Source: Fretibacterium sp.
GTDB lineage: Bacteria > Synergistota > Synergistia > Synergistales > Aminobacteriaceae
Assembly (NCBI GenBank): GCA_024681935.1
Contig: JAIKZX010000226.1
Coordinates: forward strand, 1 to 39,341
Direction of reading: 5' to 3'
DNA length: 39,341 bases
Of the stretch, positions 1 through 39,341 are shown one piece after another. The number at the start of each line of letters is the position of its first letter. Position 1 is the first letter of the stretch. The translations under genes and the position numbers were made by a program. The notes under the pieces are model-generated. The model was not told the origin of the DNA. It searched no databases and was given only the letters and a program-made list of their open reading frames with translations.

Positions 1-13
1 AACGATGATTACG

Positions 14-90
14 GCAGCTCCCGTCCGCGGCAGGAAAGCCTTCTGTCACCAGCGGGGGACAAGAAGTCGCTCCTGCCGCGGACGGGCTGC
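14..90. repeat. Long hairpin-forming inverted repeat
   Basis: A perfect 16-bp inverted repeat (20-35 against 71-86, outer arm CCCGTCCGCGGCAGGA) is extended outward by GCAG/CTGC (14-17 and 87-90) with a two-base bulge. The inside can fold further through CTTCT/AGAAG and GTC/GAC. No T-run follows on the plus strand, so it is not a textbook intrinsic terminator. It ends seven bases before the -35 of the promoter for the next gene. It could be the end of an upstream transcription unit, a dispersed palindromic repeat or a regulatory structure. Confidence 0.7.
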
Positions 91-96
91 ATTTCG

Positions 97-125
97 TTGA
101 AAACCTTATCCTGATTTGTTATACT
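97..125 (+). promoter_or_regulatory. Sigma70-type promoter for the TerB-like gene
   Basis: TTGAAA (97-102), a 17-base spacer and TATACT (120-125) match the housekeeping consensus at ten of twelve positions. The start codon of the TerB-like gene lies about 50 bases downstream, after a G-rich ribosome-binding stretch. Confidence 0.65.
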
Positions 126-176
126 TTTTTTTATATTTATCGCAGGGGGATCGCGAGCCAAAGGGGGCGGGGAAAA

Positions 177-2114
177 ATGTTCTATCTTGTGCTGGGACTC
201 GTCGTGGCCGTTGCGGTCGGTGCTCTGCTTAAGCAAAAACAGAAATCGACTGCCTCAGGAACAAACCCTGACTCCCCCGAACCCGCCACGGAACCCACAC
301 CGGAGGGCGAGCAGAATGCCAATCCGGTGCTTGCCGCCAAGCCCATCAGCTCCCCAAAAGCCGTCGCCACCGCTACCTACTCCACCGCGGCCCCGGCAGC
401 GGAGGGTTCACAGCCCTATGCCTTCTCCTCTTCTTCTGATGAGAAATCCAAGGGGGGCAAGGCCTCCGCAACGCTGCTGCGCTGGTGCAGCCGGTCCCAC
501 GCCATTCAGGTGGGCAACTTCGTCGTCCAGAGCCCCGTCACCTACTGGTCCAACGGCCCCAGCTCCACGGAGGAGCCCAGCTGCATCGACATCACCCTGC
601 CCGTGGAGTTTCCGGAGGAAGGAACAGAACTCCCCTCCGAGGGCGCCGTCTCCTACAAGGAGATGAGCCCCCTTCAGCGCGGGATGTATCTGACATGGCT
701 CGCGGGCGGGCGCATCCAGCCTCCGTACCACATCTGTTATCCCACGATATGGCTCTACGGACTGGAGCGCCGCGCCATGATTGACCGCCTGGACCTGGGG
801 CTCTGCATTGCTGAGGCCTTTTGTATGCTGCCGCTGATACGCTGGGAGGCAATGCGCAACACCTTTATCCGCTTCATCACATGGATGGCCGTCAAGATAT
901 GGCTCCCGGAGGAGGAGCTGCTGGCCCTCTGCAAGAGGCTCCTCACCGTCCCGGATGAGCTTTTGGGGATGCTGCTGGGCTCCTACGCCAACTCCGTGCT
1001 GCCTGTGCCCGCCGCCGTGGCTTTCACCCTGATGCGCACCTCTGCCCGGCTGAGAGAGGCCGCCCTCGGCCCGAACGCGCCCCAGATTGCCCACTCAGAC
1101 GCACTTCTGCAGCAGTTCACGACCCTGTACCGAACCGCATGCAGCGGGGGACTTATCCTTGAGAAGCCCAAAAACTCTCTCGCTATCGCCTACACTCCCA
1201 CCAACCCCACCCTCGCCAGGTCCCAGAAGGACTCCGGCCCCGTGGAGATCCCCAACTTCTTTGAGGATTTGAAGGTCTTTCAGCGCCTCTTCAACGCCTG
1301 GAAAGAATTCGTCGCCAATCTGACGCCCAGACAGGAGACGGCCGCGGAGGCCCTGGAGGAGCGGCCTGACTTCGAGGCCTTCATCGCCGGGCTCCGTCCT
1401 GAGGGCAGTGACGCCCCGCTCCTTTCAGACCTGGGCGCGCTGGGTGACCTGATGAAGCTCGACCGCTCGGAGGAGAAGGTTCACGGCCGCATCCGCAAGG
1501 ACATGGTGGATATGGCGCAGGTGGAGGGGTATCAGATTTTGCCGGACCTGGGCATCTCCGGCCGGGACTACCGGTGGGAGGACAAGATCCTGTTTTTGCC
1601 ACTGGAGCTGGGGACAGCCCTCTCCCAGGACTACTGCACGGCGGCCTTTCTGCTGGAGTTCCTCTGTTCCCTGACGGGAGCCCGGGGGCAAAGGGTATTC
1701 CAGCCGATGAGGCAGCGCCTGAGCGATTACTTTACACTCTCCACAGAGGATCACATCCGGCTTGAGGCCCAGCAGTGGATTCACCTGCCAGCGCCCTACC
1801 CGCCGGAGTTCTACGGAGAGTTCATTCAGATCTGGCTTCAGGAGGAGGACCGCAGTACCCTGCGGGACTTCCTCATCGACTTTCTGAGCCTGTTCCCCGA
1901 CGCCCAGGCCCGGGCTGATTCCCTGAGAACGGCCATCTGCGCCGCTCTCCATCTTCCGGACACGCCTTCTGCCCCTCAGGAGAAGGAAACCGCTTCCGCC
2001 GGGGAAGAACTCACCCCCGAAGAGGCGTCACCCGAAAAGAAAAATGAGCCCACCCCCCGGGAGCGCGGCGAAAAAATACTCAAAATCCTGGAGCCCCTTT
2101 TTGGGAGGAGATAA
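177..2114 (+). CDS. Membrane-anchored TerB N-terminal domain protein
   Basis: This 645-residue protein starts with one hydrophobic anchor (about residues 2-20), then a Pro/Ala/Glu-rich low-complexity linker to about residue 90. The block around residues 95-215 contains YW, 'LSPxQR'-like (EMSPLQRGMYLTWLAGGR) and 'YGLERR' motifs. These are typical of the TerB_N domain found beside tellurite-resistance TerB folds. The part around residues 400-560 resembles the TerB/TerB_C region, and the tail is charged and Glu/Lys-rich. The ATG follows a GGGGCGGGG ribosome-binding stretch. The function of this family is unknown. A stress or envelope role is only guessed from the TerB name. The next gene begins five bases after the stop, so the two are probably co-transcribed. 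Confidence 0.7.
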   Translation: MFYLVLGLVVAVAVGALLKQKQKSTASGTNPDSPEPATEPTPEGEQNANPVLAAKPISSPKAVATATYSTAAPAAEGSQPYAFSSSSDEKSKGGKASATLLRWCSRSHAIQVGNFVVQSPVTYWSNGPSSTEEPSCIDITLPVEFPEEGTELPSEGAVSYKEMSPLQRGMYLTWLAGGRIQPPYHICYPTIWLYGLERRAMIDRLDLGLCIAEAFCMLPLIRWEAMRNTFIRFITWMAVKIWLPEEELLALCKRLLTVPDELLGMLLGSYANSVLPVPAAVAFTLMRTSARLREAALGPNAPQIAHSDALLQQFTTLYRTACSGGLILEKPKNSLAIAYTPTNPTLARSQKDSGPVEIPNFFEDLKVFQRLFNAWKEFVANLTPRQETAAEALEERPDFEAFIAGLRPEGSDAPLLSDLGALGDLMKLDRSEEKVHGRIRKDMVDMAQVEGYQILPDLGISGRDYRWEDKILFLPLELGTALSQDYCTAAFLLEFLCSLTGARGQRVFQPMRQRLSDYFTLSTEDHIRLEAQQWIHLPAPYPPEFYGEFIQIWLQEEDRSTLRDFLIDFLSLFPDAQARADSLRTAICAALHLPDTPSAPQEKETASAGEELTPEEASPEKKNEPTPRERGEKILKILEPLFGRR

Positions 2115-2118
2115 TAGT

Positions 2119-2823
2119 ATGGACACTTTTACAATGGAAGCCCTGACCGACGAGGAGATGTCCCGCAGCGTGATTTACCGCGGCGTGGACTTCCCCGAGG
2201 CAATCTCGCGGGAGATGATGCGCGAGGCGGACCGGCGTGCGGTGGAGGACTTTGGCATCCCCAGCATCCTGCTGATGGAAAATGCCGCTCTGGCCGTGGT
2301 CAGGGAGCTTGAGAATTACGCTGTCTTTGCCATTGTCTGCGGGACGGGCAGCAACGGCGGAGATGGTCTGGCCATCGCGCGGCATCTGTGCATCCAGGGG
2401 CGTGACGTCCGCGTTTACCTCATCGGCGACCCGTCAAAGGGCAACGCGGACTTCAGGACAAACCTGAAGATCATGAACAAGCTGGCCCCGGAGGTGCTGC
2501 ATTCGCTGACAGACGAGACCTTCGAAGACTTTACGCACGCACTGAGGGGATGTGAAACCTGCGTTGACGCAATCTTCGGCACAGGACTGAACCGCCCCGT
2601 GGAGGGAATATACCGGCGCACCATTGAGGCCATCAACCAAAACGCGTTCCATATTACCTCCGTTGATATGCCGTCGGGCCTGGACGCCAACACAGGGAAG
2701 CTGCTGGGCACAGCAGTCCATGCCCATAAAACGGTAACGTTCCACCGCATGAAGCAGGGTCTGGACCTGGCCCCGCGTGTCTCCGGCGACGTGACGGTTG
2801 TACACATCGGCATCCCGGCGTAA
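2119..2823 (+). CDS. nnrE: NAD(P)H-hydrate epimerase (YjeF N-terminal domain only)
   Basis: This 234-residue protein carries the YjeF_N fold: 'SREMMREADRRAVEDFGIP' near the start, the glycine-rich 'CGTGSNGGDGLAIARHL' and the late 'DAIFGTGLNRPVEG' and 'SVDMPSGLDANTG' motifs. The family epimerises R- and S-forms of damaged NAD(P)H hydrate for repair. Bacterial versions are often fused to the ADP/ATP-dependent dehydratase (YjeF_C, about 500 residues in total). Here the protein ends after the epimerase domain, so the dehydratase must be encoded elsewhere or be missing. The start was set at the ATG preceded by GGGAGGAG. An in-frame ATG 75 bases upstream lies inside the preceding gene and lacks a site. 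A terminator follows the stop. Confidence 0.85.
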   Translation: MDTFTMEALTDEEMSRSVIYRGVDFPEAISREMMREADRRAVEDFGIPSILLMENAALAVVRELENYAVFAIVCGTGSNGGDGLAIARHLCIQGRDVRVYLIGDPSKGNADFRTNLKIMNKLAPEVLHSLTDETFEDFTHALRGCETCVDAIFGTGLNRPVEGIYRRTIEAINQNAFHITSVDMPSGLDANTGKLLGTAVHAHKTVTFHRMKQGLDLAPRVSGDVTVVHIGIPA

Positions 2824-2835
2824 GCGCAAAAAATA

Positions 2836-2869
2836 GGGGGGCAGCTCTGAGCCGCCCCCGCTTCTTTTT
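2836..2869. terminator. Bidirectional intrinsic terminator
   Basis: GGGGGC and GCTC arms pair with GAGC and GCCCCC (2836-2859, one A-C mismatch), followed on the plus strand by CTTCTTTTT. The A-run before the stem gives a T-run on the minus strand. It sits between convergent genes: the epimerase gene and the S9 peptidase gene. Confidence 0.75.
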
Positions 2870-2880
2870 CCGGTTTTATT

Positions 2881-4875
2881 CTAAAGCCTTTCCTTCAGCC
2901 ACCGGGTGATCTCCTGAAGGCGGGCCAAACGCTGCCTGGGCCGGCCGGAACGGCTCAGCTCATGGTTCTCGCCCTTAAACACGCACATCTTCGCCTCAAC
3001 GCCATTGCGCTTCAGCGCCGTAAAAAGCTGAAGCCCCTGCCCCAGCTCGCAGCGGTGGTCCTCGTCGGAGTGGATGATAAGGGTGGGCGTCGTCATCTGG
3101 GCGGCATACTTCAGCGGGGAGCGGGCCCACAGGGCGCTCACGTCCTCCCCCAGGTCAGCCGCCTGCTGGTCCGGCACGAAGTAATACCCAATGTCGGACA
3201 TCCCCACCATTGAGACCCAGTTGCAGATGCTTCGCTGTGTCGCAGCCGCGCGGAAGCGGTTGGTGTGTCCGATGATCCAGTTTGTCATGAACCCGCCGTA
3301 GGATCCACCCGTCACGCCAAGCCGGTCCCCATCCACAAAGGGGAGCGTCTGCACAGCCCAGTCCACAAAAGTCATCAGGTCCTCGTAGTCCACCTCGCCG
3401 TACTTGCCGCGAATGTCAGCAAAGGCGGCACCCCGGCCGTCGCCGCCCCGGGGGTTGCAGAACAGGACGGCAAAGCCCTCTGCTGCCCAGCACTGCATCT
3501 CATGAACGAACACGTCCCCAAAGGCTCCCCGCGGACCGCCGTGAACATGGAGAATGGCGGGATACTTCCGGCCAACTTCAAACCCTACCGGCCGCATATA
3601 CCAGCAGTCCAGGCCCTCCGGCGTCCCATTCTCCAGGTGAACATACTCCGGGACGCTGAGGTCCACGCCCTCAAGGATCTCCGTGTTGAAGTCCGTTAAC
3701 CGCTGTTCAGAGCCATTTTCAATCAGGTAGAGCTCCTGAAGACCCAGGCCTTCCAGCCCCACCACAACGGCACGCCTGTCCCTGGCGTCAAAGTCATCAA
3801 TGCTGCGTAAATTCTGGCTGGCCCGCTCAACGTTTCCCTGTTCGTCAACCGTGCAGAGGCAGGAGTGGTATCCCTCTGTCGTCACATACCACGCCTTGCT
3901 GCCGGCGGGAATAAATGTCTCTCCGATGCTGCCGATCCCGTATCGGCAGTCGCAGACAACGCTGTTATGCAGACTGGTGTCCAGGCCGGGCGTCAGGCAC
4001 TGGGGGGCGCAGCCGTCTTTCGTCAGGAAGAAAGTCATATTCTCATTGAGACCGTAGCGTTTCATATCCGTGCCGGTCAGGAGGATCCCCCCTGCAAAGG
4101 GCGCGGCGCAGGCCCAGGCAAAACGCCCCTGGGGAAGCCTCGGTTCCAGGGTCTTTGTGCTGAGGTCCAGCTCCCACAGCCCAGTTGTCGTGGGCATAAC
4201 GTCCTCATAGTCCATCGCGACGACAAAGACACGGCTGTGGTCCTCCGAAAGCCGGACCTGATGAATGTTCATCGTCTCCGGCGTCATGTCAGCCAACTCC
4301 CCATCAGGGGTGAGAAGCGTCAGGCGGGAGCGCCGCTGAGCGGTGAAACCCAGTCCGTTGGCGCAGAAGGGGATTTGCTCAAAAACACGATAGTCCGCGT
4401 CCTCAAAGCGTTCAGGTTCGCGGGGGTCCACGGTCTGAAGCAGAACACCGGCGGGCGTATCCCACAACGCCGTCACCGTGCGGCCCACCGAGGCCAGAAA
4501 CTCCGCCTCGCCCCCTGCAACGGGCAGCGCATAGAGACGGGACATCTTCGGGGGCTTCGCGTCCGTTTTTGGCACTCTGGGCTGAGAAGCACGGTCACTG
4601 GCGAGGAGAAGCCTTTCGCCTGTCCTGTTCCAGCAAAAGGGCCCTTCCATGCCGGAGTGGGTCAGCTGCGTTCTTTTTCCTGTTGCAAGGTTCTGGAGCC
4701 AGAGGTCGGAGAGATAACTGTTGCTCTCCAGGTCCGCCTGGTGAACAGCAAAAGCAATCTTCCCCCCGTCAGGCGAGAAACGCGGGGAGGAGAGGAAGCG
4801 GTACCTCAAGAGGTCGTGAAAAGCAACGTGAGGTCTCTGAACCTTGCCTGCCGTCTTGAGCTCTGTCTTCATCAT
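2881..4875 (-). CDS. S9 family peptidase (prolyl oligopeptidase / acylaminoacyl-peptidase type)
   Basis: This 664-residue protein has an N-terminal beta-propeller-like region with repeats such as 'SPRFSPDGGKIAF' and a C-terminal alpha/beta-hydrolase domain. The nucleophile elbow is GGSYGG with Ser at about 525. The acid is likely Asp606 in 'IIHSDEDHR' and the base His638 in 'KGENHELS'. Together these form the Ser-Asp-His triad of S9C enzymes, which cleave short peptides or N-acylated amino acids. There is no signal peptide, so it is probably cytoplasmic. That fits an organism living on peptides. The start ATG is followed by a second ATG and preceded by AGGGGGA. It is transcribed alone towards the bidirectional terminator. 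The exact substrate cannot be read from sequence. Confidence 0.9.
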   Translation of the reverse strand: MMKTELKTAGKVQRPHVAFHDLLRYRFLSSPRFSPDGGKIAFAVHQADLESNSYLSDLWLQNLATGKRTQLTHSGMEGPFCWNRTGERLLLASDRASQPRVPKTDAKPPKMSRLYALPVAGGEAEFLASVGRTVTALWDTPAGVLLQTVDPREPERFEDADYRVFEQIPFCANGLGFTAQRRSRLTLLTPDGELADMTPETMNIHQVRLSEDHSRVFVVAMDYEDVMPTTTGLWELDLSTKTLEPRLPQGRFAWACAAPFAGGILLTGTDMKRYGLNENMTFFLTKDGCAPQCLTPGLDTSLHNSVVCDCRYGIGSIGETFIPAGSKAWYVTTEGYHSCLCTVDEQGNVERASQNLRSIDDFDARDRRAVVVGLEGLGLQELYLIENGSEQRLTDFNTEILEGVDLSVPEYVHLENGTPEGLDCWYMRPVGFEVGRKYPAILHVHGGPRGAFGDVFVHEMQCWAAEGFAVLFCNPRGGDGRGAAFADIRGKYGEVDYEDLMTFVDWAVQTLPFVDGDRLGVTGGSYGGFMTNWIIGHTNRFRAAATQRSICNWVSMVGMSDIGYYFVPDQQAADLGEDVSALWARSPLKYAAQMTTPTLIIHSDEDHRCELGQGLQLFTALKRNGVEAKMCVFKGENHELSRSGRPRQRLARLQEITRWLKERL

Positions 4876-4918
4876 AATCCGATCCCCCTACTAAAGAAAT
4901 GCCCGCATGGGCCCCCTT

Positions 4919-4924
4919 ATTATA
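4919..4924 (-). promoter_or_regulatory. Possible -10 element of the S9 peptidase gene
   Basis: A perfect TATAAT lies on the minus strand about 45 bases before the start codon. No good -35 sits at 16-18 bases, so the call rests on the -10 and the position only. Confidence 0.35.
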
Positions 4925-4976
4925 ACTCTATGGTTCAACGGCGGTCTTTCCGGCCGTGAAGGGGCCTGCCGCGTCA

Positions 4977-5000
4977 AAGGACAGACCGGCCGCTGTCCTT
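4977..5000 (-). other. Hairpin after the DUF721 gene
   Basis: An 8-bp perfect stem (AAGGACAG / CTGTCCTT) with an 8-base loop begins five bases after the stop of the DUF721 gene. It could mark the 3' end of the replication operon. A T-run is missing, so efficient intrinsic termination is not certain. Confidence 0.4.
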
Positions 5001-5005
5001 CAGGA

Positions 5006-5500
5006 TCACCGCTCACTCCAAAACCGCCTGGCAAAAAAGGCGCGGAGATGGGCCAGGGCGTTCGACGCCTCCTGGGTCAGCGAGTCCGGACAGGCCTCGC
5101 GAAAGGCCTGCACCGCCGCCTCATCCGGTTCCACCCACGGATGACGCCTCCGGGGGCCCTGGGAGGAGTTGGAGACCTTTAAAGGCGGCTCCCCAATCAG
5201 CACCTTTACCTCCGTCACCTCAAGATCCCACCGGCTCTTAAGCGCGCGCTGGATATTGCCCTTCATCATGAGAAGCTGCTGTTTCACCTGAGGCAGGTTT
5301 ACGGAGACACAGAGTGTTCCGCCCACCAGGTCGCAGGGCACGGAATGCCGCGCCACAGCGGGGGGAACGAGAGTCCCCCACGCACGCAGCACCTCCTCCA
5401 GCTTGCCCATGCGCCCGCTCTGATCCGGCATCACTCGACTCAGCAGTTCCCGAACGGAAACAAGCCGGCCCAGTTTTTCCTTTGACGCCTTAGCCTGCAT
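5006..5500 (-). CDS. DUF721 / DciA-like protein, probable helicase loader
   Basis: The protein has 164 residues. The segment from about residue 15 to 110, with 'LEEVLRAWGTLVPPAVARHSVP', 'LCVSVNLPQVKQQLLMMKGNIQ' and a following beta-strand, is the DUF721 pattern. DUF721 is the family of DciA, the widespread ancestral loader of the replicative helicase DnaB in bacteria lacking DnaC or DnaI. The Arg/Trp-rich tail is poorly conserved. The gene overlaps the 3' end of mnmG by 11 bases, so it is translationally coupled to it and lies downstream of the dnaA-dnaN-recF block. That location supports the replication role. The family call is fairly secure. The loader function is inferred from the family. 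Confidence 0.75.
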   Translation of the reverse strand: MQAKASKEKLGRLVSVRELLSRVMPDQSGRMGKLEEVLRAWGTLVPPAVARHSVPCDLVGGTLCVSVNLPQVKQQLLMMKGNIQRALKSRWDLEVTEVKVLIGEPPLKVSNSSQGPRRRHPWVEPDEAAVQAFREACPDSLTQEASNALAHLRAFFARRFWSER

Positions 5501-7355
5501 GGCGCACTCCTACTGAGAGGAGCTGAACGTCCGCGGGCGTCACCCCGGAGATCCGGAGCGCCTGCCCCAGGGAGCGCGGCCGGAAATGCGCAAGCTTCTG
5601 GCGCCCCTCGGCGCTCAGGCCGGTGACTGAGCCGTAGTCAAAACCCTCCGGAATCAGAGCTCCGTCCAGGCTTGTCATGCGCGCGGCCACCCGGGCCTCC
5701 TTCTCCAGATACCCTGCGTAGCGCAGCTCCGTCTCCACATGGGACGCCTCCTCCGGCTCAAGAGGATGCTCAGGCGGAATCATGGCTGCAATCAGAGTGT
5801 AAGTCACTCCGCGATGGCGGAGGAAATCCGCCGCCGTCACGGGCTCAGAAGGGACCTCTGCGCCCATCTCGCGGCAAAGTAACTCCATCCGCTCCGACGG
5901 CACAAGGCGCACCCCCTTCAGACGTTCCCGTTCCCGGTCCTCCGCCTCCCAATGCCGCTCCAGCTCCCGCCATCGTTCATCGGGGATCAGGCCCGCCTTT
6001 CTTCCAAAGGGGGACAGGCGCCGCGCCGCGTTGTCCCAGCGCATGAGGAGCCGATGCTCACAGCGGCTGGTCAGCATCCGGTAGGGCTCATCCGTGCCCC
6101 GGGTCACGAGATCGTCCACCAGCACCCCAAGATACCCGTCCTTCCGTCCGAGGATTAAAGGCTCCTGCTCCTTTACTGAAAGCGCTGCGTTGATCCCCGC
6201 AAGAAGTCCCTGCGCCGCAGCCTCCTCGTAGCCCGACGTGCCGTTTACCTGTCCGGCGCAGAAGAACCCCCCAAGCTCGCGGTTCTCCATTGAAGGTCTA
6301 AGTTGATCAGGAGGCAGATACGCATATTCTATCCCATAACCAGGGCGGATGATCTTCGCGTCTGAGCAGCCAGGCAGGGAGCGGACCATCTCCACCTGCA
6401 CATCGTAGGGCAGGCTGGTGGAGAAGTTCTGTATATAGACTTCGCGTGTCCGGGGTGAGACGGGCTCAAAGACAACAGGGTGCGTCACGCGGTCCGGAAA
6501 GCGCAGATATTTATCTTCAATAGAGGGACAGTAGCGCGGCCCGTGGGATGCCAGCTCTCCCGTCACGAGGGGGGAGCGATGGATGTTGCGGGCCAGTATC
6601 TCATAGGTCCGCTCTGTCGTGCGGGAGAACCAGCAGGCGTAGTCCCGGGGATAGACCCGCGGCGTCCCCCAGAGGTCGAAACACAGGGGGACCTCTTCAG
6701 AGCGCTGGGGTTCCATGGTGCTGAAATCCAGGGTGTCCAGATTCAGGCGCGGAGTGGTGTCTGTCCTCATGCGGCCAAGCCTCAGGCCCAGCTTCTCAAG
6801 CGACGCGGCCAGGGGATTCGCCGGGGGCTGCCCCATAGGCCCGGAGGGGAAAGAACATTCCCCGACGAAGGCCCGCCCTCCCAGGTACACGCCGCCGCAC
6901 AGGACGACGGCCCTTGCCTCGTAACAGGAGCCATGGCGTGTCAGGATACCATGGACACGTCCGTTTTCCACAAGGATATCCACAACTTCATCCTGGTGGA
7001 GGTCCAGGTCAGGCTGTGAGGTGAGGAGATTTCGATAGTACATTCCATAAAGCATGGGGTCGCACTGGGCGCGGAGGGCGCGGACCGCAGGCCCCTTGGA
7101 TGTGTTCAGCCAGCGGACCATGAGGGTGGAGGCATCCGCAGCCCTGGCCTGTTCGCCGCCAAGGGCGCTGACCTCCCGCACAAGGTGTCCCTTTGCCGGG
7201 CCCCCAATGGATGGGTTGCAGGGCATAAGGGCCGTGTTGTCCACACTGAGGTTGAGCATCAGCGTCCGGCAGCCCATGCGCGCGGAGGCAAGAGCGGCCT
7301 CACATCCGGCGTGCCCCCCTCCAATGACCACGACATCGTAGCATTCCTGAAACAT
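5490..7355 (-). CDS. mnmG: tRNA uridine-5-carboxymethylaminomethyl(34) synthesis enzyme MnmG
   Basis: This 621-residue flavoprotein works with MnmE to modify the wobble uridine (U34) of several tRNAs. The N-terminal dinucleotide site GGGHAG is at residues 12-17, followed by the family signatures 'ALMPCNPSIGGPAKGH' and 'LNTSKGPAVRALRAQCD'. The mid-protein block 'AGQVNGTSGYEEAAAQG' and the C-terminal 'FRPRSLGQALRISGVTPADV' are also typical, and the length is normal. The start is the ATG six bases after GGAGGT. A TTG one codon upstream is too close to that site. mnmG (gidA) commonly sits near bacterial origins. A sigma70-type promoter lies upstream and the DUF721 gene overlaps its end. Confidence 0.97.
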   Translation of the reverse strand: MFQECYDVVVIGGGHAGCEAALASARMGCRTLMLNLSVDNTALMPCNPSIGGPAKGHLVREVSALGGEQARAADASTLMVRWLNTSKGPAVRALRAQCDPMLYGMYYRNLLTSQPDLDLHQDEVVDILVENGRVHGILTRHGSCYEARAVVLCGGVYLGGRAFVGECSFPSGPMGQPPANPLAASLEKLGLRLGRMRTDTTPRLNLDTLDFSTMEPQRSEEVPLCFDLWGTPRVYPRDYACWFSRTTERTYEILARNIHRSPLVTGELASHGPRYCPSIEDKYLRFPDRVTHPVVFEPVSPRTREVYIQNFSTSLPYDVQVEMVRSLPGCSDAKIIRPGYGIEYAYLPPDQLRPSMENRELGGFFCAGQVNGTSGYEEAAAQGLLAGINAALSVKEQEPLILGRKDGYLGVLVDDLVTRGTDEPYRMLTSRCEHRLLMRWDNAARRLSPFGRKAGLIPDERWRELERHWEAEDRERERLKGVRLVPSERMELLCREMGAEVPSEPVTAADFLRHRGVTYTLIAAMIPPEHPLEPEEASHVETELRYAGYLEKEARVAARMTSLDGALIPEGFDYGSVTGLSAEGRQKLAHFRPRSLGQALRISGVTPADVQLLSVGVRHAG

Positions 7356-7727
7356 CAAGATACCTCCAAAAAAGAACTAAAAAAGCGGATCAACACTCTG
7401 ACCAATATAGTTTACAGTGGGCAGACCCCCCCGTCAAACCCGCGGGTCTGTTTAAACCCAACCTGCCTCTGATTTCCGCAGGCAGGCTGCACGGCAGCAA
7501 AAAATGGAAAGCCAATCTCCGCCACATCTGGCTTTGGCTTCCCCTGCCAATGATGGTCGTGAGCAGAACGGTTCTCTGGAAGGCCCCGGAAAACAGGCTG
7601 TCGTGGAAGCGCACCGCCGCCGCGGAGCGTGAAGGGATGTGCCGTCACAATACTGGTAAGGTCACCGTGAATTGCTGAGGAGAATGTTCCCTGGACAGCT
7701 CAATCTCCTGACTGTCCCTTCTGTTCT
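7356..7727. other. Intergenic region between recF and mnmG
   Basis: These 372 bases hold the mnmG promoter and leader and, at 7422-7450, a 7-bp inverted repeat (CAGACCC / GGGTCTG). Frames of about 75 codons on the minus strand have no recognisable domain and no good ribosome-binding site. I saw no tRNA, RNase P, tmRNA or SRP RNA signature. The part near recF could be the decayed remains of a gene. Confidence 0.5.
7409..7437 (-). promoter_or_regulatory. Sigma70-type promoter for mnmG
   Basis: On the minus strand TTGACG (7432-7437), a 17-base spacer and TAAACT (7409-7414) form a promoter about 50 bases before the mnmG start. The -35 lies within the loop of the CAGACCC/GGGTCTG inverted repeat (7422-7450). 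Confidence 0.55.
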
Positions 7728-8768
7728 TCACTCCCCTGTCAGGGGCAGAAAATGTTTTGTGCCCGCAAATCCCTCAAAAGGGTCCTCGGTTCCTGTGACG
7801 AAAATCTGCCAGGCCGCAGCCTGGAGCATCATGCCTGTTTCCCGCCTGGCAGCGGCATCCAGTTCCGCGGCCAGGTCATCAAAGAGCAGAACGGGCTTGC
7901 GCCGGAGCTGAAGTTCAATCAGCCGCCCCGATCTCAGAATAAGGGACAGCACCAGCCGGCGCTTTTGCCCCCGGCTCAGCGACTCTGACGCCGGACGTCC
8001 CAGGGAGGTGATCTCAAGGTCATCGCGGTTAGGCCCCACAAGGGGCCGCTGGACATACCGTTCTCTCTCGGATGTCTCCTCAAGCAGGCGGAGAAGCTTT
8101 TCCTCACCGCTGCTGTCCCCAAGGGCCGGCGTCATGGAGAAGGAAAAGGGCAGTTTGGAGCAGATATCAGTGGAATCTTCAAGTGTCAGGAGGAGGGAGG
8201 CCACGCGGCGCCGCATCTCCATGACCCAGCCTCCAAGGCGGGCAAAGGGCAGCGTGGTCCCGCGGACGGGCCTGCCCTGTCTCAGGAGGGCAGTACGGTG
8301 GCGGGAGACCTGATGAAACTCGGAAAGACGGCGGGCATAGGGTGGAAAACAGAGAGCGCAGAGCCGGTCTAAAAAGAGACGGCGCACCGCGGGAGAACCT
8401 TCCACCAGGTTGATATCGTTGGGCAAAAAAGTAATGGACGGCACGGCGAGCCGGAGGTCCGTGAAGGTGGCGTGCTTCCCGTCAATGCGGGGCGTCATGC
8501 GCGTGGAAACCTGGACCTGAAGTTCGTGGCCCTCCTCGCCCGTCACGCGCGCGCCCAACAGGGCCCGGCCCCTCTCTGAGTCCCAGGATACCGCACCGGA
8601 CGTACGGCCGTGGAATGTCCCCCAACCGGCAAGGACATTCAGGGACTCCAGCAGATTCGTCTTGCCGGAACCATTGGGTCCAAGGATGAGATTCAGCCCG
8701 GGGGCCCATTCAATCCGGGCTCCCCTCAGGCTGCGGAAGTCCTTAACGACGCTGAGTTCAAATATCAC
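7728..8768 (-). CDS. recF: DNA replication and repair protein RecF
   Basis: This SMC-like ATPase of 346 residues loads RecA at single-strand gaps with RecO and RecR. The Walker A GPNGSGKT is at residues 30-37. The ABC signature 'LSRGQKRR' begins near 264, followed by the Walker B 'VLLFDDLAAELD' near 293-304. The start was placed at the GTG giving VIFELSVVKDFRSL, which matches the usual RecF N-terminus. A TTG eight codons upstream adds residues atypical of the family and has no ribosome-binding site. The site before the GTG (AGGCAGG) is weak. It follows dnaN in the usual dnaA-dnaN-recF order, with 92 bases between them. Confidence 0.93.
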   Translation of the reverse strand: MIFELSVVKDFRSLRGARIEWAPGLNLILGPNGSGKTNLLESLNVLAGWGTFHGRTSGAVSWDSERGRALLGARVTGEEGHELQVQVSTRMTPRIDGKHATFTDLRLAVPSITFLPNDINLVEGSPAVRRLFLDRLCALCFPPYARRLSEFHQVSRHRTALLRQGRPVRGTTLPFARLGGWVMEMRRRVASLLLTLEDSTDICSKLPFSFSMTPALGDSSGEEKLLRLLEETSERERYVQRPLVGPNRDDLEITSLGRPASESLSRGQKRRLVLSLILRSGRLIELQLRRKPVLLFDDLAAELDAAARRETGMMLQAAAWQIFVTGTEDPFEGFAGTKHFLPLTGE

Positions 8769-8860
8769 GTTTGCCTGCCTGCCTGTGCCCAAAGGGTATG
8801 CCCAAAAGGGCTGCCCTGTGAGTATGCCGCTATTCCCTGCGGGGGATTCCTCCGGCGGCT

Positions 8861-10066
8861 CTATTCGCCGGACTTTTCCTCCCCTGAATTTTCTTTTTCA
8901 GGTTTGGAGTCCGGGATTTCAGCTTCCGACTCGTCCTCGATGACATCCTGGGGGCTCAGCCGGGCGGGCATGAGCATGTAGAGGAAATTCCCCGCGCCCT
9001 CCTGAACAATACGGGTCTGCCCCTCCTCGCCGTTGAACTCAATCAGAACCTCACCGCTCCCCAGAGCCCGGAGCCCATCCTGAAGGTAGCCGACGTTGAA
9101 GCCCACCCGAAGCGGATTTCCGTCGATCACGGCATCAAGCACTTCAAGGGCTGTGCCCAGGTCCGGCGCCCTTGTGGTCATTCTCAGGTCTCCGCCGGGC
9201 GAGAGCTGCATCACCACAAGGTGAGAGACGGTGTTGCGGGCAATGATGTCCACCCGTTCCAGCGCGGACAAAAACTCATCACGGGAGATCCGAAGCGTCG
9301 TAAGAACATCGGAAGTGAGGATTTTTTCATAGTTTGGGAATGAGGACTCCACCCGCCGGATAGAGAACTCCACGCCGCCATCCAGACGGAACCATGCCGT
9401 CGCCCCGTCGTTCAGGACCTGAATGCGGGCTTCCTGATTCCCGACCGCCAACAGACGGCTCAGCTCTTTCAGCGCGGGGACAGGAAGCAGAAGTTCCTCG
9501 TCCGTCTCCGTTTCACAGGCACACCTGGAGAGAGAGAGACGCTTGCCGTCCGTGGAGACGACCTTCAGCATGCTGTCCTTTACACTGAAAAGGCAGGTTC
9601 CAAGGTATTTTGGGAAGTCCGAAGGCGCCGAACTGGCGATGGCCCCCTCGGTAATGACCCGTGCCAGGTCGGCTGCAATAAGGGTGCAAAGCGCCGCGGC
9701 GCCATCGCTCCGGGGGATCTTCGGAAACTCCGACACAGGGGCCGTTGTGAAGCGGGTCCGGTTTCTGCCGGCGGAGAGGATGCCTTTTTCTCCCTCAATG
9801 TCCAAAGTCACAGTCTCGGTTGGGATTTTCTTTAAAAATTCTCCAATGAGGCGGACCGGAAGGATTGCCTGGCCCGGCGTGACGGTCCGCACGCCGGAGG
9901 CAGTGCAGCGCAGGGCTGTTTTGAAATCCGTCGCCTCAAGGAGCGTCTCATCTCCCACAGTGACCAGAATGCCGTTCACAGCGCTGAGAGTGCTCTTTGT
10001 TCCGCTGGAGCGTTCAGCCATCTGCCAGGCCTTAAGAAATTCCAGACGGTCAAGCTCAAGTTTCAT
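8861..10066 (-). CDS. dnaN: DNA polymerase III subunit beta (sliding clamp)
   Basis: This 401-residue protein is the ring-shaped processivity clamp. The N-terminus 'MKLELDRLEFLKAWQMAER', the first-domain 'LPVRLIGEFLKKIP' and the third-domain end 'LYMLMPARL' match DnaN. The family normally ends at that last motif. Here about 31 further residues follow, rich in Glu, Asp and Ser, forming an acidic and probably disordered tail. The start was set at the ATG eight bases after GGGGAGGA, since a longer in-frame form lacks a site. It is transcribed after dnaA, and the region between them carries DnaA boxes. Confidence 0.95.
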   Translation of the reverse strand: MKLELDRLEFLKAWQMAERSSGTKSTLSAVNGILVTVGDETLLEATDFKTALRCTASGVRTVTPGQAILPVRLIGEFLKKIPTETVTLDIEGEKGILSAGRNRTRFTTAPVSEFPKIPRSDGAAALCTLIAADLARVITEGAIASSAPSDFPKYLGTCLFSVKDSMLKVVSTDGKRLSLSRCACETETDEELLLPVPALKELSRLLAVGNQEARIQVLNDGATAWFRLDGGVEFSIRRVESSFPNYEKILTSDVLTTLRISRDEFLSALERVDIIARNTVSHLVVMQLSPGGDLRMTTRAPDLGTALEVLDAVIDGNPLRVGFNVGYLQDGLRALGSGEVLIEFNGEEGQTRIVQEGAGNFLYMLMPARLSPQDVIEDESEAEIPDSKPEKENSGEEKSGE

Positions 10067-10127
10067 GTGGTCAGTCCTCCCCTTGATCCTGCCCACGGTT
10101 CTGTGCACAGTGGACAGCTTCTTCTAT

Positions 10128-10264
10128 TATCTTTTTTTATCTAAAAAAGCAATAATAATAGTAATACTGAACAACTCTGTGGATAAACAGGAAAACTACG
10201 CGTCATAACGGGAAAAACCGCCTGTGAAAAACCGGTGGACCCGCTGTGGACAGGGCGTGGATAC
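10128..10264. other. oriC: Origin part 2: AT-rich tract, DnaA-trio-like repeats and DnaA boxes
   Basis: Between dnaA and dnaN lies a perfect DnaA box (10178-10186, TTATCCACA on the minus strand). Degenerate boxes follow at 10245-10253 and 10256-10264, each matching seven of nine bases. Moving towards dnaN, an AT-rich tract (about 10128-10170) contains TAA TAA TAG TAA in phase (10153-10164). This resembles the DnaA-trio element of the basal unwinding system described in Bacillus subtilis, which likewise lies between dnaA and dnaN. The box-to-trio spacer is about 13 bases and not GC-rich, so this is a candidate only. A near-consensus box (TTATCCACT, 10360-10368) lies in the 3' end of dnaA. Confidence 0.65.
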
Positions 10265-10340
10265 TATGGGATAAAACCGGCGGGAGCGGCTGCTCCCTGT
10301 GATTTAAACTCAGTTCTTCACAGCCCTGTCCACACGTTAT

Positions 10341-11684
10341 TCAAAGCTTATTCTTTATGTTATCCACTCTCTGTCTTATATTCTTGTCTGTCGCAATGAG
10401 ATTTTCAATTTTGTTTTGCGCATGCATGACGGTGGTATGATCCTTCTTCCGGAAGGCATGGGCAATCTGGTGAAGGCTCGTCTCCGTCATCTTGCGGCAC
10501 AGAAACATGGCAATCTGCCTGGCCATGGCCAGTTCTGCCGTGCGTTTGGAGCTTGACAGGTCCTCCAGGCTGACGCCAAAGTTCTCCGCAACGGCGTTTT
10601 GGATGGCCTCGATGGTGACGGGGCCCTTCAGGTCCATGCGGAGAATATCCTTAAGCCAGACAGAGACACGGTCAATGGTAATTTCCTCGCACATCAGCTC
10701 TGCAGACGCGATGACGCGGTTCAGTGCTCCCTCCAGCTCCCGGATGTTGCTTGGGATATGCTGGGCGAGAAAATGGATTACCTCGTCCGGAATGGCGTAC
10801 TGACGGAGCGACGCTTTCTTCTGGAGGATGGCGATGCGGGTCTCAAGGTCCGGCGGCTGGATGTCCGCCACCAGTCCCCAGCTGAACCGGCTCGTCAGGC
10901 GTTCCTCGATGTTCTTCAGCTCTGAGGGCTGCCGGTCGGAGCATATCACCACCTGCCGTCCGTCGTCGTGCAGGGAGTTGAAGGTGTGAAAGAACTCCTC
11001 CTGGCTCTGCTCCTTGCTGCCCAGAAACTGAATGTCGTCGATGAGGAGGATATCCAGGTTGCGGTAACGCTCCTTGAACTGCGCCGTCTTTGAGGAGGCA
11101 ATGGCCTTGACGAACTCGTTCAGAAACTGTTCCGCACTGAGGTAGAGTGTCCGAAGGTTCTTTGTCTTCTCCTGGGCGTAGTTGCAAATTGCGTGCATGA
11201 GATGGGTCTTCCCCAGGCCGACGCCGCCCCAGATGAAAAGCGGGTTATAGGCCTTGCCCGGCATTTCTGCGACGGCCAGGCTGGCCGCGTGGGCCATGCG
11301 GTTTGATTTTCCCACGACAAAGCTTTCAAATGTGTAATTGGCATAGGGATTTTTTTTCTCCCGTTCAGCGGTGCCGCGGGACGCCTCCTTTGCGCGGGCC
11401 TCCCACTCCTGTTTTTTTTCATTTTCTTTCGGGGAGTCGCTGGCTTTCAGCTTAATGCCCCGGACGGCTCCGCCTTCCTTTGCGGACTGATTCAGACCGT
11501 CAAGAAAATTGTCGGTAATGAACCGCTGCACAAAGGGGTTGGACGCTTCCACCACGAGCTCGCCGTCCTCAATTCCAACCGGCATACAGGGTTTAAGCCA
11601 CAGGGAAACCTTCTCCTGGGGCAGGTCCACTCCGGCGATGGTCTCCTCCCAAATTTTTTTCAGGTCCTCTGCCTTTTGCTGCAA
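10341..11684 (-). CDS. dnaA: Chromosomal replication initiator protein DnaA
   Basis: DnaA (447 residues) binds DnaA boxes and melts the origin. Domain I spans residues 1-75 and a charged linker 80-112. The AAA+ core has Walker A GGVGLGKT (153-160), Walker B 'LLIDDIQFL' (213-221) and sensor elements. Domain IV ends with the DNA-binding signature 'DHTTVMHAQNKIENL' (about 415-429). The start is a TTG with GGGAG nine bases upstream, and an in-frame TGA just before it excludes an upstream extension. A rare TTG start may hold DnaA synthesis low. Its promoter region contains three perfect DnaA boxes, which suggests autoregulation. Confidence 0.97.
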   Translation of the reverse strand: MQQKAEDLKKIWEETIAGVDLPQEKVSLWLKPCMPVGIEDGELVVEASNPFVQRFITDNFLDGLNQSAKEGGAVRGIKLKASDSPKENEKKQEWEARAKEASRGTAEREKKNPYANYTFESFVVGKSNRMAHAASLAVAEMPGKAYNPLFIWGGVGLGKTHLMHAICNYAQEKTKNLRTLYLSAEQFLNEFVKAIASSKTAQFKERYRNLDILLIDDIQFLGSKEQSQEEFFHTFNSLHDDGRQVVICSDRQPSELKNIEERLTSRFSWGLVADIQPPDLETRIAILQKKASLRQYAIPDEVIHFLAQHIPSNIRELEGALNRVIASAELMCEEITIDRVSVWLKDILRMDLKGPVTIEAIQNAVAENFGVSLEDLSSSKRTAELAMARQIAMFLCRKMTETSLHQIAHAFRKKDHTTVMHAQNKIENLIATDKNIRQRVDNIKNKL

Positions 11685-11716
11685 TACACTTCACTCCCAG
11701 CCCTTTATCCTTTCAA

Positions 11717-11813
11717 TTATCCACATTCAGGTCGCATCTACGGATAACTTACAGGATAATTCGCCCTAATTATACACTTATCCACAAATTTTTTGTCCTC
11801 CATTTGTGGATAA
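11717..11813. other. oriC: Origin part 1: three perfect DnaA boxes upstream of dnaA
   Basis: Consensus DnaA boxes TTATCCACA occur at 11717-11725 and 11778-11786 on the plus strand, and at 11805-11813 on the minus strand. The last two form a perfect 12-bp inverted repeat (11778-11789 against 11802-11813) with a 12-base spacer. Box density, AT-rich surroundings and the outward-facing genes mark this as the dnaA-upstream half of the origin. The same boxes flank the likely dnaA promoter. Confidence 0.88.
11769..11774 (-). promoter_or_regulatory. Likely dnaA promoter -10 between DnaA boxes
   Basis: A perfect TATAAT on the minus strand lies about 85 bases before the dnaA start. The -35 region is poor (GACAAA at 17 bases) and overlaps the two-box inverted repeat, so DnaA bound there could compete with RNA polymerase. 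Confidence 0.5.
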
Positions 11814-11906
11814 TTGGCCTTCCCGCTGGACTGAGACAGGTACTTTTTACAGTCCATTGGCGACACAGCTTGCAGTTAATGATATCATGAGAAAAGGATG
11901 AATGGG

Positions 11907-11932
11907 CACACGGGGGTGAGATCCCCGGTGTG
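11907..11932 (+). other. 5' leader hairpin before the cysteine desulfurase gene
   Basis: CACAC and GGGG pair with CCCC and GTGTG around a six-base loop, with one G-G mismatch. The stem ends where the ribosome-binding site GGAAGGAG begins, so it may affect access to that site. No T-run follows directly. Confidence 0.4.
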
Positions 11933-11947
11933 GAAGGAGTTTTTTAA

Positions 11948-13135
11948 ATGTCGGTATATTTAAATAACGCTTCGACAAGCTGGCCCAAGCCTGAAACAGT
12001 TCCAGCGGCCATGATGAATTTTCTCACCTCCGGCGGGGCGAACCTTGCCCGCGGGACATCCTCGGGCCGGGACATGAAGACGATGAACTGTGTCCTGGAC
12101 TGCCGCACACGGCTTTCAAAACTGCTGGGCGGGTACGGATACGGGGAGAGCGGACAACCCCTGAACGTCACGTTCTGCTCCAACATCACTGAGGCACTGA
12201 ACACCGTGCTGCTGGGTTTTCTGCGTCAGGGAATGAGCGTGCTGACCTCTTCCATGGAACACAACGCCGTCATGCGCCCGCTGAGGACGATGGAGCGGAA
12301 TGGAATTATCCGGCTGACCCTTATCCCCTCTGAATCCGACGGTCTTATGGACCTGAAGAGCCTTCGGGATACGCTGGCCTCAGGACACTTTGATCTGATG
12401 GTGATGGCCCACGCCAGCAACGTTTGCGGCACGATTCAGCCGGTGGAGGAAATTGCCGGGATGTGCCGGAAAGCGGGGGTGCCTCTGGTGCTGGACACGG
12501 CCCAGACTGCCGGTCTTCTGCCGCTGAAAGCGAAGTCACTGGGGCTGGCGGCCCTCTGTTTCACGGGACATAAAAGCCTGATGGGCCCTCAGGGTACGGG
12601 AGGAATCGTTTGGGACCCTGAATTCGCAGCACGGGTGAGCCCCCTTGTCACCGGCGGGACGGGCAGCTACTCGCACCTGGAGTTCCAGCCGGAGGACCTG
12701 CCGGACCGCTTTGAGTCCGGAACGCCGAACCTGCCGGGTATTGCGGGGCTCAATGCCGCGCTGGCCTGGATGGAGGAGGAGGGAACGGAGAATATCCTGC
12801 TCCGGGAAAAATCGCTGGGCAGCCATCTGCTGGGGGGCCTGCTCTCGATAAACGGCATGGAACTTGCAGGCAAACAGGGGATTGACGGACGCCTCCCTGT
12901 CTTCCCCCTGAACATCAGGGGCCTGGACAACGGTATCCTGGCAGGCAAGCTCTCCCAGATGGGGTTTGAGACGCGCCCGGGACTGCACTGTGCGCCGTCC
13001 GCCCATCGCACCCTCGGTACGTTTCCACAGGGGGCTCTGCGGGTTTCACCGGGTTACTTCAACACGCTTCGGGATATCGACGCCTTCCTTGACGCGCTGT
13101 CCTCTGCGGCGGCCGAGCTGAAAAGGGGGGAATAG
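11948..13135 (+). CDS. Cysteine desulfurase family protein (class V aminotransferase fold)
   Basis: This 395-residue PLP enzyme shows the fold-type I set: His105 in 'SSMEHNAVMR', the cofactor Asp183 and Gln186 in 'VLDTAQTAG', and the Schiff-base Lys209 in 'FTGHKSLMGPQGTGG'. A Cys at 348 ('PGLHCAPSAHRTLG') occupies the usual place of the persulfide-carrying cysteine. The family releases sulfur from cysteine (or selenium from selenocysteine) for cofactor assembly. The lack of IscU, SufB or ThiI nearby leaves the acceptor unknown. The start ATG follows GGAAGGAG. The gene leads the rightward operon from the origin, and the thioesterase gene begins three bases after its stop. Confidence 0.88.
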   Translation: MSVYLNNASTSWPKPETVPAAMMNFLTSGGANLARGTSSGRDMKTMNCVLDCRTRLSKLLGGYGYGESGQPLNVTFCSNITEALNTVLLGFLRQGMSVLTSSMEHNAVMRPLRTMERNGIIRLTLIPSESDGLMDLKSLRDTLASGHFDLMVMAHASNVCGTIQPVEEIAGMCRKAGVPLVLDTAQTAGLLPLKAKSLGLAALCFTGHKSLMGPQGTGGIVWDPEFAARVSPLVTGGTGSYSHLEFQPEDLPDRFESGTPNLPGIAGLNAALAWMEEEGTENILLREKSLGSHLLGGLLSINGMELAGKQGIDGRLPVFPLNIRGLDNGILAGKLSQMGFETRPGLHCAPSAHRTLGTFPQGALRVSPGYFNTLRDIDAFLDALSSAAAELKRGE

Positions 13136-13138
13136 GCG

Positions 13139-13903
13139 GTGTACACACGGGAACTGAAGGTTCAGCCCTCTGACGCCTCATGTCTGGGCCAGATTAAGCT
13201 GCACAGCCTCCTCGACTATCTTCAGGACACGGCGAGCCTGGCCGTTGAGGACCTTGAAGGCACGGCGACGGAGCTTATGGCCCGGGGCTACGCCTGGGTC
13301 CTGACGCGCTATGAGGTGGAACTGACCGGGTCCCTGCCTCTGCTGGATGAGCGATTCATAATCCGGACATACCACGATCCGAACCATGGCTATGGTACGC
13401 TGAGGATCTTTGAGGTGGTCCGTCCCGACGGTACGCCGCTGGTCTGGGCCAAGACTTCGTGGCTGCTGCTGGACCTGGCTGCGGGCCGCCCCGTCCGGCC
13501 TGTCGCGCACCTGCCGAAAATCACGGAGCGTGACACGGCTTCCATCACTCCGGACTTCCCGGACATCCCGGCTTTCCCGCAGGACGGGGAGATCAGGGAG
13601 TCTCCCTGCCCCATCCGCTTCCATGACCTGGACACCAACGGCCATGTCAACAATGCCGTCTACTTTGAGTGGGTGTTTGAGGCGACGCCGCTGGACCCCA
13701 TGAAGTACGGAGTCCGCAGCATCTCGGCGTCATTCCGTTCCGGCGCACGGTGGGGAGAGAATCTGCGTATTCAGGTAGCTGAGCTGCCGTCTTCCTCTGA
13801 AAAACGGGATTTCGTCTATCGTATCATCGATGAGAAGAATGAGGACGGGGGAATGGGAAAACCAAAGACGCAGTTTGCGTGCAATTGGGAGGAAAGGTCA
13901 TGA
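13139..13903 (+). CDS. Acyl-ACP thioesterase (FatA/FatB-like)
   Basis: The 254-residue protein has the double hot-dog arrangement of acyl-ACP thioesterases. The N-terminal half contains 'LLDYLQDTASLAVEDL' and 'WVLTRYEVEL'. The C-terminal half holds the active-site block 'HDLDTNGHVNNAVYFEW' with Asn167 and His169. Such enzymes release free fatty acids from acyl carrier protein and set chain length. The start is a GTG behind a G-rich site (AAAGGGGGGAATAGGC). It is sandwiched between the desulfurase-family gene and trkA, with a 4-base ATGA overlap at its end, so the genes are translationally coupled. No obvious functional link joins the neighbours. Confidence 0.88.
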   Translation: MYTRELKVQPSDASCLGQIKLHSLLDYLQDTASLAVEDLEGTATELMARGYAWVLTRYEVELTGSLPLLDERFIIRTYHDPNHGYGTLRIFEVVRPDGTPLVWAKTSWLLLDLAAGRPVRPVAHLPKITERDTASITPDFPDIPAFPQDGEIRESPCPIRFHDLDTNGHVNNAVYFEWVFEATPLDPMKYGVRSISASFRSGARWGENLRIQVAELPSSSEKRDFVYRIIDEKNEDGGMGKPKTQFACNWEERS

Positions 13904-15294
13904 ATGTCGTTATCGTTGGTGCCGGAGAGGTGGGCTGCAATATTGCCGCGACGCTTTCCGAGGAAGGGCACAATGTTTATGTCGTTGAGCAGGATGAGGA
14001 AAGGGCAAAAAACGCGGAAGAACTTGACGTGAGCGTCATCCGGGGCAACGGTGCGCGGCCTCAGGTGCTCCACGAGGCCGGAGTGACGGATAACGGGGAT
14101 GTGGATCTCCTGCTGGCCTGTACGGACCGGGACGAGGTGAATATGCTCTCCTGCTGGATAGCTCACCGTGCCGGGGTGAAGCACGTCATCTCGAGGATAC
14201 GGAGCCTTGAGTTCACGGACTCCCCGACCTGGGGAAAGAAGCTGGGAATCGACATGATGGTCTCGCCGGAACGGTCCGTGGCACGGGAGATCCTTGATCT
14301 CCTGGCCGTCAGCTCCGCCTCGCGGACAGCAGAGCTCCTGGATGGACGGGCCGCCCTCTACGCCCTGCGCGTTGCGGAGAACTCCACCCTGGCCGGGATG
14401 TCCCTGAAGGAAATCCGCGCCAGGTATAAGGACCTGGTGGCCGTTTTTGTCTATGTTGAGCACGAGGGCAGCGATGAAAACGCTGTTCCGGACGGAGATA
14501 CGGTGCTTCAGACGGGGGACCTGTGCTACGTCGTGACATACAAGGAGTCGGCATGGCTGCTGGAGGAGCTCTTCCAGCTCAGGAAGTCCCGTCCGCTGCG
14601 CCGGGTGATCGTTGTAGGAGGCGGGAAACTGGGTTTTCAGGTGACGCAGCGGATACAGCGCGAGTATGGCCACGTTCAGATCCGCCTTATCGACCACGAC
14701 GCGGGGCACTGCGCCAAGCTGGCCGATGAGTTGGGCGGGGCTCTGGTGCTGAACGGGGACGGGGCGGACCGGGACCTGCTTCGGGAGGAGGGCATCGACG
14801 AGGCAGACGGCTACGTCTGCGCCACGGAGTCTGATGAGGTGAACCTCATCTACGCCGCTCTGGCCAAGTCCATGGGGGTGAAAAAGAGCATCGCGGTGGT
14901 ACGCCGGAAGCTCTATGAGACCCTGCCGGAGATTATGCCGGTGGACGCCGTGGTGAACCCCAACAAGGCGCTGGCCTCCGTGATTCTGGGCATGATCCGC
15001 TACCCCGGCCATGCCCGTGCCCTTTCGGTCATCGAGAAGACCGGCGCGGAGATGCTGGAGGTTGTGCTGCCGGAGGGAAACAAGCTCCTTGGCCGGCCCC
15101 TGGCCGAGCTGGGGCTTCCAAGGGGGGTGCTGGTGGCTCTCATGGGGCGCGGGAACCGGGTTCTGGTCCCGACAGGGGCTGACCAGCTTCAGGCCGGGGA
15201 CCGCCTCATCCTTTTCGCCACCACAGCCCTCATGCGCGAGACGGCGGAACTCTTCAGCGAAAATAATGTGAACCTGGAGCGGGAAGAGAAATGA
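13900..15294 (+). CDS. trkA: Trk system potassium transporter regulatory subunit TrkA
   Basis: This 464-residue peripheral subunit contains two RCK modules. The first nucleotide-binding loop is GAGEVG (7-12) with the ribose-binding acid in 'YVVEQDEER'. The second is GGGKLG (240-245). Each is followed by a TrkA_C-like segment, one around 145-215 and one at the end with 'GNKLLGRPLAELGLPRG'. NAD(H) or ATP binding gates the TrkH channel. The start ATG overlaps the previous stop (ATGA) and follows GGGAGGAAAGG. A longer in-frame form starting seven codons earlier was not chosen. The stop overlaps the start of trkH in the same ATGA manner. Confidence 0.95.
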   Translation: MNVVIVGAGEVGCNIAATLSEEGHNVYVVEQDEERAKNAEELDVSVIRGNGARPQVLHEAGVTDNGDVDLLLACTDRDEVNMLSCWIAHRAGVKHVISRIRSLEFTDSPTWGKKLGIDMMVSPERSVAREILDLLAVSSASRTAELLDGRAALYALRVAENSTLAGMSLKEIRARYKDLVAVFVYVEHEGSDENAVPDGDTVLQTGDLCYVVTYKESAWLLEELFQLRKSRPLRRVIVVGGGKLGFQVTQRIQREYGHVQIRLIDHDAGHCAKLADELGGALVLNGDGADRDLLREEGIDEADGYVCATESDEVNLIYAALAKSMGVKKSIAVVRRKLYETLPEIMPVDAVVNPNKALASVILGMIRYPGHARALSVIEKTGAEMLEVVLPEGNKLLGRPLAELGLPRGVLVALMGRGNRVLVPTGADQLQAGDRLILFATTALMRETAELFSENNVNLEREEK

Positions 15295-16760
15295 AGATAG
15301 GGATTGTCCTTCGGGTTCTTTCGCTCATCAGTCTGATTGTCTCCCTTTTCATGCTTCTGCCGCTGGGACTGGCACTCTGGGACGGCACGCCGGACGCCCG
15401 GGCCTTCGCCGTCTCCCTGGCCTGCGGGCTGCTGATAAGCCTCCTGCTGTCGCTGGGTGGAAAGAGAAAGCAGGAGCGGGGCGAGCTGGGCATTCGTGAG
15501 GCACTGGGAGTCGTGGCGCTGGCCTGGGCCATCGCCTCGGGCGTCGGGGCTCTGCCCTACTGGAGCTGCGGCGTGACCCCCAGCTACACCGACGCCTTCT
15601 TTGAGACCATGTCCGGCTTCACCACCACGGGAGCGACGATTCTTGAGAATATTGAGGCCGCCCCGCGGGGGGTCCTGCTCTGGCGCTCGCTGACGCACTG
15701 GCTGGGAGGTATGGGTATCATCGTCCTCAGCCTTGCGGTATTGCCCTTCCTTGGAATCGGCGGAATGGAGCTCTTCAAGACGGAGGTCCCCGGTGTGACC
15801 CAGGAGAAGCTCACACCCCGCCTTCAGCAGACGGCGCTCCTCCTCTGGGGTGTCTACGTCCTGCTGACGTTCATGGAGACGATCCTCCTGATGTTCGGCG
15901 GCATGAGCCTCTTTGACGCCTTTGCTCACTCCTGTTCCACCATCGCCACGGGAGGCTTCTCCACAAAGAATACCTCCATCGCCTGGTTCCACAGTGCGTA
16001 CATCGAGTGGGTTATCATCGTCTTCATGTTTGCCTCCGGAGTGAACTTCTCTTTGTATTTCCTCCTGTTCGCCCGGCAGTTCCGCAGCTTTCTCCGGGAC
16101 GAGGAGCTGCGCCTTTACGCCGGGATCGTGATAGGTTCGTCTCTGGCCATTACGGTATTTCTCCTGATAGGAAAGCTGGCCGTCGGATTTGAACCTGCGC
16201 TGCGCCGCTCCGCCTTCCACGTGGTGAGTATCATGACCACCACGGGCTTCATCACGGATGACTTTGACCTGTGGCCGGAGTTTGCCCGTTTCCTGTTCCT
16301 GCTCCTGATGGTTGTGGGGGCCTGTGGGGGATCCACGGGCGGAGGCTGCAAAGTGGTGCGCTTCCTTCTCCTTGGCCGCCAGCTTAAGGTCGAGACGCTC
16401 CGTCTGCTGCATCCCAGGGCTGTTATCAACGCGCGGCTTAACGGCCGCCCCGTCCCCCGGGGAATTATGGACTCCACCGTTGCTTTTCTGATGCTCTATG
16501 TTCTGCTGGTGACCACGAGCACGCTGATTGTGACAGCGTTTTCCATCTCCTGTCCCGGGCTGGACCTCCTGAGCGCCTTCTCCGGGACCATCACCTGCCT
16601 CAGCAACGTGGGGCCCGGCCTGAACACCCTGGGGGCTGTCGAGAACTTTGCGTGGCTACCGGCGGAGGTTAAATGGCTGTTCTCCTTCCTCATGCTGGCG
16701 GGACGGCTGGAGCTTTTTTCCGTGATATTGTTGTTTTTGCCGGGAACATGGGCCCGCTAA
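15291..16760 (+). CDS. trkH: TrkH-type potassium uptake channel subunit
   Basis: TrkH (489 residues) is an integral membrane protein with four pore repeats. The filter-like sequences can be seen in order: 'SGFTTTGATI' (about 109-118), 'STIATGGFST', 'SIMTTTGFIT' and 'TCLSNVGPGLN'. The second ends in a typical aromatic plus 'STKNTS' and the fourth uses the usual NVGPG. The gene directly follows trkA with a 4-base overlap, giving a complete K+ uptake system. The Trk system imports K+ driven by membrane potential and/or ion gradients. A weak hairpin without T-run (16767-16787) follows the stop. Confidence 0.95.
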   Translation: MKIGIVLRVLSLISLIVSLFMLLPLGLALWDGTPDARAFAVSLACGLLISLLLSLGGKRKQERGELGIREALGVVALAWAIASGVGALPYWSCGVTPSYTDAFFETMSGFTTTGATILENIEAAPRGVLLWRSLTHWLGGMGIIVLSLAVLPFLGIGGMELFKTEVPGVTQEKLTPRLQQTALLLWGVYVLLTFMETILLMFGGMSLFDAFAHSCSTIATGGFSTKNTSIAWFHSAYIEWVIIVFMFASGVNFSLYFLLFARQFRSFLRDEELRLYAGIVIGSSLAITVFLLIGKLAVGFEPALRRSAFHVVSIMTTTGFITDDFDLWPEFARFLFLLLMVVGACGGSTGGGCKVVRFLLLGRQLKVETLRLLHPRAVINARLNGRPVPRGIMDSTVAFLMLYVLLVTTSTLIVTAFSISCPGLDLLSAFSGTITCLSNVGPGLNTLGAVENFAWLPAEVKWLFSFLMLAGRLELFSVILLFLPGTWAR

Positions 16761-16912
16761 AACCCCGACCGCGCCAAATGGCGGGTCTGGTAAAATAAGG
16801 GGACTGTAGAGGAACTACTCAAGCTGGGCTCAGCGTCCGGCTCCTGGAGGTTGACATAAAGTGAACGGGAGAAAAGACAAAACAGCGCTGACATGGAGGA
16901 GGCAGCAGTCCT

Positions 16913-18490
16913 ATGGATTATGAGTCCAAGCCTTTTGATGTAAATGAGCCCGCTGAAAACCCCGCTCCATCGGGGCAGCACTGCAGGGTTTCCATCCGCC
17001 TTCAGGTCACGGCCTTCTTCAGCGGGGCGGCCGTCATGGTGATGGAACTCACCGGTTCGCGTCTGGTCGCGCCGTTCTTCGGCACGTCTCTGATTGTCTG
17101 GACAGCCCTCATTGGCGTGATGATGACCAGCCTGTGCCTTGGAAACTGGCTTGGGGGAAATATGGCGGACCGGCGGCCGGAGGGGCGCGTCCTGGGACGC
17201 ATACTTCTTCTCGCGGCCCTTATCACGGGGCTCACGGCCTTTGCCGGCAACGCCATTCTTACGCTGCTGGCCGATCTCCCGATGAACCTCTACGTGGCCT
17301 CGGTCCTGGCCGCGCTGATTATCTTTACTCCGGCAAGCCTCCTGTTGGGGATGGTCTCGCCCTTCATCGTCCGCCTCGCGCTGAAAGATGTGGGGTCCTC
17401 CGGCGTCACTGTGGGACGCCTCACGGCTCTGGGCTCGGCAGGCAGCATCCTCGGCACGTTCCTGGGCGGTTTCGTCCTCATCTCGCTCTTCCCCTCCGGG
17501 GTGATTCTGATGATATTGTCGGTCACCCTTGCGATGCTCTCCTTCCTGATCTACACGGCGGCGTGGCGGGGGGCTCTGATGATGACGCTCTGCCTGGGCT
17601 GGTCAGCGTACACGGCGTGGAACTACGGTCTGCCCATGGCTCCCGTTGGCGAGCAGATCGATACGGCGTACAACCACATCTCCATCGTGGAGAGCAACAT
17701 GGAGGACGGGCGGCGCATCCGCATCATGATGACGGACCCAAAGGGCGCCCAGTCCCTGATGTACACGGACAATCCCACGGAACTGGTGAGCGACTACACA
17801 AAGTTTTACGACCTTGCCTTTCACTACAAGCCCGGCGCGAAGAAGATCCTGATGCTTGGGGGGGGTGGCTACTGCGTACCGCGCCACGTTCTGTCCGAAC
17901 GGAACGTGTCCTTTGACGTGGTGGAGCTGGACCCCGGTGTGACGGAGGCCGCGCGCCGCTATTTTGAGCTGAAGGAGAGCCCCAACCTCCGCGTCTTCCA
18001 CGAGGATGCGCGGACGTTCCTGAACCGGGCCGCCCGCGACGGACTGGGCCCCTATGATGCGGTGTTTATGGACGTATTCGGCTCCTGGTACTCCATCCCC
18101 TTCCAGCTCACCACGGTGGAGACGGCCCAGCGTCTCCGCGGGCTGATGGCCCCGGACGGGGTGCTGATCTCCAACATTATCGCGTCGCTGTACGGTCCGC
18201 GAAGCGGCGTTTTCCACGGCATCTACTCCGCGTTTTCCAGGGTCTTTCCGCGAATGCTGATCTTCCCGGCCTCGGCCCCGGAGGAACGTTATGCCTACGC
18301 CCTGCAAAACCTCATGCTGGTTGCCCTTCCCTCGGAGAAGATGCCTCCGGCGCCGGCTGCCCCGGATCCGAACATCGCGAGGCTCCTTGTTCATCAGTGG
18401 CTGGAGCCCTTCACCCCAGACCCCGGAATTCCGGCCTTTACCGACGCGTTTGCCCCGGTGGAACGCTATGCCCTCGTTTTGCCCCAGTGA
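16913..18490 (+). CDS. Membrane-fused spermidine-synthase-like protein
   Basis: This 525-residue protein has about seven N-terminal membrane segments (residues 28-245) and a soluble C-terminal domain of the spermidine/spermine synthase fold. The SAM-binding motif I is 'KILMLGGGGYCVPRHV', motif II 'FDVVELDPGVTEAARRYF', then 'VFHEDARTFL' and 'YDAVFMDVFGS'. Fusions like this are common in bacteria, but aminopropyl transfer is demonstrated for few of them, and the substrate here cannot be told. The ATG follows GGAGGAG at 11 bases. A 20-codon GTG frame (16861-16923) with its own GGAGG overlaps the start. It precedes the O-antigen-ligase-like gene and the secretion cluster by 21 bases. Confidence 0.85.
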   Translation: MDYESKPFDVNEPAENPAPSGQHCRVSIRLQVTAFFSGAAVMVMELTGSRLVAPFFGTSLIVWTALIGVMMTSLCLGNWLGGNMADRRPEGRVLGRILLLAALITGLTAFAGNAILTLLADLPMNLYVASVLAALIIFTPASLLLGMVSPFIVRLALKDVGSSGVTVGRLTALGSAGSILGTFLGGFVLISLFPSGVILMILSVTLAMLSFLIYTAAWRGALMMTLCLGWSAYTAWNYGLPMAPVGEQIDTAYNHISIVESNMEDGRRIRIMMTDPKGAQSLMYTDNPTELVSDYTKFYDLAFHYKPGAKKILMLGGGGYCVPRHVLSERNVSFDVVELDPGVTEAARRYFELKESPNLRVFHEDARTFLNRAARDGLGPYDAVFMDVFGSWYSIPFQLTTVETAQRLRGLMAPDGVLISNIIASLYGPRSGVFHGIYSAFSRVFPRMLIFPASAPEERYAYALQNLMLVALPSEKMPPAPAAPDPNIARLLVHQWLEPFTPDPGIPAFTDAFAPVERYALVLPQ

Positions 18491-18511
18491 TTTTTAAAGG
18501 GGGTGTCCTGG

Positions 18512-20476
18512 TTGAAAAATCTGAAGAGCATAAAACTGAAAAACGGGCCTGCGACGAGGATTGAGCTTAAAGAGGAGCCGCTGGTCCCATGGTCTATTCT
18601 GCTTCCCCTGTGGTGTGTGGCCCTGGTGCTTCCCAACCTGGTTTACTCTGGCGTGCTCTTTGCCGACACGCTGCACATCCTCAAGTGGACGGTGGCGGGG
18701 GCCCCTGTGGCCCTTGCAGTTTTCGCGGCGGGGCTGCGGCTGATCCGGTTCGGGCGTGAGATTGAGCTTAAAATCGACATCTTTGGAGTCCTTTGGGGCC
18801 TGCTGCTGGCCTACTGTGTGCTTCAGCCCCTGTGGGTGGATGTCTCCTCCATGACGGGCCTGATTCATGAGATGGTCTGTTTCGCCGCGGTATGGGTTTT
18901 CTATGTCCTCACCACCAACTCCTTCTCTGACCGGGGACTGAGGATTATCCTGTGGCTGGCAAACATCAACGGGGCAATCAATGTCGTCTTCGCCGAGCTC
19001 CAGATCCGCAACATGAACGATCTTGCCTTCCTCAGGGGGACGCCCTTTGAGTTCCTGTGCCCCTGGAGCAATGTCATTCTGCCGACGCCGGGCAACTACA
19101 TCGGCAACACCGCCCAGCAGAACATGTTTGGGCTCTGGATGGCTATCTGCGTCATGAGCTCCATCTATCTGTTCATCGCTTATGCCCTGGCTGAGGGTGG
19201 CAAAAAACGCCCCCTGTGGATGACGGTCCTGAACCTGTTCCTGATGACGGTCAACAGCTGGGGGCTGTGGAACAGCACCAGCCGGTCCGCCCTCCTCTCC
19301 CTTTTCACAGGGCTCTTTGTCCTTGCAGTGGTGACGGCAATGCGCTACGGGCGCGCCTATATCCGGCGGCTCAGCGCGGTTCTGCTGATCTTTGTCGTTG
19401 TGGTGGCAGGGATATCGCTCTACGGCAGGGCCGGTGACCTTCTCTTTAAACTTAAGGACGACCTGATTGACAACGTCGCCACAATCGGCAACCGGGTGGG
19501 AATATGGACCACCTCCGCCGCGATGTTCAGGGAACACCCCATGGGTGTGGGGGTGGGGCAGTACAAGTGGCACTATCTGGAGGCCCAGCGGGAGGCGTTT
19601 AAGACCGTCAAAGAGCCCTGGTATCACTGGCAGTACACACACTGGGCCCACAACGAGTATCTGCAGTGGTTCTGCGAGACGGGCTGGGCCGGAGGGATTC
19701 TGCTGGTGCTGATGCATGTCCTCTGGCTTGCGGCTGTGATCCGGGGGTTGTGGCGGTCTGTCCGTTCCAGGGAGGGAGGGGTCTCCCCCACGGCGATCTG
19801 GGGCTGTGCTCTGGTGATGCTCATCTCCTTTGACGCTTTCTGGACCCGGCCCTTCCACCGTATTGAAAACATCCTGTGGCTGGCCCTGGCCTTTGCCCTC
19901 ACAAACCGGGAGTTCCTGTCGGCTCGGGAGTGGCGGATCAACTCCGGAAACCTCTTTTCCCGTCTGATGGGCGTTGTCCTTGTGTGCGGCGGGGTGGCGG
20001 CTCTCGTCTACCTCTGGAGCGGCATTGAGGGGAACATGCTGCTGCGCAAGGCCCTCAATACGGATAACGCCCAGCTTCAGCGCTACTACCTTGAGCAGGC
20101 GGTCAGACACCCCATCGTGCGGGAGGACGTCCGGAAAAATCTGGGCTACCATTACCTCCAGGTGGGGGATCAGCTTCACGATATGGAGACGATGGGGAAA
20201 GGCTTCAACATGCTGTGGGATCACTTCCGGCATGAGCCCCACTCCGAGGATATGAGCAAGCTTCTGCACTGGGCTCAGCGCTTCCAGGTGGAGCATGTCA
20301 TCCGTGAGCTGGCGAGTTACCTCAAGCCGGGGACCTATCATCTTGCGCGCCGGCCCGGGACAGACGCTCAGGGCAACGCGGTGAGTGCCCTTGTGCTGCT
20401 CAACGGACCGGCTCCCGAACCGGCGCCTGAACCGGAGTCCGGGGGGAGCAAAGGGGTTCTTTCCCCTGAGGCTTAG
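18512..20476 (+). CDS. O-antigen ligase / PglL-like O-oligosaccharyltransferase family protein
   Basis: This 654-residue protein has about eleven membrane segments and the Wzy_C family marks: 'GNTAQQNMFGLW', the 'NSTSRSALLSLFTG' Ser-Arg motif, 'GVGVGQYKW' and 'HWAHNEYLQWFCETG' in the large periplasmic loop. The C-terminal 160 residues after the last membrane segment are helical and TPR-like. In this family WaaL, Wzy and PglL differ in acceptor. The position just before the pseudopilin genes favours glycosylation of pilin-like proteins, but that is inference from context only. The start was set at a TTG eight bases after GGGGG. A GTG three codons upstream directly abuts the same site and would add MSW. 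Confidence 0.8.
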   Translation: MKNLKSIKLKNGPATRIELKEEPLVPWSILLPLWCVALVLPNLVYSGVLFADTLHILKWTVAGAPVALAVFAAGLRLIRFGREIELKIDIFGVLWGLLLAYCVLQPLWVDVSSMTGLIHEMVCFAAVWVFYVLTTNSFSDRGLRIILWLANINGAINVVFAELQIRNMNDLAFLRGTPFEFLCPWSNVILPTPGNYIGNTAQQNMFGLWMAICVMSSIYLFIAYALAEGGKKRPLWMTVLNLFLMTVNSWGLWNSTSRSALLSLFTGLFVLAVVTAMRYGRAYIRRLSAVLLIFVVVVAGISLYGRAGDLLFKLKDDLIDNVATIGNRVGIWTTSAAMFREHPMGVGVGQYKWHYLEAQREAFKTVKEPWYHWQYTHWAHNEYLQWFCETGWAGGILLVLMHVLWLAAVIRGLWRSVRSREGGVSPTAIWGCALVMLISFDAFWTRPFHRIENILWLALAFALTNREFLSAREWRINSGNLFSRLMGVVLVCGGVAALVYLWSGIEGNMLLRKALNTDNAQLQRYYLEQAVRHPIVREDVRKNLGYHYLQVGDQLHDMETMGKGFNMLWDHFRHEPHSEDMSKLLHWAQRFQVEHVIRELASYLKPGTYHLARRPGTDAQGNAVSALVLLNGPAPEPAPEPESGGSKGVLSPEA

Positions 20477-20485
20477 TCAGGTGTG

Positions 20486-21097
20486 ATGCGTCGCCGGGCC
20501 GGCTTTACCCTCATTGAGATTCTCATCGCGGTGATGCTGACGGGGATGGTGACGTCCCTGGCGCTGGCTCCCGTGGTGGTGATGGTGCGGCGGGTGGTGG
20601 AGATTCAAAGCAGCACATCCGGCACGCTGGCTTTGTCCCGTGCGCTGTCTTTCATTGGACGGGACGTGGCGGGAGCCGCGCGTCTTACGAAACAGGCTGT
20701 GCGGGTGGTGGATCACCAGATCTTCGGCAGCCGGGAGGACGACACCCTGATTGTCATGACCACCGCCACAACGCGCCAGCAAATGCCTGCGGCGACTGTT
20801 GCCTACAGAATCGAACAGGGGGGCAGCCTGAGGGGCAACGTGCTTCCGGGCCTTTACCGGTGGATTTTGCCGGGGAAGCAGCCGGAGGAGGTTGAGCCTG
20901 AGAAGCTGAGAGGCGAGGACGGACAGCTGGTTTTGCCCGGCGTGACGGCTTTCAGTGTGGAGGTCCCCAACGGGAAAAAGGGCAGGGACAGGGAGAAGGA
21001 ATACCAGGGAGCTCTTCCGGCGGGGCTGGCCGTTGCCCTGACTCGCGGAAAGGATAAGGAGGCGGAGACACTTGAGGAGATCATCGTCTCCCCGTAG
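20486..21097 (+). CDS. gspJ: Type II secretion minor pseudopilin GspJ
   Basis: The 203-residue protein has a class III prepilin signal (MRRRAG, cleavage before FTLIEILIAV, Glu5 present), a hydrophobic N-terminal helix and a C-terminal beta-rich domain. Its position directly before gspK and its length of about 200 residues identify it as GspJ rather than GspH or GspI. It would form the pseudopilus tip with GspI and GspK. A GTG sits just before the ATG and could also serve as start. The ribosome-binding site is weak (AGG four to six bases before). Translation probably depends on the preceding gene, whose stop lies nine bases upstream. Its 3' end overlaps gspK by 26 bases. Confidence 0.8.
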   Translation: MRRRAGFTLIEILIAVMLTGMVTSLALAPVVVMVRRVVEIQSSTSGTLALSRALSFIGRDVAGAARLTKQAVRVVDHQIFGSREDDTLIVMTTATTRQQMPAATVAYRIEQGGSLRGNVLPGLYRWILPGKQPEEVEPEKLRGEDGQLVLPGVTAFSVEVPNGKKGRDREKEYQGALPAGLAVALTRGKDKEAETLEEIIVSP

Positions 21098-21995
21098 CCG
21101 GGGACGGCGGGGCTTCGTACTGGTGTCGGTGCTGATGCTGGGGGTGCTCCTCATCGCCTGCGCCACGGCCTTCACCTGGTTTGTCCGCACTCAGATCCGG
21201 GGCGTCCTCCGGGAGCGGGTAGCCCTCACGAACCGAAGCATGGCCGTGCTTATTGTGGACGCGGCCATCGGCATTATCGATGAGGTCTCCGACCGTTCGA
21301 AGGGCGACAGTCCCATTCAGGATTGGTTCAAGCCGTTTCTGTTCCCCGCAGACGATCTGGGGCTTTGGGCGGTGCAGGTCATGCCGCTGGACGACAAACT
21401 CCCCATCCGGAACCTCTTTCTGCCGGACGGAAACACGCTGAGAATGGAGCTGCGCGCCCCGTGGGAGGATATGTGGGATGCGCTGGGGCACAGGGAACTT
21501 GCCGTGCCGGTGCTGGACTTTATGGACAAGGACGGGAAAGCCCGCGTTGGCGGACTGGAACGTGAGGAGTTTCTCAACCGTCCCCCTCTGGACCTCTCGG
21601 AACTTCTGGTGATGCAGGAGATCACGCCGGAGATTTTCCACGGGGAGGCAGGCCGTCTGGGCATAGAGAAATATTGCACGCTCTTTAGTGACGGAAAGGT
21701 CAATCTCAACGTGGCGCCACCGGAGGTGCTGGAACTTCTGCCCGGGCTGGATGACGTCCAGGTGAGCCGTCTCATCGCGTACCGGGCAGAGAAGGCGCTG
21801 GGAAGCTTTGAGGATCTTCAGGCGGTTCCCGGCCTGTCACCGAGGACTGCGACGCAGCTTACGAATCTTGCGGGCTTCAAGAGCCGCTATTTTTCAGTCC
21901 GAATCGAGTTTTTGGACGAGTCTCCGGGGGGGACGTCATTTCAAATTATATTTGACCGGACGGAGAAAAAAATCGTCCGCTGGGAGGAGTCCTGA
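21072..21995 (+). CDS. gspK: Type II secretion minor pseudopilin GspK
   Basis: This 307-residue protein carries a basic leader ending RGRRG before FVLVSVLMLGVLL. As usual for GspK, the Glu at position 5 of the mature helix is missing. The large domain includes 'DGKVNLNVAPPEVLELLPGL' and two helix-hairpin-like segments ('RLIAYRAEKALGSFEDLQAVPGLSPRTATQL') typical of the T2SSK family. GspK caps the pseudopilus tip with GspI and GspJ. The start is a TTG with AAGGAGG nine bases before it, inside the end of gspJ. The two genes are therefore translationally coupled. Confidence 0.9.
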   Translation: MRRSSSPRSRGRRGFVLVSVLMLGVLLIACATAFTWFVRTQIRGVLRERVALTNRSMAVLIVDAAIGIIDEVSDRSKGDSPIQDWFKPFLFPADDLGLWAVQVMPLDDKLPIRNLFLPDGNTLRMELRAPWEDMWDALGHRELAVPVLDFMDKDGKARVGGLEREEFLNRPPLDLSELLVMQEITPEIFHGEAGRLGIEKYCTLFSDGKVNLNVAPPEVLELLPGLDDVQVSRLIAYRAEKALGSFEDLQAVPGLSPRTATQLTNLAGFKSRYFSVRIEFLDESPGGTSFQIIFDRTEKKIVRWEES

Positions 21996-21997
21996 GG

Positions 21998-23191
21998 GTG
22001 CCGTTGAATTTAGGTTTTCTTAAAAGGGGAGGCTCCGATTTTGAGAACGTGGCGTTCCGCCGCGTGAATGGGCAAGATATCCGGTTCACTGGTTCCGGCC
22101 GGCGGATTGTTACGCTTGTCCCCATGCGCTCGCTCTCTCTGGACGTCTTCTCCTTTCCCTTCTCGAACGCGGCGAAGGTGCGCGAGGCTCTGAGGCTTCA
22201 GGTGCTGCCCTACGCCGCGGCGGGTACGGTGGAGATATTTCCCGTGATCCTTGAGAGGACAGGACGGGGGGCCAGCGGAGTGACCTGGTATGTCTCGCCG
22301 GAGGAACTGGCCGCCCTGCCGGAGGAGACAGGGAGCGGCGGGCTGGTCTGGCCTGCGCCTCTGCCTCTGGCCTCTTCCGTGGAGGGGACGGGCGTCACCC
22401 TGTGGAAAGATGAGGATAATCTCTGCTCCATCCTGTGGCAGGACTATAAGCCTGTGCTGACCCGATGGCGTCCCGGAAGCCGTTCTCTGAAGGGGAAAGG
22501 CGCCACGCCGGAATCTGAGATGGCGTGGTTCGATGCCTATTGCAGGGGGCAGGGACTGGAACGGGGAAATTCCTTCGTCCTTGATGCGACGGACCCGGAG
22601 GCCTTTGCCTCTGTGGGGACCATCACCCGGGAGAGTCTGGAACACAGCCCGTGGCTGAGGTCCGTGAACCTGTCGCGCAGGGCCCTTGAGGGGGCGATGG
22701 GGCTTGAGCGCAGTGTGCGGCTCCTGACCCGCGCAGCGTGCTGGGTCCTCCTGATGGGGGGGCTGGTGCTGGCAGGAAGCCTGCTGCGCCTGAACCAGCT
22801 TCAGAACAAGACAGAAGAGGTTCGGGGACGGTCTGAGGCCCTCTATCGGGAGGTTTTCGACTCCACCCATACGGGCCGTATCGGGAACCCTGTCTCCCTG
22901 GCCCGGGACAGGATTGCCGCGCTTCAGGGCGGCGTCTCCGAGGGGCGTGGACTGGACGCCGCCCTGGCGGACCTGGGCGAGGTTTTTGCGGAGAATCCCA
23001 ACCTGGATGTCGCAGTGGACGTTCTGCGCTATAATGCGGAGGGGCTGGACTTTACGGGTTCGGCCCCGGACATGAGCACGGTCCTCACCTTCCGCAAGGC
23101 GTGGGAGGGACGGGCCAGCCTGTCACAGCTTGACAACACGCAGAGCGTCTCCGGCGTAGGGTACCGGTTTGACCTCCGCGTCCGGTGGTGA
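21998..23191 (+). CDS. gspL: Type II secretion inner-membrane platform protein GspL
   Basis: The 397-residue protein has an N-terminal cytoplasmic actin-like region (about 1-235, with 'SLDVFSFPFSNAAKVREALRLQ' similar to GspL/PilM-type starts), one membrane segment (about 246-263) and a periplasmic ferredoxin-like domain. GspL recruits the GspE ATPase to the membrane and pairs with GspM. Sequence conservation in this family is low, so the call leans on architecture and position between gspK and gspM. The start is GTG, with GGGAGGAG nine bases before it, three bases after the gspK stop region. Confidence 0.82.
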   Translation: MPLNLGFLKRGGSDFENVAFRRVNGQDIRFTGSGRRIVTLVPMRSLSLDVFSFPFSNAAKVREALRLQVLPYAAAGTVEIFPVILERTGRGASGVTWYVSPEELAALPEETGSGGLVWPAPLPLASSVEGTGVTLWKDEDNLCSILWQDYKPVLTRWRPGSRSLKGKGATPESEMAWFDAYCRGQGLERGNSFVLDATDPEAFASVGTITRESLEHSPWLRSVNLSRRALEGAMGLERSVRLLTRAACWVLLMGGLVLAGSLLRLNQLQNKTEEVRGRSEALYREVFDSTHTGRIGNPVSLARDRIAALQGGVSEGRGLDAALADLGEVFAENPNLDVAVDVLRYNAEGLDFTGSAPDMSTVLTFRKAWEGRASLSQLDNTQSVSGVGYRFDLRVRW

Positions 23192-23204
23192 GGAGGGGGT
23201 CATC

Positions 23205-23723
23205 TTGAGCTTCAATCTGAGCAACGCAAGGTCCGTTCTTCAGGGGGAAATCCCTGGTTCGGTGCGTTTTCTGGCCGCCGCGCTGCTGGCGCTGGGGGTC
23301 TGGGCCGGCGTCTCGCTGGTGTCAGACCAGGCCGAATCCGCCGGGGCGGCGCTTGCGGTTCAGGAAGGGCGTTTCCGCACGCTCTCCATGCTGGCTGCGG
23401 AGTACCGGGCTCTGGCTCCCGGGGCTAAGACGGCGATGGGCGATGTGGACGTCCCGTCGGTCTTCGCCCAGGTCTCAGAGCGAATGGGGCTGGGCAGCCG
23501 TGTCAACCGTATCTCACCTGACGGCCGCAACCAGTCCGTGGAGATCAACCGCCTCTATGCCGAGGAGTTGACGGAGCTGGAAAAGCAGCTCGCCGCACGG
23601 GGGGTGCGTTTCCTCTCCGCTGAGATACGGGCCCTGCCCGCCGGTGACGAGAGGCTCCTCACGGTTTCCGCCATCATCGGCCCTGTGCAGGAGGGGCCCC
23701 AGATGGGAGAGGGGCGCCGATGA
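23205..23723 (+). CDS. gspM: Type II secretion protein GspM-like
   Basis: This is a 172-residue protein with a short cytoplasmic N-terminus, one membrane segment (about 20-40), a coiled region and a small ferredoxin-like C-terminal domain ('VNRISPDGRNQSVEINRL'), all matching GspM in layout. GspM partners GspL in the inner-membrane platform. The start was set at a TTG five to six bases after AGGAGGGGG. An upstream in-frame start would sit inside gspL and lacks a site. It overlaps gspN by four bases (ATGA). Family similarity is weak, so the identification rests mostly on size, topology and gene order. Confidence 0.72.
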   Translation: MSFNLSNARSVLQGEIPGSVRFLAAALLALGVWAGVSLVSDQAESAGAALAVQEGRFRTLSMLAAEYRALAPGAKTAMGDVDVPSVFAQVSERMGLGSRVNRISPDGRNQSVEINRLYAEELTELEKQLAARGVRFLSAEIRALPAGDERLLTVSAIIGPVQEGPQMGEGRR

Positions 23724-24313
23724 AGAGAACTTTTCTTTTTATCCTGAGGACGCTTCTGCTCCTTGTGGGGTTCTGCGCGGCGCTGTGGGTCTTTCTGCCC
23801 TGGCGCGAAGTGGGGACGGCGGCGGTGTCCCTGGGCGGCGGCCTGCTGGAGAAGCAGGGAATACGGCTCAACTGCCTGGATGTGGAGGGTGTGGAGGGAG
23901 GCTTCACGATAAACGGGCTCTCGGTGAGGGGTTTTGTGAACCTCTCCTTTGCCTCCGTTACCCTGCGTCCGCAGCTTCTGGCCAGCCTGATGAGCCTTAC
24001 CCCGGTCTGCGAGGTGGCTTTCCGCGGGGGCTCGATGACGATGGGGCAGAAGCTGATCCTGGGCGACGGGGGATTTCTCCTGACGGCCTCGCCGAATGAG
24101 GTGCTGCTGGAGGGGCTTCACTCGGACGGGGATTTTGCGCTGGACGGCTTCCTGGCGATAGATCCGGCCCGGATGAAGATTAGGCGTGCGGAGACCGCAG
24201 TGAGGGTGCCGCCGTCCTTTGAGGAGAACATGAACACGCTCAGGAGTTTCCTGCCTCTCGTCAAGGAGGGGAACGGAAACTGGTTTTTGCGCCGCCAGGA
24301 GGGGGCGAATTAG
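23720..24313 (+). CDS. gspN: Type II secretion protein GspN-like
   Basis: The 197-residue protein has an N-terminal membrane anchor (about 6-26, 'FILRTLLLLVGFCAALWVFLPW') and a beta-rich periplasmic domain. It includes 'LPWREV', 'GIRLNCLDVEGVEGGFTINGLSVRG' and 'FASVTLRPQLLASL', a pattern shared with GspN/AsmA-like proteins. GspN is an accessory part of type II secretion and is not always essential. The ATG overlaps the gspM stop (ATGA) and the gene ends immediately before the gspC start. Position between gspM and gspC supports the call. Confidence 0.72.
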   Translation: MKRTFLFILRTLLLLVGFCAALWVFLPWREVGTAAVSLGGGLLEKQGIRLNCLDVEGVEGGFTINGLSVRGFVNLSFASVTLRPQLLASLMSLTPVCEVAFRGGSMTMGQKLILGDGGFLLTASPNEVLLEGLHSDGDFALDGFLAIDPARMKIRRAETAVRVPPSFEENMNTLRSFLPLVKEGNGNWFLRRQEGAN

Positions 24314-25285
24314 ATGGGGATGAAATTTCTAAGCGCGCTGAAGGGGCGTGCCGGCCAGGGTAGCCGCGACGTGGAACCGGAGGAGAACGGCTCCCGGCGC
24401 AGCGAGGGCGGGAAGCTCTACGATCTGTGGCTGCTGGTGCTGCCGCTCCTGCTGGGATTGGCATTGGGCTGGTTCGCGGCGGTCTGCCTGGGCATCGCCC
24501 TTGACCGGTTCGCCGGGAGCGGGACCGTGCAGCAGGGAGGGGCGCTGGAGATGGAGGCGGTTCGCCGGGAGGATAAGGACACGGCCGGGCTGGACGGCTT
24601 CCTTGCGGCCAATCCCTTCCGCGTTTCACCCCTGCCGTCGGCAGTTCCGGAACCCAAGGAGGAGAAGCCTGCGGAGCCCGAAGTGAAGGGATCCCTGGCG
24701 GATGCCGTTGTGCGGGGCACTCTGCCGGGCGTGGGGGTGTGGCTGGAGGACAAGGGCCAGACCCATCTGGTGCTGCTGGATACGAGCTTTGATGTCTACA
24801 CGCTGTCTGAGGTAACCTACCGCGAGGCGGTGTTTGTCCATGATGACGAGGTGGCCGTGCTGGAGCTCCTGTACGGCGCGCCGTCGCCGAAGACTGCGGG
24901 GAAGCCTGTCCCTGCCGCCCCCAAGGCTGCGCCGGCAAATGTGCCGGTGGGCAACGTGGTGGCGGCCACGGAGGAACAGGACGGGCAGGTCCCCAGCGAA
25001 CTGGTGAACCAGCTCGTGCAGAACCCCTTTGACGAGCTCAAGAAGGTTCGTCTGCGCCCCAAGGAGGGAGAAAGCGGACTTGAGATTCAGTGGATACAGA
25101 ATGACAGCATCCTCAAACAGCTGGGGGTGCAGAAGGGCGACGTGGTAAAAGGCGTCAACGGGATTCCTTTCTCCAACATGGCGGACATCGCAAACTCCAT
25201 CAACTCCCTGATGAACAGCGAGCGATTCGATGTGGAGGTGACCCGTGGAGGGAAACCCACGTCCCTGCGCTATGTGGTGCGCTGA
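24314..25285 (+). CDS. gspC: Type II secretion inner-membrane protein GspC with PDZ domain
   Basis: GspC (323 residues) links the inner platform to the secretin. It has a charged cytoplasmic N-terminus and one membrane segment (about 38-63). A homology region follows around 95-180 ('LVVRGTL'-like 'AVVRGTLPGVGVWLEDKG' and 'LLDTSFDVYTLSEVTYREAVFV'), then a Pro/Ala linker. The C-terminal PDZ domain includes 'SILKQLGVQKGDVVKGVNGIPFS' and 'FDVEVTRGGKPTSLRYVV'. Both the HR and PDZ parts are diagnostic. The ATG follows the gspN stop without a gap. In classical systems gspC begins the operon next to gspD. Here it lies in the middle with gspI between them. Confidence 0.88.
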   Translation: MGMKFLSALKGRAGQGSRDVEPEENGSRRSEGGKLYDLWLLVLPLLLGLALGWFAAVCLGIALDRFAGSGTVQQGGALEMEAVRREDKDTAGLDGFLAANPFRVSPLPSAVPEPKEEKPAEPEVKGSLADAVVRGTLPGVGVWLEDKGQTHLVLLDTSFDVYTLSEVTYREAVFVHDDEVAVLELLYGAPSPKTAGKPVPAAPKAAPANVPVGNVVAATEEQDGQVPSELVNQLVQNPFDELKKVRLRPKEGESGLEIQWIQNDSILKQLGVQKGDVVKGVNGIPFSNMADIANSINSLMNSERFDVEVTRGGKPTSLRYVVR

Positions 25286-25297
25286 AGAGGGGCCGTT

Positions 25298-25624
25298 TTG
25301 AACAGACGCGGCGGCTTCACCCTGATGGAGGTGCTGGTAGCGGTGGCGATTGCGGGGCTGGTGGTCTCGGCGGGCTTCCGGCTGATTTCGATGTCACTGC
25401 GGTCTCTGGCTGAAATCCAGGGCGAACGCGGGCTGACGGCTGCGGCTCAGAAGCTGTGGCTGCGGTTCCGGACGGAGGAGGATATGCCCGACAGCGGCAG
25501 GGAGGACGGCGTGGAGTGGAGGACGGAGCGGGATTCCGTGCCGATCGAAAGCTACGAGCTGCCCTTTAAGCGGTTGACGGTGACGGTGGGAGACCGGTCG
25601 ATGGTCCTTTATCTCCCCAGGTAG
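25298..25624 (+). CDS. gspI: Type II secretion minor pseudopilin GspI
   Basis: This small prepilin of 108 residues has the leader MNRRGG, cleavage before FTLMEVLVAVAIAGLVVS with Glu5, and a short globular domain. Length and the 'MEVLVA' start are typical of GspI, the initiator of the pseudopilus tip. The start is a TTG with AAGAGGGG five bases upstream. It stands between gspC and gspD, away from its classical neighbours gspH and gspJ. About 155 bases separate it from gspD. Confidence 0.8.
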   Translation: MNRRGGFTLMEVLVAVAIAGLVVSAGFRLISMSLRSLAEIQGERGLTAAAQKLWLRFRTEEDMPDSGREDGVEWRTERDSVPIESYELPFKRLTVTVGDRSMVLYLPR

Positions 25625-25699
25625 TGTAAAATGAGGGGGGGCTGAGGACGCTTCTGTCTTTTGCCTGATAAAATTTTTCGCCCGATGGGGCAGAATTTA

Positions 25700-25783
25700 A
25701 TGGAAATAGAACACAGAGTTGGAGAGCTGCCGCGCCCTTTTTGTTTTCTGTTCAGGGCGTGGCGAAGGGGGAAGACGTTTTGA
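25700..25783 (+). CDS. Possible small protein coupled to gspD
   Basis: A 27-codon frame begins at an ATG preceded by GATGGGG at about nine bases and ends at a TGA that overlaps the TTG start of gspD (shared TTGA). The peptide (start MEIEHRVGELPRPF) is basic and aromatic at its end and has no recognised family. The exact stop-start overlap suggests translational coupling, but chance is possible at this length. Confidence 0.25.
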   Translation: MEIEHRVGELPRPFCFLFRAWRRGKTF

Positions 25784-27825
25784 GGAGATTACAGGGGTTA
25801 TTTCTGTTGGGTGCCCTGACGGTGGCCGTTGCGGGGGTGTTGCCGGCCGTGGCGGACGCTGCGCCGGAGACTCCTGAGGGGACGGCTGCCCTGTCGCCGC
25901 AGGAGGAGAAGGAGCTGATCAGCGCGGCTCAGGCCATGCGCCGTTCCGGGCTGGTTCAGTTCAACTTCAAGGACATGGATCTGGTGAAGTTCGTCCGCTT
26001 CATGTCGGAACTGCTCCAGGAGAACATCATCGTTCCCCCGAACATCTCGGCGAAGATAACGATTATCTCTCCCCGCCCCTCGTCCCTCAGCGAGGCGCGG
26101 CAGATCATGCTTTCCACCCTCCAGATGTACGGCTTCTCGCTTCAGAATATGGGATCGTACTCCATCGTGAGGCAGGGAGGCGTCAGTCCCTCGGCGACTG
26201 TTGGGCGCGGACGCTCCGGCCCCGGCTACGGCGAGGAGACGGTGACCTACATCGTCCCGTTGGACTACGTGACGGTGGAGTCTGTCATTCCGGGCATTCA
26301 GCAGGCCTTTGGACAGACCCTCATTGTGCTCCCCGTGGGGAACAACCGGGACGTTCTGCTCCAGGGGCGGGCCACGGACGTGAACAAGGCTGTGGACCTG
26401 CTGCGCAAGATGGACACTCCCCAGAGCGCACGGATCAGCCGGACCTTTACCCTTAAACATGGCGATGCGACTACGGTGGCCAACCAGCTCAACGCTGTCG
26501 CTCAGACCGGCGGGCCCCTTCAGGGGATCTCTGCCGTGGCAGAGCCCCTGAGCCGCAAGGTCATTGTTGTGGGAAACCGCACCGCTATCGGCAAGGCGGC
26601 GGGCATTATTAAGGAACTGGACGTGAATGTCCGGGCCGGCGGCTTCCACGTCTACAAGCTTAAAAACATCGACGCGACTCAGGCGGCCGAGCAGCTGAGC
26701 AAGGTCCTGGCGGCGTCGGCCATGCTTCAGCCGAACCAGGAGGGCAAACTCCCCGCGACGGTGGTGCCGGACCTCTCGACCAACAGCCTGATCTTCGCCG
26801 CCTCCGACCTGCAGTACGAGGCTCTGAAGCACGTGCTGGATCAGATTGACGTCCAGGCCCGGCAGGTGCTGCTCCGGGGCTTCATCGCGGAGATCAACGT
26901 CACGAACCTGGACCGCAACGGCATTGACTGGAACTTCCTCGGAGGCCAGATCTGGGACCAGTTCATGCTGGGCGGCATGGCCCAGATCGGCGAGAGTTCC
27001 ATCCCCTCGCAGTTTATGACCTTTTACTCCGACCTGTCCAAGAAACAGCGGATTGAGTACGACGTCCACGGCAACGCCTACCAGATAACGGAGACGGAGC
27101 CGCTGGCTCTGATGTACGCCACTGTTGAGATGCTGAAGAAGTATGACGCTGTGAACGTCCTCTCCGTGCCGCGCCTGATGTGCACGGACAACAAGGAGAG
27201 CTCCTTCCAGGTGGGGCAGGTCATCCCGGTGCTGAAGGGATCCGCCTCCGACCTGACCAACACCAGTGCGATTCAGAACAACTACGACTACAAGGACACG
27301 GGCCTGACCCTGACCGTGACGCCCCACATCCGCAGCGGAAACGTGGTGGCCCTTGACATCAAGCAGACGACGGAGGACGTGCTGACCGCCACGGGCTCCG
27401 TCACGCCGGTGACAGCCAAGCGGGAGGTGAACACCTCCGTGGTCGTGGCCGACGGGGAGACCATCATCCTGGGCGGCATGATCAAGGAGACGGAGCGCGT
27501 GCTGAGACGGGGCGTGCCCGGATTCTCCTCCATCCCCCTGATTGGCGGCCTGTTCAAGAAGGTCTCGAAGGACAAGGAAAAGGTTGACTTCGTCATTTTC
27601 CTGACGCCGCAGATCATCAACACTCCGGAGGAGATGCGCGGGGCGACGGCGCGGGCGGCCGGTTTCACGGAGGCCTTTACCCCGGCGGCCTCATCCGACA
27701 TTGAGAAGCTGTTCCCTGAGGGGACCCGCAGCGTCCTGAGAAGTCTGGATATCAGCCCCATTGAATCTGAGACGGACCGGCGCTTCCGCGAGCTCTATCA
27801 GGAGAGCCTCAGAAAGAAACGCTGA
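25780..27825 (+). CDS. gspD: Type II secretion outer-membrane secretin GspD
   Basis: GspD (681 residues) forms the outer-membrane channel. A signal peptide (about 1-27, ending AVADA) precedes the N0 domain ('VQFNFKDMDLVKFVRFMSEL'). N1-N3-type repeats follow, including 'RTFTLKHGDATTVANQLNAV' and 'HVYKLKNIDATQAAEQLSKVL'. The secretin core ends with 'VADGETIILGGMI', 'GVPGFSSIPLIGGLFK' and 'DFVIFLTPQII'. A C-terminal extension of about 65 residues could bind a pilotin. The start was set at a TTG about seven bases after AAGGGGGA, giving a clean signal peptide. Longer in-frame forms would disrupt it. No lipidated pilotin gene is visible nearby. Confidence 0.95.
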   Translation: MRRLQGLFLLGALTVAVAGVLPAVADAAPETPEGTAALSPQEEKELISAAQAMRRSGLVQFNFKDMDLVKFVRFMSELLQENIIVPPNISAKITIISPRPSSLSEARQIMLSTLQMYGFSLQNMGSYSIVRQGGVSPSATVGRGRSGPGYGEETVTYIVPLDYVTVESVIPGIQQAFGQTLIVLPVGNNRDVLLQGRATDVNKAVDLLRKMDTPQSARISRTFTLKHGDATTVANQLNAVAQTGGPLQGISAVAEPLSRKVIVVGNRTAIGKAAGIIKELDVNVRAGGFHVYKLKNIDATQAAEQLSKVLAASAMLQPNQEGKLPATVVPDLSTNSLIFAASDLQYEALKHVLDQIDVQARQVLLRGFIAEINVTNLDRNGIDWNFLGGQIWDQFMLGGMAQIGESSIPSQFMTFYSDLSKKQRIEYDVHGNAYQITETEPLALMYATVEMLKKYDAVNVLSVPRLMCTDNKESSFQVGQVIPVLKGSASDLTNTSAIQNNYDYKDTGLTLTVTPHIRSGNVVALDIKQTTEDVLTATGSVTPVTAKREVNTSVVVADGETIILGGMIKETERVLRRGVPGFSSIPLIGGLFKKVSKDKEKVDFVIFLTPQIINTPEEMRGATARAAGFTEAFTPAASSDIEKLFPEGTRSVLRSLDISPIESETDRRFRELYQESLRKKR

Positions 27826-27835
27826 GACAGACGAG

Positions 27836-29392
27836 ATGCCCGAGCTGGAGACGACTTTGGAGGAAGAGACACGGGAGCAGGCTCCTGACAATACCGCTCC
27901 TCAACCGGAGGAGAACGCTCCCCTGCCGGACGCGAAGGAGATTTCCGCCCTTCTGCCGGAGGGGATGGGGCTGGACGTTCTGCGTCAGGGGCGGGTGGTC
28001 CCCCTTCGTGTGGAGGACGGAGTCCTCATTGTGGGGGCCCCGTCGCTGGAGGCATGGCCGAAGGCGCAGATGCTGGGTGTGGCGCTGGGTTATCCCGTGG
28101 ATGTCGAGATTCGCGGCGAGAAGGAAATCAGCGATTTGCTCCGCACCCTCTACGACCTCCGCAGCGTGGCGGCGGACGAGGCTGCCAAGAACATGGAGGG
28201 CATTGAGGACATCGATGACCTGAGCCGTGAGGACGTGCTCAGCGACTCCGTGGACGTGCCGGTCATCCGCCTGGTGAATGGCCTCTTTGTGGACGCGCTG
28301 AGACAGAGGGCCACGGATATCCACGTGGAGCCCTATGAGGACGAGGTGCTGATCCGTTTCCGGATTGACGGCGTGCTTCAGGACCGCCTGCGCCTCCCCC
28401 GCTCACACCAGGCTCCCCTTACGAGCCGCATTAAAGTCATGGCCAAGATGGACATCGCCGAGCACATGGCCCCTCAGGACGGCCGCATCGGCATCACCCT
28501 GGGCGACCGCGCGGTGGACGTGCGCGTCGGCCTTGTCCCTACGCAGTACGGCGAGCGGATCGCCATGCGCCTTCTGGACAAGGGGCACGGCCTGATGACC
28601 CTGGAGGACCTGGGCATGGAGGAACGGGAGCGGAACATCATGGACCAGCTCATCCACCGGCCCCATGGGATGATTCTGTTCACCGGCCCCACGGGTTCCG
28701 GAAAATCCACGAGCCTTTACGCTATCCTCCAGGCCCTGGCGCGGCCGGAGGTGAACATCATCACCGTTGAGGATCCTGTGGAGTACGCGCTGCCCGGCGT
28801 GGCACAGATTCAGGTGAACGAAAAGGCGGGGGTCACCTTCGCCTCGGCGCTGCGTTCCATCCTCCGTCAGGACCCGGACATCGTGATGATTGGAGAGATG
28901 CGAGACTTTGAGACGGCTCACATCGGCGTTCAGGCATCCCTGACGGGACACCTGGTGCTCTCCACGCTGCACACCAACGACTCCATCGGGGCGATTATCC
29001 GCCTGGTCGACATGGGGATAGAGCCCTATCTGGCCGCAAGCTGCATGATAGGCACGGTGGCTCAGCGGCTGGCCCGCCGCCTCTGCCCGCACTGCCGCCG
29101 GGAAATCACCCCTCCGTCCATGATGGCCCAGCAGGGAGTTGTCCGTGCCTTTGAGCCTGTGGGCTGCCCTGAGTGCCACAACACGGGCTATCGGGGCCGC
29201 GTCGGTCTCTACGAGCAGTTTGTGGTGGATGAGGCGGTGCAGGAGGCCTTTGTCAACGGCGCGCCGGCATCGAAACTGCGGGAGGTGGCGCGGAAGAACG
29301 GCTTTAAAACCCTGTGGGAGATTGGCCTTTCCGCCGTCCAGTCCGGCCTCACGTCCCCGGACGAGCTGGTCCGCGTGGCGGGAGAGGAATAG
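27836..29392 (+). CDS. gspE: Type II secretion ATPase GspE
   Basis: GspE (518 residues) is the cytoplasmic ATPase that drives pseudopilus assembly. The N-terminal 130 residues include an acidic unstructured start and an N1E-like domain. The core has Walker A GPTGSGKS (284-291), the Asp box around 309-315, Walker B 'DIVMIGEMRD' (348-357, with Met where Ile is usual) and a His box. A zinc-binding tetracysteine unit is formed by Cys417, Cys420, Cys444 and Cys447. The start was set at the ATG ten bases after the gspD stop. A longer in-frame form would begin inside gspD. The ribosome-binding site is weak (GAGACAGACGAG). Confidence 0.96.
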   Translation: MPELETTLEEETREQAPDNTAPQPEENAPLPDAKEISALLPEGMGLDVLRQGRVVPLRVEDGVLIVGAPSLEAWPKAQMLGVALGYPVDVEIRGEKEISDLLRTLYDLRSVAADEAAKNMEGIEDIDDLSREDVLSDSVDVPVIRLVNGLFVDALRQRATDIHVEPYEDEVLIRFRIDGVLQDRLRLPRSHQAPLTSRIKVMAKMDIAEHMAPQDGRIGITLGDRAVDVRVGLVPTQYGERIAMRLLDKGHGLMTLEDLGMEERERNIMDQLIHRPHGMILFTGPTGSGKSTSLYAILQALARPEVNIITVEDPVEYALPGVAQIQVNEKAGVTFASALRSILRQDPDIVMIGEMRDFETAHIGVQASLTGHLVLSTLHTNDSIGAIIRLVDMGIEPYLAASCMIGTVAQRLARRLCPHCRREITPPSMMAQQGVVRAFEPVGCPECHNTGYRGRVGLYEQFVVDEAVQEAFVNGAPASKLREVARKNGFKTLWEIGLSAVQSGLTSPDELVRVAGEE

Positions 29393-29398
29393 TTTATC

Positions 29399-30550
29399 AT
29401 GCCCTACTTCAGCTACTCCGGCTACGACCCGAAGGGGAAGTCCACAAAGGGGACCATTGACGCCTCTTCGTCCATGCAGGCCGTGGAACGTCTGACGGAG
29501 AGGGGCATCGTTGTTGTGGACATCGCTGCCGTGGAGAAGAAGGCCGGCCCCTCGAAACAGAAAGTTCTGCCGCTGGAGGGGCACATCTTCTTCTGCCGGA
29601 GCTTGGCGTCGTACCTGAAGTCCGGACTGCCGCTGGCGGACTCGCTGCGTATCATGACGAAGCAGGCCCGCGACCGGCACATGCGTCCCGCCCTGGAGAA
29701 GCTGCTGGCGGAGGTCGAGGGGGGGCGGAAGTTCCACACGGCCCTTGCCGAGAGCGGCGCTTTCCGGGAAAGCCTGTGGCGGGTGGCGGAGTCCGGCGAG
29801 CAGAGCGGTTCCCTCATCTCCGTCCTGGAGGAGGCCGCCAATCAGTTCAAGATGGAGGACGGGCTTCGGCGCAAGATCCGCGGGGCCATGACGTACCCTA
29901 TCGTCATGGCGGTGGTGGGCGTGGGGGTCGTTGCCTTCATGCTGACCTATGTGGTGCCGAAGATCTCTGAGCTGTTTGAGGATATGCATCAGACCCTGCC
30001 CCTTCCCACCCGCCTTCTGCTGGGAATGTCCTCCTTCCTGATGAGCTATGGGCTCTGGATTCTGCTGGGACTGCTGGTCCTGTTCCTGTGGATGAAGCGG
30101 CGGGGAAAAAGCATCAACATGCCCTTTATGCGGGGCATTCGCAGCCAGCTCAACCTGGCCCTGGTGATGTCGCACATCAGCACGCTGCTGCGGTCCGGCA
30201 TTCCGCTGGTCCAGGCGCTGCGCATGGCGTCATCCATGGATGTGAAGAAGCAGCGCTGGATGGACTGCGCAGACATGGTCAAGGCCGGCCACCGCTTTGA
30301 TAAAGCCCTGGAGAAGGTGGGGTTCGCGGAGGATACTGTCGCGGTCATCCGTGTGGGAGAGATGGGAGGCGACCTGGCTCAGGCGCTGACAAACGTCTCT
30401 GACCAATGCCGCGAGATTGCCCAGAGCCGTATGGAGCGTGTCTCCACTTTGATGGAGCCGCTGATGGTGCTCTTCCTGGGCGTGACGGTGGGATTCATCG
30501 TGCTGGCAATCCTGACGCCGGTGTTCGATCTGGCCGGGATTGTGAAGTAA
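29399..30550 (+). CDS. gspF: Type II secretion inner-membrane protein GspF
   Basis: This 383-residue polytopic protein has two T2SSF repeats, each a cytoplasmic helical bundle. The first shows 'FFCRSLASYLKSGLPLADSL', the second 'LVMSHISTLLRSGIPLVQALRMAS', with the paired 'RVGEMGGDLAQAL' and 'ESGEQSGSL' motifs. Three membrane segments lie near 170-195, 215-235 and the C-terminus. GspF is the platform protein contacting GspE. The N-terminal 'YFSYSGYDPKGKSTKG' is also typical. The start ATG is seven bases after the gspE stop, with GGAGAGGAATAG near it. Confidence 0.95.
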   Translation: MPYFSYSGYDPKGKSTKGTIDASSSMQAVERLTERGIVVVDIAAVEKKAGPSKQKVLPLEGHIFFCRSLASYLKSGLPLADSLRIMTKQARDRHMRPALEKLLAEVEGGRKFHTALAESGAFRESLWRVAESGEQSGSLISVLEEAANQFKMEDGLRRKIRGAMTYPIVMAVVGVGVVAFMLTYVVPKISELFEDMHQTLPLPTRLLLGMSSFLMSYGLWILLGLLVLFLWMKRRGKSINMPFMRGIRSQLNLALVMSHISTLLRSGIPLVQALRMASSMDVKKQRWMDCADMVKAGHRFDKALEKVGFAEDTVAVIRVGEMGGDLAQALTNVSDQCREIAQSRMERVSTLMEPLMVLFLGVTVGFIVLAILTPVFDLAGIVK

Positions 30551-30578
30551 GAATATCAAAATCCGAGGAGGGTTTAAC

Positions 30579-31022
30579 TTGCAGAAGACGAAAAAACGTA
30601 AGATTTTCATGAGGCGGCGGTCGGGCTTCACGCTCATTGAGATTATGGTGGTTGTGGTGATTCTTGGCCTTCTGGCAGCGCTGGTGGTGCCTCGCATCGG
30701 GCCCCAGGTGGCGGAGGCCCAGCGCACGACGGCCCAGACGCAGATCCGCAGCCTTGAGGACGCGCTGGAGATGTACCGTCTGCACAACGGCTTTTATCCC
30801 AGCACGCAGCAGGGGCTGGACGCGCTGGTGAAGGCTCCCGCCACCTCGCCCGTGCCCAAGCGCTACGCCGAGGGCGGCTACATCAAGAAGGTCCCGGACG
30901 ACCCCTGGGGCAATCCCTACATCTACCGCAACGACAACGGGCGTATCCGCATCATCAGCACCGGTCCGGACGGCGAGGAGGGCGGCGAGGGCGTCAACGC
31001 CGACATCTCCAACGAGAACTGA
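30579..31022 (+). CDS. gspG: Type II secretion major pseudopilin GspG
   Basis: The 147-residue protein is the main pseudopilus subunit. After a basic leader ending RRRSG, the mature helix begins FTLIEIMVVVVILGLLAALV with Glu5. The classical GspG block 'ALEMYRLHNGFYPSTQQGLDALV' and the calcium-loop region 'DDPWGNPYIY ... STGPDGEEGG' follow. The start was set at a TTG six bases after GAGGAGGG, giving a 16-residue leader. The internal ATG at MRRRSG has no site. It lies 28 bases after gspF, the longest gap in this half of the cluster. Confidence 0.96.
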   Translation: MQKTKKRKIFMRRRSGFTLIEIMVVVVILGLLAALVVPRIGPQVAEAQRTTAQTQIRSLEDALEMYRLHNGFYPSTQQGLDALVKAPATSPVPKRYAEGGYIKKVPDDPWGNPYIYRNDNGRIRIISTGPDGEEGGEGVNADISNEN

Positions 31023-31032
31023 TTGATTCACA

Positions 31033-31539
31033 ATGTCAAAACGCCGGGGGTTTACGCTGATTGAGATCATGGTCGTGCTCGCGATCGTGGGCGTCATGGC
31101 GGTCGTGCTGCTCCCCCGCATCTTCTTTTACTTTGAACCTCCCCTGGTCCTGCTTCAGCGCAGCGTTGAAGAGGCCCAGGGGTTGGCTTTGTCCGGGGTT
31201 CCGGTCCGTTTTGTGCTGAAGCCCATGCGCGAAAAGCGGGGCTCCGTCGTGGCGGAGGTCCTTCTCAAACAGGAACCGGAGAAGGGAAGCCTGAGCGAAT
31301 TTCTGGGCACGGCAGGCCCGAAGGAGGACGTGCTGGTGTGGAAACCGTTTGAGCTCTCCCATCCCCTGGAGGGGGAAGGCTGGCGCATGGAGCCGGAGAC
31401 TGTGAACTTCTTCACGGACGGTTCCTGCACGCCGGCACGCTTCTCCTGGACGGAGCCGGGCTCGACTTACAGCCGTAAAGTCAGTTCCTTTCTGCTCACT
31501 GTGACGGGTTACTGCACGGAGGTGGAGGAGAGGCACTGA
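31033..31539 (+). CDS. gspH: Type II secretion minor pseudopilin GspH
   Basis: The 168-residue prepilin has the leader MSKRRG and the mature start FTLIEIMVVLAIVGVMAVVLLP with Glu5, followed by a beta-rich domain. Location immediately after gspG and length support GspH, which joins the pseudopilus core to its tip. The usual GspH motif beyond the helix is weak, so another minor pseudopilin remains possible. It is the last gene of the rightward run. A small hairpin (TGACCG/CGGTCA, 31537-31555) overlaps its stop but has no T-run. Confidence 0.78.
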   Translation: MSKRRGFTLIEIMVVLAIVGVMAVVLLPRIFFYFEPPLVLLQRSVEEAQGLALSGVPVRFVLKPMREKRGSVVAEVLLKQEPEKGSLSEFLGTAGPKEDVLVWKPFELSHPLEGEGWRMEPETVNFFTDGSCTPARFSWTEPGSTYSRKVSSFLLTVTGYCTEVEERH

Positions 31540-31684
31540 CCGTCCATTCCGGTCACTCCCTGCCCGTCACCATCACATCCGGACAATCTCCCCTGGAAGG
31601 GGCGCAGCCGCCGGGCATCGTTTCCCTCCGCAGCCGCGGCAGATGATGACCGCCCCTCCCGCGCGCCCCGGATGATTCCGCCAA

Positions 31685-32677
31685 TCAGAAGTTGTAACCG
31701 AATTTGTTGAACAGGTCCTCGCCGAACTCTTCCTTATAGTCCTGATAAACGGACCCGACGGCCTCCTGGAAATCCCGTATCTGCTCATGCGTCAGTGACG
31801 GGACCACCTCGAGCTTATACTCTCCGAGATGATTCAGAAGCTCCTGATTCTTCTCCCGGGTGATCTTCACCTGATAGGCCATGGCCTCGTCCGCGGCGCT
31901 CTGGAACACGGCCTTCTCCCTGTCGCTCAGGGTGTCCCACAGCTCCCTGCTGACGGAGAGGTACAGCGGGTCATAGGAGTAATTCCACAGGGAGAGGTAC
32001 TTCACCACCTCCAGCGTCTTCTGGGTGTAGAGGAGGTCCAGCGTGTTCTCGCAGGCATCGATGGTGCCCTGCCGGAGGGACGTATAAACCTCGGACTGGT
32101 TCATGGTCAGGGGGTCGGCGCCGATGTACTTCAGCATGGCGACGTGGACGCTGCTCCCCGGCACCCGCATCTTCAGTCCCTTCATGTCCTCCGGTTTGCT
32201 GATGGGATTGCGGTTGTTCACCACCTGCCGGTAGCCGTTCTCGCCAATGGCCAGACACACCACATCCGCCTCGTTCAGGACGGCCTTCAGCGCCGCGCCG
32301 CCCTCGCCCTTCATGCACCTGTCCACGTCCTCATAGGTGGGCAAAAGCCACGGGAAGCACGGGATGACGCTCTTTTTCGCCACGGCGGACCACACGAGGG
32401 CATCCTGAAGGTGAATGTCCGTCACGCCGGTCTGGACAAGCTCGATGCCGCCCACCTGGCTGCCGCCGGACAGCTCGTCCAGCGGGAAGATGGTGATTTC
32501 GAACTTATCGCCCGTCCCGGCCCTGACGAGCTCGACGAACTTCTCCGCCCCGGCCTGCCATGTGCTGGTGCTGGGCCCGGCATGGCTGAACTTGAGCCGC
32601 ACGGCCCCGGCCGCCTCGAAGGCGAGGGCTCCTGTGATTATTAAAACAAGGCTCAATAGCCCAAACGACTTCTTCAT
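31685..32677 (-). CDS. TRAP transporter solute-binding protein (DctP family)
   Basis: This 330-residue periplasmic protein has a signal peptide (MKKSFGLLSLVLIITGALAFEAAGA). The DctP marks are 'KLSHAGPSTSTWQAGAEKFVELV'-like spacing, 'DELSGGSQVGGIELVQTGVTDI', the central 'PEDMKGLKMRVPGSSVHVAM' and the ligand-contact block 'EVYTSLRQGTIDACEN'. The conserved Arg in 'KMRVPGS' normally binds a carboxylate, so an organic or amino acid is the likely ligand. The membrane subunits DctQ and DctM are not in this window. The gene has its own -10 and an AGGAGGG site. It converges with gspH. Confidence 0.92.
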   Translation of the reverse strand: MKKSFGLLSLVLIITGALAFEAAGAVRLKFSHAGPSTSTWQAGAEKFVELVRAGTGDKFEITIFPLDELSGGSQVGGIELVQTGVTDIHLQDALVWSAVAKKSVIPCFPWLLPTYEDVDRCMKGEGGAALKAVLNEADVVCLAIGENGYRQVVNNRNPISKPEDMKGLKMRVPGSSVHVAMLKYIGADPLTMNQSEVYTSLRQGTIDACENTLDLLYTQKTLEVVKYLSLWNYSYDPLYLSVSRELWDTLSDREKAVFQSAADEAMAYQVKITREKNQELLNHLGEYKLEVVPSLTHEQIRDFQEAVGSVYQDYKEEFGEDLFNKFGYNF

Positions 32678-32764
32678 GAATAAACCCTCCTGTACCCCTT
32701 TCCCGGGGTTTTCAGATGCCGCTCCTCAGGATGGAAAGAAAAAAATCAAACAGTAAATGTCTGA

Positions 32765-32770
32765 ATTATA
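32765..32770 (-). promoter_or_regulatory. Promoter -10 for the TRAP receptor gene
   Basis: A perfect TATAAT on the minus strand lies about 88 bases before the dctP-family start. The best -35 (TTGCGA) sits at a long 19-base spacing, so activation by a regulator is possible. Confidence 0.45.
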
Positions 32771-32829
32771 TGAGGCATTTTATCCTGCTTCGCAAAAAAA
32801 CCAATAGGGTTTCCCCGCGGGACAGGCTG

Positions 32830-33990
32830 CTATAACTGCCTTAACAGGTATTCCTTCACTTTTTCCAGTCTGCTGTACTTCCAGGCGCCCTCCTCCGCGG
32901 TCTTTGAGAACGGAACGATGATATGGAAGTCCATGTGCGTCCCCTCGTAGTAGCCGTCGGGCTCTGTGCTGAAGAAGTATCCGTCCCAGACCTCCTGGGA
33001 CGCGTTGGTGAACCGTTCCGGTTCCAGAAAGACCATCTTGCGCATGTCCTCCTTCACGAAGGCCTTGGCAGCCAGGGGCGACAGCAGCGCGTACTCCCCG
33101 GCGGGGATGTTCGTGAAGATATCGGGCAGGGGCGCCTCCACGACTTTCTCCTCACCACGGACAATCTGGATGCCCATGGCCTCGAAGTCCAGCTTATCCG
33201 CGGTGAAGATCAGCTTCAGCAGCACGCCCAGGTCAGTGTAGATGTGGGCCCGCTGGTAGTTGGTGTCAAAGATGAAATTGCCCAGGGAGTAGAAAATGGC
33301 CTTGCTGCCGGGGAACAGCTCGTAGTTCTCCGGCACATGGGGATGATGGGCCACCACCACGTCCGCGCCCAGCTCCAGGTATTGCAGATACCGGTCCCGG
33401 GTGTAAGGGCTGGGCAGGCTGGTGAACTCCTCGCCGCCGTGACTGATTATCACGCACCAGCGGCACCTCGACTTCACCTCGTCGATGCGGCGCTTGATGC
33501 CGTCCATGTCGTCCCAGCGGAAGATGCCCGGCTCCGTGGCGGTGGCGGGGATGCACTCGGCCATGTATGCCACGCCGAACAGGCCGATGCCGCCGGCCTC
33601 GTCGAGATAGACGGGTTCCGAGGCCTCCCTCACGTTGAGCCCCGCCCCGATGGTGAAGCAGCCCATGTCGCGGGCGATTTTGCGGGTGCTGATGACGCCC
33701 TCCCTGCCTGCGTCCATGGTGTGGTTGTTGCCCACGCACCAGATATCGGCGCCGATGGCCTTCAGCACGCGGGTGGCAGCCGGATTCATGGCGTGGAAGA
33801 AGACGCCCCGGCTGCCGTCGTCCACGGCGTCGATAAGGGCACCCTCCACATTGGCGGCCACATGGTCTGCGCTGTGGAAGAAGTCGAGGATGGGCTTCGA
33901 AAGGAGTTCGTCGTCCTCCCAGCGGCGGTCCATATACCGGTCGAAGCCGATGTCGCCGGTGAACACGATGGAAGTCTTATCCCTGCTCAT
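32830..33990 (-). CDS. CapA family protein (PGA-synthesis-type metallophosphoesterase fold)
   Basis: The 386-residue protein shows the CapA order of metal-binding motifs: 'FTGDIGFDRYMD' near the start, 'NVEGALID', 'GNNHTMDAG', 'ISHGGEEFTSLPS', 'VAHHPHVPENYE' and 'YSLGNFIFDTNY'. The fold is related to calcineurin-like phosphoesterases. In Bacillus, CapA takes part in poly-gamma-glutamate export, but many relatives stand alone without capB or capC, as here, and their role is unknown. There is no signal peptide. The start ATG is preceded by AAGGAGGG and lies 12 bases after the pepD stop, so it probably shares a transcript with pepD. Confidence 0.88.
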   Translation of the reverse strand: MSRDKTSIVFTGDIGFDRYMDRRWEDDELLSKPILDFFHSADHVAANVEGALIDAVDDGSRGVFFHAMNPAATRVLKAIGADIWCVGNNHTMDAGREGVISTRKIARDMGCFTIGAGLNVREASEPVYLDEAGGIGLFGVAYMAECIPATATEPGIFRWDDMDGIKRRIDEVKSRCRWCVIISHGGEEFTSLPSPYTRDRYLQYLELGADVVVAHHPHVPENYELFPGSKAIFYSLGNFIFDTNYQRAHIYTDLGVLLKLIFTADKLDFEAMGIQIVRGEEKVVEAPLPDIFTNIPAGEYALLSPLAAKAFVKEDMRKMVFLEPERFTNASQEVWDGYFFSTEPDGYYEGTHMDFHIIVPFSKTAEEGAWKYSRLEKVKEYLLRQL

Positions 33991-34002
33991 ATATTTCCCT
34001 CC

Positions 34003-35442
34003 TTATTTCAGGCGCTTGAGGGCCTCCAGCGTCAACCGCCAGGTCCGCTCCGTGGAGGCGATGTGCAGCCGCTCCCGCGGCGTGTGGATATCCGTCAGGT
34101 CCGGCCCGAAGGAGATGCAGTCCAGATCCGGCATCTTGCCCGAGAGGATGCCGCATTCCAGTCCTGCGTGAAGGGCCTCTATTTTAGGTTCCTCCTGGTA
34201 CACCGCCCGGAAGGCCTCAATCATCACGTCCCGCAGATGGGAGTCCGGCCGGTACGGCCAGGCGGAGTAGGAGGAGGGGATATCCACGGAGCCCCCCAGG
34301 GCCTTCGTCAGCGTTATGACCTTTTCTGTGGTCCCGGCGGCCTGGGAATCGACGCTGGAACGGATCATGAAGCGGGCCGTCACGGCGTTCCCCTCAGTGT
34401 AAACATGGCCGAGATTGAGGGAGGTCTGGACCAGGCCCGGCACCTCGGCGCTCATGGCCTGAACGCCGTTGGGGGCGCAGAAAAGGAACGCGGCCACCCG
34501 GCGGGTGCTGTCCCCGTCCAGAGGGACAAGGCCGCTTTCGGCGGAGGCAAGCTTCACACGGATTCCCCCGTCGGCGGCGCGGTACTCGTTGGCCAGAGCT
34601 TTGCCCAGGGCCAGAGCCGCTGTCTCGGCTTCCCGGGTATCCTTCACGGCCACCAGCGCGGCGGCGTCCCGGGGGATGGCGTTGTCCTTCGCCCCGCCGC
34701 TGACGGTCAGCAGCCGCAGGTCCGTGACGTTCATAAGCTCTGTCAGCAGCCGGCCCATGATGGTGTTGGCGTTGGCCCGCCCCTTGTGGATTTCCTCGCC
34801 GGAGTGCCCCCCGGCCAGCCCCTCCACAGTCAGCTCCAGAACTGTGCCGGCAAAGGGGGCCCGGTTCACGGGCAGGGTGCAGACCGCCCGGGTGGAACCG
34901 GCGCAGCTGACGGTGAACACCTTCTCCTTCTCGGAGTCGAGGTTGAGAAGATATTTCGCCCTGAGGCCGGCGGCGTCCAGACCCCGGGCGCCCGTCATGC
35001 CGACCTCCTCGTCCGAGGTGAACAGGCACTCCAGGGGGCCGTGGGGGATGTCCTTCGAGTCCAGAACAGCCAGGGCCATCGCCACGGCGATGCCGTCGTC
35101 TCCGCCCAATGTGGTGCCCCGGGCGCCCACCTGGTCCCCCTCCACGAACAGGTCCAGACCTTCCTTCTCCATGTCCTTGCCGCAGCCCGGTTCCTTCTCG
35201 GCCACCATGTCGATGTGCCCCTGGATCATGACCGTGGGGGCGTTTTCATACCCCGGCGCGGGGTCTTTCCAGATGACGACGTTATTGAGCTCGTCCTGAC
35301 GGAATTTCAGCTGTCGCTCCCTGGCGAAGGCCGCGAGATAGTCGCTCAGAGCCTTTGTGTTGTGGGAACCGTGGGGTATGGCGCACAGCTCCTCAAAGAA
35401 ACGGAAGACAGCCTGCGGCTGCAAACCGGATAAAACACCCAT
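34003..35442 (-). CDS. pepD: Aminoacyl-histidine dipeptidase PepD (M20 family)
   Basis: This 479-residue metallopeptidase hydrolyses dipeptides such as carnosine-type Xaa-His. Zinc-site motifs of the M20 family are present: 'IQGHIDMVAEK' (His and Asp), 'TLGGDDGIAVAMALAVLD', 'FTSDEEVGMTGARGLD' and the lid-domain 'GGHSGEEIHKGRANAN'. The start was set at the ATG eight bases after GGAGAAGGAG. A longer in-frame version begins within a perfect hairpin and has no site. It lies downstream of the DUF819 gene, separated by two strong hairpins, and upstream of the capA-like gene. Peptide use agrees with the S9 peptidase elsewhere in the window. Confidence 0.93.
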   Translation of the reverse strand: MGVLSGLQPQAVFRFFEELCAIPHGSHNTKALSDYLAAFARERQLKFRQDELNNVVIWKDPAPGYENAPTVMIQGHIDMVAEKEPGCGKDMEKEGLDLFVEGDQVGARGTTLGGDDGIAVAMALAVLDSKDIPHGPLECLFTSDEEVGMTGARGLDAAGLRAKYLLNLDSEKEKVFTVSCAGSTRAVCTLPVNRAPFAGTVLELTVEGLAGGHSGEEIHKGRANANTIMGRLLTELMNVTDLRLLTVSGGAKDNAIPRDAAALVAVKDTREAETAALALGKALANEYRAADGGIRVKLASAESGLVPLDGDSTRRVAAFLFCAPNGVQAMSAEVPGLVQTSLNLGHVYTEGNAVTARFMIRSSVDSQAAGTTEKVITLTKALGGSVDIPSSYSAWPYRPDSHLRDVMIEAFRAVYQEEPKIEALHAGLECGILSGKMPDLDCISFGPDLTDIHTPRERLHIASTERTWRLTLEALKRLK

Positions 35443-35469
35443 GGTTTTTTCTCCTTCTCCTCTATATAT

Positions 35470-35504
35470 GACACGATGCAAGTGAAGGCCACTTGCATCG
35501 TGTC
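35470..35504. repeat. Perfect 15-bp hairpin before pepD
   Basis: GACACGATGCAAGTG (35470-35484) and its exact reverse complement (35490-35504) flank a five-base loop (AAGGC). On the pepD transcript the stem ends about 27 bases before the start codon. No T-run follows. It may be a protein-binding site or an mRNA-stabilising or processing structure. Confidence 0.8.
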
Positions 35505-35518
35505 GTTCATTTGTTCAG

Positions 35519-35562
35519 GCACATTTCGGCGAGAACGGGGAACCCGTCATGCTGAAATGTGC
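35519..35562. repeat. Extended hairpin after the DUF819 gene
   Basis: GCACATTTCGGC pairs with GCTGAAATGTGC (12 pairs with one G-T), then ACGGG/CCCGT continues the stem inside with a three-base loop. It starts three bases beyond the DUF819 stop. No T-run follows, but the stem is strong enough to pause RNA polymerase or protect the 3' end. Confidence 0.7.
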
Positions 35563-35565
35563 GGA

Positions 35566-36750
35566 TCAGCCGAAAATGGACATCATGTAGCCGACGCCGA
35601 TGCCGCCGAAGGTGCCCACCACATAGCCCAGCAGGGCCATCAGGACGCCCACGGAGACCAGCGAGCCTCTGTAGGAAGCGGCCAGAATAGGCGCGGAAGC
35701 CGTTCCTCCGATATTGGCGAGGGACGCCACGCCGCAGGTGAACATATCCAGCTTGAACACCTTGGCAGCGAACAGCATCAGCACGCCGTGAATCAGCAGG
35801 ATGGCGAAGCCGGCCAGAATCCACCAGCCCATGCCCTGCTCAAACAGCTCGATGAAGGAGGCACGGGAGGCAATCAGGCCGATGACCATATACAGCATGA
35901 TGTTGGACAGCTCAGTGGAGCCGGCGATCCTGCCGATGGGGGTCATGGCCAGGATAAGGCCCAGAACGGAGACCAGAACGATACGGAAGGTGGCCACATC
36001 AAAGACCTTGAGCCAGTCCGGGGAGGCGTTCCTGAGGTCGGTGCCGAACTGCGTGCAGGAGGCGGAAACAATCAGGGCCAGACCCAGCAGGAAAATGAGG
36101 GACGGGAAGTCGACCTTCTTGGTCTGTACCTGAGCGAATTCAGCGTCCAGACGGGAGGAGACCTCGTCGAGAACCCTGGTATCGGCCTTGACCCATTTGT
36201 TGAACTGAGGCGCCAGGCCCACCACCCACAACAGGAACATGACCCAGATTGAATAGTCTATCGAGTCCACGATAGACGCGCCCGCCAGCTGGGCTTCCGT
36301 GGCGCTCAGGGCGTCCGCGACGGCCACCAGATTGCCGGAACCGCCCATCCAGCTGCCGCAGAGGGCACCCAGCCCGCGCCAGGCGCCTTCACCCAGCAGC
36401 GGGTGCATCAGGGCGTAGGTGACGAAGAAGCCGATTGAGATGGTGATGGTGGCGGTGAAAAACCCGAGCAGCATTTTGGGGCCGAGCTTGAGGATCTGGC
36501 GAATGTCGCAGCGCAGCAGCATAACGAAGATCATTGCGTACAGAATCGGATTGCGGAGGGCGCTGTATGCCTCCTTCGTGGCCGCGGTGTCCCACAGCTT
36601 GAACGTGCATCCAAGCATGCCGACCAGGTAGAGCAGGACGACAGGCGGCGCGTATTCGAAGAACTTCCATTTGGTCAGCTTCTGCGCGCCAACCAGCAGC
36701 CCGGCGGACAACACCAGTGTCGCGAAATAGGTAAAGCCGTTGGTGATCAT
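35566..36750 (-). CDS. DUF819 family membrane protein (YjcL-like)
   Basis: This 394-residue protein has about eleven membrane segments. Family features include the 'GSWMGGSGNLVAVADAL' block in the middle, 'DYSIWVMFLLWVVGLAP' and the C-terminal 'CGVASLANIGGTASAPILAA' repeat. DUF819 proteins resemble secondary carriers with inverted repeats, but no substrate is established. The start was set at the ATG eight bases after AAGGAG. A GTG three codons earlier is too close to that site. The strong promoter with a palindrome over its -10 suggests regulation by a repressor. The next gene, pepD, lies beyond two hairpins, and a role in peptide or amino-acid movement is only a guess. Confidence 0.85.
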   Translation of the reverse strand: MITNGFTYFATLVLSAGLLVGAQKLTKWKFFEYAPPVVLLYLVGMLGCTFKLWDTAATKEAYSALRNPILYAMIFVMLLRCDIRQILKLGPKMLLGFFTATITISIGFFVTYALMHPLLGEGAWRGLGALCGSWMGGSGNLVAVADALSATEAQLAGASIVDSIDYSIWVMFLLWVVGLAPQFNKWVKADTRVLDEVSSRLDAEFAQVQTKKVDFPSLIFLLGLALIVSASCTQFGTDLRNASPDWLKVFDVATFRIVLVSVLGLILAMTPIGRIAGSTELSNIMLYMVIGLIASRASFIELFEQGMGWWILAGFAILLIHGVLMLFAAKVFKLDMFTCGVASLANIGGTASAPILAASYRGSLVSVGVLMALLGYVVGTFGGIGVGYMMSIFG

Positions 36751-36852
36751 GAGATACACTCCTTCTCCTTTTGTCTTCTATCCCAAAGCCCCGGCTCCCG
36801 GAGCTCAGTGATTCGGAGTTTTGGTCATGTAAACCGTTGATAATATGATAAC

Positions 36853-36873
36853 TTATACTTTCTAAAAGTATAA
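36853..36873. promoter_or_regulatory. 21-bp palindromic operator over the DUF819 -10
   Basis: TTATACTTT, three bases and AAAGTATAA form a perfect palindrome. It covers the -10 (36867-36872) of the DUF819 promoter. Symmetry, length and placement fit a dimeric repressor such as a GntR- or MarR-type protein. No regulator gene lies in the window. Confidence 0.65.
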
Positions 36874-36896
36874 CCCTTTATCAGTGCCTGTGTCAA
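36867..36896 (-). promoter_or_regulatory. Sigma70-type promoter for the DUF819 gene
   Basis: On the minus strand a consensus TTGACA (36891-36896), an 18-base spacer and TATACT (36867-36872) form a near-ideal promoter about 120 bases before the start codon. Confidence 0.75.
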
Positions 36897-37172
36897 TCCA
36901 TTTGCCGTCGGAAGGTGTTGTCCCTGAGGTAAAAGAGCCCCCTGCGGGGCGGGGAGCGGTTTTTTTATTTTCCGCTCGGGGCCGGAAAGAGAACGCTGAA
37001 AAAGATAGTATTTTTGAAGGCTGTGTGATATATTTATTCGATTACTTAACTCCGGAAGGAGAACAGAAAAAGTTGCGCCGTGGGTGCCGCCACCGGCACG
37101 TCCGCCGGGAACTCCGTTGCCACATCCGCTGCGGTCACGGCTTTGTGAGAAGAAAGGCAGGGAGAAGCAAAA

Positions 37173-37952
37173 ATGAAAACAGCCGTGTTCGGGCTGCTGA
37201 TCCCCTTTTTCGGGACCCTGCTCGGCGCCGCCTGCGTTTTTTTTCTGAAGGACCATCTGAAAATCAACCTGCAGCGGGCTTTGACCGGATTTGCGGCGGG
37301 GGTGATGGTGGCCGCGTCGGTCTGGAGCCTGCTCGTTCCGGCCATTGAACAGTCGGAGAGCCTGGAACGTCTCGCCTTCCTTCCGGCGTTCCTCGGTTTT
37401 TGGCTGGGGATCGGATTTCTGCTCCTGCTGGATCATGTCATCCCGCATCTGCACATGATCATCGACCAGCCGGAGGGGCCTAAGAGCCGTCTGTCCCGGA
37501 CCGTCATGATGTTCCTCGCCGTGACGCTCCACAACATCCCGGAGGGCATGGCGGTCGGCGTGGTCTATGCCGGACTTTTAAACGGATCGGGCCGCATCTC
37601 GGCGGGAGACGCGCTCGCTCTCGCGCTGGGTATCGCCATCCAGAACTTCCCGGAGGGGGCTATCGTCTCCATGCCGCTCTACGCGGAGGGAAGCAGCAAG
37701 CAGAAAGCGTTCTGGCTGGGTGTCCTCTCGGGCGCGGTGGAACCGGTCTTTGGATTTCTGACCGTCATCGTCGCGGGGCTGGTCGTCCCGGCTATGCCCT
37801 ATCTGCTGTCCTTTGCGGCCGGGGCGATGCTGTATGTGGTGGTGGAGGAACTGATCCCCGAAATGTCCGTGGGGGAGCACTCCAACACGGGTGTGGTCTC
37901 CTTCGCCGTGGGTTTCAGCCTGATGATGGCGCTGGACGTGGCGCTGGGCTGA
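37173..37952 (+). CDS. ZIP family metal transporter
   Basis: This 259-residue carrier with eight membrane segments imports Zn2+ or related divalent ions. The hallmark of the fourth segment, 'TLHNIPEGMAVG' (His120, Asn121, Glu124), and the fifth-segment 'IQNFPEGAIVS' (Asn158, Glu161) form the binuclear metal site. A His-containing loop ('LDHVIPHLHMIIDQ', about 87-99) lies between segments three and four. It is closest to ZupT/GufA-type bacterial ZIPs, though specificity cannot be read from sequence. The ATG follows GCAGGGAG. The gene stands alone, convergent with the histidine phosphatase gene. A His/Cys-rich frame overlapping its start is discussed as a finding. Confidence 0.93.
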   Translation: MKTAVFGLLIPFFGTLLGAACVFFLKDHLKINLQRALTGFAAGVMVAASVWSLLVPAIEQSESLERLAFLPAFLGFWLGIGFLLLLDHVIPHLHMIIDQPEGPKSRLSRTVMMFLAVTLHNIPEGMAVGVVYAGLLNGSGRISAGDALALALGIAIQNFPEGAIVSMPLYAEGSSKQKAFWLGVLSGAVEPVFGFLTVIVAGLVVPAMPYLLSFAAGAMLYVVVEELIPEMSVGEHSNTGVVSFAVGFSLMMALDVALG

Positions 37953-38015
37953 GGGAGCGATTTACAAAACATCGCGCCACTTCGGGCGGGCGTTGATCCC
38001 GATCGGCGCGCCTCG

Positions 38016-38654
38016 TCAGTTCCACTCCCTGTTGAGCCGGGTCAGATGGTCGATGCGGTTCAGGCTGAACAGGGAATAACCTCGCTCGTCGTGCGTGAGG
38101 AGGGATATCGACGCGGTGTCGAAATGGAACTTCCAGAACCAGGGACGCGTCATCTCCAGACAACAGGACACCAGCGGTTTCAGCACCGTCCGATGGGTAC
38201 ACAGGGCGATTGTCGTCCCGGCGTGGACCTGAACCAGCCGGTCCAGCACGGCGCGGCTTCTCCGGCCCACCTCGTCCAGGCTCTCCATGCCGGGGAAGAA
38301 AAGCTCCTCCGGCCTGTGCTTCCACAGGTCCCACAGTTCAGGCTGTTCACGCGCGATGTCGGCTTTCCTCCGGCCTTCCCACGCGCCGAAGGAGATATTC
38401 GTCAGGTCGTCCTCGATCTGTATCTCAAGCCCCAGGGCTCGGGCGGCCGGTTCAAGAGACTGGACCGCGCGGCGCAGAGGGCTGGAGTAAAGGACCGCGG
38501 GAGCCAGCCTTTGGAGCGCGGACGCGATCTGCTCCGCCTGCTGACGCCCCAGTTCGTTCAGCTCAAAATCGCAGCGGCCCCTGAACCGCTCCTCAATGTT
38601 TGCGCTGCACTCTCCGTGGCGCACAAGAATGACCGTCGTCCTCTGTTCTTTCAT
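38016..38654 (-). CDS. Histidine phosphatase family protein (phosphoglycerate-mutase-like)
   Basis: This 212-residue enzyme of the branch-1 histidine phosphatases has the catalytic 'LVRHGE' with His13, 'SSPLRRAVQS' with the phosphate-binding Arg61/62, Glu93 in 'FGAWEGR' and the second His154 in 'CTHRTVLKPL'. The family includes alpha-ribazole phosphatase (CobC), phosphoglycerate mutase and broad phosphatases. 'FGAWEGR' plus the length fit CobC-like members, but no cobalamin genes are nearby, so the substrate is undecided. The start ATG has GAGAGGAG nine bases before it. It is transcribed away from the yedF leader region, with which it shares a divergent promoter area. Confidence 0.9.
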   Translation of the reverse strand: MKEQRTTVILVRHGECSANIEERFRGRCDFELNELGRQQAEQIASALQRLAPAVLYSSPLRRAVQSLEPAARALGLEIQIEDDLTNISFGAWEGRRKADIAREQPELWDLWKHRPEELFFPGMESLDEVGRRSRAVLDRLVQVHAGTTIALCTHRTVLKPLVSCCLEMTRPWFWKFHFDTASISLLTHDERGYSLFSLNRIDHLTRLNREWN

Positions 38655-38683
38655 GCCGTTCCGCTCCTCTCAGGATAAAACTC

Positions 38684-38713
38684 AGGACATATTCCCTCTG
38701 TTCCTGTTATAAT
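38684..38713 (+). promoter_or_regulatory. Candidate promoter of the yedF leader
   Basis: AGGACA (38684-38689), an 18-base spacer and a perfect TATAAT (38708-38713). The -10 lies in the palindrome TATAATTATA, so it could also serve as a -10 for the divergent phosphatase gene. Confidence 0.5.
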
Positions 38714-38748
38714 TATATAGAAAAAATCTATTGCAGGAGGGATTCTCG

Positions 38749-38757
38749 ATGACGTGA
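38749..38757 (+). other. ATG-ACG-TGA mini-frame behind a strong ribosome-binding site
   Basis: GCAGGAGGG lies seven to eight bases before an ATG that is followed by one sense codon and TGA. If the TGA were read as selenocysteine, the frame would run to a TAA at 38845-38847 (32 residues, with a Cys-Thr-Gly-Cys motif). Otherwise it is a minimal leader frame or coincidence. Details are given in the findings. Confidence 0.25.
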
Positions 38758-38888
38758 CGTGCCGCAGGCAAAAAATGCACGGGATGCATGTTCGTTGAGG
38801 GCCTTTCTGCCCCCTCGTCAGGGCTGTCCAATACCCGGGGGCTATAACGGCGCCTGATTGGTTTTACAGCTGCCTGTGTCTTCGTGCG

Positions 38889-38920
38889 CGCATACCCTCC
38901 AGGGGTAAGCGTTTTTTTTT
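38889..38920 (+). terminator. Intrinsic terminator in the yedF leader
   Basis: CGCATACCC and GGGTAAGCG pair (eight pairs, one A-A mismatch) around a five-base loop, followed at once by nine T residues (912-920 in the 38 kb block). No complete gene lies upstream on this strand, so it must end a small RNA, act as an attenuator, or end a leader transcript. Confidence 0.8.
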
Positions 38921-39121
38921 GCTGTTCACCGTATTAAAGATTCCATTTCGTTACTGACGGTGCGGGCCTGAATTCCGCGCCGGACGACGGCTCGCCGGTA
39001 AAATTGACTTTTCGATTTTAACTCGGGCGAACAGTTCCCCCGGACGGTTTTTTGCCGGCGCGGGGACTCCGAAGGAGCCGCAACATTATCAAATTTTGAT
39101 TACATTCGGGAGGGTTTCATC

Positions 39122-39341
39122 ATGGTAATCGTCAACGCGATGGGCAAGCTGTGCCCGGAACCGGTCATCATGACCAAGGCGGAGCTGGACAAGGGTGCGG
39201 CGGAGATCCAGGTGTCGGTTGACAACGACATCGCTGTGTCCAACGTTACGCGGCTGCTGGAGGGGCGCGGCTTTCAGGTGTCGCTCCAGCAGAACGGGGA
39301 CGAGCGGAAGCTGACGGCGAAGAAGACGGGTGACGGCCCCG
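39122..39341 (+). CDS. yedF: Selenium-metabolism protein YedF (TusA-like N-terminus), partial
   Basis: The first 73 residues are visible before the window ends. They show the SirA/TusA/YedF fold with the Cys-Pro motif at residues 11-12 ('GKLCPEPVIMTKAEL'), followed by 'VSVDNDIAVSNVTRLLEGRGFQV'. The wording 'VDN..A..NV.R' and continuation beyond the normal TusA end favour the YedF family, sulfurtransferase-like proteins linked with selenium metabolism, over plain TusA. The ATG follows GGGAGGG at about nine bases. Because the C-terminal DsrE-like half is off the window, the family assignment is not final. Confidence 0.72.
   Translation, partial: MVIVNAMGKLCPEPVIMTKAELDKGAAEIQVSVDNDIAVSNVTRLLEGRGFQVSLQQNGDERKLTAKKTGDGP

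Follow-up and report, generated by a model that had tools for sequence, protein, structure and literature searches.

At the far end of the window, by which we mean the whole analysed stretch of 39,341 nucleotides, a promoter, a short leader and an intrinsic terminator are located between a divergently oriented gene of the histidine phosphatase family and yedF, a gene of selenium metabolism (Lin et al., PMC5322559), which is truncated here by the contig end (Table 1).

Table 1. Features of the leader locus in the window (G002, sister Fretibacterium genome).
Feature	Position	Strand	Basis and remarks
Histidine-phosphatase-family gene, divergent neighbour	38016..38654	-	Synteny anchor; in G002 likewise upstream of the pst leader
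Sigma-70-type promoter, extended -10 (TGTTATAAT)	38684..38713	+	Pattern match; kept in G002
Shine-Dalgarno sequence GGAGGG of the leader ORF	38736..38741	+	Sequence; at the same position in most curated leaders
Leader ORF AUG-ACG-UGA (two codons)	38749..38757	+	UGA at 38755-38757
In-frame readthrough ORF behind the UGA, 29 codons (RAAGKKCTGCMFVEGLSAPSSGLSNTRGL)	38758..38847	+	UAA stop at 38845-38847
SECIS-like hairpin AUGCA-CGGGA-UGCAU	38775..38789	+	22 nt from UGA to apical loop; fits bSECIS constraints (PMC13188914)
Anti-Shine-Dalgarno strand CCUUUCUGC	38802..38810	+	Closes a long hairpin enclosing the ORF and the SECIS-like loop
Intrinsic terminator	38889..38920	+	Begins ~40 nt past the readthrough stop
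pstB 3'-end remnant (DGAGLNSAPDDGSPVKLTFRF*), in frame	38956..39021	+	82% to the pstB end of G002
yedF (TIGR03527), truncated by contig end	39122..39340	+	Family match

Architecture and origin of the leader in the window

A preliminary description of this region had listed a promoter, a structured stretch and a clear terminator with no gene in between, and each of these elements holds up. The promoter combines AGGACA and TATAAT at a spacing of 18 with an extended TG; one such pattern was found, compared to 0.3 expected from shuffled sequences, and it is conserved in the sister genome G002. The fold of the 201-nt leader RNA outdoes that of 196 among 200 shuffled versions (z = -2.6). As to the terminator (CGC-A-UACCC-UCCAG-GGGUA-A-GCG, followed by nine U), the pattern alone is at chance level (one found, 1.2 expected from shuffles); it is borne out by the preservation of stem and U tract in G002, where the loop is altered. 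Within the leader, arranged as GGAGGG-N7-AUG-ACG-UGA, the anti-Shine-Dalgarno strand pairs back with the Shine-Dalgarno sequence, and G002 retains the homologous stop of the readthrough frame. The further proposal that GGAGGG could pair with CCCTCC of the terminator (38895-38900), rendering translation and termination mutually exclusive, was rejected: the complementarity is present in the window, but it is lost in G002, which carries CCCGCC. A search for tRNA genes and selC gave none in the window.

From promoter through terminator, the leader shares 81% identity with G002 over 237 bases. There, the same leader fronts a pstS-pstC-pstA-pstB operon, beside the same divergent phosphatase gene. 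In the window, the 66 bases of pstB between terminator and yedF are evidently the trace of a deleted pst operon. Since this operon was lost here, while the same leader fronts pst in G002, the place of the leader directly before yedF is secondary. The leader itself is still intact, and the genome of the window (G000) harbors a second pst operon on C108 (L012, 248-1088 after the core) with its own divergent leader copy, encoding MT-UGA. The earlier view of the element as a yedF leader thus needs to be modified: the window copy was built for a pst-type operon, yet in G096, from another genus of the Synergistota, yedF directly follows a leader, and a terminator separates the two.

A class of leaders with a UGA-terminated mini-ORF

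In total, 58 leader copies were curated from Synergistota, Chloroflexota and Actinobacteria. They share a layout of Shine-Dalgarno sequence, an ORF of 2-10 codons, UGA, a hairpin placed like a SECIS element (mostly UGCA-CGGGN-UGCA) and, often, a terminator. The Shine-Dalgarno sequence, start codon and ORF are present in nearly all curated leaders, and the mini-ORF ends with UGA in 58 of 58 and with UAA or UAG in none. The encoded peptides vary (e.g., MT, MFGFS, MRRCGYT, MVVVNRKT or MARFFT), with threonine frequently preceding the UGA.

How the copies were found is relevant for reading these counts. A first search with a pattern of Shine-Dalgarno sequence and TGYACNGGNTGYA only, which did not require the UGA, returned ~26 true copies within the order. 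A second one, with a core pattern lacking the Shine-Dalgarno sequence but including TGA, gave more copies, its matches lying far above the reversed control, and a scan of GTDB genomes contributed those of Actinobacteria and Chloroflexota. Gene-centred searches upstream of yedE and of the pstS-like orthologue group gave copies with altered cores, and these were UGA leaders only. The core UGCACGGGNUGCA is near-invariant in most copies, which is partly due to ascertainment, as most copies were found via the exact core and some patterns contained TGA. The core sequence is more conserved than SECIS hairpins require, in part because of the exact-core searching. The MAGs among the genomes are incomplete.

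The covariance model R1, run against 400 Chloroflexota genomes, was too weak: apart from many false matches, it yielded a single new true copy (L209). Of 30 loci read in a search around double-cubane genes in Actinobacteria, only the query's own locus carried a leader. Half of the pstS-like orthologues have no leader, several of them in genomes with SelB, and leader absence and SelB absence were not correlated among these orthologues. No comparable selenium or selenocysteine (Sec) leader was found in Rfam or in the open-access literature that was searched.

Evidence for recoding of the leader UGA

In all 58 copies, 17 or more codons follow the UGA in its own frame before the next stop, and in 55 of them the readthrough length lies between 17 and 43 codons (median, 29). 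Based on similarity in the part past the core, the copies form 38 clusters. Of these, 35 fell within this range, compared to 11.5 expected from dinucleotide shuffles, whereas the other two frames did so in 13 and 6 clusters, respectively. None of the searches had selected for an open readthrough frame. Furthermore, the hairpin loop lies mostly 16-25 nt downstream of the UGA. All 58 leaders conform to the published model of bacterial SECIS elements, i.e., a stem of 4-16 bp, a loop of 3-9 nt with a G in its first two positions and a distance of 16-37 nt past the UGA (PMC13188914), compared to 58% of dinucleotide shuffles.

The distance between UGA and hairpin is variable modulo 3, and each of the three frames is used for reading the core (20/23/13). 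Because the hairpin nucleotides are read in three frames, the core is kept as RNA and not as peptide; a conserved Sec-CxxC peptide was rejected on the same ground, the UGA-to-core distance not being constant modulo 3. The yedE leaders carry altered hairpins at the same place (GUGCA-CGUCG-UGCAC, AAGGGC-GUG-GCUCUU and GGAUGC-CGUGCA-GCAUCC), and in those of Chloroflexota the stem may differ entirely at this position. Such wholly changed stems are as expected of SECIS elements, which are variable in sequence. Taken together, the UGA at the end of the mini-ORF, the SECIS-like hairpin and the conserved length of the readthrough frame make up the conserved heart of the leader, and they suggest that selenocysteine recoding serves as the sensor. 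From these sequence comparisons, we consider recoding of the UGA well supported, and we infer that Sec would be the residue inserted and that SelB would bind the leader hairpin.

Sec is decoded in these Synergistota genomes. SelB is encoded in all 25 leader-bearing Synergistota genomes of at least 85% completeness, compared to 89 of 119 without a leader (Fisher p = 0.002, uncorrected for phylogeny). Of five leader genomes from other phyla that were tested, four encode it; the actinobacterial MAG with L111 gave no SelB above the cut-off. GrdB genes were present in 12 of 12 Synergistota genomes tested. In 15 GrdB genes, the Sec-UGA and the hairpin following it were read (e.g., CGAUGC-GGU-GCAUCG), and this hairpin is similar to the leader hairpin of the same Synergistota genomes.

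The preliminary description had considered a riboswitch-like or attenuation control of a selenium-related gene. The conserved cis-acting leader, the attenuator architecture and the link to selenium genes all stood, while a ligand-binding riboswitch is, so far as the evidence goes, disfavored. In that case, hairpin and Shine-Dalgarno helix would bind a selenium (or sulfur) compound as an aptamer, with UGA and mini-ORF being incidental or part of the aptamer. The near-invariant core of most copies, the stable hairpin of Shine-Dalgarno and anti-Shine-Dalgarno strands around it and the attenuator layout would agree with this. However, an aptamer leaves the conserved-length readthrough frame and the properly spaced start codons and Shine-Dalgarno sequences unexplained, and the whole stem is replaced in some yedE leaders. 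Moreover, Rfam gave nothing relevant in the window at a permissive threshold, and its covariance models gave no gathering match at 20 leader loci. We therefore regard a metabolite riboswitch as unlikely.

A small selenoprotein gene, encoding a functional peptide of ~30-40 residues with Sec near its start, is very unlikely. Its AUG, in-frame UGA, SECIS-like hairpin and real stop would be in place, and about a third of the copies feature CxxC, but the peptide could not be aligned by eye, its conserved nucleotides are those read in three frames, and the residues past the core differ even between sister species. Among the copies found, none had a cysteine codon in place of the UGA.

Highly improbable is also an ordinary leader or stalling peptide, for which UGA and termination by RF2 would matter (as a hungry codon or by arrest) and no Sec would be inserted. 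Such short peptides do resemble arrest leaders, and threonine or another small residue often stands before the UGA, but the peptides are too varied, and a pure stop would not keep its own frame open further downstream. A terminated small RNA that is free and acts in trans, with accidental adjacency to yedF, can practically be dismissed: strong promoter and terminator lie ~200 nt apart and the leader outlived its operon in the window genome, but copies in three phyla immediately precede selenium or transport genes on the same strand.

A candidate selenocysteine-dependent attenuator and its genes

Considering UGA, hairpin and readthrough frame together, the leader quite probably represents a selenocysteine-dependent attenuator. 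A ribosome would start on the tiny ORF and meet the UGA within 2-10 codons, with the loop of the SECIS-type hairpin mostly 16-25 nt further on. At sufficient selenium, SelB and Sec-tRNA would read the UGA, and the ribosome would proceed for ~29 codons until it reaches a second stop shortly before the terminator; in an alternative layout, it would pass over the start of the following gene in a different frame. In this way, readthrough would turn the selenium genes down. When selenium is short, release at the UGA would permit an antitermination or open fold of the downstream RNA, and the genes would be on.

As to the direction of this switch, the terminator begins 32-44 nt past the readthrough stop in 10 leaders (17-44 nt in more than 12 copies). 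At a gap of 32-44 nt, the ribosome would be too distant to obstruct the terminator itself but suitably placed to cover competitors upstream of it. In five other cases, all with a short spacer, readthrough would extend past the start codon of the following gene, each time in a different frame. Terminator spacing and start-codon overlap therefore favor readthrough as the off state, and we consider it likely that selenium turns expression off; repression at plentiful selenium is also the behavior an uptake gene should show. A uniform antiterminator common to the folds of 12 leaders was not found: it is partial in G015a, G009c (from F. fastidiosum, G009, NC_021038.1) and L325, and elsewhere absent or ambiguous. 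In many leader copies, no terminator was detected.

Several genes downstream have a relation to selenium. These include yedF in G015a and G096, a YedF-like DsrE domain in L146, yedE together with a cysteine-desulfurase/Sec-lyase-like gene in L148, and SaoT, of a thioredoxin-like (seleno)protein family, in G009d, with a similar gene in G007; saoT-linked transporters were found as well. The double-cubane reductase NF040772, relatives of which are reported in selenium gene neighborhoods, follows the leader in G000c, G001a, G003a, G014b, L111, L150 and L154, and SsuA/NMT1-like transporters downstream of leaders are located with double-cubane genes. The PstS of the Pst-like operons forms a sharply separate group, scoring above 370 bits against the G167 protein, compared to at most 213 bits for ordinary PstS (L291-L320), and both groups co-occur in about a dozen genomes. 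Instead of phosphate, this leader-associated group may take up a selenium oxyanion.

Some downstream genes, e.g., for amino-acid ABC transport, Moco or ECF transport, are not known selenium genes. In L054, L055 and L056, the readthrough frame reaches into the start of a gene with a PCC domain. Behind it come genes for an ECF transporter S component and for heavy metals of the copper type. These are unexpected targets for a selenium leader. In L068 (G014), the leader precedes a CobW-like GTPase with MoeA/MoaA/MobB-type genes, which perhaps serve a selenium-dependent molybdoenzyme. A further individual case is L325 of the Chloroflexota, where the UGA leader directly before yedE has a strong but unrelated hairpin as well as a textbook terminator (CCGCCGCAG...CUGCGGCGG-UUUUGUUUU).

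To our knowledge, the control of selenium uptake by selenium supply in bacteria is largely an open question, and we know of no dedicated selenium transporter that is firmly established. The leader offers both a candidate for a direct sensor, via recoding of its UGA, and a genomic tag for the selenium regulon, including the Pst-like transporter group. On balance, it is more likely than not that the leaders make up a widespread class of bacterial cis-regulators, not described before, in which a stop codon acts as sensor of the 21st amino acid. They would form a selenium regulon across Synergistota, Chloroflexota and Actinobacteria and flag new systems of selenium uptake. If true, the latter would comprise Pst-like, SsuA/NMT1-like and other ABC transporters, and stop-codon recoding would join the repertoire of attenuation.

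Like the attenuators of trp, his and ilv, the leader would combine a short translated ORF with a terminator behind it and let the position of the ribosome report amino-acid supply; in contrast to them, the codon sensed would be a stop that a hairpin further downstream recodes, and the alternatives would be release or readthrough instead of stall or no stall. With selenoprotein mRNAs such as fdhF and grdB, it shares the UGA and the downstream hairpin with a G in the first two loop positions at a spacing of 16-37 nt, but it yields no conserved protein, its UGA lying 2-10 codons from the start and its peptide product being variable. The 5' region of E. coli selAB contains a SECIS-like element for which repression upon SelB binding, without a recoded leader ORF, is described. 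The leader resembles it in the (here presumed) SelB-linked control in the 5' region of selenium genes and differs by its conserved UGA, ORF and readthrough stop. Finally, prfB, encoding RF2, is autoregulated by a frameshift at a UGA. In both cases, a UGA near the start would act as sensor through competition between termination and recoding, as proposed here for the leader, but prfB shifts frame into the gene itself, whereas the leader would be read through as a separate unit in a selenium context.
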